DNA of 64,000 nt from contig OY365806.1 in the NCBI GenBank assembly GCA_959347315.1, forward strand, positions 24,783,855 through 24,847,854. Reading direction: 5' to 3'. Shown in pieces: positions 1-64,000 of the stretch; the first letter of the stretch is position 1, and every line of letters begins with the position of its first letter. Origin of the DNA: Bimastos eiseni (lineage: Eukaryota > Annelida > Clitellata > Crassiclitellata > Lumbricidae). The notes under the pieces are model-generated. The model was given only the letters and a program-made list of their open reading frames with translations. It was not told the origin of the DNA and searched no databases. The position numbers and the translations under genes were made by a program.

Positions 1-229
1 GGTTAGCTGAGTTGCTATAGAGCGAAGGCTGCGTGTTATGAGCCTCTTCGTTTCCAGAAGTTGGCTCAATGTTTAATTGAGAGAAATATTTTAATAAAGT
101 TGCGTATTTCGATATGTGATGTGATGACGCGACGTCACATATCTCAGACTCCCTCCCCTTCCTCACAAATCGTCGCAGATGTAATGACCCCCTCCAATAG
201 GTGCGTGATGTCATTTATAGACGGCCCCT
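1..229. mobile_element. Right-end fragment of a Harbinger/ISL2EU-like DNA transposon
   Basis: The segment ends in GCGTGATGTCATTTATAGAC followed by GGCCCC at 224-229 and then TAA. Just inside this end are CCCTCC/CCCCT runs and a TCACAAATCGTC motif. This is the same architecture as the complete element at 29044-30281, whose ends read GGGGCCGTTCAC... The matching left end would have to lie outside the window. No transposase is visible. The superfamily is inferred from the terminal sequence only. Confidence 0.45.
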
Positions 230-2178
230 AAGACTCAGTGCACAAATTCAGAAGGGACCCAAAAATACTTGCGCCTAGGGCCCCGTTTTCTGTAAACGCG
301 CCTCTGTCAATAATCCAATCAGTAATTCAATTCAACAACGATCTGTCGCCTCGGAATTGAGATCTCAGATCTGTTAAGCCTAACTTACAGAACAATTATT
401 TTCTATTTTACCTATGACGAGCATTAGATTTTGGTTACAAATTTGACAGCTCTACGTAGCTGTAGGTTAAAATTAAGTATGCGAATTGCAATTTGCAAAT
501 AACATTTAGGTAATGTATACGCCTACGAAAAATTATTTGGAAATTTGCCACCTCTCGATGAGCAATTTGACAACTAAGTTTGTTACCCTGTGTGACATAA
601 TTAGGCTAAGCGAGTTTTACACTTATCCTAGCTGCTGTTGCCGTCTACGACAAAAATCGAAACTCGGAGCTAAAACCATAAAAAGAAATAGCCTATTAAG
701 TCAACCAAGTCATTAGCAGTCCATAGCCTATAGTCGACTGATTTCGACCTGCTGAGGCCTAATAATTAATAATACAGCTCAATGCTTAGGCTTTTTAGTT
801 TATTTAACGACACCTTCATGACAAGAATGATGCGCGTGCAATGCTTAGGCCTAACGTGGCGGCATATATACATGTATGACGGTTGCGGCGCCCGGGAACT
901 ACCATATTCATTATTCAATAAACGTAAGCCTAACCCTACTCTCGGAAGTCGTATATAATTGCACAGACGGACAACCCTAATCCAAAAATAGTTTGTAGGC
1001 CGCGTAGGCTTAAGCAGACATCCAATTGGCTGCCATGTTACGGCCGACGATTAATGACCCGTTCTTTAATCCTGTTAGGCCTATCTTGTGATTGGTAATA
1101 ATATTTCTGTTTCATCTTTGAAAGTAAGTAAAACTTTGTGCTACGTGTGTAGTCGATTTACAATAATTCAAATAAGTTTAAGACTCTTGGTATACAGTTT
1201 ACAAGACGGAGTTTTTAAGCTGGACAAATAAGTAAGTCATGTGAAGATGACAGCAGGTAGGTTTAGACCTATCAGACGCGACCTAAAGCAGGCCAGATTG
1301 ACAGATTCTCCCGCAGTGTTATTGTCGTAGCCTTAAGCAGGCAGCTCTTCTACGAGAAATGAGGCCTCGAGCAACCAGACCAGGATGTAAACGGTCTGAC
1401 CAATCAGGCAGCATTATTGGCAAGCAGGCCCCACTGCTTGCATTATGTTGATCTAGATGACGACAGAGGCCGACCATAATGACTTCACGCGATTTTGGTT
1501 CATTTCTGACCACCCCCTATCTCTCGTCACACGGCATCACAGACTCACAGAACTCGAAACCCATCAAAATGACGCCACAAAGCTCTAACCCCAAAATCAT
1601 ATTTAGGCTCTACAAGTTTCAAGGTATTAGCCTATTTCAAAGATATCAATGAAGTCACTTCATGCAGTAGGCTTATGTTAAAATCTATGAAATCTAGTGA
1701 TCAAAATAATGAGATTGTGTTCGGGTGAATTAAAAAAAACCAAGTTTATAAAATGTATTCGATGAATTGTTTTAATGAAATAAAAGTTTATATTAGACCA
1801 CCGAGTTTATTAAACATATCTCTTGATCTCCGTTCTCTCATTTCGAATCAAAATGTTTCTTCTTGGAATAAATAAGGGAGCGTGGATTTCTACAGTAGGT
1901 GGAATGTACGTACATTCCCTTCTTCGCCTATCCAATCTGTAATCTCTTCATTTCCTTCGTTCGCGATTACGACCATCAGATGATTCAGATCACACTGTCT
2001 ACATGTCGGTAACCTGATGAGTTTGGGGGAATAATTGATTGAAATCATGAAAGTAATATATATTCTGTGGTATATAATTTAAACACGGATGCCCTTGGTC
2101 TTTAGTCTGAATGTTAGTGACACGTGTTGAGCTGTCACACCAGTCTCTGAAGCGAAACTTATTTAAAACTGAATCGAC
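230..2178. other. Non-coding stretch upstream of the BTB gene
   Basis: I see no credible coding exon here. The stretch is AT-rich and holds two copies of TAGGCCTA (846 and 1076). It probably contains the promoter and a 5' untranslated exon of the BTB gene, because a splice acceptor lies directly before that gene's start codon, but I cannot place the exon. Confidence 0.5.
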
Positions 2179-2199
2179 TCTCTTGTTTTTACCAATCAG
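2179..2199 (+). promoter_or_regulatory. Splice acceptor immediately before the BTB start codon
   Basis: A pyrimidine-rich tract (CTCTCTTGTTTTTACC) ends in CAG directly against the ATG at 2200. This indicates that the single coding exon is preceded by one or more untranslated 5' exons and supports the choice of this start codon. Confidence 0.6.
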
Positions 2200-3129
2200 A
2201 TGGAACTTAAACTAGCTACAGACGAAAGATACAGGCAGTTTATTGAGTCTACGGACACTCAGTCATCATCGGGCTCTTCAGCCACAACCGCTGGTGAATT
2301 ATTCAGGTTCACCAACCCATCTCTTTCAAGTGGCGGCTTGTCCAGTCAACACCAACAGTGGACGACTGGTCATCTCATAAACGTAACGATGAGAGTGGGC
2401 GACCATCGGGTCCAGGCTCAAAGGGACGTCTTATCTGCAGTCAGCAGCTACTTTGAAACATTACTTAGCACCGATATGAATGAAGAGATTGAGCTTCGTG
2501 ATATCGATGGAAAAGCCGTTGAGATGCTCGTTCAGTACGCCCATACTGGATCGATTGACATTACGGGGGACAACGTCTCTGCGTTGATTAAAGCTGCCAA
2601 GTTCCTTTGCATTGATTCAGTGACGGAAGCCTGTCTCGTATACCTTGAGAATAATCTCACGATTGACAATTATCTGGATGCATTTGGTCTTTCCGTTTCC
2701 TGTGGCCAGGCGAGTCTTCGAGATTCCGTGGAGCGCTTCATTGTGGAGAACTTCAAGGATCTGACCTTTGAGAATCACATCATGAAGATGCCTTCAGATC
2801 TCCTGCTGCAGCTGCTGGATAGAGACGACGTTGTGGTGATGGGAGACGGATTCTACGGCGATCCATCGATGGAGGAAGAGAAGATTCTTGAACTTCTTCT
2901 TCGATACGTTGAGTCCGATCCAGAGGGACGTCGAAGGGATTTGCCGTTGTTGCTTTCACGTGGGGTGCGACTGATGCTCTTGACGCCTTCGACACTGAAG
3001 ACCTTGCAATCATCTAGACTGATCGCAAGTTCTCCCGAAAGTCTGAACTTAGTCAGTCAAGCGTTGTCTTTGGAGGCAACTGATGAGGAATTGAAGCAAT
3101 GGACAAAGCCCCGTATTCGCTTGGGTTAG
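2200..3129 (+). CDS. BTB-BACK domain protein (Kelch-like without Kelch repeats), single coding exon
   Basis: This is a 309-residue protein. A Ser/Thr-rich N-terminus (residues 1-55) precedes a BTB/POZ domain (about 56-155: HLINVTMRVGDHRVQAQRDV, then SSYFETLL, then a YAHTGSI strand) and a BACK helical domain (about 160-265, with the typical FIVENFKDL segment). It stops at WTKPRIRLG, exactly where Kelch-like proteins pass into their propeller. No Kelch exon and no clear splice donor follow, so the substrate-recognition half seems to be absent. Kelch-like BTB-BACK proteins usually dimerise and bind cullin-3 to ubiquitinate targets; by inference this one could dimerise and bind CUL3 but would need another partner for substrates, or could compete with full-length family members. 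An AATAAA lies about 105 bp after the stop. A retrocopy is possible, but the acceptor before the ATG argues against a simple processed gene. Confidence 0.85.
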   Translation: MELKLATDERYRQFIESTDTQSSSGSSATTAGELFRFTNPSLSSGGLSSQHQQWTTGHLINVTMRVGDHRVQAQRDVLSAVSSYFETLLSTDMNEEIELRDIDGKAVEMLVQYAHTGSIDITGDNVSALIKAAKFLCIDSVTEACLVYLENNLTIDNYLDAFGLSVSCGQASLRDSVERFIVENFKDLTFENHIMKMPSDLLLQLLDRDDVVVMGDGFYGDPSMEEEKILELLLRYVESDPEGRRRDLPLLLSRGVRLMLLTPSTLKTLQSSRLIASSPESLNLVSQALSLEATDEELKQWTKPRIRLG

Positions 3130-3234
3130 CAGTACACTTAAAAATCATCTAATTGCTTTTGTTTTTCCATATTTTTATTTAAATTAAGTTATCCTGTAGG
3201 CTAACACGATTTAACTCCATTGCAACTGAAAAGG

Positions 3235-3240
3235 AATAAA
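3235..3240 (+). terminator. Polyadenylation signal AATAAA of the BTB gene
   Basis: A canonical AATAAA hexamer followed by A-rich sequence lies about 105 bp downstream of the BTB stop codon. It fits a short 3' UTR and supports the protein ending without Kelch exons. Confidence 0.55.
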
Positions 3241-3578
3241 AAAACTTAGACCCCTAACGTGATTTTACAATATGATCTACGCAGCCATGAAGCTATCATA
3301 TTAAGTGAAATGTCATTTCTCTAAGTTTCTGTTTACTTGACTGTGTTTAGTGCGTCGTCAGTAGAATACTTATTTGCAAGCGTACATCATTTTGACTCGG
3401 ACTCGCTTTGATAGATTTTGGTAGTTTCGTTAATTCTTCTTACACCATCTCAATGATATTTACTGATATAAGTTCATATAACTATGCCTCTAATCGTCCT
3501 TGTAGTCTTTCTCTCAATTATTCATGACTTTCATTTGCTTTAAGTAAATAAGGCGTCGTTGCTTTTGTTAACACTCAG

Positions 3579-3749
3579 TTCTTCATCACCAGAAGACAAA
3601 AGTTCTCGCTGGTACTGTATTACTGCAATCGGAAATACCAGGAAAAGTGTTTGACGACAGTGAATCGGTGCCTGAGGGACAGTGCGTATATGTTACTGGA
3701 CTGAAGGTTTGCATAAGACGATGGGGAGATGGTCGTCCAATCGTTGGAG
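3579..3749 (+). CDS. Jacalin-type lectin gene, first visible coding exon
   Basis: The frame opens after an acceptor (TGTTAACACTCAG) and runs 57 codons to a GGAG|GTATGC donor. Both borders are phase 1. The peptide contains GKVFDDSESVPEG and then VTGLKVCIRRWGDGRPIVGG, which matches the first beta-strands of a jacalin fold (G..FDD, then a strand with basic residues). It joins in frame to the exon at 4377. No start codon or signal peptide lies in this exon, and an in-frame TAA sits just upstream at 3569, so at least one 5' exon is missing. I searched 3130-3570 and did not find a convincing one. Confidence 0.6.
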
Positions 3750-4376
3750 GTATGCCTATACACTATAATCCTTCATTGCTATTAGTACTTTAGATCGAGA
3801 AGTTTGATTGTCCTATAATTGCTAAGGTAAAACTTAGACCTAATGGATGTTGCTCGATCCGAGATTCTTCTGTCGCCATGGGCTACATCGTCCATCCTGC
3901 GTCAGTGACGAAATGCCCAAATCCTTTAGGTATACATAGGAGTTGACGAATTTTAACTGCCCGTAAATTACATTGAACCTCGTCAGCTGTCTGGTTTCAA
4001 AGCCGATTGAAACTTATCACTTAATCTATGGTGCGTGGTTCTTTCTTCGAACGTGTGCTGGTTACCAAAGAAGTAGATTCTTTCTGCGTGAGCTCTTACC
4101 TTTTCGTTTATGCTTTTGCTTTCTTACTCAGTTACCTGTCGCACAGCTCAACATATAATGACTCATTGAGTGACAGAGTAGAAGAGAAGCACAATAAGTA
4201 TAGCTTAAACCCAGTATCTTGGTCTTAGGCATAGACCTATGATAATTAAAATTTTATATTGCGCAGAGTTCAACACCGTTAACTTTAAAAATAATTGATC
4301 AAACATCGCGGACTTTAAAATTGATTCAGCGTTAACTTTGGTAACATTGAATACAATGTATACGTTTCGTTTCTAG

Positions 4377-4702
4377 GACTGAAGGTGTTCTATAACACAG
4401 GTGGCTTCATGCTCCATGGATCTGATGGATATGGATACGAAGACCACGAGTTTCATCTCGATCCAGATGAGAGAATCGTTTCCGTAAACGCAAGCTCCGG
4501 ATGGCTGATCGATCGGATAACGTTTGCTTCCAACCTGGGAAAGACCTATGGTCCTTACGGTGGCTACGGAGGCACTCAGCATTATATGGAGCGACCCTGC
4601 AAGAGAGCTTATCTCGCCTATTTTACTGGTAGTGTAGAACTCATTCAGGGTGAGACCGCACTTCGTCACATTCGTTTCATCTGGGGCTTCTATACCCGTT
4701 AA
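4377..4702 (+). CDS. Jacalin-type lectin domain, terminal coding exon
   Basis: The exon opens after TTTCTAG and continues in phase 1 from the 3749 donor. It encodes GLKVFYNTGGFMLHGSDGYG, then a strand EDHEFHLDPDERIVSVN, then SGWLIDRITFASNLGKTYGP and a Gly/Tyr-rich loop. It ends ...LRHIRFIWGFYTR and a TAA stop. This is a jacalin beta-prism domain resembling animal ZG16-like lectins: the DPDERIVSV strand and the ITF.SN.GKTYGP strand are family hallmarks. The C-terminal sugar-binding loop, normally GxxxD before the last strand, reads G-E-T-A-L-R here and lacks the Asp, so mannose-type binding may be altered. A secreted, glycan-binding, innate-immune or matrix role is inferred from the family. 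Confidence 0.75.
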
Positions 4703-5750
4703 ATGCTCGACGGACTTAAATTGGGATATTAAGTCAGCAGAACATTTTCAGTGATTTTACAATTGTTTGGCTGCTGTGTCTAACATCTCATTTGCTAACT
4801 GGTTTAATGTCACTGTTGGCGGTCAGTTTACCCACGCAGGTAGTTGCGTCTTCCTATTTGCGTGATTGTCTGTCTGCCTGCCTGCCTACTTGTCCGCCTG
4901 TTTGTCTGTGTGCGTTACTGTCACCAATAATAATAGTTAGCGTTTTCGGCATTATCATCATCAGCAGCAGCAGCAGCAGCAACAGCAACAGCAGCATTAT
5001 TATTAGAGATGTGACTGCAGTAACGACTGTCGTTCGTGTTAGTTCTCTTGATATGATGGGAAGGAAAGTAGACGAGAGGAGGCAGAGAGATAACAGAGAA
5101 ACCGAAAGAATGTTGGTGTATTTGAACGGCACCATTATACTAAAGGCAGGGTCTTGCTAAAAAGATCTACCTTTTGAACTTATTAATAATACTAAATTAT
5201 AGTAATAATAATGTTATTAGTATTATCATCATCGTCGTCATTATTGTCATCATTCACACAATTATACAGGCACTGTGATAAGCAATGATAGCTTATCTAC
5301 ACCTCATTTTTTTAGAACTACGGATCATTAGAAACGAATGTTCCATTGCTTAGCGATCTCAAGACGGTTATTGCATGGTTCTAACCTTAACTATAGATCC
5401 ACAACAGTGGACAACAGTCACACGTTGGTCAGTCCATTTCCACAATATAGCCAGTCGTAAGCTATTTCCAGCCGAATGCGTAGTTTTGCGTCTCGAGATC
5501 GTTTCGAGAGGGAGACGTCTCTTGTTTGGCGGTATGCATAACTGGTCTATGAAATTTAAGGACGTCACCGACCGCATCAAACTGTATCTAAAGATAATAC
5601 AAAACTGCTTGAAAATGCATGAAATGCATATAGCAGTCAATGATTGCTAAGTCTGGCTTTCGATTTAGTCGGGACACCAGTCTCACGGATCTCTGCAAGG
5701 TCAAAACAGGACAAGCAGAATGCAACAGCTAGTGCATGGCGTTCTTTATG
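4703..5750. other. Intergenic, simple-sequence rich
   Basis: The stretch contains CTGT/CCTG runs near 4866-4905, a CAG run at 4963-4995, and TAA/ATC triplet runs at 5185-5245. Open frames through it are low-complexity. I see no convincing gene. Confidence 0.5.
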
Positions 5751-5848
5751 TTGACAGACAGACAGACACAGACAGACAGACAGTCAGATAGACTGACAGA
5801 TTGACATACAGACAGACAGGCAAGCAGGAAGATAGACAGACAGTGGAA
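5751..5848 (+). repeat. (GACA)n microsatellite
   Basis: Imperfect repeats of GACA/CAGA with a few GATA-like interruptions run for about 95 bp. Similar arrays recur at 42360-42720, 52225-52620 and 58945-59020. Confidence 0.85.
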
Positions 5849-6784
5849 TACACCAACTCGATCATTGTTTCTTGCCCAACAATTAGGTTCTTTTCCAATT
5901 CCAAAGCCCTCCCCTCGCCTCATTTGCATTACAACACATCATCTGAGCACCCAGTGGATGACACACAGTGAATGACATCAGAAAGACATCCAAACGAGCA
6001 TACGTTGGTTTGTCGGGAGGGAACGTCAATTGGAAATTATTATGAAAGGTCGCTCAGTGCAATCCTGGCTGATAACATGGTTCAGAGCAGAGGTAGTGTA
6101 TTCTGTATTCTGTATTGTGCGCCAGCATGAACTGACAAATGTCTCTGCATTCAGCCTCTCTTAAATTATAGGTCCGGTTCCTATGCAGAAAATAGACAGA
6201 CCCTAGACTTCACATTGAATGGTGCTCTAGTATACTAAAACACTGCTTCCGCCATTGTTCTCTGGCTCTCCTCGCATTGTCATTAAACAATAATTCTATG
6301 GCGATGAGGTCGACTCTACTATAGACTAGAATGAAGTCGACGTTGAATAGTTGGCATGGTAGCCAGACGCACCCCTTGCAATCGTTGATGTTGGACTGCG
6401 ACCGCTCGGTGGCTGCATGATCGAAGCCGCTTCTGCCATTGGCCTCCTGCACCTGATAGACAAATAGGCCTACGCGCCCACAAGCATACCCACACACACG
6501 CAGAAGGCGCCTCTGCTTAAGAATTCGACGGTGCGTGGTCTGTCTTCACTTGAATAGTTCTACTGCCGGTCAAGAGACTCGTGGTGTCGATCGCTGAAGA
6601 TTCATCTTTGAGGTAAGCAACACACAGAATAGAAGCAGCAGTAGCAGCGTTTAACGAAACACATAGATCAGATAGGAATACGCTTTCATGTCCATCCAAA
6701 AGTCTCAGGGTACTTCTCAGTTGACGATATCTGTGATAGAACCTTCTCTTTCTCCTCTCATGCTAGAAATCAGTTGTTAAATTA
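5849..6784. other. Non-coding stretch
   Basis: No recognisable exon, RNA gene or element is visible. Short open frames here have no family features. Confidence 0.4.
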
Positions 6785-7045
6785 GTGAGCAAGTAACGAA
6801 TGCTTTGACATTGGCTGAAATTGTAAGTAGGCAAGTTACTCAAACTTTAATAGGTTACTTTAATCGTTGAAATTGTAAGTAAGCAAGTTATAAGAGTCTT
6901 AACAGATTACGTCAATTGGCTTACTTGTGAGCAAGTAAGTTAGCAAGTAACACATTTCTTAGCAGGCTACGTCTGTTGAATGAATTACAGGTAAGCAATT
7001 GACAGGCGCCGTTTAACGGCTTGGTTTTAAGTAAGCAACGCGTAG
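6785..7045 (+). repeat. Diverged ~55-65 bp tandem repeat with GTAAGTAAGCAAGTTA-type core
   Basis: Four or five degenerate copies are spaced roughly 55-65 bp apart. Each carries a core such as GTAAGTAGGCAAGTTAC, GTAAGTAAGCAAGTTAT, GTGAGCAAGTAAGTTAGC or GTAAGCAATTGAC. Several copies are followed 20-25 bp later by a ...AG(G/A)TTAC or AGGCTAC motif. The cores resemble splice-donor consensus. Origin is unknown. Confidence 0.6.
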
Positions 7046-7420
7046 TTTTAAAAGAATATGCTCCGCAGTTATACCGCAGGCGAATAGGTGTTTTCGTCAT
7101 GCCTGTACAATCAACAATAGTCTATCATCGCCTTCGCCATCCATCATTTCCAACGATAGCATGACGAATTCAAATTTGAACTAGTGTCGTCGTCACCAAG
7201 ACTACGTTTCTGGAGTTATTAAGTAGAATTATGTCTGGTGTCATTGTATACGGTGATGTCTCCTTCGTTCCTATCGGCCTTTACGATCGAGTAGCCTACC
7301 TGTTCCGCTATCAAGGCGCATTTAAACAAATTGCCCACGTAGGTAGGCTACAGTCATAAGACCATATAATTGTAATAGTCTTATTCACAAAACAACACAA
7401 ATAGGCCTACTAATACAGTT

Positions 7421-7545
7421 AGTAACAATAATACTGATAAAAATAATAACAATAGTTTTAATAATAATTTTATCAGTATTAATAAATAGCAATAATAATA
7501 ATTATAACAATAATGATAATAATAATAATAATAATAACAATCATA
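7421..7545 (+). repeat. (AAT)n-rich microsatellite region
   Basis: AATAAT/TAATAA triplets dominate with scattered interruptions. Confidence 0.75.
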
Positions 7546-7739
7546 ATAGTTGGCGGTAGCACGGTAATAATGAGAAAAATTATAAGGTAAATAGTTATTT
7601 TAAATATTTTTTGGCTTACTTTTACGATAGTAAGATGGATTTTCTAGAACAGTTTATTACGCGGAGTGAATGAGGCGCCATTTTCACAGGACCGGGGTTT
7701 GATGGAAAGTTCAAATGGAGCAGATGCTAATATTCGTAG

Positions 7740-7930
7740 TACAAATTATGTCAGCAATAGTAATAATAGTAGTAAGAGTAGCATTAGCGGAGGAAGTGGA
7801 AGCAGTTGTATGTGGCAAATAGCAGATCGGGAATTGGTGGTAGAAGTAGTTGTGGTGGAAGCGGTGGAAGCAATGGAAGTCGTGGATGATGTTGTAGTAA
7901 TAATCGTAATGGCAGTAGAACGTTGCAACA
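7740..7930 (+). repeat. AGT/GGA/GTG triplet low-complexity tract
   Basis: Runs of AGT, GGA and GTG triplets open several overlapping frames on both strands (Ser/Val/Leu-rich). Composition explains these frames; I do not call a gene. Confidence 0.6.
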
Positions 7931-8233
7931 ATGTTGTTTATGGCGGTGTTTTCGTTTGTTACAGTAGAAAATTATGAGGTCATCCTCAGCTTTCATCTGT
8001 TGACCTCAATATCAACCGTTACACAACGTGTAGACCCAAGAACTAGATAATAATTAGGCGTAGCAATTGTATGTAGAGATATCAATTTCGCTTCTTTGGA
8101 CATCCGAAATTGATATAATATTGGCTTTGCGCAGATGCGAGCATTGCATTCTAAGAGAATTTTATGCAGTCGAACTAAAGCCAATTGACAATAATGTTCA
8201 TGAAATTAACTTAATCCGTGTTATTTAGTGTCG

Positions 8234-8311
8234 TAATCGTAGTCTCCAAATTTCTAAAGGGCCACTTGGAAGTCAAGCGCAGAGCAACAGCTTATTCACG
8301 AGCGCTGTCAT
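8234..8311 (+). repeat. Dispersed repeat family 'AYSRAL', copy A
   Basis: This copy matches segments at 22145-22235 (minus), 36347-36430 (plus) and more weakly 50731-50811 (plus). Shared blocks include CAAGCGCAG and CAGCTTATTCACGAGCGCTG. Conceptual translation of the copies shares KR(R/M)A.AYSRAL, which suggests they derive from a coding part of a transposable element. Confidence 0.6.
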
Positions 8312-11300
8312 GAGTATGAATATATTCGTATTTATTTTTTCTTCTTCTCTTCAGTCGTCCGTTGTTTTGTCGCGCAATCAATATCTTTGAGACTGCCAAT
8401 GGGCTTTGGCGCCTTATAGCATCAGTTGCTGCTGTTGCTTTTTTGTACTATCTGCTGTTTTCGTAATGCTTCTTGTGATATAAGAGTTGCTCGAGTTATT
8501 CGATCGTCTGACGAGAGACGAAATGCACGGAAAGCGCACCTGCTGTGTCACTCCATAGGGAGCGCCGAATGACTGTGCGTCGTCTCATCAGTTGAAGAGC
8601 ATAGCCACAAGAATGGGTAAAAGAACGGATCTGAAAGGACTGATCTATACCTCATCGAGTTGACAAAAGACTCCTCACTAATGGCAGAACGACCACGCTC
8701 GATTGAATTTTGCAATTTCCCGATTTCTTCCACGATCGACTGCTCTATTATTATACTGGATCGCATGGAGATCAATTGCCATTCGATTTCAAAAGTTTCT
8801 TAAGCTTCAATATTAGCTCTATTACTCTATGTTACTACTGTGGTTTCTGATCTTAAGTTTTGATTCTTGTCTTCAGTCTTCGTATGAATGAACTTTTTTT
8901 AAATCATCTGACAAACCGGTTCGAAAAGTTATTCTTGCCAACAAGTTTCCATTTGTGTCACGAGGCGCTTGCGCTCTGAGTTCAATGAATTTGGTTGTGA
9001 ACATAGATGTGTGTTTTTAAACTGTGTAATTTGGGGTTCTTTTCAACCTCTTTAGTAGTTCGCAGGTCTAAGAAACACCATCGAGTGATAGCTCTAGAAA
9101 ATTAAAGTTCATACGTTCTGCGTTTTAAAATATGAAGATTTAAGTTTCGTGGTATCAAATGCCCTGCATGATGCATCAAGGCAAAAGGAAAATATCCGTT
9201 ATCTCGATTGTCCATTTGTTGACCTTTCGCTTCTGGCTGAAACTCTAAAACTTCAGGACTGAAGTATAATTCTAATTGCATATTTTGCATTTGTTTAAGT
9301 TCAATTGCCTTCCTATCAGTGTTTATGCTAATTAGGACCTAATATTTTATTCTTCAAGAGTAGCTATTGTTGGTCTTATTTTATCCGCCGCTCTGTCAGT
9401 TGTCCTCTTCTGGTTCATATGCAATACAATGCGATAAGTTTATTAATCACAATGGCCGATATAAGCTTTCTAAAAGAAAAAGCGAGGTCATGACCTCGGT
9501 CGGAAAATTCCAGAGGGTGGAAAGATCCAGATAGCGGAAAACACTTAGAAACAAAGTAATCAAATTTTTTTAATTAAATTTTAAACTACGTGCTACACGA
9601 CGAGGTTAGCCTAAAAACTTGGCCTGAAACGACAGATAATTAAATCAGACCCCAATTAACGAATGAGTAGAAATGGATCGTAATCGCCTCTTGGCCTCCT
9701 TGTCGTCTCTGCAGCGCAGATGGAGTAAAACTGGGTTCGTAATTGTTCTCCTTCTGCTATCTTCATAATTATGTTTTTCTCCGAATGTTCTTCTCTTCCT
9801 TAGTGTTTTCCGCTGCCTGAATATTAGTTTTACTCTTTCGGACTTGACTTTCGTCGTTTCAATTGCCTATGTGGAATTGACCGCTTTCAATTCAACCGAT
9901 GGTGCCCCTCCCACAGGCTTAGTAGGCGATTCCCCTAGGTGATGCCAGATGCCCTCGGTGATGCCCCTTGACGTGCCACCGCCGCTGCAGCAGATGAGGG
10001 CTCTTCTCCGGACACATCACGGGGGTCGATCGAAGTTTGTGCTTGGTGCTATTCAGTAATTGAGATCAACTTTGATGTTCCCCGTTTCTGAAGATTGGTG
10101 AATTTTCTGGCTGTCGATCATCTCCGCCTCCCAGCGATAGACGACAACGACACTCAATAATTATTGTCAATCACTCTGTCGTTCAATTCATACCTACTCT
10201 TAATCACTCTTCTCATTAGCAGTGGACAAGAGTTCATTAAATGGTTCTCAAATCTATATACCTTGCTTTTGAGGTTCTTAGTTTCCGTTTCACATGTCTA
10301 CGTTTCATATTCAACTGCATTTCCTCGGGTTTATCTGCACCACAGTGTCTTCATTGAGTTGACAATTTCGGATTATGTAACTCTGCAACTTATTTCGACC
10401 CGGAATATATTAACCAGATTCTGACAAGTGCCTCGAGGCTCAATGGGCATAGATGATGGAGAATCGGTGATGCGATTATGCCCGGCGGAATGAGCGCAGT
10501 AAATGACACCTCTTCAAAGTTGTCGAATGCGAATCTTATTCATGCGCCATTAGCTAAACCGATCGTTAGAAAAATACATGCAGATGATTAGCGACTTATC
10601 GGGGTCTCTTGTGAAACTAGAATCCTTTGCTAATTTAGTCGCTCTGCCGCAGGTAAGAAGAGTCGTTATGCAAAGCACCGAAGGCTCGATGAAATAATTG
10701 CCTGAAGAACACTCTCAGTTTTGCAGATTCGTGGATTCTCGAAACCGCTAATTATGTTGCGCATCTATTGCGATTGAGCCCTGCAACGCCGGTGCTAATT
10801 GGAAGTATTTTCATGAAACGTCTGAAAATGCGTCTGTCCACCTGCCTGACTGCATCCGTGTCCTTCTCCTCCGTCGTCTGTTTGAATCTTTGCGTCTGCG
10901 TGATTAAACGTGTCTTCGTCTGGCTTGATAATGGAACCGTGCCGATTATACGTTTACTAGCTTGTGTACTAATTCACTCCTTTATATATATAGGCCTATA
11001 TACATATACATATGTATATATATGTATATTTACATATGCATTTATGTACATATATGTGTATCCACGCACCCATATATAGACATGAAACGTGAACAGGCCT
11101 ACATACAATTTATATTTACATAATAATTATATAGACCAATACACGATGACTCGCTATGCCTGATGCATAAAATAAACGGGTGTAACTGTTCTCAGAACGT
11201 CTGACCATGTAGGCCTACCGCTATCAATGCTACATAGGCCATACTAATGTGTATAGGAATACAGATTAATCGTAATGTAATGTTAACATGGAAATAATTA

Positions 11301-11689
11301 TGTACATAGGCCTAGGCTAGTTTGATTATCTGAAGCGCTTCATATCTGCTGACCCATTGTCAAGTGTCGCTGCCTATGACAGTTCGCCTGTTCACGACTT
11401 GAGGATACAATAAGAGGCTCAATGTCGGTGCGTGGATTTTTCAAAGTTCGCGATGCGGAAGTGTGCTGCCCTGTAAGGCGACAGGCGTGTCTAGTACACC
11501 AGTGACATTTACCTAGCTGTGTTGTATATATTGTTTTTCTGAGACCTGTCTCTGGCTGCTTTCTGCTGAGGAACCTTCTTTTCTCATCGTAGAACAGCCA
11601 AGTCACTTCGGAAGAGAACGCTGCGGCCCTTCAAAATCATAGCCTTCAACTATAAAGGGTGGTGCAGCATGCAGCGTGCCGCACTCCCT
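8312..11689. other. Long non-coding stretch
   Basis: No supported gene is visible. A TA-rich tract lies at 10981-11075 (alternating TATA/CATA), and there are three TAGGCCTA octamers (10992, 11208, 11308). A GC-richer patch at 9900-10040 with repeated GGTGATGCC motifs has no open frame of interest. Confidence 0.4.
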
Positions 11690-11789
11690 TCACGTAACTA
11701 AAGCAGCAGATCATCTCTTGAGTAAGTAACATAACCTTCCTCTGCAACCGATCTATTCAGGACGGAGCTCTACCGCCGTCTCAGAAAAG

Positions 11790-13235
11790 CTCAATTCTGA
11801 TTCATATCCTCAAGCACGGTGGACTTGATTCACCTGATCCTGCCTATTTTCGACCAATTGCAAATGTAGCAAAAATCAGTGAAAAGATAGTCGCCTACCA
11901 GCTCACTGCTTATTTAGAGTTAAATAAGTTGCTTCCGAACCGCCAATCCGGCTTTCGGAAGGGTCATTCCGTCTCCTTTTCGACATTTATGGGGCTATCG
12001 ATAATTTGCAGCTTACTCTACTGGCTTTGTTTGACGTCAGTGCCGCTTTTGACACTGTTGATCATGACATCTTGCTCAAGTGGCTAGAGATTTCATTTGG
12101 ACTGTCTGGTAACTTTCTTAGCTGGTTGGCCTCATTTGCCAGGGAGCGCTCCATTTGTGAGGTTCATGGGTCTTCCAGGTCCACGTGGTCCTCTGCCTCT
12201 TATGACCTTCATCAGGGCTCTGTGCTGGGTCCCCATCTGCATGTCATCTACACTGCTGAGCTTGCTTCTGCCCTTAATGCCACTGCTGGGCTGGGTCACT
12301 TGTACGCTGATGACGTCCAAGCCTACTTACACTGCATGGCTTCTAAGGCCTCTACTGCTGTTCGGGCAATGAGCCAAACGCTGGCTGCCCTTGATATCTG
12401 GATGGCAACAAACCGCCTGCGACTCAACCCCTAAAAAACCCAATTTATCTGGCTGGGCACTCGCCAGCAGCTTATGAAACTTGATTTAACTGCAATTACT
12501 GCTGATTTCCCCCTCTTTGCATATTCCTCTATTGTCCGGCACCTTGGAGTCAAGTTGGATTAAGAGCTCACCTTTGCTTCTCATATTCACTGTCTTTGCC
12601 GTGATTCATACAACCAGTTGCGTCATCTTCGAACTGTTTCCCGCTCACCGACCTCCAGAATCCACAGCTACCCTTGTTCACGCCATCATTTACTGCCCGA
12701 CTGGATTACTGTTGCTCATTCCATGCAGGCCTTCCAGCTGGGCGTTTGCGGTGCCTGGAGCGGCTCCTGCGTTCTGCTGCACGTCTTGTTGGACGCATTC
12801 CTAAATTTTCTCATGTCTCTGGCTATATGCTGGATGTGCTCCACTGGTTCCCCCTTCAACAACGAATCTCGTACCGCATCATTTCTTTGGTATGGCCGTC
12901 CTTTCTAGGTCTCGCCCCTGCCTATCTTCGCGATATCTGTTAATCTACTTTGAGTGTACTAGGTCATCGCTCTCTCCGCTCTACTGAGCGAGACATGCTC
13001 ATTGTCCCATTTGCCCATACAACTACTAAACAGAATTGTGCCTTCTCAGTGGTTGGCCCCTCGCTCTGGAACACGCTCCCGTTGGCGTGGCGTTGCGGTT
13101 GTCGCCAAGGGTCCACTCAGACTCATTTTATACTCGCTTTGAAACTGTTCTTTTTGACCGTGCTGGAGTCGGGAGCACTCCTGAGTAGTAGCCTTGAAGG
13201 GGCGCTACATAAATCTCTGTAATGAATGACATAAT
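11790..13235 (+). pseudogene. Decayed CR1/L2-like non-LTR retrotransposon (reverse transcriptase remnant)
   Basis: Consecutive pieces of a reverse transcriptase appear in shifting frames. Around 11800-11960 is an RT N-terminal segment (DPAYFRPIANVAKISEKIVA, QSGFRKGHS). At 12006-12434 is the catalytic core, with motif A LFDVSAAFDTVDHDILL, motif B QGSVLGP and motif C LYADDVQAYLH. From 12640 to 12943 comes the C-terminal part (TARLDYCCSFHAGLP, RSAARLVGRIPKFSHVSGYM, VLHWFPLQQRI.YRI). At 12950-13080 is the tail (SLRSTERDMLIVPFA, FSVVGPSLWNTLPLAWR). Stops and frameshifts (e.g. TAA at 12432 and the 12562 TAA) make it non-functional. It ends in GGGGCGCTACATAAATCTCT and a short AATGA/AATAA repeat tail. 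The fragment at 54925-55475 is from the same family. Confidence 0.8.
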
Positions 13236-13344
13236 GAATAAATAGTATCAGACAGTTACGAGTGAATATTTTCTATAACTGCAGGCAGATTGGACTAATT
13301 GCGATTGCTTCGTTGTAAACTAGTCGATTATCTGCAGTCGCCTG

Positions 13345-13588
13345 GGCGCAACTACCTCACCTAAGTTACGCTATGCAACTACCTCACCTAAGTTACGCTA
13401 TGCAACTACCTCACCTAAGTTACGCTATGCAACTACCTCACCTAAGTTACGCTATGCAACTACCTCACCTAAGTTACGCTATGCAACTACCTCACCTAAG
13501 TTACGCTATGCAACTACCTCACCAATGTTACGCTATGCAACTACCTCACCTAAGTTACGCTATGCAACTACCTCACCTAAGTTACGTT
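13345..13588 (+). repeat. 27-bp minisatellite, about nine copies
   Basis: The unit is roughly CTATGCAACTACCTCACCTA plus AGTTACG, repeated nearly perfectly. Because 27 is divisible by three, one frame stays open as a nine-residue repeat (MQLPHLSYA). One unit has CCAATGTTA in place of CTAAGTTA. The open frame is a by-product of the period, and I see no coding context. Confidence 0.9.
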
Positions 13589-13590
13589 GC

Positions 13591-16500
13591 GTAACGTCTC
13601 TGATACCCAACGAATCGATAACTAACTCTCCGAGAAACTATTCCAGGTAGCCAAAGAGACGCACCCTCATGTGGCCTCCAGACGCGACCTCCCCTTTGCA
13701 CCCCACACGCACGGCCACCGAAAGATTGTCAATAGACGTCGGTGTGTCTGTTTAGTGAAGCATCGGAAATATAATGAGCACCCACCGGCATCGATCACAA
13801 TTCTTCTCGGTCGACGACATTCGCTACGAGGGACAGAGCAACAGAAGATGCATTACGTCATCGTTGCTGATCATATGCACCGCTGGCATTCATATATCTC
13901 TTGACCAACTCTTAACTTATGCATACCTACATCCGACCAAATTTCGTGGACAATGAAATTGAAGTGCTTCTAAACATTTCAATGCAATTCAAAGATAGAT
14001 GATCAAATATGATAGGCCTACCAGTTTATTCCTTCATGACTCTTGGTCCCAACAATTAATGGAGGTGACATGACATTAACGGCATATGATAACATTTTGC
14101 CAGAGGAATGGGGAAAGAGTAGACCTCATTTCTTTTCAAAGCCCTACTATTCCATCCAGCGCATAAAATCAATTAACAATCTAAGCAAACAACGATAGAA
14201 TTTGGTCGAAACGGTTGACCATTCCAGAGCAAACCAGAAGGAACATGTTGCAACGGGTTAGGGTTAGGAAAGAAAGAAATAATATTGCAAATACAAACTG
14301 TATCTGCGGTTAATCCTGTTTTTTGCGCAAATGGAAAAGAATCAATACTTAAATGATGAATAGTAATTAGAAAAGAAATTCTGTTAAGCACAGGCACATG
14401 TTGCCCCAGGCGCCCGTGAGAGTGAGAGATCGACAATATGTATTATTGATAGCGACGGCGGCGGGTGTGCCGCGGATCGGCCAGTGACGCTGTAATGGAA
14501 TGGCGGCAATGCATGCAACGACCACGAAGTTCGTCGTAACTGAAGATAAGAAAATGAGAGGAGAACACGCTCCAGAGATAACTGTTTCTTCATTCGAGCA
14601 ACTCTCGTGCGTAGAATGCATCTCAGACTCAGGAGCAAATTAAACGAGAAGAAGGGAGTGCTAACGAGAAGAAGGGAGTATGCATGCACCCAGCCAAAAA
14701 CACTCGCAGCCGAACGGAAGCAACAGGCGTTCATTCACTCGGACAACTAAGAAAATTATATCATGCGTGCGATCTTTTAGTTTTACTGAGTTACTTCTAG
14801 GCAGTTATATATAAATATATATATATATATATATCCCATAAATATTGTATGTAATTATTGGCAAGCAGTACGGCTCCTAATTCGTTAAGAAAGGTTGCAT
14901 GGTCGTTGATCATTGATGCGGTTTAAAATGAAAAACTGAAAACCCGGTGAAACCGTCAGCTTATGTCCCACTTTAGCTTATCGCTGAATAGAATTCTAAT
15001 GGTTTCGTATGCTATTGATTGTAGGTCTATTCATGTTCTGATTGAACTCAGTTGAAACACGACGACCAACTCCATAGTCAGTCGGACATTGAATACTATA
15101 ATAACTGACTATTCATTCGATACACGTGACATCAGCCGATCATTAGGTTTCCTTTCAATAGCCATCATTGAACCCTCGTCTTTACTTCATGTGCTCTGCA
15201 CTGATGTATGTATATAGTGGGATATGGTACAATGAATCGGGATTCGAAACATTTGTCTCGACTAGGTAAATTGAAATACTTCAACACCAGTGGAAAATGT
15301 GCCTATCAAAAGAAAGACCTTTATGGATAAGGATCTATTTAAAGGTAGACCTATCTAAGTAAGATCTATCCAGCAAGAGTATATCTAAAATAAGACCTAT
15401 ATATCCATAAAAAAGGGTCTGTATACAGAAATATTTCTCTGAAAAGGGTGAATGCGTCGACCAGTAGTTTAAATGGCAGGCGATGATGACCATCCATGCA
15501 ATATGTTGGTTAGTTTCTATTTAACGACATTGTGTCATTATACGAAGATGACTAGCGTCGCCCTTCCTCTTTCTCTAGGCTTGGAACTGGCGCTGCCATA
15601 GTACGAGCAGTATCGGGGTGTCTTACTGTGGCAGGTGACGACCATCCAATAAGACGACAGGCAATTCTTCTTGTTACAAGAAAAATAAACTCAGTAAACC
15701 CATTGATTGAGACGAATCGATGATACGCAGAAGAGGTGGAAAACGGGATTGAGGAGAAGATCCTCAGAAACGGAGTCGATGAGATCAGGAAAAGATATTC
15801 CATGACAAACCTAATATTCCACGGTGGCTGCCGGAGAGTGGCAGGATGGGTCAGTCGCCCCTTCTCAGATGACGGATTGCTCGTCCAGTGTTTCATGACT
15901 CGATGCTGACCAAAAGAAGCGCCTGTACGAGGGTCACGTCATGCGGTGCGACCACCTGCGTGTGGGAATGAAAGTGCAATGTTTTCAGTGCTTTTCGTTT
16001 AAATGTAGCGTCGTCCTTCGTAGAGTGCAGATGGATAATTGCAGACAGTGAGTGCGATGATCATCCGCCGAATTCATAGAAAACAATTCGGAAGTGGACC
16101 TGTGCATTGGTTTCCATCCACAAGAAAAGTAGTAGACATCGATGCATTACCTGCCTGTGTTCTCTTCCGTTAATGCACAAAATAAATAATGTAGCAAAGG
16201 TTACCTAATCAATCTATTCCTGTTTACAGGTTCATATATAGGCCATACGCATCAACTGTAAAAGTGAGGTAGATGGATGACGTAATAGGCCCATTGAATA
16301 GCTGCCGACAGTTAAATTCGACTTCGGCAATAACTTATCAACATCCTTTCATTCTGTGACTGCAATCAGTTTTAAATTAAACGAAGACATTATTATTATA
16401 TTATATGATTATATAAAATGCGTTCAGTCAGACTGGTCTCCATTAAGTTCATCACAAGTCGCTCTCTTTTAATGGCTCCATTTGCAAAGGGAATGGCTTA

Positions 16501-17280
16501 ATCATTCATTACAATTATAATTGGCGACCTTCGTGAGTATGGTTCTGCGTGACTTCACCTGCAGTCCGCTACTGAATTTATAAGGTTATGAGAATTTTGC
16601 TCATTAAATTTTTGTTCATTTACTGAACGAGGCAGATAATTACTGAACGTGATCACTCAACCGTCTTATGCCGATATATTCTAGTCTTCCCTAAGTGCGT
16701 GTCCCGAATTCAGCTCTCAAACTCTGAATTCCTGAATATGTATAGTCCGATAGAGTCTTGAGATGACTCCTATGCAATAGCATCAACATGAGGCTATGCA
16801 GCTGATGGGTCGAAAGAATCTGGATAAACGACGTTACTACCAGTCACCTCCTCAAACTTCGGCATCATTGCCAATTTATTAGTTCACTTATCTTAATAGT
16901 TAAAGCATATAAAACTATCTCGTCTTGTATTTCAAAGCTCTGATTCTTTAAGATTGTGGGCCTAAGTATGGTATATGCAGGTAACAAAATACTACACCAG
17001 AAGACATTCACACCTGGTCCACAAATTCATGCCAAATCCCGCCGGTCGATAAAAGCATAGACTGACAATTGCCTCGCGAAAACATTTTCGATTTCTTTAT
17101 AAATACGCTATCCTCCCTTATTTCGTAAACATGGCAGACCATTGCTAGCCATTCCTGCTACTTTCCACATCCTTCTCATTCCATTTAGTGCACATATATG
17201 CATCTGTATATATAAATTCACAAATACACATATAATTTATATATATATAAAATGGCCGAAGGGATGCGACTGTATGTTAG
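13591..17280. other. Non-coding stretch
   Basis: No recognised exon. There is a TA run at 14810-14835 and another at 17195-17250. Open frames of about 90-115 codons on the minus strand (14384-14734 and 15552-15896) show no domain features and are treated as chance. Confidence 0.4.
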
Positions 17281-17285
17281 AACGC

Positions 17286-17362
17286 TGTCGCATAAGAGAA
17301 TAAAACTGTCACATACGAACATAAGAGAATAAGACTGTAACATAAGAGAATAAGACTGTCAC
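17286..17362 (+). repeat. Short tandem repeat, CATAAGAGAATAAGACTGTC unit
   Basis: Three close copies of a ~20-25 bp unit (CATAAGAGAATAA(A/G)ACTGT followed by CACA or AA). The spacer is longer between the first and second copies. Confidence 0.7.
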
Positions 17363-20300
17363 AGTCCATAACTCGATCTGTAACTAAGGGCTGAGAGCGT
17401 GTATAATCTGAGTCTGGCCTCAGACGATTCTCCTTCATGTGCACACACCGCATCTATTGCTATACCTTTCCTGTTTTGCTCTCTGCTTCTCTCTCGTACG
17501 TTTTCCTTCTTCCTCCATCTCTGCCTGACCGTCCGTCCGTCCGCCCGTCTGTCTGTCTCTCTCCAGCACCGTATGTGTGTTTGTACCTTTCTACCTCTTA
17601 CTGTGTGGGTTTGCGGCTGTTCATCATTCACACTCAAGCTCCCCTTGCGGTGGGGTCCTTATTACTTCCTAGTCGTATAGCTAACTAGTCGATGATTGCC
17701 GTTCACGCGTTCGATAAATCTCGCAACGTCGTCGCCGTGTCTTCGTTTTACCACGGGCGTCGAATTCAGTTTAGCATTACGTAGTTCACGTGGGAATGGA
17801 AAATCCAGTCGGCTGTGTTATTCGTCTATAGCCTTAGAAGTCTTTAACGATGCTGCCTTTTGTAAGATTTCCTCCTTCTTCACCCACGAGATTCAAAAGT
17901 TCAGTATCGCATCTGTGACATTCAAAAATAAATAAGAATAAACCGCAATAGACGTAACTAAGGTGTCGACAAAACACAGAGCGATGATTTGTTCTCCTAA
18001 TATTTCGGACAGAGAGTTGGGCACTATAGGCATTCTCAGATGGTGTGACATTCTTTTAATAGAATGCGACCTAGAATACACTTACCAATTGCTGGAGAGT
18101 ATTGATATCATCGCTACTGTAGGAAAGATAAAGTTGATTAATTACAATCAACTTCAGCAATGTAGTTCAATATTCTAGTATTGACTGCCCCAAGGCCTTT
18201 AACTACCCCGGATGACTTTCCTCGCCGGATGATTCCTTTGTTTAGTGTTCACTTTTGCATACGACCCCCAACGTCGGATCCAGAGAAGAAAGTTCAGCTC
18301 CAAACAGCTACGAATCATTTATAGAGATTTAACGCTTTTTCTTATTAAATCACCAACAATTCGTAGCAATTGTCGTGCATGACAAATAGTATTTGACAAT
18401 GGAATACTAAATGTATGCGCTTCGATACTTGACCAAATCGTACGCAGCTCACTGATAGACTACTTTGTCATAGATGAAAAGTAGTGGGTTTGATTTAACG
18501 CGCTTGCAAGAGTCTGCCTATGAAGACTTTTTCATAATTAGAATTTTGCCTGAAGAAACATAGACTATGGATCCTAAATATACGAAAAATATGTTATCTA
18601 TCGGTCTGTCAAAAACCATTTTAATTTATTAGAAGTGACTTCGAGAGGATATTAGAAAGCGCAGCAAAATTATTGAGATACACTCCAACACCCGAATAGT
18701 TTGTCACTTATTTATAGCTTTCCATACAGTAATACCAAACTCATCGCGTGAGTGTTGGGTGTCTTCGGTTAGCCACCAAAATGCCGGATCGTCTGCTACC
18801 TCTGCTACCGTAAGACGAGATCATCCCGTGCACGGATGATGTAGCTCAGTGGCAGATTGTCATGACAAGAAATCACAAAAATGCTTAACAAACTTACTTT
18901 AACAGGAGTCGTGAAGCTCTAGCATAATTGCTTAGATTTCAAATTTCAACCTATGCGAAACCATGGTGACCGGACAATTCGTCACCGGACAATTCGTCGC
19001 GGTAAATTTCAATGTGTCCATGGTGTCAATGCGGGGTAGTTAGCTGACGTCGATTTAATGGATTAAGCAAGCAAGATTTACTAAGAATCACACAATTTCG
19101 GAGAGGATTTTTTCAAAAAATTATTAAATTGTTGTTGACAATGTGTTAGATTAGAGTAACTTCCCGATTTCACAGGCCCTAACTAGAGTGTGTATATTCC
19201 ATTAAGACCTGATATTTGGCCTAAATATTTTCAAAAAACCTTGACAGTCAAGTCTTATATTTTAGTTTTAATATTGCTGTTTATTTGTATGGTTGCTTAT
19301 TGACGCATTTACCATTATTTTGATAAAATAATGGCAATATTATTATTGTCCTGCAACGAATTGCCCTAGAACCGAAACCATATCTTTATGGAATCTCCTT
19401 CTTCAGAAACTCCGCAGACATATGCTTCTAAGTGTCCCAGACTGACCTAAAGTAGTGCAAGAAAGTATCCACCAGGTTCAACTGCACAAAAGAATTGACT
19501 TACAACAATCAAGTCTTTACGAGTTGAGCGACTGATCGTGCGAATGCGCTGGTGATACAGTGATACAATTTACACACATGTAAATGGTGTGAATGCGGTC
19601 TAAAGAGGACCCATGCAGTAGAATAAATTGCTCTTTAATAACTGCGTGGTTATCCAAATCGGATAACAGCTCTACGCAGGTGAATGAGGATTTATTGCAC
19701 TCAAATCTGCGCAGCTGATGATATCATTGATTGCCAACTAAAATTAAATGTAAATAATCAGTAGCTTTTATCGCCAGAATGCAGCCACCAGTACACATAG
19801 CAAACAGCGAGGATTGAACCAAATGGGAAATGGATTTATATATAAACATATATAAATTATAATTAATAGATATATATGGTGGGGACTGGGGTACAAAGGG
19901 TTTTGTGGTCTGCCGACGCAGCTCAGAACATCCATTATTTGTTGCAATGTACTGACTGAAAGCAACGATCTAATAAGAGACGACCTGTCATCGACTGAGA
20001 GCCAAACCCGTGTTCATACGTCAAAGTCCTTTCCATTAAGGAGTCGATTGTAATCGACCGCATATATTAGGAACAGCATGCGTTTCAATTTGGGGAGTTA
20101 GGGTCAGCAAGGTCAATCAATGCGGGATGATGTTGACAGTCTAAAACATGCATCTGGATTGCGATTAGGCTATAGTTATCTTTACTTGATGCATTGGAAA
20201 TCACTGTTACAACGAGCATGTAGCTTCCTGATCTGTCGAAAAGCTACACTTGCACCAGGTGATTACTACTGTGTGGCTTACAGTGAGTAAACAGCGGCTC

Positions 20301-21536
20301 AAAGTGGTTTAAACGCTTAGTATGTGACCAGCAGACGAATGGAACTGGTCGTTTGCTTGGAAAAATCGGCGCCATTAGTGTCACTATAAAGATGGCTAAG
20401 CAATGGGTACTGGCATCACCGCTTTATTCAATGAATTCTGTGATGTTGATGCCTATAGGCCTATGCCTACGCAGAAACAAATCTCAGACCTCTAGTTACA
20501 TATATTATTATTATTATTATATATCAGTGGTACTATTAACATCACACTATTTAGGCCTATGAATCTAAACATATTTCCTGTGGTTAAACGTATCGCACAA
20601 GTGTCCTACCAACATCGGGCAATGACTAATGTCCGTAGCTAAATAAGTTATAACAAACGTGTTTAGTAAATAGGACTTAATCATTGGCAATTTTCACTCC
20701 ACGCCAAGACAACAGGCGCACTTCAGAAACTCTGGCCGCCATCTTTGGCGTAGACATAGGCCTACATAATTATATCGAACTGGGCTATACGAATAACTGC
20801 AACAGGTCCAGGCAGAAGAGCGGCTCCTTCTTCTGTCACATAAATCGTTGAAGTCTGCAGCGGTGACTGAATTCTGTCTAGCGAACTGAAGGACGTGTTC
20901 TTTCACAATGGTTGCGCCGAACGTGCGTACACCAGGCTGTCGATACGTCTTCTGGGCAATATTAAATAAAGCACAATGACGCCTAACAATGTGCAGTTGG
21001 TTGACGATTTAGACCTCAATCCGTAGACAGATATGTGCATTGCATGGCGAGACAACGGCCTGGAGTTCTATTAATTATTGTCTTCGATTTCCTCAAGTAT
21101 CGTGTCCTTTGAAAGCAACCTGACGCAGAGGCGCTTGTTCCGTTTGCTGTTGATGATAGCAGCAAATCGATTGTACGTCCTAACGTCACACTCATGAATG
21201 GACTGTAGTGATGATTACAAAAAAGAGGTTCAATTTTCGGGTTTCTGCATTATTTAAACCTAATTCTAATTACCGCTTCGTATCCGAGATGATTGTTGCC
21301 GTGCCAAATTCTTCAGCACGCGTAAACTGTCTTTTTATTACATGGAAACATGCAATTAAAACCAATCAATCATTTGTAAATAATTAAGTCAGGTACAACA
21401 GGAGTAAACACGAAACACGCAATAAATAGCGATTTAAAGCGTACCTACACTGTCCACTCAAAACTAGATTAGTGAAATTCCATTTTTATAAACTTTATCA
21501 AGCATGTGCAAGTCATACAAAACTCATTAGCCTGAG
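17363..21536. other. Non-coding stretch
   Basis: A CTGT/CCGT pyrimidine tract at 17480-17565 is the only simple sequence of note early on. At 18966-18997 a 15-base motif (ACCGGACAATTCGTC) occurs twice head to tail. A tRNA A-box-like TAGCTCAGTGGCAGA at 18840 lacks a B box. A (TTA)n tract lies at 20500-20522. No gene is supported. Confidence 0.4.
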
Positions 21537-21646
21537 CTGTCACCAGAACACTCAGGTACCATCACATTACTCTTGTCACCAGAACACCCAGGCACCATCA
21601 CATTACTCTTGTCACCAGAACACCCAGGCACCATCACATTACTCAA
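21537..21646 (+). repeat. 36-bp tandem repeat, three copies
   Basis: The unit begins TGTCACCAGAACACCCAGGC and continues ACCATCACATTACTCT. Three copies are near identical; the first has ACTCAGGTACC instead of ACCCAGGCACC. Confidence 0.9.
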
Positions 21647-21769
21647 TCTTCAAAACACTTCATTGGTAACAGATCCCAGGGCGAATTCACTTCAAGGTTC
21701 TGTTGCTCAACTAAAAACCCCTAATACTGCTCTCAGCCCAAATAGCTTTGCGAATTCTTCACAATTCAG

Positions 21770-21970
21770 CTAATCCAAGCTACCCGAACATCCTCCTGTC
21801 TCAGTCGTTCTCGACCCCAGTCACGTTTCACTTTAAGTTCTGCACCCGAGCCATATCCAACGCTGGTCATGGTCACATGGTTTCTGGAATAATCTGCCTC
21901 CTGAATTCCGCACTACTTCGGCTCCTCCGTAATCATCGCTCATTACATCACCCACCGTCATCTGTCTCAT
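21770..21970 (+). pseudogene. Possible C-terminal scrap of a non-LTR reverse transcriptase
   Basis: One plus frame reads FWNNLPPEFRTTSAPPS, resembling the WN.LP.E.R motif near the C-terminus of CR1/Jockey-type polymerases. No other domain survives, so this is tentative. Confidence 0.3.
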
Positions 21971-22144
21971 AGTCTTCTATCCAGCAACCTTTGGGTTTCC
22001 ACTCGAAACTTGAGTCTCACCTTTTCACGAACTCTTCCCTAGACTCACCTGATCGTTTACATTCCAATTCTCTACCAAAACGCAATAACTCTATCTCCTC
22101 CTCTGACCCTTTGGAGACCGGACTATGAGGTCCCTCGGACAACC

Positions 22145-22235
22145 CCTCTGATTCGACTCTGATTCGACACAGCGCTCGTGAATAAGCTGGTGCCATACGC
22201 TTGACTTTCAAGTAGCGCTTTGGAAGTTGGAGATT
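22145..22235 (-). repeat. Dispersed repeat family 'AYSRAL', copy B
   Basis: The reverse complement aligns with the 8234 and 36347 copies, sharing GAAAGTCAAGCG and CAGCTTATTCACGAGCGCTG. On the minus strand it translates as KRYLKVKRMAPAYSRALCRI inside a 100-codon open frame. Confidence 0.65.
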
Positions 22236-22577
22236 GCGGTTACGATTATTGACAAAAATGAGACTCTCTGTCTTCTTCCACTTGCCCCTCTCTCTCCTCT
22301 CCTTGCCCTTCTCTCTCATTTCCTCTCCCTCTCGCTCTTCACATTTCTATGACGAACTGATCTGAGTGTAGCCGTATCAGTTTTGCGGTAGGCCTACCGG
22401 TCTGTTCTGTTAACATCATTCCTACATGAGACAATATTTTCAGCTATGATGAGATCCACCTCTACGTATAGGCCTGTGTAGGCTACATGTAGACCACGCG
22501 GTCCTAGGCATATGACATGATCTTCTCCAATCTTTTGTTGCTCTATCGATCACGATATTGATCCTCATATTCACGAC

Positions 22578-22664
22578 CGCATGACCTAAGGATTCAGGAA
22601 CGCATGACCTAAGGATTCAGGAACGCATGACCTAAGAATTCAGGAACGCATGACCTAAGAAACG
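22578..22664 (+). repeat. 23-bp minisatellite, about four copies
   Basis: The unit is CGCATGACCTAAGGATTCAG plus GAA. The last two copies have AAGAATTC or AAGAAACG at the variable position. Confidence 0.9.
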
Positions 22665-24532
22665 TAGGCCTAATCTCTACGTCTACATGGAATCATAAAC
22701 GTGTACGTTCATTTCGACATCAAATTGTACAACGGCCTTCAAATTAATAGGCTACTACACATTCTTCTTGTAAGCATATAATATATCCGTGTGAAGGTGT
22801 TTAAGGTGGTGTACGGCCTATGGTGAAGAATCGGGCGCATGTGGGGCTCACCGATCAGCTCGAGATTCTCCGGAACCAGAATCTGAAATGAACATTAGTC
22901 TTCTCTTGCCGATTGCTCTGATGGTCTTCGGCGAGCGGACAGTGATCGAATGCGTCCCAGACGATTCAATTCGTCGTCGCTAGAGACTTTCAGAAAGTCA
23001 TTTTCTCTAATGCGATGCAACACGTTTCGCACTCTCTTCAACGTCCAGGAAAAGAGCTGCGATGAAAATTCAATCTCGGTTCCAGATTAGGAGGAAAGAT
23101 TACGACTGACTGAAAAGAATCCTTTGCGTTGGGCGCTGAAAAGTAATGAGTTTTCAGTCTAATTAATTTTAATGTATGATCATCATGCATACGTCACAGA
23201 AGAAAAACAACTGAGCGTATACATACGTAGTCCACTGTCAGCAATTTCTATGCATGTCAGAAATACAATTGCATCAAGTGATTAGCTCAGGTTTCTCATG
23301 AATCATGATATATAGGCCTAGGCCAGCTCAGACAATAATATATATATATTATATCTTGATATTTCTACAAATATATAGTAGCAATGGGTTTCTTGGTAGC
23401 AGAGTTCGAAGAGTTGAAGGGCAATCTTAGTTTAATTACGGTAGCGTCTGATGATTGACCTATTAATCCACAATCCGTCCGTCCCTCCGTGTGTGTGAGC
23501 TACATGTTTGTGTGTGTGCGTCTCGGAGTTCCTTTTAGTGCCTATCATGCCAGCTCAGGCGATGAACGATCGTCTTCCAAATGGCAATGTCACTCCTAGT
23601 TCTTCGGGAAATATTGCAGCGAATTAATCGTCAGAGCACTTTTGTAGCTCATTTATCCACAATGAACAGACGTCTCTCTGATCGATCAACGGCATAGTAA
23701 TTGCAACCAGAATTAATTTCTATGAATTTACAGGAGGTCGTTGTATCCGCGCCGGGTCATAGGAAGGACCCGCCCCACGTCCATCTGACAGGGTCCCTTC
23801 AATCATCAGTGGTTAAGGAGCCACTTTATCGTGTTAACGTGTCCTTTTCTACATTCAGATTCTGAGGCTCGTCGGGGCTTTGGCGCAAATTCCGACTGCT
23901 CTCCATTAAATTACAATATCGTTAGCCACCGACAGGTCTAACGCCCGTCAAGATACGTCGAGTCCGTCTCTCATTCTGACACTTATCAGATTAAATGCAA
24001 CGTTCTCCATGAAGACTGACCGTCATGAGGATGCATATTTTGTAACACGCGTGTCTCCACATCGTAATCATGTTCGCCAATTGCAATATTGACAAATTCG
24101 GCAAAAAAACTGATCAATTGAAGACGACGAACGAAAGACGTTGAACCGTTTCCATTCGACCGCTTTACATCAAAGGAATTCGTTCAGCAGTTGCCTTTAT
24201 TTCAGCAGCAGCAGTTAGGCCTTCATACTGACTCAGTTTGCCATAATTATTGGTAAGAGCGTAGGCCGTGTCTCACATGCCTCTGTGTAAGAGAGCACCC
24301 GGATCGCGGTTCACTTCGCCAAGATGGATCATTTCAGAAATTTAAATCTCGGGTGAGCGATATTTGACCCAGTTGCATTTTCGACGATAACTCTCACTGC
24401 TTAACATAATACTAGACAGTTTGTATGACATAAATAGCTTAGATACATGAATAATCGTAACTACGACGCGGTTGATTTCATGCGCCCGGTGATTAATTAT
24501 ATAGCGCAAAACAAGTTTAAGTACATTCTACT
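22665..24532. other. Non-coding stretch
   Basis: No exon recognised. TA-rich DNA lies at 23335-23375, with two TAGGCCTA octamers (22665, 23314). Promoter elements of the downstream neuropeptide gene may lie here but cannot be identified by eye. Confidence 0.4.
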
Positions 24533-24903
24533 CAGAGGTGAAAAAACCAAGATTTTTTAAAATTAAGTTGTTTTCTTGGTTTTTTGGTTTTATTTGGTTT
24601 TATTTTGTTTTTTGTTTTTTAGTTTTCCTTTGGATCTTGTAAGAACAGTTTTGTTATAAAAAGCATCAAACACAGCATGAAAAAGAGCTCCAACTTGCGT
24701 GTATAGTTAATTTAGCTTGATTTCCGACTGAATAACATACAATTTATAATAAAATAGTAATATTAGTAAATTTTAAACGGCCTATTTAAAAAAATAAAAA
24801 AACCAAGAAATTGCCAGTTTTTGTTTTTGGGCTTTTGGTAAAAAACCAAAAAACTAAATACCCAAAACACCAAATAACCAAAAAAAACATGTTTGCAGCC
24901 CTG
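24533..24903 (+). mobile_element. hAT-type MITE, copy 1, with perfect 8-bp target duplication
   Basis: The element starts CAGAGGTGAAAAAACC and ends ...GTTTGCAGCCCTG, whose reverse complement starts CAGGGCTGCAAA; the terminal inverted repeats match imperfectly. It is flanked by ATTCTACT at 24525-24532 and again at 24904-24911, a perfect 8-bp duplication typical of hAT transposition. Subterminal GGTTTTTT/AACCAAAA runs could form long imperfect stems. There is no transposase, so it is non-autonomous. A second, inverted copy lies at 63483-63766 and shares a ~110-bp core (GCATCAAACACAGCATGAAA...). This copy ends only 51 bp before the start codon of the neuropeptide precursor gene. Confidence 0.85.
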
Positions 24904-24954
24904 ATTCTACTTGAAATGTGCGATGGTTGTTCTTTTAGTGTGTATTCGTTGACG

Positions 24955-25087
24955 ATGGATCTGAAGTTGTTTGGAGTGTTTCTTGTGACGACGATTCTCT
25001 TAAGTCTGTCGTCTGGGCGGTCCGCACACTTTCCCTCATCGTCTTCTTCGCTTCATCGATTCCTGAAAGCAAAGAGACTCGTCGACG
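24955..25087 (+). CDS. Exon 1 of the prohormone-4-like gene: signal peptide and N-terminal peptide
   Basis: It encodes 44 codons plus one base, ending GTCGACG|GTACAG. The hydrophobic core FGVFLVTTILLSL is followed by a Ser-rich stretch and LHRFLKAKR. A possible 5'-UTR acceptor (TGTTCTTTTAG) lies at 24928-24938, 16 bp before the ATG. Confidence 0.75.
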
Positions 25088-28000
25088 GTACAGTTATCTG
25101 CTCATCAATTCATCCATGCATATGTATGCATACATACGTATGCATGATGATCATACATTAAATTAGACTCGTTTCATCTTGTGCATCTCACAGAGGAACT
25201 AATCAAGCATCTGGTTGTACAATCAACATACACAATAGGTTTGCATAAACAGTCCCACATGTGAATTTCAATTGCAATTGAATAGGGAGGTCAGTGACTC
25301 AGTGTAGTCGGGCCTTGCAACGTCGTAACCAAAGTACAGCTAATATCGATAAAACTGTCTAGACCTATAGTGTGAATAGACTTATAATTGATAGAATAGA
25401 TTATATATCCAACATGTATGCAATGTGTTTCAACGGGAAGTCTGTTTTCGGAACTCTCACCTATAGAAATTATCCTTGAAGCAGAAGGTATTGTCACTGT
25501 AGCTGCTGACTCTGCAATGTTTAGAGCCAGTGAGTGAATTTACCGGGGGGATTGGGAGGGTTCAACGCCCCAATTCATTTTTTAAACATCGCCAGTTAAT
25601 TCTCAGAAATTACCTTAGGACTTCGAGCAACCGCGCCCCAGCTCAGCTATCAGTGGCTTATTGCAAATGAACTTACTCGGGTCCCTAGTGCTTAACCGTC
25701 ATGTTACATTTTTAATAAAATATCAAGCTATAGATATGGTAGCCTGCAATAATGAAGTGGCTCTGTGAGGATGTCAGCATTATTCTAAGTATTTCTTTAA
25801 GCCTAATCGCTGTAATCAGTCAACAGGTCGAGTTGGTGGACAGATAGATTATACATGCTTAGGTCCAGAGGCAGTGTAGAAGAGGGCACGAAGCCTCGCC
25901 GGTTTCTTTGTTTGCGGTGACTTTGATAACTACTTGATTCACTGAAGTACGCTGTGTGCCAACAGAGCATAACAGCTGCATGGGTGATATTGAGATTAAG
26001 CCATTAGGCCCTACAATGATAGATATGGAATCTACTGCCACTGGCTTGTTGGAATGTATGCACAATATATCTGGTGTTACACGTATCCCCCAAATAGACC
26101 CGGCCATTGTTTCTAACTGCGTTCAGCACTGCATAAAATGAGTTTACTGAAGCTTGAATTTTCACTCAAAAGCGAATTCTCGAGAGTGAGGAATGTGATG
26201 GAACTCTGAAGCTGAAAAGGTTGATGAATCGAATAAAGGTCAGTATGAATGAGAAATCTCGTTCTGACAGAAAGAATAATAATAGCCTAGAAAACTGGCA
26301 GCCTGCAGCGAATCAGAAGATGAAAATCTCTGTTCAATATTGTCGCATGAGGACTGCAATACTGGTTCTACGTCTTTTGATCCCCCGTCAGTTGATCCCC
26401 GTCAATTAACCCCCTAGTCAATTGATCTCTAAGTCAATTGATCCTCTGCCTATTTAGCCCAGCCCAATTCATACAACATTCATGTTCCACCTGCAACCTT
26501 CTCAAATTATTAAAGGAACGATGTAAAATAGCACGAAATGTTAAAATGGTAAAAAAATACAAAGGCGTAATTGAGAGTCATGATATGATTAGTTTATCAG
26601 CATAAAGTTCCAAGCATAAGCGTCTATGCATGGGATAAATGAGCCATTGCTCTGAGATCTAAAAGAATCTCCGAACGGCCGTAAACGGTTATAGCGCGGT
26701 TGACACGAGCCTCAAGCGAGCGATATCGTTGCCGGATGCTCCGTACCGACAACTCTATGTAGGAATGTGATCTTCTGTCTCTGCATGTCGCGCTGAAGTC
26801 CTAAAAATGCTCTGGGGTATAAAAGAATCTCCAAACGGTTGTAACCAGTTACAGAGCGGAGTGACACGAAGCCTGGGCATTTATTTGTTATTTTGAAATC
26901 TGTATGATCAATCTTTTGTTGACTAACAGTCAGCTACAAGTCTGTGACGCGCAGCCTAGAGGTTTGAGGGCACCAATTGACTAGGGGACCAATTGACTGG
27001 GGATCAACTGACGGGGATCAAAAGACGCGATACCGTTAGCAAAACTGGCCTCAAATGTTAGCTACAAGCTTGAACATCTCCACTTTTTCTCAATTTTTAC
27101 TCCTGAATAATGTACATCATTTTATGTATTCTGATTTGCTGTTGGCTGTTAGTTGCCTGAATCAATCACCATGGACCAAAGATGATTTTAATAGAGCAAT
27201 TTTGGCGAAAGACATGTTGCAAAAGTACCCAAATAATTCCCTGTTAACGACAAACAAACAGTGTTAGAGTAGCCACAACCATAATGTTTATTTGTCCCAA
27301 ATACATTACAAGATAAATCAAAGAAAACATAAACATAGTCACAATCGTATTGGGAACGAGGGAATAAAATAAAAAAACCCTAAAGGGACAAATTGTCCCG
27401 CTAATCGAGTTACCCATTTAAGTTACAATATTTACAGACGGCTGGTTTAGGATAATGACACAAAATAGAACTTAACTAGTTAACAAAGTAGACAATAGGA
27501 GAGAGAAGAAAGAAAGAAGTACATTTAAATGTGAGAGCATGGCATGTTGATCGTTGCTGTTGCTGAGCGTTCTTGTTGTTGTTGGAGACAGGTAACCCGT
27601 GTCCAGATGCTGAGAAGCCGTTCCCTTGTAAGTCGACTCCCACCTGCATTCCAATGGGCTATCTTTGCGACGATAGTGTGGACTGCGAGGACGGCTACGA
27701 CGAAGATCCGGAGGTCTGCACCGCAGGTAAAAACAATGCATTCTCAAACACAATGAAAACAATTGACTGAATTATTTACGGTCTGCGTTAGCCATAATTC
27801 AATCGTGTATCCTAATCTAGTATGCAGCGACGTCGTCCGCGTGTTCTGCAGAGGAATGGGAAGGGGAAGGGAAAGCCACGACGGCGTCGTATACAGGCAT
27901 AGACGACATCAGCCACATGTGCAACTTAGATTTCTCTGATTCAGAAGCCATTCCTAATTCTGTTTTGCAGGAACAGTAATACTACCTGTGCACCTCTCCA

Positions 28001-31000
28001 TCAATATACGCCCCATGCGCTCAATGATTTCTTTGATTACATCTCGCATAACACGACGAACGCTGAAGGTTATTCGGCGACTACGTGTAATCAAGCGCCA
28101 TCTTAGAGTTGCTTTCAGAATAATTTACTTACGATTTGCGTTTAATAAAACCGAAGCAAATAGTTGGCAGTTTGGTTATATGCATGCAAAGATATGCATC
28201 AAACTCATTGATGAGTTCAGTTCGAAAATTATTTGTGTTTTGCTTCCGATAAGAAGGGCTTAATTGTATATTTAAAAAGCGTCTGTGTACGTTCGCTACA
28301 GAGTACATATGAGATTACGAGATTACTCGAATTCTTTCGCTGCTCTGCATAAAATGCTGGATACTTTTGTCATGTATGGGAATTTTCGTCGTAAATAAAC
28401 TGCCAAACTTTCTTCTTCCATCTGATATCCCCGACAGACAATTGTCGTGTAAAATGAATAATTGAATTTATGTAGCACTTAGCGAACATAAACTCTGACA
28501 AAGCAACCGAAGGTCGGAAGTTGAATCAAGGTTCATGCGAGGCAAAGCAATAGACTGCTTAAGGTTCTCGATCTTGGGCTCTCCGACGTACATGTAGGCT
28601 CTATTACCGGTTGAGTCGGGCTTGTATAAACGCCAACCGTAGACGCCAACCACTGAGTAATAATTTGCGACCCCAAATTAATTTCTATTTCTATTTCCAC
28701 TCTCTGTAGCGTATTTCAGTGCTCGCTCTATTCGCTCTCGTTCTCAAAATAATTTTAAATTTTGAAATTTTTCTCGTCAAGAGAAATTGGTAATTTTAAT
28801 TCTTATTCCTATTTCCGTTAATGGAAAGATCACTGGATGGGCTAATACTTCAGTTAGGCTAGACGTAGCCTACATAGACTATCTGTTAGTCCCAAACAAA
28901 GAGAGCAGGAGGCATCGATCGCCTTTAGCTCAATTAAGCCAGAGAATAAGAATACTTGAGAAGTTGAGAACAGTAGTTAAGCATTATAATGTCAGAAGAT
29001 GCAGAATAGCCATATGGCAAAAAAAGTGTTGTCGGAGTTCTTAGGGGCCGTTCACATATTATATAACGCATAAAATCCCAATTTTTGACCCATCCCCTAC
29101 CCCTAATAACTTTATATAACAGCAGCTGTGACCCCCACCCCTCTATTATATAACAGATATGCTACCTACTCCCCTACCCCACCCCAGTCTGCAAGTACGT
29201 TAAAAGACAATCAACATAATTCTACCCCACCCCAGTCTATAAGCACGTTAAAAGACGTACAATCGACATAATTGCATTGTACAATTTGAAACTTTTATAA
29301 CAATACAATGTTAGTTAGCACTTTAATAGTAGCGATAATTGCCTTCATCCATTTCAAAAACTGTAGCAAAAAATCATCATACACCCGATTAGCTATGTGA
29401 CAAAAGCTATCTTAAAATTGCGTACTCTCTCGTGCCAATGATGATTAGACCGGATGTATGGATCCATGCTCCTCTGCATCTTAATATTCGGACTTTTAAT
29501 GGCGCTAAATTCACTTGTATTAATTACGGTAACTAATTGGGCAGTCGACGATTGTCACCATGTATCTACATGTAAGCCTACTATAATACAGTATGATAAT
29601 ACATGGTAGTGACGTACATCCTATTTAAAAGCACTATTTTAGTTTCCCTCCTTTTTTGCACTAGAAATGAGCATTACAATATCACACAGAATGGATTGGT
29701 TTAATATTGCACTGTCAGATTTTTATTGATAGATTTTTGGCACAACATTACTCTGTCTATTTAATAGCGTATGATGTATACAGAGTGTATACTACAACTA
29801 CAATTGGGTATCTAAGCAAACATAAACTATTTACGCATACTATAGAAAACGAAATCAAACATTATGATAATACCTACCAAAATAATTGTTTCAAGTGAAT
29901 TAATTTTAATTCAAACCAAAATCAATACAAAGCACACAGAATTACATTTTAGAGCGTTGAAAGGTATGCACAGGAAATTGTTAAAATTGTAAATAGGAAA
30001 TTGTTAAAAGTAGATTTCTAAATAATAAGTTAGAATGCCAGGTGGCAGCTAATGGTGCTAGTTTTGGTTCACAACGTATAGTGAACTTCGATTAAACAAT
30101 GAAGGTCCGTGGCACATGGAATTTCCAATTGGCAGGCAAACAGGCAAAATAGCATAAGCTGAAAAAAGTTTGCTATATAACAAAACCTTTAACCTACCCC
30201 CCACCCTACACAATATAACGCTAACAAAACCGGAACCCGCCCACCTACCCCTTGAGAGTTATATAATATGTGAACGGCCCCTTAGCAAATTGAGACAAAA
30301 TCTAAACTAGAAGTTGAAGATTGTTTGAGAATTTTTGCTGAGAATCTAGGCTATAGCTGTTCGTGTATGGTAAACGTCGTTCGGAGACACAAGATTTTTG
30401 AAGGCATTAAAAATTTACGATTGCAATATCAAAAGACCGGATGAAGAAGAATAAATGAGAATTGTATTCGCTCTGTTTTAAAAATCTTTTCTATCACTGA
30501 ACGAATAATAAAGTACATGTAGCAAGTTTTAAAAATCTTTAAAAATCTTTTCTATCACTGAACGAATAATAAAGTACATGTAGCAAGAAACAGATAGATA
30601 TCGGTAAACATGAAGTAAATTAACATAAAAGCCGACGAGACTGAAAGAAAAGCTTTACCATGAGTGCGTTGCAGGCAGAGGTTCATTAGACGTCGCCAAG
30701 ACCTGGTGTATTTGCATACATAACTTTTGCAGGTGCGACCCTGTGAATGATCAATTGTAAGCGAGGTTAAGTCTTGCCATATGTTTTTGGGTTCTTTCAA
30801 ATGCGAATCTACATCTATGACATCTTGTTCTTGGGCTGTATACATATATAGCGTAGGCCCTATAGTCACATATTTCATATAATAATATTATTGTGTAAAA
30901 TTAACAAGAATACAAACGTACGCCAGAGGTACCTGTCTAATGATATTTCCAGCTCACAGACCACCAGTCGAGGACATTCTGAATTTTTTGGAATCTACAA

Positions 31001-31716
31001 AGAGCTGGATCATGGATAGACTTTTCAGCGGTCAAGACATTTCGCAAGTCGCCCATGGCTTGGTCGGTAAGAACGCTTATATACGTCGGATTTACGTAAA
31101 TGTATAAGAAGCTAAGAAGACGTATGTTTAAACTTTTATCGTATCTTCAGATCCGTTCAAATTGTGCGATTACATGATGTCTCCCTTCTTCTATTAAACT
31201 TTTCTAATTTTTCTTCATCTTTCTCTTCTTTTTCTCCTCCTCCTCCTTCTTCTTCCCTCCTCCTACTACTTCTTCTTCACCATCATCATCTTCGTATTCC
31301 TCGTATCCTCCTCTTCCTTTTCTTCCTCCTCCTCTTCCTCCTCCTGTAGTCTCTTCATTTTACTATTCCACTACTAATACGACCAGTGCGCTTCTATGAG
31401 GTATTTTGAAAGCGCAATATAAATTGTTTTGGTACGTGTAGGCCTACTGTACGCAATGCACTTGCGATTAGAATGCATGCAAGTGAATGTAAGCGACGCT
31501 TGTTCTGGTGTGGTTATTGTAGTGAGTGCAACAGTCGAGGATTACCGCAAGCGACTCGGCCTCACCGAGGATGACATGGGCAACCTTCGAAGTGCTCTGA
31601 AGGCAGTCAGTGACGGCGATGAAGGAGCTATGACCGGCCTTGGCATGCCCCCATCCGCCTGGAACGAAATCTCCTTCATGTTCGGAAAACTCATTAAGAG
31701 CGGGTTCGCCGCTTGA
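24955..31716 (+). CDS. Neuropeptide precursor of the prohormone-4 / ITG-like type (LDLa-containing), four exons, 191 aa
   Basis: Coding exons are 24955-25087, 27592-27726, 30953-31066 and 31523-31716. All three introns are phase 1 with GT..AG borders, and the joined frame is 576 nt. The protein has a signal peptide (about 1-22, MDLKLFGVFLVTTILLSLSS). A short basic-ended segment follows (to KAKR at 38-41, a dibasic convertase site). Next is an LDL-receptor class A module (45-89) with six cysteines and an acidic DCEDGYDEDP calcium motif. The C-terminal region (90-191) includes YRKRLGLTEDDMGNLRSAL and GMPPSAWNE. From memory of the family, insect prohormone-4/ITG-like precursors have this order: signal, N-terminal peptide ending in KR, LDLa, then a conserved domain with a GMPPSAWNE-like block. 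It is probably secreted from neurons or neuroendocrine cells. The mature peptide would lie between the signal cleavage site and KAKR. The hAT MITE supplies an in-frame upstream ATG (24889), but the signal peptide and GACGATGG context favour 24955. Confidence 0.75.
26371..27027. mobile_element. Inverted-repeat element with GATCCCC-rich ends, in intron 1
   Basis: The left end (CGTCTTTTGATCCCCCGTCA...) and the reverse complement of the right end (CGTCTTTTGATCCCCGTCAG...) match over about 55 bp. The ends themselves contain short direct repeats of GTCAATTGATCCCC. Inside, a ~65-bp segment with AAAAGAATCTCC(G/A)AACGG is present twice (26650-26712 and 26809-26874). There is no coding capacity. I could not find a clear target-site duplication, so the superfamily is unassigned. 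Confidence 0.65.
27262..27440 (-). mobile_element. 3'-UTR fragment of a non-LTR retrotransposon, in intron 1
   Basis: Read on the minus strand, AAATGGGTAACTC...GTTAGC-like sequence followed by GTCCCTTTAGGGTTT matches the 3' UTR of the element at 38213-40394 (AATGGGTGACCCTGTTAGCA, then GTCCCTTTAGGGTTTG). It ends near an AATAAAC and ATGGTTGTGG tail. Only the tail is present, as expected for strong 5' truncation. Confidence 0.55.
27592..27726 (+). CDS. Exon 2 of the prohormone-4-like gene: LDL-receptor class A domain
   Basis: Bounded by GGAGACAG| and GCAG|GTAAAA, phase 1 at both ends, so the LDLa module sits in one symmetrical exon. Six cysteines (48, 57, 63, 70, 76, 87 of the joined protein) have class A spacing. 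The usual DGSDE is DGYDE here. The first five cysteines and the acidic residues should allow calcium binding. Confidence 0.85.
29041..30284. mobile_element. Harbinger/ISL2EU-like non-autonomous DNA transposon, 1.24 kb, in intron 2
   Basis: The element proper spans 29044-30281. Its left end GGGGCCGTTCACATATTATA is exactly repeated, inverted, at the right end (TATAATATGTGAACGGCCCC), with about 24 bp identical. It is flanked by TTA on both sides (29041-29043 and 30282-30284), the 3-bp duplication expected for PIF/Harbinger. Inside the left end a ~50-bp unit starting TACCCCACCCCAGTCT is tandemly duplicated (29173-29272). CCTACCCC motifs also occur near the right end. The longest internal open frame is 63 codons with no transposase motif, so it must be mobilised in trans. 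Confidence 0.88.
30477..30587 (+). repeat. Tandem duplication, 61-bp period, in intron 2
   Basis: A segment containing CTATCACTGAACGAATAATA and AAGTACATGTAGCAAG occurs twice, essentially identical, indicating a recent local duplication. Confidence 0.9.
30953..31066 (+). CDS. Exon 3 of the prohormone-4-like gene
   Basis: It follows TGATATTTCCAG and ends TTGGTCG|GTAAGA, phase 1 at both ends. It encodes RPPVEDILNFLESTKSWIMD and RLFSGQDISQVAHGLV, an amphipathic helical segment corresponding in position to the helical region after LDLa in insect prohormone-4. The alternative acceptor at 30959 would shift the frame and is rejected. Confidence 0.75.
31195..31352 (+). repeat. Long polypyrimidine tract in intron 3
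   Basis: CTT/CTC/TCC-rich sequence runs for about 155 bp and ends CCTCCTGTAG. It is a potential strong acceptor 170 bp upstream of the one I use. Using it would place stop codons in frame before exon 4, so it looks like a decoy or the start of a non-coding isoform. Confidence 0.6.
31523..31716 (+). CDS. Exon 4 of the prohormone-4-like gene: conserved C-terminal domain and stop
   Basis: The acceptor GGTTATTGTAG continues phase 1. It encodes VSATVEDYRKRLGLTEDDMG, then LRSALKAVSDGDEGAM, then GLGMPPSAWNEISFMFGKLI and KSGFAA with a TGA stop. The GMPPSAWNE block is the strongest family marker in the gene. Confidence 0.8.
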
Positions 31717-32900
31717 GGCAGCACCATCGACCTTTGACCCTCTCAACATCGACAGAGGGCAGCGCAGGTCTCGATGCGAAATTACAGTGTATCTGTGTAA
31801 AACGGAGGAGGGAAATACATTAGCAACATTCTAGCGCATAGTTAATTGGTCTTAATGATTATTAATTAAACATTACTAAGATAGCGTAATTAGAAAGTAG
31901 CACAAAGTTTACATTATGTCAATATGACTTACAAAGACCAGCTTCTTGCTTTAGTTCTAGACGGGCTTATTTTGCAATTACGTTAGATGCGTACAGACTA
32001 TAGACAAAAGAAGTTTATCTATAAATTCAATTCCTGGAACTTCTCTTGGTTTGTTACTGAGTAAGAATTTTATTAATATTAGTCCTCAGATACGTTTCCG
32101 TTATCGTTATCGTCATCGCCACCGCCACCGTCACAGTCGTCATTGTCATCGTCATCATAATCATCATCATCGTCAATCTTTGACAAGACGTAACATGACC
32201 TCAACATTATATAGAGCACAACGTAGCATATCATAGCATTACATGAAGTGGCATGACATAGCACAGGGTATAGCACAGGGTATAGCGAAAGGGTATAAAA
32301 GAGTGTGTAATTTAATGTTCACTAATATTGCTGATCCATCAGTAGTGTGTCTACTGGTGGATCCACAGAAGGCGATGGACTGGAAAGGATGACAATTACA
32401 CTGTGAGTTTAGAGTTCTTCCAGAGTTTGGTGGGTTGCGGTGTTATGAGCGGCGGCTAAATCTTCGGGAATGATGTTGCCTTGTAGCAGAATATCATGCA
32501 AGGTCCTCTTTGATATATCTCCGAGTCGTCATTATTGATCGTAGGCCTACTACATTCACGATACAGTATTTACAGCAGCGGTTAATTAAACATAAAATAC
32601 GTCCAGAGTAAATTCATTGAAGGCTAGCAGTTCGTTATAGAGGCCTATATAATTTTATACCGTTTTAAAGTGTGTCTATATATAGTGTGACATCAGGCTA
32701 TTCACTAAAGGCCTTCGCTTACGTGTAGTCTACTGATCAAGTTATAAAATACTAGACAAGGTTCAACGATGCCTGAATACACAAAATCCACAGTTAAAAA
32801 CATATTCATAAAATTAATCGCCGTCGACTGCCCTTCTCTCACTAAAGGTGATCTCCTTTTCAAGTGAAGTTTGATTTGATCTTTTATAAAACATTCTTTC
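31717..32900. other. Intergenic with triplet and short tandem repeats
   Basis: A CAT/CGT/CAC triplet tract runs 32095-32178, and short CATAGCA/ACAGGGTATAG repeats run 32205-32295. No gene is recognised; no AATAAA is obvious close to the neuropeptide stop. Confidence 0.4.
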
Positions 32901-32914
32901 GTAATTTATTTAAT

Positions 32915-33370
32915 TTTCAATTCAATTCAACTCAATTTTATTTGGTAACCCAAAAAAATGAGAAAGTGACAAATAAAAAGTTTTCATAAATGAATATTCT
33001 GGTTACACAGCGAACCTAAAGAGGTCATTGACCCCGCTAACCAGGAGCCCTATGTAGAATTTATAAACTGGCAATGGGTACCAGTATTAATAACATTCAC
33101 ATTTCAGGTAAGTAAAAATGGGCCGAGATAGAAGTTAATCTTAACTAGTGCTTTAACTAAGGGCTCGTTGCATCCACAATAGACACAAAAATTCAATGCT
33201 TAAAGGTGTCTTCAAGCAATAGAGGCGAAGTTTATTTTTAAATAATCTGATATTTGGCTGGTGTTGAATATATGTTGGGAGAAGATTCCATAAATGGGAT
33301 CCAGTACATTGAATAGAAAACAATCGAGTATGTGTGTGTGCATAAGGAGGGTCATAGGATATCAAGTTTC
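32915..33370 (-). pseudogene. Minus-strand non-LTR retrotransposon fragment (RT C-terminus and 3' UTR)
   Basis: The minus frame 33153-33365 contains LFSIQCTGSHLWNLLPTYIQ and LFKNKLRLYCL. These parallel KFSIRCSGPNAWNRVPAELR and LFKRKLRVYII in the better preserved element at 38213-40394. Downstream on the minus strand comes GTCAATGACCTCTTTAGG and an AATAAAATTGAGTTGAA tail, resembling that element's 3' UTR. It is heavily 5'-truncated. Confidence 0.65.
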
Positions 33371-34129
33371 TTGTTTGATAGGAGTGGCGATTAGAGGTGA
33401 GGTAAAAAAAAGTTATTAAAAACCTTCGTCATCATCTCCTCCTACAACCAATCGCCTGCTTGAGGCGCGGTTGTCACTTTAAGTCTTGCCTGATGGTACT
33501 CGCATTATTATCATCATCGTCCAGAAACTTCGAGTTCACATTCGAGGTTTTTGGGATTTATTGCTACTCATAAACATTCGAATAGGCCAAAACGGGTGAC
33601 CATTCGTACATTTGAGGTTACACCTTTGCACCAAACAAACCTCAAGGAATTCAACAAATCAATCACGTAACACAAACAGAATAAATGAATTATTATTTCT
33701 GCATTTTATTAATATAATATATTATTATAATTGTAATTAAATGGTATCTTAAAAATGAGAAGTGTTTCTGACATAGAGACAAATATTTGTAGCTATCTTC
33801 GCCAGATGGCGATGGTAGTGTTTGCCAGACAATCTAACGTCCATAATGGGCATCGTCGGAATGTTATTCAATCGATTCTTGCTTCCTCATTTTTGCATAT
33901 CGAGAGTGTCGCTTCTACGACTTATAACATCACAGTCACAAAGGACCATGGCAATCTCAGAAGTAGTGTATAGATGCAAGAAGGAACAGCAGTCAAACAA
34001 GTTGGCCCATGGCTAACAATTTGAAAACAGTTGGCTGTTTGATCGCTTGCCTCAAAATGTGAAGCTCTGTCAAGTGAAAGCATAGTAGGCCTACTATGTC
34101 TTGCATTCATATATGTGCAAGAAGGGACA
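33371..34129. other. Non-coding stretch
   Basis: AT-rich with no recognisable exon. It leads into the (GA)n array. Confidence 0.4.
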
Positions 34130-34131
34130 GA

Positions 34132-34213
34132 GATTGAGAGAGACAGCGAGAGAGAGAGAGAGAGTGAGAGAGTGAGAGAGCGAGAGAGAGAGTGAGAGAG
34201 AGAGAGCGAGAGA

Positions 34214-34277
<64 letters not shown>

Positions 34278-34281
34278 TAGA
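34132..34281 (+). repeat. (GA)n microsatellite
   Basis: About 150 bp of GAGA with GAGC, GAGT and GACA interruptions. Ser/Leu-rich open frames on the minus strand are artefacts of this array. Confidence 0.95.
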
Positions 34282-34449
34282 GTGCAGTGAATACACGAAC
34301 AGATTGGTAGACATATTTTGACAATCGGATGCACACATACATAGGCCTATGTATATATGTGTGTGTGTGTAGTTAAGCCGCTGAGGGACTTTGTAATCAA
34401 GTATTAGGCTCAATCTACGTGGGACGTGGGATTTGGATGTGCATATCAG

Positions 34450-35300
34450 CATATGATCTATAGGTGCGAGATAGCTGGGTGATGTGGTCGGAAAAAGCAG
34501 GGCTCTTGTCGAAGAATATTCCTAGATTGCAGGCAGGAGAAGAAAAATTCGCGATTGAAGTGAGATTCGTTGGATAAATGTCGGAAGAATAGGTTAGTTT
34601 AAATTGCTCGCGGAAGGGAGAGTGACATGATTAGCTGCTTATCGTCAGGGTAGGGTTAATGTCTTAATGTAATGATCAACTGGAGATGAGGAAATGAGTT
34701 TATTGAGTGGGGAGGTGAGGGAGAAGAATGGAGAGCACTTGGCCGAGAACAGAACATTGATATACACCGCAGCTGATGCTTCACGGCAGATTGGATGATT
34801 GACCAGCGGGCAGCGGCATCGATGCGTGATGAAAGACATGACTTAATCCACAGTATATCAGGAATTTCAAAATCATCGAAGGCGGCGAATTTGTCTATGA
34901 GGCACAAATAAGAGAGTTGTTGACGGTATGTCTCCATGACAAATTGTCTTGTATGGCGAACCAATGACTGTTTCATTAGAGTGATGTAATGATGTTTGGT
35001 GTTGGCCCATTGATTTGGGTTAAGCTGGTTAAGCTGATTGATTGACTCGAGGAAGTCGTTAAGACGCTAGAGAGGACACTGCGTTCCAAGAGTTTAGAAA
35101 AGAAGGAGAGAATTGAAATTGAAGGGTAGTTTGGAGAGGAGTCCCTTATCAAGGAATTGCTTTTTGAAAAGTAGTTCAACAACTGAATTGATAGATTCAA
35201 CTGAATCTTTGAGAAGAGCTCCCCAGCAATTAACATATATCATAATTTACAGATAGACCTATTAAGAATATATTATGACTATGTTCTCACAATCACTGCG
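34450..35300 (-). pseudogene. Decayed non-LTR reverse transcriptase remnant, minus strand
   Basis: Reading the minus strand from 35300 downward, pieces of an RT appear in order. First is PNYPSISILSFFSKLLERSV at about 35130 (the NYRPISLL motif). Then comes LIDKFAAFDDF near 34880 (motif A, normally DLSAAFDT). Last is NLGIFF-DKSPAFSDHITQL near 34480-34530, from the region after the catalytic motifs. Several frame changes separate the pieces, and motif C is not intact. It is an old insertion in the same direction as the 32915-33370 fragment. Confidence 0.6.
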
Positions 35301-36346
35301 CCATACCTGGCATACCATCACCCACTTCCTCAAGCTTCTCACTTTTGGGGTCGACATCAAAGATTCTGACAACAGTAAGACAATAAATACACTAGGATTC
35401 AATTGTAATACCTTACCCTGAAAAATTGCGCTTTCGCAAGAGGCGCAAGGCTCTTTGTGTTTGTTTGCCAGATAAGCACTTCATTTAGGTTGTCCATAAC
35501 ACTGTCTCCAGAGCGTTCTTTATATTAAAGAACATGCTGGAAACAACAGAATGGAAGACCTGAGAACCTCACTTGGAAAAATGTCAGAGAGAAAGGATAT
35601 TTTTGTCATGGCCAGAATTGTTCTGGGTCGAGACTCATATAGAGTGTTAGTTAACAAGAGAAACCTTTCCTTGCTTCACAGATTGGCAGAAGTGTGTTTG
35701 GATTCTCAGTCAATTGTCATCCTATATTTTCATCGTCGAACGCAGTATACGATTGCAGAAGGCACCACAGATGGAATGAGAGATCTACGAAGTCTGAACT
35801 GACAATAGGCAAAGCAGCAGAAAAGGTCAGACGTTCATTTGAAGTATTATGTGTACCTGATCAATAAGTGCCATTCTCAGACCCTCAGCAGCCAGTCGCA
35901 CGCATAACAGAGGCAGCAGCAGCAGCAGCAGCTGCTGCGGTGTTGCCCCGGGATTTTCCAACGAATGAGACGCCAGTGCAGCGAATCATTCTATTGATCG
36001 ATGGCGCTCTGTAGGTCTACATTGGCTGAAGATGCATCGGCTGTAAGCCACCGAAGAAACTAAGAGAGTTTCGTTATTTGAAAATGTACGACAAGACAGC
36101 AGATCATATTTAGTCATATTTACTAAGACTTGTTCTGTTCTGCCGGATATAGTCATGTTTAATATTTCTTCTGTCCTCCTCAATCACTCTCGCCTCCATT
36201 ATAGGCCCTACGTCGAATTCCCCCAAAATTGATTGTCTTATTCTAATCCTTCTGCCTGATTTTTTTCCATTTCCTTGTCATCTCTAGTTTCTTTTGCGAA
36301 AATCGTTTCGTCGTCATTCTTTGGGAATGCAATATTATGGATTTTT
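35301..36346. other. Non-coding stretch
   Basis: A CAG-type run lies at 35911-35938. An 83-codon plus frame (35551-35802) has no recognised domain. No gene is called. Confidence 0.35.
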
Positions 36347-36430
36347 ATTGCAATCTCTAAACTTCTAAAACGCCACCCGAAAACCAAGCGCAGGGCCTCA
36401 GCTTATTCACGGGAGATGCGTCAAGTCACA
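36347..36430 (+). repeat. Dispersed repeat family 'AYSRAL', copy C
   Basis: Aligns with copies A and B over about 80 bp (AACCAAGCGCAGGGC, CAGCTTATTCACGGGAG). The plus frame translates KLLKRHPKTKRRASAYSREM, similar to the protein read from copy B. Confidence 0.65.
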
Positions 36431-38058
36431 TGGGTTGTCCGATGGGTAGTCGATGGAGGTCTGAGTTGAATTCCTTAAGGACATTGAGATTATTGCTTCA
36501 CTATTTGATTCAACTCGACCTTGAAGCCAAATCGTTTATTTAGTGAATAAATATCGATTGCCATCATTCGAAGTTGAAGACTTGAAAGAAAGACACAGCT
36601 CTGCATGTTCTGCTTGATCTCTACGTAAGCCTTATACTTAGTTAATCTACGATTTATGAATTTATTACCTGTCGAAATGAACGTACGTCTGCTTAGAATA
36701 TAAAACTTATAAGAATTCATCTTATTCCGTGACTTGTTACAAATCTGCAATCGGTATAGAGTGAACTCGTGGAGTAAAGATTCTTCGAGGTGAACTAAAG
36801 TAACAAGGCCTGTCTAAAGGATCTTCACCAGAGAAGAGGGTCAATCATCGAAAGGAATATGCTCTGGATTTACATCCACCTTCTGTGGACTGGAGTTATC
36901 AAGAAAGATCACAGCTAGATCATAATTATTCAATAGATTAATCAGCGTAGGGCCTATGTAGGATCAAATGAATATTCATTAAGACCGTGACATTTTTTCA
37001 ACATATTCTAATGCATGGGCCAACTCATCAAACTGTTAAAGAATGCCCTTTTCATTGATCAAGAATCATTCTAATATACACAATCCTATCCACTTAGTTA
37101 GACGAATTTAAAAAAGAGTAGGCGTATACACTACGTTCCTATTCTAAGTCCTCAATTGTTTCTTCCTATGCAATGATTTCTTCTTCATTTTCTTTGAATC
37201 GTATCCATCTATTTAAGCTGTATCACACCTCATCCTCAGTTTTTTCTTAACTTCGTCTTGCTTCTTCTTCTCTTTTACTTCACTTCTCCTTCCTCCACCT
37301 CCTCTTTTTCTTCTCCTGTAATTTACTTTCCTCCTTTTCCCCTCACTCTTCTTCTTGTCTCTTCTTTTTTGTTCCTCCCTCTTCCTCTTTCTCTTCCGCT
37401 TCTTCTGCCTTGATTCCTCTATTTCATCGTTTTGTTTTCTTTATTCCTCTTTCTTCTTCCTTTTCCCAAGTCCTCTTCCTCATTCCTCTTTTTCTCTTTT
37501 CTCTTTTCATCCCCCATCTTCCTACTAAGTCATAATAGGATTCCGATGATCACTTTAGACGTGAATGCCTACGTTTGAATCAGCGTCTGTTACATGTCTC
37601 CAACGGAAACAGTACACAAGCATTTATTATTTCTTTAATGCATTCCGTCGGTCTCCTTGCAAGTGATTGAGCGAATAATCAATCGATCCAAAGATCCATT
37701 ATTCATACAGCCACCATGGCTATCCACATGCACTCCACTTCCGCCATCACGGACTATAAATCATATTAGTGAATATAGCGCAGTAGACAAACGAATTGCT
37801 CGATGCCCGTTATAGGCCCAATGCGTGACCCCATGACACGAGGTCACGACAGAGTTCACCGATCATAAACAAGCTTCGTTTCGTTTGCCAATCGTTGTTC
37901 TTCTGTTCAGACGGATATAATCGCCGTCGGGTTTTACAGAAGCTCAGCGCAACATACAACCAACAACGGATGTCTGTACTTAAAGTGAGGAGAATAATCC
38001 TCTGGCGCTTATTAGGTCGACTGGTGAATTGCTTTCTCCTTATATCCTAACATAACTA
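36431..38058. other. Non-coding stretch with a long polypyrimidine tract
   Basis: 37250-37515 is about 265 bp of CTT/TCC/TTC-rich sequence, a candidate for triplex-forming DNA. The remainder is ordinary AT-rich DNA without a recognised gene. Confidence 0.5.
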
Positions 38059-38211
38059 TACATACATACATACATACACACATACATACATACATACATA
38101 CATACATACATACATACATACATACATACATACATACATACATACATACATACATACATACATACATACATACATACATACATACATACATACATACATA
38201 CATACATACAT
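38059..38211 (+). repeat. (CATA)n microsatellite, left of the retrotransposon
   Basis: About 38 units of CATA with one ACACA interruption near its start, ending directly at the 5' end of the retrotransposon. Confidence 0.95.
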
Positions 38212-38321
38212 AGTTTAAAACGTTACGAAAAAAATGTGAAAGAAATTTCTATGTTTCGGAATTCACAAAGTATAACAACGACCTTAAACAAACCTGGCAA
38301 ACCATTAAAACTATATTAAAA

Positions 38322-39581
38322 GTGAAATCTTGGCACTTGCCAATTAAATCCATAATCTCTAGTAGTGTTGAATTGACGGATGCTAAATTGATTGCTGAAA
38401 AATTCAATAACTATTTTACGAGCATAGCTCTAGAACTTGTCGACAAGATACCATCCTCTCTTGCATCCTTTTCTGACTACCTTGATCCACCTCAACTTAG
38501 TTCTTTTGCTGTCCATCCTGTTACTCCTGACGAGTTACTCACGCTCGCCCGGTCTTTGAAAAATACACACTCTTCTGGACATGACGATATCAATCCTAGT
38601 TTAGTTACTCCTTTACTGAACCTGATCGCTAATCCATTGACTGATATTATAAATTGCTCTCTAACTACTGGCACTGTTCCTTCTCTCTTGAAAATAGCCA
38701 AAGTCATACCTATACATAAACAAGGCCCAAGTGAACTCATTACTAATTATAGGCCCTTTTCAATCTTGCCTTTCTTTTCTAAGTTATTGGAAAAAGTCAT
38801 GTATTCACGCCTTTCTGACTTTATTAGTAAAAACAACTTTCTTTGTCCACTTCAGCACGGTTTCCAACCTGGCCATTCCACGATGATGTCCCTACTAAAC
38901 CTACAGGAAAGCATATCTGCTGCCATTGACCGTAATGAATACTCTATCGGCGTTTTTATTGACATTTCTAAAGCTTTCGATACTGTAAACCATGATTTAT
39001 TAGTATCAAAATTGGCTAACTTGGGTGTTCGAGGGGTGGCCTTAGCTCGGTTCCAAAGCTACCAAGCTGATAGACACCAATATGTATACTGTAACGGTTC
39101 TATATCTAGCACTAAATTAATTAGATATGGTGTACCTCAAGGTTCCATCCTAGGTCCCCTTCTTTTTTTGATCTTTATCAACGACTTGCCTAATGCCTCG
39201 AGTCTCCTTCATTTTTTATTATTTGCAGACGATACCAACATATTTGCATCACATGCATCTTATGATAAGCTAATTGCATTAATGAACCAAGAGCTTACTC
39301 ATGTCAGCGAATGGTTTACTGTAAATAAACTGTCACTCGACGTCACTAAGACCAATTATATCCTCTTTACCTCTCATCGTAAGCATCTTCCTGCCAACGT
39401 AGGTGTTCTGAGTATAAATAATATCCCCATTCCCAAAGTCATCTCAGTAAAATTCCTGGGGGTCTATGTAGATCAATATCTTACTTGGAGCAGCCACATT
39501 GAAATGTTAGCATCAAAAGTAGCCAAAAATATAGGAATAATATCTAGAATTGCCTACCTCTTACCAACTCATACGCCTTAG
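38322..39581 (+). pseudogene. Reverse transcriptase main open frame of the retrotransposon
   Basis: 419 codons cover the RT fingers/palm (NYRPFSILPFFSKLLEKVMY, QHGFQPGHSTMMSLLNLQES), the catalytic FADD and the following thumb region (SVKFLGVYVDQYLTWSSHIE). The true frame extends upstream of the first ATG to the microsatellite boundary. The C-terminus is lost to the frameshift. Confidence 0.85.
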
Positions 39582-40044
39582 TCTATACTATTCCATGGTC
39601 CATCCTTACTTAACCTATTGTAATCTTGCGTGGGCTTCAAACTACCATGCAAGACTAATAAGGTTAATCTCTCTTCAAAATAGAGCCCTTAAAGTTATTG
39701 TTAGAAACTCTCATCTTGCCTCATCCGAATTTCTCTATAGCCTAACTCATATACTGGGAATTGAGCAAATCAATCTATTGCAAACCAGCGAATTCATGTA
39801 TAAACACTTCCATAGCCAGCTGCCTTCTATCTTTGATAATTATTTTGTGCCCGTAGCCCAAGTGAACCCCTACAAACTACGCTCGTCTACTAATTATAGA
39901 CCCATTAAAACGCGTACTAACACCCGAAAATTTTCGATTCGATGCTCTGGTCCTAATGCATGGAATAGAGTTCCGGCAGAACTACGCTGTCTTCCCAACG
40001 TCTTTTTGTTTAAACGTAAACTGCGTGTTTACATAATAACTTAG
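39550..40044 (+). pseudogene. C-terminal part of the retrotransposon polymerase, shifted frame
   Basis: This 164-codon frame overlaps the end of the previous frame and carries the C-terminal region downstream of RT (MVHPYLTYCNLAWASNYHAR, NAWNRVPAELRCLPNVF). Confidence 0.8.
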
Positions 40045-40394
40045 CACACAGCGATTTTCAAGTGTGATACTAAACAACTATATTTGTAAATAATGATTGA
40101 TGAATGCTATTTCGTTTACTTATATCTTGTATGAATCTTTTAGTTAACTAGTTAAGTCTCTTTTCTTAACAAACTTACAGCAACTGAGTGAATTATTATA
40201 CCGACAAAAATCACTTATGTAATGGGTGACCCTGTTAGCAGAACCACGGTCCCTTTAGGGTTTGTCTTCATCCCTATTGAGCGCTGGCATTTGTTTGTTT
40301 GTATTTATAATTGCTGTACATAATGTTCTTACTTTTCTGATGAATTGTCAGTGAACAATAAAAATACGTGGTTATTATTATGGTTGGTTATGGT

Positions 40395-40460
40395 TATACA
40401 TACATACATACATACATACATACATACATACATACATACATGCATACATACATACATACA

Positions 40461-40494
<34 letters not shown>

Positions 40495-40710
40495 CATATA
40501 TACGTACGTACATAAATACATACATACATACATACCTACATACGTACATACATACATACGTACATACATACATACGTACATACATACACACATATATACA
40601 TACATACATACACACATATATACATACATACATATATACATACAAACATACATACGTACGTACGTACGTACATACATACGTACATACATACATACATAGG
40701 TCTACATATG
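40395..40710 (+). repeat. (CATA)n/(CGTA)n microsatellite, right of the retrotransposon
   Basis: About 300 bp of TACA/TACG/TATA tetranucleotides in the same register and strand as the left array. Tyr/Val/Cys/Met and His/Thr/Tyr/Ile repeat frames here are artefacts. Confidence 0.95.
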
Positions 40711-42359
40711 GACATACATGAGTACATACAAGTCATACAGACACACGTACGTACGTACGTACGTATACGTACTTATATACGCAGACTGCGCTGCTACGCA
40801 CGCAACTACAACTATACAGACAGACAGACAGTGGCAGCCTTGGAAAGACGTCTGCAGAGCATGCGAAAGACGTACGCCTACTATCTAAACAAAGATGGTC
40901 TACGCCAACTTTTCTATTTATTGTTGACCTTAGGCTATTCTAGGCATCAAAAGATACGAATTGCCTGCCATTCTGGATCAAGGTAGTCTAATAATAGACG
41001 GAAAGGTGAGCAAAGTATTGGGAGAACAGACGTGAGAGGGACAGAACGACAGGCAGACGGATGATGGAAGAAGGGAAGAAAGAAAGCAGGGAAGGAAAGC
41101 AGAGGGGAGAGAGGGAAGAGCAAGTAAGTAAGTGAGGGAGGGAGCAACAGTGATGAAGAAAATCTTCTGTTGGATAAGACTTTCTTATCTTCGTTCTCCT
41201 CGATAGTTAAAAGAAAGAAGCGGTTAATCCATACATTTCTCTGATGATTTTCCAATCAGATTAAGAGAGCGCCGACAATAACAGCAAAACTCAGATCGTG
41301 CAGACCACTAATTGATTACTAATTACTGCTGAAAGTAAAGAAGAATGGAGAACTATTTGGAACAAATTTGAGAACAAATTAAAAGTTGATAAATACCAAT
41401 TACAGAAATTTTGAATTAAAACTCATCGATAATTAAAACTCATCGATAAATTTGTTCCTTTTCGCTAAATGTCAGTCGTTGTCTACCGTGTTTAGTCCCG
41501 TCCGTCCATTATGAGCAATATAAACTGATATGGAATCACATCGGATCATTATATGTTATAGGATATATAGATAAGATATATATATATATATCGTATATTT
41601 ATATATATATACAATGTATATTATAGATGCATATATATTCTTAGCTTCATGCATCTGTATAATGTCTATCGGCGTCTCTGTCTGAACTTCAAACTGTTAT
41701 CTTTGCAGTTCATTTATGTTTCCTACTTCCTGTCTGTGACTTCTTCTTTCGTTAACTCATTCTCTGTCGTCTTAGACGAATGAGAAGTTTGACGGCTCTC
41801 ACTCAATGGGATTACTGGTCATAATATATTAGGTTGCTGTCTGTTTTCTTTTCGTCTCTCGGAAATCGTTTATTAAATGCAGGAGTTCCTACTGTCAACC
41901 TCAACGAGCGTCCGTCTCCATTCCATAGAAGACAGGTTTTATCCTCTGTTTTTTTTTATCCGATAGGCAGATCGAGGTATCCAGCAATCGAAGTCTTCTT
42001 CTTGCTAATATGTTGCCTTGAGATTGGGATCAGCTCTATATATGTCTATCATTTGACCAGATCACTTGTATTAATCAAGTCCTTGTTGCTCCATGACTGA
42101 CGAATTTACATGAATCTTATTCTAAGGCCGATTAATAATGGCGAAAATGAAAAGACTCAAGTCAAGGCTGCCTTCCAGAGGCAAGACACTGAGTAGATTT
42201 TTACTTATAGCCAGCAGTTGACTTGTATCCCACCCTCATCACCCATTAGGAAAATTCCTTCTCGTGCGTATCCACCATCATTAGTGGCATCAAGTGCAGA
42301 TAGTCGCGGAAGCAGCAGAAGCATTAGTCTGTATGAAGCATACAGGCAAACGTACATAC
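40711..42359. other. Non-coding stretch
   Basis: Purine-rich DNA lies at 41030-41150 and a TA tract at 41575-41640. No gene is supported. Confidence 0.4.
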
Positions 42360-42730
42360 ACGCATGAAAACAGGCCGACAAAGCGACACAATTGTGGACG
42401 GAAAGGTAGACAGAAAGACAGAGGAACAAAGAGTCATACAGATAGAGGGAGAGCGACACAGAGAAGACATAGATCAACATAGAAACAGACAGAGCGACAG
42501 AAAGGCAGAGGTAGAGACAGAGCGGAATAAAGGTATAGACAGAAAGACAGAGTGAGTAACAAAGAGGCAGACAGACAGACAAAGTGACGAAAGCAGATCA
42601 ACACGGAGACAGACAGATAAACAGCGACCTATAGATGCAGAGAGAAAGACGGAGCGATACATAGAGACAGAGGGAAAGACACAGGGAAAGACACAGGAAA
42701 GGACAGAGGGAAAAACAGAGGGAAAGATAG
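42360..42730 (+). repeat. GACA/GAGA purine-rich low-complexity tract
   Basis: Degenerate ACAGA/GACAGA units with an AGGGAAAGACACAG sub-repeat at 42660-42730. Confidence 0.7.
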
Positions 42731-43735
42731 CGACTGGGTGATCTCAGTTCTCTGGCGCCGCCACGCGCCTGTGCACTTCAGCCGTGGAGGTGAATCCGTC
42801 GGAAGGAAGATTGATGGTGAAGCAAATACGAAGACGACGACGAGGTCGCTCATATCGTCAGAGCAGAACCGTTTGACGTCATATCCGGTCGAGGAAACGC
42901 CGAAATAGCTACAGAAACCGCTCTTCTTATAACCGTTCATCATCGTATTAACAGCAACAGCAGCAGAAGCGGCAGCAACTGGGTCGCGAGATGCCTGGAT
43001 GTCTTCGCGGGCCGCATGCACCCAACGTTCAGAAAGCAAATCTATGGCCTCTATCTGCGCCATCATACGATAGACACGCCTTAGATTGTATACAGACGCA
43101 CGTTAATGTGGCGGAGGGCGGTTGCAATGCGCTGTGGAAACAGTGTGGACGGGCTAAACACGAAAGCAAATCGACTGAAGAAGTCGTCATTGACCGGCGA
43201 TGAAAGCGTCAGCGGAATATAATATCACACCTGAGATCCGAATGAGTCTGGATGAGTCATGGAGACCCTGGAATGAGAGCAGACGAACCCAGAGAGGGTA
43301 TCAGATGATGAGGAGGAGTGCTCCTCCGCCTCCCTCAGCATCTTACCTGATGATTATATCTGCGTCAGCTTCTTACTCAATGTACCTACTGCGCTCAAGA
43401 TAGGAGCACAAGCTTCACCCAGGATATATATGCTAGGTGCTGATGCACAGATAGCCAGCCTTCAACGCTGAAACAGGCACAAATGCACAGTTGCACACAC
43501 TACCCAGATACAACCCAGTTCATGTGGCATTTAGTTTTATATTTCCAATATAATCCTATATAGATCTATATACGCATTTCACTACTCTCTTTGTGACCAG
43601 ACGTACACAGTGAATTAATGCGTTTGATGAATGAAAGATTCAGCCACACTTGATGCATGATACGATATCATCTTATATCGCCCTTCTTACAATTGGTTCA
43701 GAAGTGCACATATGCCACGATGGCGCAATTGTAGT
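42731..43735. other. Non-coding stretch
   Basis: A GC-richer patch at 42750-43300 has short open frames on both strands but no recognised domain; a missed exon is possible. The rest is AT-rich. Confidence 0.35.
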
Positions 43736-43744
43736 TTTATACTG

Positions 43745-43896
43745 CAGAGCATTATTGTGTGTGAGGCACTTGCTCAAGGATCCTTGACTCCCTATACAGT
43801 ACATGTAAGTTGATGTAACTCTCCGGGCGAGGCTCGAACTCGTACTCTTCGCGTCATCGGCCGACCACCTTAATCAATCGGTCACCGTGCCACGAG
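43745..43896 (-). mobile_element. tRNA-derived SINE fragment
   Basis: On the minus strand a tRNA-like head starts with an A-box region GTGACCGATTGATTAAGGTG (43866-43892, similar to the Ser/Leu tRNA GTGGCCGAGTGGTTAAGG). A perfect B box GTTCGAGCC follows (43831-43839), with normal spacing. Arms do not pair well enough for a working tRNA. Further along is CCTTGAGCAAGTGCC, similar to the CCTTGAGCAAGGCAC motif I recall from several fish and invertebrate SINEs. Confidence 0.6.
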
Positions 43897-43902
43897 CTAC
43901 TT

Positions 43903-43968
43903 ATATATATGTACATATATATATGTAATATATATATGTACATATATATATGTACATATATATATAGT
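43903..43968 (+). repeat. TATA/ACATATATA repeat
   Basis: Alternating TATATATGTACA units about 60 bp long next to the SINE. Confidence 0.85.
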
Positions 43969-44461
43969 TATGCACATAATAATACAGGCAAGCCACTTAT
44001 TGACATTGGGGGGCCTAAACTGGTGAACGGCTATAGTATACGCTGTACAGCAGAGATGCCTATAGAAGGAAAAAATTCACACTGTCTCTTTTGCTGAGTT
44101 GCTGCGAAATTACAAACTGAGGAAACTTAGTTATAGGGTGGCTCAAGAAATCACATAGCACCTTTGTGACACTGCATAGCGCTGCCAACCATATAGAACC
44201 ACATAATGTGTTAAAGAAAAGCCTAAACTAATCCACAGACACAATAGCTTTATTCTTAAGATCACACGAAGACTGATTTTGTTTCTACCAATGCCTCTGT
44301 CAATCACACATTAGCTACGGACGATCACAACAAACCAAATGCTCTAAATATAGGAACTAAATATAAGAACTACGTTATATTGGATATAAACATATATACA
44401 TACAATTGTGTATACAATTGTATATTATGTATACATGTATAAATATATGCACGGATGTGGT
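43969..44461. other. Non-coding stretch
   Basis: No recognised feature. Confidence 0.4.
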
Positions 44462-44605
44462 ATCGATACCGCAGTCTTGGTCTCGAGGCGGTCTCGAGAC
44501 CGGAAAACTGCGGTCTTGGTGCATCGGTCTTGGTCTCGGTCTTGGTCTCGAAAGCGTCGGTCTAGGTCTTAGTCGCAAAGGAACGGTCTTGAGATTGGTC
44601 TCTGT
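44462..44605 (+). repeat. GGTCTTGGTCTC minisatellite, array 1
   Basis: Variable GGTCTT/GGTCTC hexamers, starting with an inverted pair (ACCGCAGT...ACTGCGGT) around a CGGTCTCGAGACCG palindrome. Confidence 0.7.
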
Positions 44606-45112
44606 CTAAAATTCTTGGTCATTTGCCGTAACAGATCAATTTTTTTATATTTGTCATTTTTCGATTATTAGAGACACCGGATGGTTAGGCCCTACGCGTC
44701 TATGCGATTGTAATTTATGGCCTGCTGGCCATCTTTACATGCATGCTACCATGTTCCGAAAAAAATACGTTTGCAAAGGAACCAGAAATTTCAAAATTTG
44801 CTTTCACAAATTTCAAGGTTTTGGTATTATTTGGTCAGTCACGTGTAGGCATTGTTAACCTACAATTTCGAGTACACCATTCAAACGGAACGTTAATCTA
44901 CTTGTTCAGTTGTCTAAATGTATTTACCTACCGTATACTATAAGTTATTTATAGTGTGATATTCATTGGCCAAAGCTGAACCCGCAAAAACTCAGAGTGG
45001 CCGGTAAAACTGTTTCTGGACCATTATTAAGATAAGTATTCTTCAGCAGTGAAAATAATATTTTGAGCGTGCTATTTCGTTTTAGAGTCTTAATGAATTG
45101 GATTGCTTAGAA

Positions 45113-45265
45113 AAAAGAGTATCGGTCTTGGTCTTGGTCTCGGATCATCGGTCTCGGTCTTGGTCTCGGACCACTCGGTCTTGGTCTTGGTCTTGGATCT
45201 CTCGGTCTTGGTTTCGGTCTTGGTCCTGGACCTATCGGTCATGGTCTCGTGCCCAACACTGGATA
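45113..45265 (+). repeat. GGTCTTGGTCTC minisatellite, array 2, with a hAT-like end
   Basis: The same hexamers as array 1 run for about 130 bp and end in GTGCCCAACACTG, which resembles hAT-type termini (CAGTGTTGGGC inverted). A shorter related stretch at 51345-51420 also runs into ...AACACTG. No matching left terminus was found, so a transposon origin is only suggested. Confidence 0.6.
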
Positions 45266-46012
45266 TATATAGTAGCTTACATAGGCCTATTATAAATATA
45301 CACAATATCCTTATTGGCTGCAACAGTCACTTTCGGTATCTGTCTAAGATCAAAGTAACCGCGATAACGAGTCAATATAAACCAATCGCATTATATATGT
45401 ATATAATATATATATATATAATTATATGAATATATATGTATATATATATATTCGATTAGAATTCGGGTTCCTTCCGAATCGATTTTTCTGAATGTACCAT
45501 TCGTGGCTCTGTGTTAAGTACTTTGAAGTGCTTCTTCTGTTCCACAACTCAGACTGGGTTGCAACACTTCTGCTAGATAGGCCTATATTGCCACACAGCA
45601 ATCTGTCATGTAAACATTGCGCTTGTAGCCTGTATACGAACATACATATACATTGTATATAATACATGTACAGTCGTAGCTATACATGTATATATAGACA
45701 CATACGCTTGCAATTTAATTATGGTCTATACGCATGTCGTATGTGTAGACAAATATGTACTTATTTAGATTTAAGTATAATATAGGTATGTTTGTGTATT
45801 TATGCATCTATACATATACATGTATGTAAGTGTATAGTGTAGATGCTATAGTGTTGCTATAGGTTCCCAGAGGAAAGACAAAACAGTTGCTTTGGTTTAT
45901 AATTATTTAATTACGTATAATTATGTAACTCAAAAGAACTGATACACGGCAGATACTGATCTACCTCTCATAAATGAACGAAAGCTCGAACAGAACGCTG
46001 CCACTTCAACAA
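45266..46012. other. Non-coding, TA-rich
   Basis: TATA-type simple sequence lies at 45395-45455 and 45640-45850. No gene. Confidence 0.4.
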
Positions 46013-46312
46013 TGGAACAGTTCACCAAAGGTAGAACAGTTCACCAAAGATAGAACAGTTCACCAAAGATAGAACAGTTCACTGAAGATAGAACAGTTCA
46101 TCAGAGGTGGAACAGCACCAAAGGTCGAGCAGTTTTCCAAAGGTATAGGCCAGTCAAAGATAGACAAATTCATCAAAGGTAGAACAGTTCACAAAAGGTA
46201 GAACAGTGCACCAAGGGTAAACCAGTTCACCAAAGGTAAACCAGTGCACAAAAGGTAGAACAGTTCACCATAGGTGGAACAGTTCATGAGGGTCTGACAG
46301 TTCACCAAACAG
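46013..46312 (+). repeat. ~19-bp minisatellite, about 15 degenerate copies
   Basis: The unit approximates AGAACAGTTCACCAAAGGT. Copies vary in the CACCAAAG part (CACTGAAG, CATCAGAG, CACAAAAG). Confidence 0.9.
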
Positions 46313-47518
46313 CAGCAGCGGCCGGTGTAGTAGGCCAAATACACTCCTCGTCTTAAACACTCCCGGGTCATTTTATCCTAGGTACAATACACTCCGGGAG
46401 TTAATTTAGCCTTCTACACCGGCAGCACTGATGAAGTCTTCACATCGAAAGGCGACTCAGTCGGTCGCATTAGATACCAACCAGACAGCAAAGCAACGAC
46501 GGATTTGTGTGCTAATGAGTCATAGTTCTTTGTTATCACGAACACAAGACTAGAACTACAAAAGTAGCCTTGTCTATATACAAAGAAACAAAGTCTCATC
46601 AAACCACAACCTAAGACTTAGCCTATTATGCTCAGCGCTTATCTCCTAGAGTTCGTTTCCTGCATGAAGTTCTAACACACCGGTTTAAACACGGATAAAA
46701 ATATACAACTTAGAAGAGTTCGTAGTCATTCTAAGTGAAACTCCTCCGCTGCAAGAGCCCAGGCAGTGCCAGTCCCAAGTCTGAATAGAGGAGGAGGGCG
46801 ACGATAACGGTCTTTGCTATCACACAGTGTCGTTAAACTGCAACTACCTACATGCACCTACCTTCATTTTGATTCCGTGAGATTCCGGGACCATAATTAT
46901 GACTTCACTTATTTTAGTCATTGTAATTTGTTGTTGCTGTTGCTTGCAGATCGAAACAAGGCGCCGTTTCCATGCAATCATCACATGTGTAAAGAATCCG
47001 TTTTATCGCCGCTTTTCCGCAGTCTTTCTCTGACAGATTTGTTTTATATAATTATATTATTATGAGTTACAGTTTCCTGGATTGAATTTGCACCCAGAGT
47101 AAAGTAATACGAACAAGACAATTGTTCTATTATTAGCATATCATGTTATTTGCAAAAACGATATTGCTGATGTTTTCGACTTCCCGACGTCCATCCAGAA
47201 TGTTAGGAAACACCGAGACCAGCAATTGCTGCCCTTAGCTGCCGATGAGGCCATGCAGATGCCTTGCTTCTGTAAATCATCTTGAGCCCACCGTGCCTTC
47301 TTCTGTGTTGAAACTTTCTTTTGAAGTTGCAAGCTACATTGCATATTATAAGAAAACTCATGTACGCTTCATTCGACATTTGCTGAGTACCATAATCGAG
47401 CTTTGTCGCGGGTTTCACTCTCGCCACTCCTTCTGATTGATGACGAGAGTAACCGCTAGTTCTTTCCTCTATCACCAAGCTCAGCAACACGACACACTTG
47501 ATGGTTTTAATATGTATA

Positions 47519-47576
<58 letters not shown>

Positions 47577-50219
47577 TCATCCTATCTACACTTACTGGAG
47601 TTATTAGTGTCCTTTTGAAATGTTTCCTTGGTTTACGTTGGAGGCGGGATTCCCAACTACGTTGATTATCCTCCTCGTCAGAACGACCTAGCGTCTCCCC
47701 CAGTTCCGAAAAAAGTCCCTGCTCCTTCCCTTGCTACACTATAAGAACCCTCCTAGAGGCGATTTCCTTCGCCATCCCAACCGCAAAACTCGTATCTCTA
47801 TTGGACGACAAATCGCCTGTTGAAACTATTCCTAAAACCTGGTTGGTCGGGTCTTGGCGTCCCTAGCGTAACGTCAGATTCCTAGAGGCCTACAGTTACT
47901 GTCTGACTGGCGGCTGTATGGCTGGGCGTGGTCAGTGTCATAGACGAGCAACATGTCCTGGGGATCGAATTTCATTATTATCGTTATACCGCCGAGTGGG
48001 TTGCGCCATTCGTATCGGAATTGTCCCCTATTCATGATCCGTGTCAACCAGCCGGTCCAGATCAAATCTTCAACTGATTCATGAATTTTGTGTCTGTGGG
48101 TCGTACAGATGGAAGGGACAGTGGTTTCTGACATCTGCCTCGAGGTGTCGGGTTTCGTTGTTTGACACCCCGTTGATCTTTGCATAATCACCGCCGTCTG
48201 TATTGAGGCCATCTGCCTCCGGCGAAACCCATTATGTCCCCCATCTCATGTGTCAGGTAGACACCTTCATCCGTAGTCTTCCTACGCCTCTGCTGTCGAT
48301 CGATGACTTTTATATAGCGCCATCGTCCAGAGTGTCGCGCGTCACAAGCTTCATCAAAATAATTGGAAATTTGGAACAGAGAATATATAGCGTTTTTAGA
48401 GGTATATAATATGTAATATTAGGTGTCTTCATACATTCGTTTGCTTAAATATACAATTATACATATTCATACACACAGTCAAAACACAGCGCGCATTAAT
48501 GCACTCTAGCGTACAATAACATGTTATTCAGAAGCAATATTACATTACGTATACTTGTAACCAATTGAAAACCGATAGTTTAAGGGGAAAATGACACATA
48601 AAACCAGTAATAGCTGCCATATAACAACCATCATAATTCGTTATAACGGCTTTCGCAATTTTCACATCAAGCGTATCATTATTTCAATTTTCGTGTAACA
48701 ACTGTCATTTAACTATTATCACAATTCAAGTAAGGTCATCACAAAGCTATGGCATAATGCCCAACTCTACATGTACAGCTTCAGAGGCAAGTAGATCGTG
48801 TAGCAATCGTCATTCAAGTACATTCGTTGAAATTGCATATATTATGGCAAAGGCATGCACCGAAAACACGTATTATCTATAATTTAGGTACACTTTGGTG
48901 TCATTACATCCGACAGCTGCTGAAGGTAAAGGGGTGTAGCGATACCTTCATGATTGGCACAACAGATGATGCGTTACCTAGCAACAATAATTATTCTAAA
49001 CAGTCTATTTCCGTTCGTTTCTAAATTGGACACGGCCACAGATAATCATGCTATTAATGAGGTCGCAGTGCGCTATGATACTAAAGAGTGGCACTCACAT
49101 CTCACGTCCAACTTCACATGAATATTCAACGAGGAGTGAAGTTTGAGCTTTTTCGGTTCACTGTTTTGAGTGTTAGCAGCGAAACAATCACCAGATTCGT
49201 CTTTCTAGTCAACGGCAGAATTCACTCTGTTAATTAAATAACCAATATTACAAATAAGAGTTCGCATCGATTGCACCCGTGTGGGTCATGTGACGACCCA
49301 TATGTGACCCACAGGGCAATTTTGTAAAGATGGGACCGTGATCTCCTCCCAAGCCAGAGCCATTCCCGACCTCTTGCACATCGTTAAGAATCTGTAGAAA
49401 GTCATCACTTGGGTACATGCAAGAGAGTCTCTGGCAGTTTTTGCCTAATGCTTTTTTATCTGTGATTTCGACCTCTGGGGACCAAGAGTATCTGTCGTTC
49501 GGCGGGGAACTCTTGTCGGAATGTTGGTGAACGGGGTCGACACCAGAGGTTCGTCCATTCACTCCAGTCACTCGTTGAAGCTAATCGAAGACCAGCAATT
49601 CAACAGCGACGATGTCACGCTTACAACAGTCTGTAGAAGTCTACGTATTGACCTATACTGGTGAGAGTGTTTCTGCTGGCAAGAATCGGGTTTGTGACTG
49701 CATTGTTCCAGGCAGTCCCAGCATCCGTCAAAAGAAGAGTCTCTGAGGTTCTGTAGAGCGTTTGGCTATTATATGCCTGATATACTAAGCGTCGTAATTG
49801 GTTGATATTTTCTCACCCATATAGGCTTACCTGGACGCTGTGGCTACTCGTGGGTAATCTGGGTGGTCTCCATCACCACACCTGGATGCCGCCCGGAAAG
49901 CATCTATCTCCTTCTCTCATTCTCTCTCTCTCTCTGTCTCTCTCTGTCTCTCTTTCTCCGTCTGTCTCTGTCTCTCAATAAACGGATAAACCGATGCTAC
50001 TGTTCATCAAGCTGCTTCTACATGGGTCGTCCGGTTATCACCCTCCGTCTATACTCCTCCTCCTTCTTTCTCTGCTCCTGCGGTTCCTGTACCTCGTCAG
50101 AATAATCCATCCTGAGTCTGGAAGGAGGAATCGTTGAGAGCTGCTGTTGCTGCTGGTAGTATCCCGTGGTCAGGCAGCAGAGATTGTACACATCAGATGG
50201 CATGGCAGTTCGATTGGCA
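46313..50219. other. Non-coding stretch downstream of the cholinesterase gene
   Basis: A perfect (AT)n run of ~52 bp lies at 47521-47573, and a CTCT tract at 49915-49975. Minus-strand frames at 47874-48212 (112 codons) and 49248-49571 (107 codons) have balanced amino-acid composition but no domain I recognise, so they are not called. Part of this stretch must be the 3' UTR of the T-tailed cholinesterase transcript; I found no minus-strand AATAAA close to the stop. Confidence 0.35.
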
Positions 50220-50365
50220 TCACCTGCCATTGTCTCGCTCGCCGCTGCATCTGTCCCTTCGCTGACGAAGGAAATCGTCGAACTCCGTTTTCCAGTTGAC
50301 GATGTAGTGAGTACTCCACTCGTCGAACTGTAGCTTCCATTCGCGCTCTTTATCGCTGATTCCAG
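50220..50365 (-). CDS. Cholinesterase T-peptide exon (tryptophan amphiphilic tetramerisation domain)
   Basis: The minus-strand acceptor CTTTCTGTGCTTGTAG at 50366 is followed by 48 codons in phase 1. The peptide reads GISDKEREWKLQFDEWSTHY, then IVNWKTEFDDFLRQRRDRCS and a few residues before TGA. Aromatics fall at W631, F635, W638, Y642, W646, F650 and F653, the 3-4 spacing of the vertebrate T-peptide, with a cysteine eight residues after the last (C661). This exon lies 3.7 kb from exon 2. Confidence 0.85.
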
Positions 50366-53300
50366 CTACAAGCACAGAAAGGCATCTTCAAAATAGCTTC
50401 CACAGACCACTCCAATTATAAAGCAATCGACTGCATCTTAGACGCTACAACATCTAAACGATTTGAAAGGCTACAATCGCAAAGAAACACAGACTGAGAA
50501 GGTAAAGACATGTGGTAAATGTTAGAAACACGTAAATTGAAATTATCACATGGCGAAACCAAGAAACCAATACTGAGTTTTCAACAGTACATCAGATCTT
50601 ACAGACACTATTATTTTAAATTTCGACGTTCTGCAGGTGTAAGTCTGCAAATGTAACTGCACAGGAAGTAAATTTTCACTGTTTTATAGATTTGTGCATT
50701 TTTGACTGCCTATCACATTCTCCAAAGTAACTGCAAACTGGAAAATCTCTAAAACTATCTGATAGCTAAGTTTTAAGCATCAGCTCATTCACGACGCTGC
50801 ATCAAGTCAGAGGTAGCGTCAGACGAGCCAAAAAGAGCGTCATGTATAAATAATTTTTGTATAAATATGTGTAAATGTATAAATAATTTTAATAATAATA
50901 AATAACATAAATGTAAAATTTTGAATTTTAAATAAATTTTAATAATAATAAATAATCTATGTATAAAATTTTTTTTACGAGGAAATGTGTTTGTGAGGAA
51001 ATATATATAAAATGAATATTGTAAAGTTATTCATTTCAGTTTAATGAATCTAAGCCAATGAATCTAATGATTTCCAGCCATTAAACCATAGGTCTTTAAG
51101 ACTATAATCGTCTAGAAGATTTCAGGCGTACTTTCTTTTCTATTCAGAATATAGGCCGAGAAAGAAATATCGAAAAAGATAAAACTCGGCAACATAAAAA
51201 CTGTTCTTGGGTATTGATACAATATACATTATAATTAAGTTTCAAATTGAAATTACAAATGAATCTTAGTCCAAAAAACTGATACATCAGTATTTTACAA
51301 CCTTTTATATAGGATCACTTGTCTTTTACTGTCTCGAACTGTCTTGAACCTAGTGTCTCGGTCTCGGTACCTCACTGTCTCGGTCTCATCTTGGTCTTGA
51401 AGTTTAAGGTCTTGCATATAACACTGGCTATTACAGACTAGAGAGGTTTGCATAGCCATTGTCGACAGACCCGGTGGATCGAAAATGTGAGTGAGATTTT
51501 GCTTAATGGCTTAATAACCGAACAGATCTTTTGCACAGTTTATTGATATGCACATTTCTTCTCGTGCCTAATGAACGCAGAGTATCTAATTAATTCGCAG
51601 AGACGGAACAATGAATAGCAAGAGCAGATCACGTGTTGATCCATATCATTCAATGTCGACATTTCCGAGCGTGTCCGTTTTTCTCACATCGGTGACTGTC
51701 CGTCACTGTATATGCATTCAGGTCAGTCTTTCTGTCTGCATTTGTCTTGGGCGAAGTAGCTTGTGCTGAGAAGCAGGGCCTGAGAAGAGCCTACAGGATA
51801 GATGGCGTCAATTAGGTCGACGTCTGGCTATGCATATTCCTCCTTACTCTCCGCGTGGCGCTGGGTTTGTGGCCGTGGCGTCTGCCGACAGTGGCGCCCT
51901 CTCTCGTCTATTGGAGCGGCGGCGATGGAAACGCTGTTCGTCAGCCGCCAATGAGGCGAAATGGCCGCCGCTGCCGCCGCCGCAGTAATATCCCTGACGT
52001 ACCTAGGTTTATTTACTAAAACAAGTCTCCAACGGCGTTAACAGATGTAGTAGACGTTCACCCGGGTTTCATTATGAGGTCTACATACAAGGAAGCCTAA
52101 AAATGAGAGGAACCCACTACACACTGGGACCTTCTGCGCGTGACGTCAGAGTGACGTCAAATGAGCGACGATATGAGACAAGAAGAGATGGCACGACATG
52201 TGATATATAGCTATATATACAGAGAGAAACAGAGAGAGAGAGAGAGAGACAGACGGACAGACAGACAGACAAGCAGACAGACAGACAGAGACAGAGAGAC
52301 AGATAGACAGAGAAACACAGGCAGAGACAGAGAGATAGAGACAGAGAGCCAGAGAGAGTAACAGATGGTGACAGAGAGAGATACAGAGACAGAGAGAGAG
52401 TAAGAAAGGGAGAGAGAGAGAAAGAGAGAAACAGAGAGAGAGAGAAACAGAGAGGGAGAGACATATACAGACAGAGACATAAAGAGACAGACAGACAGAG
52501 AAACAGAGAAAGAAAGAGAGAGAGAGATAGATAGATAGAGAGACAAAGACAGACAGAGAGAGACAGACAGACAGACAAACAGAGAGAGAGAGAGAGAAAC
52601 AGACAGAGACGATAAACAAGCAGTCGGCCAGACAGATTCAACTCGCCCACCATATCGAGTGACCAAACCTGCTGACCAAACTGACCGATCAAAACTGACC
52701 AGACCACAGACCACCCCCTAGCCGACCAGTCAAAGGCAGAGTTTCTGCTTCCACTTCGTCTGGAAAGATACCTTATTAGCTGAGTGGTGTCTCAAATGAT
52801 GTACATGATGGACTGGATTCATTTTCGACACTGTACAGAGTCCTACATTGTCGTCTGACACGAAAGACAGCAACTGGTTAATTTACTCTTTCAGATTCCT
52901 CCGCTGTGTCTTAGATTATTCTCTCGTCTTTTATTCTGGGCCATAGAATCGACTGACAGACAGACAGACGCTCTTAACTGAGAAGATGTAGAAGCCATGG
53001 TGTGTTTTGTGTCTCGGTTTATTATACAGACAGTCCATGGAACAAGGATTGTTACAAGGAGCGCTCGAAGGGTGAAGGGTGGTGGGGTGTTGGGGTGGCG
53101 TGGGGGTCTACGTTCCTAGCATAAACAGACACTGCTGCTGCTGCTGCTGGGTCTGACGTGTGTAGTTGTGGCCCTTCTCCATGGATCCAACGTTTACAAG
53201 TCTTCCTACCTGCGTCAGGTAACGAACGAACGACTAAAATAGATACGTAGATTCGTAGAAGAAGAAGACATCGGGACAGGAAGATCGGAGTAGGAAAACG

Positions 53301-54614
53301 GGGAGCAGGAGCGGCAGGAGTAGCAGGAGTAGCAGGAGTAGCAGGAGTAGCAGGAGTAGCAAGAGTAGCAGGAGTAGCAGAAGTAGCAGGAGGAGTAGCA
53401 GGAGGAAGTGAAGGAGCAGGAGGAGATTAAGAAGCAGGAGGAGGAGGAGGAGAAGTAGTTTGTGGAGTAGGAGATTGAGACAACGGGACGATTAATGGAG
53501 GATTAGAAGAAGAAGGCGGATTGGAAGGAATAGGGGGAGAAGGAGGAGCAGAAGCAGAAGGAGTAGGAGAAGGCGACAACGGAGTGGTCGATGGATGATT
53601 AGGAGTAGGAAGTGGAGTAGCAGGATCAGGACAAGAACGAGGAGCAGTAGGAATAATAGGAGCAGAAACAGCAAAAGGAGCAGAGTTGAAGGAGTAGGAG
53701 GAGTAATAGGAGCAGGAGGAGCAGGAGAAGGAGTCATCGGGATGATCGGTGGAGGAGGAGGAGGAGGAGGAGAAGGAGAAGGAGAAGGAGGAGGAGGAGG
53801 GGCAGTGGGAGCGAAATAAGCAAGAGGAGCAGGATGGCATGAGGAGGAAACCACGAGGAAATCGGTGGAAGAGGCTGAAGAGCAGGAGAGGAGATTAAGG
53901 AGGAAGAGGAGGATGAGGATGAGCCGTAGGATCAAAGGAAGGAGGGACAGAAAATAGGAAAAATTGAAAGAGTGGAATAGATGAAGCAGAGGAAAGTGAA
54001 TAACGACGAAGAACATAGAATGATTTGATAGTATGGCAGATGTGAGAAGTAGGTGAGAAAGAGTGTCGTGTGAAACTGTTTGGTTGTGGTAAACCCACCT
54101 GTGGTTGATATGACTTGAGGTAGATATTCGGACCAGAAGGCGCAGTAATTGCTTCTCGGTCCCCTGCCGACGGCGTTCGCCTGTAGCGCCCGATCGAGGT
54201 AGCGAGCGTTCAGTTGGAGGTAGTGCTTGCCACTGGGAGTGAAGATCGGCCACTGGATATTCGTCGACTGTCGCCCGCTCTTTCGTCGACTGTTCGGGTC
54301 TCTAGAGAAACGCGTGAGAAAGACATTAATCAGCTGATTTTCGCACATCTTGTTATCGCCAATGATACGCTGTTCTGTTGCTGTGTAGAGAACGAGAGAA
54401 AAGAGAGCAGAGCTAGAGAACACCCCGATGGTTTCGTCTTCGTTGTAAAGTTACCGCTTACTCTGCGCTACATGCAAGATTCGTAGATGTCAGAAACGAA
54501 GAACTGATGTTAAGCTAAGCGAAGACATCGCAAACATTGGACTAAGCACGAGAAACGCAATGGATTGACAAATGACCGCAAACACTGGAATTGCCAGCCT
54601 CTTCCCTCTTCCAA

Positions 54615-54651
<37 letters not shown>

Positions 54652-57600
54652 AAACATAGCATGTGGAGAAGGAGCAGAAGGAGTAGGAGGTGCAGATGGC
54701 CTTGGTCTCTGTTCCATAGACCAAGGCCACTGCAAACTCCCTTCGTCTTAAGACCAGTAGGTGTTTCCTGCATCCCATGGTTTCTATATCCAGAGTTTTC
54801 TGTTTGTCCTGCATTGGATTCCTGTCGTCTTGGTTCATACTTGATTACGAAGGTCATTTCCTGGTCAATGGTCACTCTTGGTCACTCACCGAAGCAGTAA
54901 ATGAGAAGCTGAAGTTACATAGGCCTATATAGGCCTATATTCCTTGGAACCGGATTGGGAAGTTGGAACGAGTTTAGCGTTCAGCCGCGCGCTTGATAGG
55001 GGGCACCCCGAAGACTGGCCACGTTTCTCCCTATGACTTATTCTGGATGTCCTGCACTGATGAATTATTATCTTTCCCTCAGCGCATTGCAGGCAGGGTC
55101 TCTGCCCTTGTTTGGCGCTGTCTTTGCGGCGCTGCACCATTAAATCTCAAAGAGTTGTGTTGGCCCATTGAGGCCACTAGTGACCGACCCCAACTCCGTT
55201 CTGCTGCCCATGGGGACCTGGTTGTCCCTTTCGCTCGTTCCACAGCGATACACCATCGCTGCAACTTCTCAGAGGTGGGCCAGAGTTTGAAAAATTGGGA
55301 TGGGCTCCCAAGGGCTTCGCCTCCTGCCTAGAAATTCCTCGCCTGTTATATATTCTACTCGTCTTTGAAATCCGTTATTTTTCAGTCGTAGTCAGACCGG
55401 TAGCGTCTCTGAGTAAGTATCTTGAAGGGACGCTATATTAACTTCATATTGATTGATTGATTGATTGATTGAGCCAACGTCTAACTTTTGGCACTGCTGA
55501 TGATTGTAACCCAGATAAAACGATTCTTTCGCGATTGAGCCAGAGGCAGTTAAATGCCTGCACAACACGATTTACATTTGTCAGTCAGTTTCTCAGACAA
55601 GAACATTGTGTAGGCAACGAAAATTTGCCTACATATCGCCAAACAGTTGCTGACGAGCAACAACTCTCGAGGCGCAAAGAACACTCACTAAATAAAGGTG
55701 TTTCTTATTCTCCGGGGTTTCCGTGCTGAGAGGGCCTCTACTCTGTGAGAAGCGCTATATAAGTATGCAGATACGATACGATATATATATATATACGCAG
55801 ATTATATATATATATCTATAATTATACATATAAGCACACACGATACTGTCAACAGAGAACTATTCTCATGCAATGAGATGACCTTAAAATAGCGGCTGCT
55901 AGCGTTCCGCTGTCAAAACAGAATAATGCGCTGTCTATATGATATTACGCTTCTTTGTCTGTTAGAAGTTTTCTGTTCGACTGCTGAACGAAATGTGATC
56001 GCTGTCTGAGACAGACTCAGACTGCAGACGAAGATAGTTGCGCAGATGTGTAAGCGAGTGACAGGTATGATTTCCTCAGTCAGCAAATAGTATTATGAAC
56101 AACGAAAGCCATTGTTATCTATCACATGTTAAGGTGTGTTGGAGACAATCATGTGACAAGCTAAAAACTTATGTTATACTATGTTTGCACACGAGTTTAC
56201 TAATATACAAAAATACGTAAGTAAATAGTATTTAGAGAATGCAGGATTGATGCAGAGGGCAGAAATAATGTACCAAATAAACTGATAAAAAAATATACAT
56301 ATTAGGCTTCACACATGTAGAAGGTGCGAATGTGACATCCACGAGTGCGGTGATGTAGATAATGTCATAATGATGACATCAACGACACATTTGATCGCAT
56401 TCCTGATTAACTACATGTAGGTAAGCCCTAATATAACAGCTGAATCCGTAATTACCCAAGATATCCCTATTTTGCTGATTAACATAGCGCAATGTGAATC
56501 GATGGTATCTGTATATTTGGAGGAGGAGGAGGAGGAGCAAAAGGAGGAGGAGCAGCAGAAGGAGCAGGAAGAGGAGCAGGACTAGAAGGAGGAGGATGGT
56601 GCGATCGCCTTTGTTCTAGTTTCTGACTAACCCAGTTTGAGCGAAGTTCGTCCAGTAGTTCATGATGGTTCTTGAGAGGTCTCTTTCTTCAGCAGCAAAG
56701 TTCTTTCCTGGCTTCAGAGGTTGACCGAATGTGAAGAGGACCTCATCGCCGTGTAGCACTCCCATCCAGTCAGGCCATGGGTTCGAACTGTACCTCTGAG
56801 TGAAGTAGTACATGTAAACCGTTTGTCCAGCCGACGCGTAGCTGAGCGCGAATTCATTCACTGGACAGATGAACTGGAAGTCTCCCACTGCCTCGTCGAC
56901 CCCGTGAAGGTTGGCGTCGGGGTCATCTGGGTTCAGCCAGTCCGTGTACTGGAACTTGATGGCGTCCATTGCGAACGACGAGTTCAGTTTCTGCGGATAC
57001 TGCGGAAACGTGTAGAAGAGCTTCTCGATGTTTACGATGAACTCTGCGCGGGTGATGTCCTTGACGGTGAGTGTCAGGCGAGGGTAGAGTTCGTAGATGA
57101 TGAACCACGAGCCCTCGTTGAGGTTGCTGCCCATCAGGATGGGACACTTCTTGAATCGCCCCAGGCGCAGCAGCACGGACGGAGACTCTTTCAGGAAGTT
57201 ATTATCTACGACCGGAAGGAAGGGAAACTGGAGGATACCACGTGACACCCACTGATCCTCCACCAACCGTTGAGGAGACTCCTTCCGCAGACAGTCCACC
57301 AGCTGACCGACGTCGTCCGTGTTGTTGCAGTGGACATAGTCGATGGCCAATTCGACGGAGCGGCGCTTGCCCTCGGCCTTCGTCACGGTCGCCCAGGGCA
57401 TGTTAGCGGTGCCGCTTTGCATGATGGCGCGATGGAAGAAGGCCCAGCTGAGCGGAGACAACAGGTGCAGACTGACGCTGACGGACCCGGCGCTCTCTCC
57501 GAACAGGGTCACGTTGTCCGGGTCTCCGCCGAACGATCGGATGTTTCGCTTCACCCACTCGAGGCCGAGACGCTGGTCGAAGAGACCGACGTTGCAGGGG

Positions 57601-58292
57601 GCCGTCGGGTGATCGAGACACAGGAAGCCGAGCGCCCCCACGCGGTACCCGATCGACACGACGATGACGTCGTGGAGAGAAGCGAGGATGCGCCCGTCGT
57701 AGACTTCCAGGGTCGTCGTTCCGCTGTAGAATCCTCCGCCAAATATCCAGATCATCACTGCACGCTTCCTGTCTCCCATTCCGCCGCCACCAGGCTCCGT
57801 TTCCGCTGGTCCTCCTCCTCTCGGAACCCAAACGTTCAGGTAGAGACAATCCTCGTCAACAGGTGTGTTTGGATTCCACATGTTCGATCCATCGAAGTCT
57901 GAGCCGAACAGTGTATCGTTCAACTGGAAACAGGAGTTGGGCATCTGCGTGGCATCGAGGACGTCTTCCCTCGACCAGGGCTTCACGGGCACCGGAAGCT
58001 GGAATCGTAGGCGGTCGACGGGTGGCTGTGCGTAGGGGATGCCCAGGAACGCATCGCCTGCCAATCCCAGATGGGAGAGGGTATACGACAGACCGCGCAC
58101 ACGTCCGCTGTCGATCACCACTTCCGGTTGACCAGAAGGATGTAAAGAAGGAGGTGGAAGAGGAGGGGGAGGACTGTCGGGTTGAACTGGTCCGACTTCT
58201 GCGAAGAAACAGAAGGCAAAGAGAAAGAGGAGGAAGAGAAGAGGAGGAGGAGCTGCTCGGTCCATCAACCCACGCAGAAGACGATCCAACAT
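50220..58292 (-). CDS. Acetylcholinesterase-like enzyme with T-peptide tail, three coding exons, 669 aa
   Basis: Joined exons 58292-56632, 54301-54099 and 50365-50220 (minus) give one frame. Junction phases are 2 and 1. The hydrophobic LLFLLFLFAFCFF (about 18-30) is a signal peptide. The full catalytic triad is present: Ser267 in GESAGS, Glu393 in NLNEGSWF, His514 in GVLHGDE. The oxyanion glycines are GGGF. The choline-site Trp is W139 (MWNPN), and D126 matches the peripheral-site Asp. Three intrachain disulfides are conserved (C121-C149, C322-C334, C476-C607). In the acyl pocket one Phe is Leu354 and the other is kept (F356), unlike vertebrate AChE, so butyryl-type substrates may fit better. 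Four N-glycosylation sequons are visible (NDT, NVT, NNT, NSS). The tail (622-669) is a tryptophan amphiphilic domain ending in C661, which in vertebrates tetramerises around PRAD peptides of ColQ or PRiMA. An in-frame TGA 13 codons upstream fixes the start. It should hydrolyse choline esters at synapses or in extracellular fluid. Confidence 0.88.
50366..50730. other. Cholinesterase intron sequence
   Basis: Nothing recognisable beyond intron DNA. Confidence 0.4.
50731..50811 (+). repeat. Dispersed repeat family 'AYSRAL', copy D (weak)
   Basis: It shares CATCAGCTCATTCACGA and GCTGCATCAAGTCA with copies A-C. The upstream half is strongly diverged. Confidence 0.4.
51340..51425 (+). repeat. GTCTCGGTCTTG-type repeat, array 3
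   Basis: CTGTCTCGGTCTCGG and CATCTTGGTCTTG units, ending near ATAACACTG. Same family as 44462 and 45113. Confidence 0.6.
51426..52220. other. Cholinesterase intron sequence with a GC-rich patch
   Basis: 51840-51990 is unusually GC-rich (CGCCGCTGCCGCCGCCGCAG). On present exon assignments it lies within the last intron. No open frame of interest was found. Confidence 0.35.
52224..52622 (+). repeat. GAGA/GACA microsatellite block, ~400 bp
   Basis: Alternating GAGA and GACA tracts. Ser/Leu/Cys-rich minus frames of up to 196 codons over it are compositional artefacts. Confidence 0.95.
53018..53023 (-). terminator. Polyadenylation signal AATAAA for the alternative cholinesterase end
   Basis: AATAAA on the minus strand lies 29 bp after the stop of the candidate exon 53052-53209. 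Confidence 0.5.
53052..53209 (-). CDS. Candidate alternative 3'-terminal exon of the cholinesterase gene
   Basis: Following an acceptor (TTACCTGACGCAG), the phase-1 frame from exon 2 stays open for 51 further codons. It reads RKTCKRWIHGEGPQLHTSDP, AAAAAVSVYARNVDPHATPT, then a His/Pro-rich end and TAA. A polyadenylation signal follows at once. It has one cysteine four residues in, but no hydrophobic GPI-anchor signal and no T-peptide aromatics, so it would give a soluble or dimer-type tail. Phase match, acceptor and AATAAA support it; the low-complexity content and lack of homology argue for caution. Confidence 0.45.
53285..53930 (+). repeat. GGA/GCAGGAGTA low-complexity block in the cholinesterase intron
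   Basis: (AGGAGTAGC)n at 53307-53400 is followed by imperfect GGA/GAA/GCA triplets to about 53930. Long Ser/Pro/Leu-rich minus frames here are compositional. Confidence 0.9.
54099..54301 (-). CDS. Cholinesterase exon 2 (C-terminal end of the catalytic domain)
   Basis: The acceptor CGTTTCTCTAG at 54302 joins in phase 2 to exon 1, recreating the family junction FAQTG-DPN. It encodes QWPIFTPSGKHYLQLN and YCAFWSEYLPQV, matching the conserved WP.YT...YL.L and C.FW...LP blocks; C607 pairs with C476. It ends ACCACAG|GTGGGT in phase 1. Confidence 0.9.
54620..54650 (+). repeat. (AT)n microsatellite
   Basis: About 30 bp of alternating AT. Confidence 0.9.
54697..54730. repeat. Inverted repeat / potential hairpin
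   Basis: TGGCCTTGGTCT, a 9-base loop, then AGACCAAGGCCA: a perfect 12-bp stem within the first cholinesterase intron. It carries the GGTCTTGG-like hexamer of the 44-45 kb minisatellites. Confidence 0.75.
54925..55475 (+). pseudogene. CR1/L2-like retrotransposon 3' fragment, inside the cholinesterase intron
   Basis: The plus frame carries PQRIAGRVSALVWRCLCGAA and HGDLVVPFARSTAIHHRCNF with SEVGQSLKNWDGLPRASPP. These are homologues of the QQRI.YRI..LVW, LIVPFAHT and FSVVGPSLWNTLP segments of the 11.8-13.2 kb element. It ends TTGAAGGGACGCTATATTAA and a (TTGA)n tail, as the other copy ends GAAGGGGCGCTACATAAA. It is antisense to the host gene. Confidence 0.75.
55476..56631. other. Cholinesterase intron 1, remaining part
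   Basis: A TA tract lies at 55778-55820, and a GGA/GCA purine tract at 56519-56597 is immediately next to the exon 1 donor. No further coding exon is seen. Confidence 0.5.
56632..58292 (-). CDS. Cholinesterase exon 1 (signal peptide and most of the catalytic domain)
   Basis: 553 codons plus two bases. The donor is ACTGG|GTTAGT; reading through it gives only LVRN and a stop, so the apparent 558-codon ORF is an intron run-on. A 5'-UTR acceptor (GCGCCTTCTTCTTTACAG) lies at 58356-58373, so this exon probably starts at 58355. The region 37-56 is proline-rich. GC content is much higher than in surrounding DNA, typical of a constrained coding exon. Confidence 0.92.
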
Positions 58293-58373
58293 GGCAGCGG
58301 CAATCTGGAGCCAGGTGTTGTCGCTCGGTCACGAATCAAGAGGCAGTCTATCCAGCTGTAAAGAAGAAGGCGC

Positions 58374-58829
58374 AATCAGTGAATTATTATTATCGGTTTG
58401 GCCTCGATGTAGAAACCCATTCTCCTGCCATCCTCTGCCATGCAGAGCCATCGCCTTGGCTGAACTGTCCGAAAACAGGAGAGACCCAACGACGGATGCA
58501 CCGAAGTCTTTATGATCTAGACAGAATTTTAATGCGATAAAACGGCCTGCAACAGCGTCTGTCTAGCATCTCATGTTCTGACTATCATCTGCTCTAAGAA
58601 AACGAGACTTTGATGGGGAAGTCAGTCTTCGTCGCCTTCACAGACAGCGTCGCCTCACCGTCCGAGACATTTCAGTTAGTTGCATCTAATGTATCTAAGC
58701 GGGTCTTTGTCATCGCCTGCTCTTCTCACCGTCATCCGTCGGTCCTCTTTGATCGTCGTCCATCGATTCCAACTTCGCGGTTGCAACAGTGCTGTTCTGT
58801 TTACAAATCAACATCATTTATAGGACAGT

Positions 58830-58830
<1 letters not shown>
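58374..58830. other. Probable 5' region of the cholinesterase gene
   Basis: Upstream of the 5'-UTR acceptor. A non-coding first exon and promoter are expected here or further right, but I cannot place them. Confidence 0.3.
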
Positions 58831-58862
<32 letters not shown>

Positions 58863-58863
58863 T
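58831..58863 (+). repeat. (CAG)n microsatellite
   Basis: About eleven CAG units in a row. Confidence 0.95.
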
Positions 58864-58939
58864 GGGGCGCCCTCTGGCGGGCAACGACGCCGCAGCTCAA
58901 TCAGCTGATGATTGACAGGCAGTGGCATCGGCAACCGCA

Positions 58940-59020
58940 AGAAGGGAGAGAGAAAGAGAGACAGACAGACAGAAAGACAGACAGGCAGGCAGGCAGACAG
59001 ACAGACACAGACACAGAGAA
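58940..59020 (+). repeat. GACA/GGCA microsatellite
   Basis: GACA units with GGCA and CACA variants, about 75 bp. Confidence 0.9.
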
Positions 59021-61379
59021 TAAAGGCAGACACGTATGAAGCGCACGGGGAGGTAGAGAAAGACATGGATGGACTCTACGAAGGCAGGCAGGAAGACAGC
59101 AAGAGCGAAGGCAGAGTGATGGATGTAGGCAGGTAGGGACTGAGAGAGGGCGTCTACCATAGAGGCAACGAACGTCGAGTGTTTTGACTGCCATCGGTGG
59201 AGGAGGAGATCAATGCATTCGGCTGATTAACTTGCGGCGCCAAGTGCAACCAATCGACTTTCTAAATATAGATTTCTACCCAGAGTTCTCTTTCACCAGT
59301 TGCACTCCCCTGCCCTTCCCTTCTCTCACGCTCTTTCTGTCCGTCTTTCCTGCCTTTTGTCTGTCCTTCCGTCTGTTGCCACTGAGAGTGGTACGTAATG
59401 CAAGAGTTGCAATTCTCGGAGTGGCTTTTCCATGGCATCGTCGCTGGTGAACGACGGAACAGACACCATATGTGGCACTCAAACACCTTTCATTATCAGA
59501 CCGTGAATTAGACATGAGATTAGTTCTACTATTGTTCCGCTCCGTCAATGGATCATTTACGAAGGAGAAAACAACAGAGTGTCTGGTTCTAATCAAACAG
59601 CGATCCGTCCAGAAGAGTCTTAGGCCGACCGACCACAGCGTGTCATGCCAATGACAGATCAGTGAGATTATTCACTAAGCTATTATTCACTAACTAAGGT
59701 CAATGCCGCCTCGCTCAGCATCAGGTCAATTTGTACAATGTTAGTTTAGACGAGGGTTAGTTATTTGAAGTGTAGCTACTTGAGTCTGGGAGAGTCGTGT
59801 GTTTCGGTGATGCTGAGGTACGCGTTGGCACTGGCAGGCAATGCCTTGTGCTCGGGGTGATGTATTGTAGGGTCAGGCCCACCGAAAGGGGCGGCCATAT
59901 GTATGGTATATTCGATTATTCATTTTTACGCTGGCATTCATAACGTAGCAAGTTACAAATTCTGCCGGAGGGATTAGGGGTGAGTTAGTGAGTTATTGCT
60001 TGCTTTATCCTTGATTTAATCCCCCAAAGGCTAGCAAATATTTGTATAGGGTCCTAGGCCTACGCTACACGCGGAATAATGTTTCCGTCATCTTTGTTTG
60101 GGAAAGCAAATGCGTGAGATCTTAAGCGCAGATTGTGCTGAGTAGGGCCAAATGCAAATATGTAATGTAACAAGTTACACGTACCTTTCAAATGCAAGAA
60201 TTGCAACATATTCACCACTCACATTTTTAGACCTATAACGGAATCCACTGGCTGTGAGACTAAGGTCAACTGCACGAGCGATGCAGCTGTAGGCTATAAT
60301 TGAGTAGATATCGATCTACAACACTTGATCAGATCAGGGAGTATTTCTCTCAGAAGAAAAATGTGATAATAGAAGCAAAACACCTAATAGTAAATTAAAA
60401 GATCTTCACATTAGAAAAAGAGCAAAGGACGGCTAAAACAGCTGTTGAATTAGAAGCTTCCTCAAAGGCAAACCCTGAAATAGGCTACGTCACGAATTGG
60501 CGCTACACAGAATGATGTACTACAAGTGTTTTACTAATTGCTGGGTATAAATTGAAATATGTTATACGTGTATATATGATATATTAAGATATACATTTTG
60601 ATTACTACCCATCTGATACGATGGTACGATTACGTCGATTTTGCCTTCACGTGATGGTAGCGGATCGACTCTAATAGAAATTAAAACATCCAAAACAAAA
60701 CATTTTCACTTAAAAACGAAAGCACATTTGTTATTGATCAAAGGAAACTTCGATTAGGAGGAGGCAGTGAGTCTGATCGAGTGAGACCCTTTTCATGACT
60801 TGCAAAACTAGTCAGAAGCAGAAAAATCGATCGAATGCAGTACTATTGTCAACAATTGATTGATCAGAAGTAGATATGAAAAGAGGGACGCTGTAGATAT
60901 TATGTGAAGCATTTTAATGGACGCATCCAGGCACAGAGAAAAAACGAGTACAGAGCGAAAGTCGAAAGCGAGATGTAGGCCCTAGGTACTTAGCAACTGT
61001 CAGCCAAATGCGAGTATTCCAGTAATAACAATTGCACCCCGATCTTTCAGCAATATTCTCAGAAAGAGTAAACATTCCTAAGAGAAACAAATTGTAGCTC
61101 CCAGTCTGAAGCTGCTCTTTAAGAAATATTTACGTGACTAAATGGATTGTATCCAATGTTCTTTTATGCCTACTTAATTCGATCTCAGGCTATATGTACA
61201 CACGCAACCAAGGGCCCACATAGACAGACACACACAAACACGTTTCACAGACACGCATACACGATGGTCCAGTATTATAATCATGTGAGGCCTTCATAAT
61301 ATTCATATTCTTAAGCGCGTTATACATGCAGTCAATGGTTGACGATTGTTTTGTTCCTGCAACCATCATTCTGTAACAA
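59021..61379. other. Non-coding stretch
   Basis: No recognised exon or element. One TAGGCCTA at 60057. Confidence 0.4.
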
Positions 61380-61380
61380 A

Positions 61381-62208
61381 ATGTCGATGAGTTTTCAACG
61401 GAACCACGAGTAGGAACCGCAATCTCGTTCGTTCAATTGCATTGTATCTGGATACATTCTCTGGTACTTTCAAAGTGAACAATTGGAGGTTTCCAGCGGA
61501 GCGTGGATATCACTGGAGCATGAAGCGATCTGCCCATGCGTGCATCTGAAACCGGTGCTTCAATACTTCAGTGCATAGCAAATGCCCGTGCAACGGGCTG
61601 CATGGATTCTGCATCTCTCAGCTCCCTGGCATAATAACGATAGGCTGTCAGTCTGTCGTATACGATTGACGTGTGCTAGAGCTGCAATCCGATCAACTTA
61701 GACCAACGGTTTTCAAACCTCTTAGTACAGCGAGTCTCTTATAAGATTCGCAGGACCCTCGACTATAAATTTTATTGGGTTGATTCCTTCAAGGCATTTT
61801 TATTTTTCATCACCTTGCATTTCACTTCTTACCATTTCATTATCCATACTCCTCATGCATAGCAGCATGATGAGTCATTAATTTACAGAGAAATTTATAA
61901 TGTGATCTTTATAATTATTTTATTTAATGAAACGTAGTAGTAGGCCTGCAAGAATTATTTAGGCCTACAGATTAATTAAAGTCGCGATGGTGCAATAGTT
62001 AGGGTAATAATCACGATCACATAGGCCTAGATATTAACTGACAACTGTAATTTTAAATTTCAAATTCCTGAAAGTTCCAGTCGATCTCTGGCAAATTGTA
62101 AGGTTGAGAACCGCTGACTTAGACTGTATACTATATAGCTTTATTTCCGCTAAAGATGGCTCTACGAGTTCCTACTCGTGGTTCTGTTGAAAACTCATCG
62201 ACATAGAA
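61381..62208. mobile_element. Inverted-repeat element, ~0.8 kb
   Basis: ATGTCGATGAGTTTTCAACG at 61381-61400 continues GAACCACGAGTAGGAAC. The same ~37 bp returns inverted at 62171-62207 with one mismatch. The interior is non-coding. No clear target duplication was found, so it may be a non-autonomous DNA transposon or simply an inverted duplication. Confidence 0.5.
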
Positions 62209-63482
62209 CAGGTGCATTGCAACCTTTGTACCTTAAAAGCTCCAGAAATTTGATTTCGATGACCAAGACAGCACGCAGACGTTCGTTTTAAACTGTTTTG
62301 TTAGTTGGAAACGTTGAATAAAAATTAATTACATTCCAAAGGTCACGATAACTTTGCAGAAACCCTAGTATAAAGCAAACGTTATAAACATTACAAACTG
62401 TATCATTGAGGCCTACACAAGACTATACTTCGCGCTGCAATCGACTTATTTGCACCAATTTTTATTGATATTGACCGTGTTTGGCTTAAAATGAAAGCAG
62501 TAGAGTTTAGATATGACAACGTTTAAGATAAAATTAACTTACTTTAGCACGAAATTGCCCAAATTTCAGTTACGTTCTGGCAACATAATATTATCAATAA
62601 AAGTTCACTTGAACAATATAGGCGACTTGCTTGCACGTAGATCATAGACGTACGCTGTTTCCATACAGATCAACATGGAGAGCGCCTAAGTAGAACTAAA
62701 AGTACTTTCCAGTTTCATCTAACTATCGAGCTACGCTGTAGATTGACATGTTCCGGTGCCTTCGAGTAAACCACCAAACGGTGTGCATGCATAAATCACT
62801 TCCTATTGGCAGGTTACCATAGTCCATGAACCGATGCTGAAGCAACGAGCTGTATAGACAAACGATGGACCCACATTATTGGTCTTATTGATCGTGTTTG
62901 GTATTATATAATAATCGCCTAACTACATCGCCATTGGAATTTTGGTAACAAGAAAGACGAAAGCACGTTGTGAGCAACTTGTCTCAACACGGGTTATATA
63001 TATACTTCTATATATTAATATATATTAACATATAATATAGGTCTATACGAAATAGGCGACGATTAATCCGCTAAACCACTAAAGACTAGATCCCACCAAA
63101 CTATACTATTAGACTGCCTTTCTGTATCTTCGGACAGACCTTTGGATTTGACCTGATTTCGGATTGTTTTGGTGCGCCGTCGCCCTGTGCATTATTATGG
63201 CGGCGCTATAGAAGTGTTTTTAATCATAGTCACTATACAAGGGCGTGGCCAGGCATTAATTGCCCATAGAAGAAAAATAATGAAAATCTTTTCAGCGAAG
63301 ATTTATTTTGGGGGTTGAACCCATAAGCTCTCATAAATCTACCTTTGCTACTGTGCACTACATAGGCCTATCACTTCGCTACTCTGTGTCGCTTCGTGTT
63401 GTTTTAAACCGTAGTATATGCGCGATACATTCACAAGACAATGCATCATTACACAGTTATACTGCAGTAGGTCCCACGCCAT
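62209..63482. other. Non-coding stretch
   Basis: AT-rich with TA tracts at 62995-63040. Nothing recognised. Confidence 0.4.
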
Positions 63483-63766
63483 CAGGCTTCAAACCTGTTG
63501 ATTTTCGGTTTTTTGGTTTTATAATATATATATTTTTTAATTTACTAATATTACTATTATATTGCTAATTATGTGTTATTCAGTCGGAAATCAAGCTAAA
63601 TTAACTATACACACAAGTTGGAGCTCTTTTTCATGCTGTGTTTGATGCCTTTTATAACGAAACTGTTGTTACAAGATCCAAAGGAAAACTAAAAACCAAA
63701 AAAACAAATAAAACCAAAAAACCAAAAAACTTTTGATTTTTTAAATATTGTTTTTTTGCACCCTTG
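63483..63766 (-). mobile_element. hAT-type MITE, copy 2 (inverted relative to copy 1)
   Basis: The reverse complement starts CAAGGGTGCAAAAAAACA and carries the same core as 24533-24903 (GCATCAAACACAGCATGAAA, then AAGAGCTCCAACTTG and TTTAGCTTGATTTCCGAC) with only a few differences. The flanking 8-mers CACGCCAT and CATTCCAT agree at six of eight bases, a decayed target duplication. It is about 85 bp shorter than copy 1, mainly in the GGTTTT-type ends. Confidence 0.8.
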
Positions 63767-64000
63767 CATTCCATGCATCACACCATTACATTGTAACGCA
63801 GTGCAGATATCAGTTTTTGCAGATCATGTCGATATACATCGTACAGACAGTTATTAAAATCATTCAAGCCGACACCAGTTCTGAGATTAATAATTTTAGT
63901 CAAGGTGTTCGGTTTCGAAATATAAAGTAGGAATACTATATCAATGCAATCACGTGTTTTGCTGATTGTAGCCCTCTGCTTAGAATGGTCGGTGATTGGG

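Follow-up and report, generated by a model that had tools for sequence, protein, structure and literature searches.

The window, as the whole 64,000-nucleotide stretch of Bimastos eiseni DNA analyzed is called here, contains on its forward strand a gene of four exons (133, 135, 114, and 194 nt). All its introns are GT-AG and in phase 1, and the joined frame encodes 191 residues followed by a stop codon. The features of the locus are the following.

24955..25087, + strand: exon 1 (coding), with signal peptide, N-terminal segment and KR site; phase 1 end at G before GTACAG
24955..25017, + strand: probable signal peptide, residues about 1-21 (hydropathy; cleavage point by eye)
25018..25071, + strand: candidate released peptide, residues about 22-39, RSAHFPSSSSSLHRFLKA, between the signal peptide and KR
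25072..25077, + strand: dibasic KR site, residues 40-41
25088..27591, + strand: intron 1, phase 1, GT-AG
about 26371-27027: inverted-repeat element inside intron 1
27592..27726, + strand: exon 2, LDLa module with six cysteines; length equal in both paralogues
27727..30952, + strand: intron 2, phase 1
29040-29067 and 30258-30285: 28-nt terminal inverted repeats of an element in intron 2
30953..31066, + strand: exon 3, with acceptor ttccag before CTCACAG; encodes the AHRPPVED linker and the initial helices of the C-terminal domain
31067..31522, + strand: intron 3, phase 1, GT-AG
31523..31716, + strand: exon 4, remaining helical C-terminal domain (GMPPSAWNE, KLIKSGF) and TGA stop; length equal in both paralogues

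The hydrophobic maximum of the exon 1 product, as determined by hydropathy, is LFGVFLVTTILLSLS. The LDLa module (Pfam PF00057, E 1.2e-06, residues 52-87) was the sole Pfam match of the joined protein and includes all six of its cysteines. The order of the parts, a signal peptide recognized by hydropathy, a dibasic site, one six-cysteine LDLa module and a cysteine-free C-terminal part, is that of prohormone-4. The start, end, exon number, intron phases, and length of 191 amino acids, as well as the KAKR, LDLa, and GMPPSAWNE elements, were found in the joined frame as an earlier sequence-only reading had described them. Elsewhere in the window, the Pfam comparison covered part of two forward frames and five chosen ORFs; Rfam and tRNA scans of the 64,000 nucleotides produced no matches.

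The joined protein was compared with about 5.8 billion proteins. Of 185 scored candidates, 29 had E ≤ 0.01 (best 1.9e-92), and the best homologue shared 81% identity across 93% of the query length. A search with the homologue alignment recovered 81 proteins at E ≤ 1e-5. The named relatives were Prohormone-4 from Capitella, Ridgeia, Owenia, and Oratosquilla, and an IDLSRF-like protein from Argiope; identity was 62% over 148 columns to the Capitella protein and 38% over 150 columns to that of Oratosquilla. One family tree included 56 of the 81 family proteins and the window protein after 25 fragments or isoforms were dropped, and its bootstrap was unsettled. Its relatives identify the gene as an annelid member of prohormone-4 (the IDLSRF-like precursors). 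A passage on the oyster protein describes the same layout, with a signal peptide, a short segment ended by a dibasic pair, a single LDLa module, and a long cysteine-free C-terminal part (PMC8398477). The differences are an N-terminal segment unlike the insect peptide IDLSRFYGHFNT and the presence of at least three copies in the B. eiseni genome. The gene had been named "prohormone-4/ITG-like", a label of which only the first half holds. In the same passage, ITG-like is prohormone-3, a distinct cysteine-rich precursor whose C-terminal end carries the peptide ITGQGNRIF, so two families had been merged (PMC8398477). Neither cysteine-richness nor a peptide related to ITGQGNRIF is present in the joined protein.

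A comparison with the 660-Mb genome (118 contigs) produced 12 matches, ten of which are exons of three copies located on a single 71.8-Mb contig, C1: four belong to the window gene and three to each of two paralogues, named B and C.

C1 13.235-13.240 Mb, + strand: copy B
C1 24.210-24.220 Mb, - strand: copy C

The remaining two matches were weak (38% on contig C2 and 32% on contig C10). The first exons of copies B and C were located, and both are complete four-exon genes encoding 191 and 186 amino acids, respectively; a TGA in one of the copy B matches falls within the intron that precedes exon 2. Exons 2-4 measure 135, 114, and 194 nt and have the same phases in all three genes. Counted by codon position (first, second, third) over the 146 codons of these exons, the window gene has 20, 16, and 86 differences from copy B and 33, 22, and 83 from copy C. 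A gene tree of 34 of the 81 family proteins plus the three B. eiseni copies, with an arthropod outgroup, placed the copies and 15 relatives in an 18-row clade (99/98) beside the named annelids. Since copy C is 93% identical to the homologue P0004 and copy B groups with P0002, P0003, and P0019 (100/98), the copies probably predate the species.

The exon joins are supported by these comparisons, because homologues are up to 81% identical and two complete paralogues have exons 2-4 of equal length. Exon 3 has more than one AG close to its start; the acceptor chosen yields AHRPPVEDILNFLES, which is identical in P0001, a homologue with 81% identity. As the joins rest on homology, a broken remnant or a chance assembly of exons has to be considered. 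Nonetheless, the reading frame is continuous with those of P0001 and other homologues, exons 2-4 are equally long in two paralogues, and the codon changes between copies concentrate at third positions, which leaves that explanation next to no probability. The earlier view of the locus as a single complete gene of the prohormone-4 family is borne out.

The sequence-only reading had also taken the host for a probable deuterostome. An ORF in the neighborhood of the gene (56619-58328, minus strand) encodes an acetylcholinesterase-like esterase, and its relatives were searched by scoring the 7992 candidates with most shared words. Among the best 120 of 1112 matches, the named rows start with Paralvinella (62%), Helobdella (54%), Lingula (52%), Haliotis (50%), and Lineus (52%), and all of them are protostomes, with no deuterostomes. 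A quick tree of 92 rows (91 of the 120 esterases and that of the window; no bootstrap, and an arthropod outgroup one row short of clean) placed the enzyme inside a 63-row clade (SH-aLRT 100) together with Paralvinella, Helobdella, and Intoshia, an orthonectid; this clade excluded the mollusc, nemertean, brachiopod, and arthropod rows. The 15,339-base contig C118 is a mitochondrial genome whose readable protein genes share a strand and run nad5, nad4L, nad4, (rRNA region), nad1, nad3, nad2, cox1, cox2, cox3, nad6, cob, atp6 (names assigned by eye). We take this to be the ordinary annelid order, from which the gene order of echinoderm mitochondria differs. The esterase placement and the mitochondrial gene order indicated that the host is an annelid.

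An echinoderm or other deuterostome orthologue, which would put the origin of the family before the split between protostomes and deuterostomes, is therefore very improbable. Its favorable evidence was the motif TAGGCCTA, found 26 times against 0.6 expected, an over-representation that was taken for an echinoderm habit. Among the literature matches listed for this motif, none was by title a paper on an animal genome motif. The esterase and the mitochondrial genome contradict the host that the motif had suggested. In addition, a term search of the main texts of echinoderm (PMC4772807, PMC9793003, PMC5627052, PMC6586643, PMC9971248) and xenacoelomorph (PMC6188537) neuropeptide papers found neither LDL modules nor IDLSRF mentioned; where "prohormone" appears in these papers, as it does in some, it has general senses only. 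Prohormone-4 was listed, in a passage by De Oliveira and others, among the families with an origin in the stem protostome (PMC6425005), and the annelid gene does not change that origin.

The regional identities show where conservation lies. They are given here for the N-terminal part (signal peptide included), the LDLa module, and the C-terminal part, in this order.

window-Capitella: 19/75/57%
window-P0001: 56/98/85%
window-B: 48/92/76%
window-C: 36/90/62%
B-C: 32/90/60%
B-P0002: 38/92/81%
C-P0004: 81/100/95%

In all the pairs compared, conservation is lowest in the N-terminal part, and the "spacer" is the conserved part. Both the divergence that had been ascribed to the N-terminal segment (19-56% for the window protein against Capitella, P0001, B, and C, while LDLa reached 75-98%) and the strong conservation of the LDLa and C-terminal domains were confirmed. 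The segment of the window protein includes LHRF, and a relationship to the IDLSRF core was considered for it. A shuffle test gave this relationship no support: an IDLSRF-like core was present in 11 of 49 family rows, not above the chance expectation (mean 12.1, sd 2.9).

C. elegans NRAP-1 is an auxiliary protein of NMDA receptors that is reportedly secreted at synapses and, once bound to the receptors, modifies their gating. A profile of the family matched this protein with E 5.4e-23 over profile positions 42-192, which include the LDLa and C-terminal domains. A lone arthropod prohormone-4 matched it with E 4.7e-43, and the match of the lone window protein was limited to residues 33-106. When a structural model of P0001 was compared with the PDB using Foldseek, NRAP-1 (8v14) was the only match at E ≤ 0.001; the other rows listed from the structure libraries were limited to LDLa or to portions of the helical domain. 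Going by these alignments, the LDLa and helical C-terminal domain of prohormone-4 are homologous to NRAP-1, and the modeled fold of P0001, a homologue of the window protein, is shared with it. The likeness consists of the KR pair, LDLa, a CTAAxRPPVE linker, and the helical C-terminal domain, all of which can be aligned from end to end. The differences are an identity of 28-32% in structural alignments of the P0001 model and a gap opposite GMPPS of the window protein. No paper joining the names prohormone-4 and NRAP-1 was found in the literature searched. The function of its own that had been suggested for the "spacer" is supported by its conservation and by the homology to NRAP-1, although it is not proven.

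An NRAP-1-like role needs NMDA receptors. A search of the B. eiseni genome with PF10613 gave 66 matches, of which 62 exceeded the cut-off; nine of 30 glutamate-receptor loci were read and two exons were searched. The exon at C17:17398042 is GluN1-like (best E 7e-19 against GluN1 structures; the best 60 of 327 rows are all GluN1) and that at C3:17565343 is GluN2-like (best E 2.5e-13; 59 of the best 60 of 143 rows are named GluN2). These exons indicated that the host has receptors of the type required.

Then, we lean towards the view that annelid prohormone-4 is a small secreted protein whose working unit, the LDLa-helical part, acts on NMDA receptors as NRAP-1 does. The product is probably neuronal. 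It would be secreted by neurons and cleaved behind KR during secretion, and the N-terminal peptide would serve as a minor signal or be a by-product that evolves fast. The conserved LDLa-helical part would be set free at synapses, where, by analogy with what is reported for NRAP-1, it may bind NMDA receptors and alter their gating.

The prohormone-4 protein could instead be a classical neuropeptide precursor, in which the peptide before KR is the signal and the LDLa and helical domains aid only sorting or folding. Passages of the literature class the family as a neuropeptide precursor (PMC8398477, PMC6425005), and the release of N-terminal peptides occurs in relatives, as passages report IDLSRFYGHFNT/INT measured in ant brain (PMC10194420) and MSVDFSRL in oyster ganglia (PMC8398477). 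Moreover, 47 of 49 family N-terminal segments include a dibasic pair (58 were given; nine with short or missing N-termini, or in which the cysteine pattern matched too early, were dropped), and the N-terminal parts of copy C and P0004 are 81% identical. However, in each pair compared this part is the least conserved, the IDLSRF-like core does not exceed chance, and the title of the 8v14 entry and that of a reference describe a relative as acting on a receptor. We judge a classical role unlikely. Still less probable is that the conserved part works on a target other than NMDA receptors, for instance with its LDLa as a calcium-dependent ligand of some other partner on the neuronal surface, and that the role of NRAP-1 is a nematode specialization. 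LDLa modules bind many partners, the PDB sequence matches included modules of LDLR, VLDLR, and megalin, and the three annelid copies may differ in partners. Nevertheless, those matches are essentially to LDLa, whereas NRAP-1 was matched over both domains, and NMDA receptor exons are present in the host.

The NMDA-receptor role that we favor for the annelid protein has a broader form, which is possible but distinctly more tentative: all protostome prohormone-4/IDLSRF proteins may be secreted NMDA-receptor auxiliaries of the NRAP-1 type, with peptides that are mostly by-products, and the three annelid copies, with distinct N-terminal peptides and a near-identical LDLa, could tune different synapses. 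The gene itself is an ordinary member, since annelid prohormone-4 was already catalogued. It is one more annelid prohormone-4, and what matters is the homology at the level of the family, which brings together neuropeptide or hormone precursors of honey bee, ant, oyster, and cone snail and a nematode partner of NMDA receptors. Because its conserved part matches an NMDA-receptor auxiliary protein, prohormone-4 may have a role beyond that of a neuropeptide precursor. The link to NRAP-1 makes the conservation of the "spacer" directly testable on annelid, insect, or mollusc receptors, and it merits that direct test.

Two further complete genes of the prohormone-4/NRAP-1 type were located on C1, the 71.8-Mb contig of the host genome that bears the prohormone-4 gene of the window:

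C1 13235070-13240032, plus strand, copy B
C1 24209775-24233115, minus strand, copy C

The N-terminal segments are unlike between the copies (SPSSLFSGLHRLKK in B and SIVQPHYGNYQAHKR in C). Despite these differing segments, the LDLa modules of copies B and C share 92% and 90% identity, respectively, with that of the window gene.

Both of the first two introns of the window gene carry an inverted-repeat element:

26371-27027, intron 1, arms of about 30 nt
29040-30285, intron 2, 28-nt terminal inverted repeats, 96% complementary

The arms of the intron 1 element are composed of short repeated units, and the intron 2 element looks like a non-autonomous DNA transposon. Elsewhere in the window, among five chosen ORFs, Pfam identified reverse transcriptase (RVT_1) ORFs, which probably derive from LINE-type retroelements, and two other domains:

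2173-3129, plus strand, exon encoding the BTB-BACK part of a Kelch-type protein
4325-4702, plus strand, ORF with a Jacalin-like lectin domain
11928-12434, reverse transcriptase ORF
38214-39581, reverse transcriptase ORF

The octamer TAGGCCTA occurs at 26 sites in the window (0.6 expected). Its over-representation may be an echinoderm habit, but the host here is an annelid. A long tandem repeat, visible only through translation, lies between atp6 and nad5 (named by eye) on the mitochondrial contig C118, at about 2730-3510.

The prohormone-4 gene has an acetylcholinesterase-like neighbour:

53932-58328, minus strand, with the main ORF at 56619-58328

Judging from its translation (GRGPRSNYCAFWSEYLPQ), what looks like an additional C-terminal exon of this gene lies at about 53.9-54.4 kb. 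The nearest protein to the ORF among the matches listed (the best 120 of 1112) was the database entry P0082 (85%).
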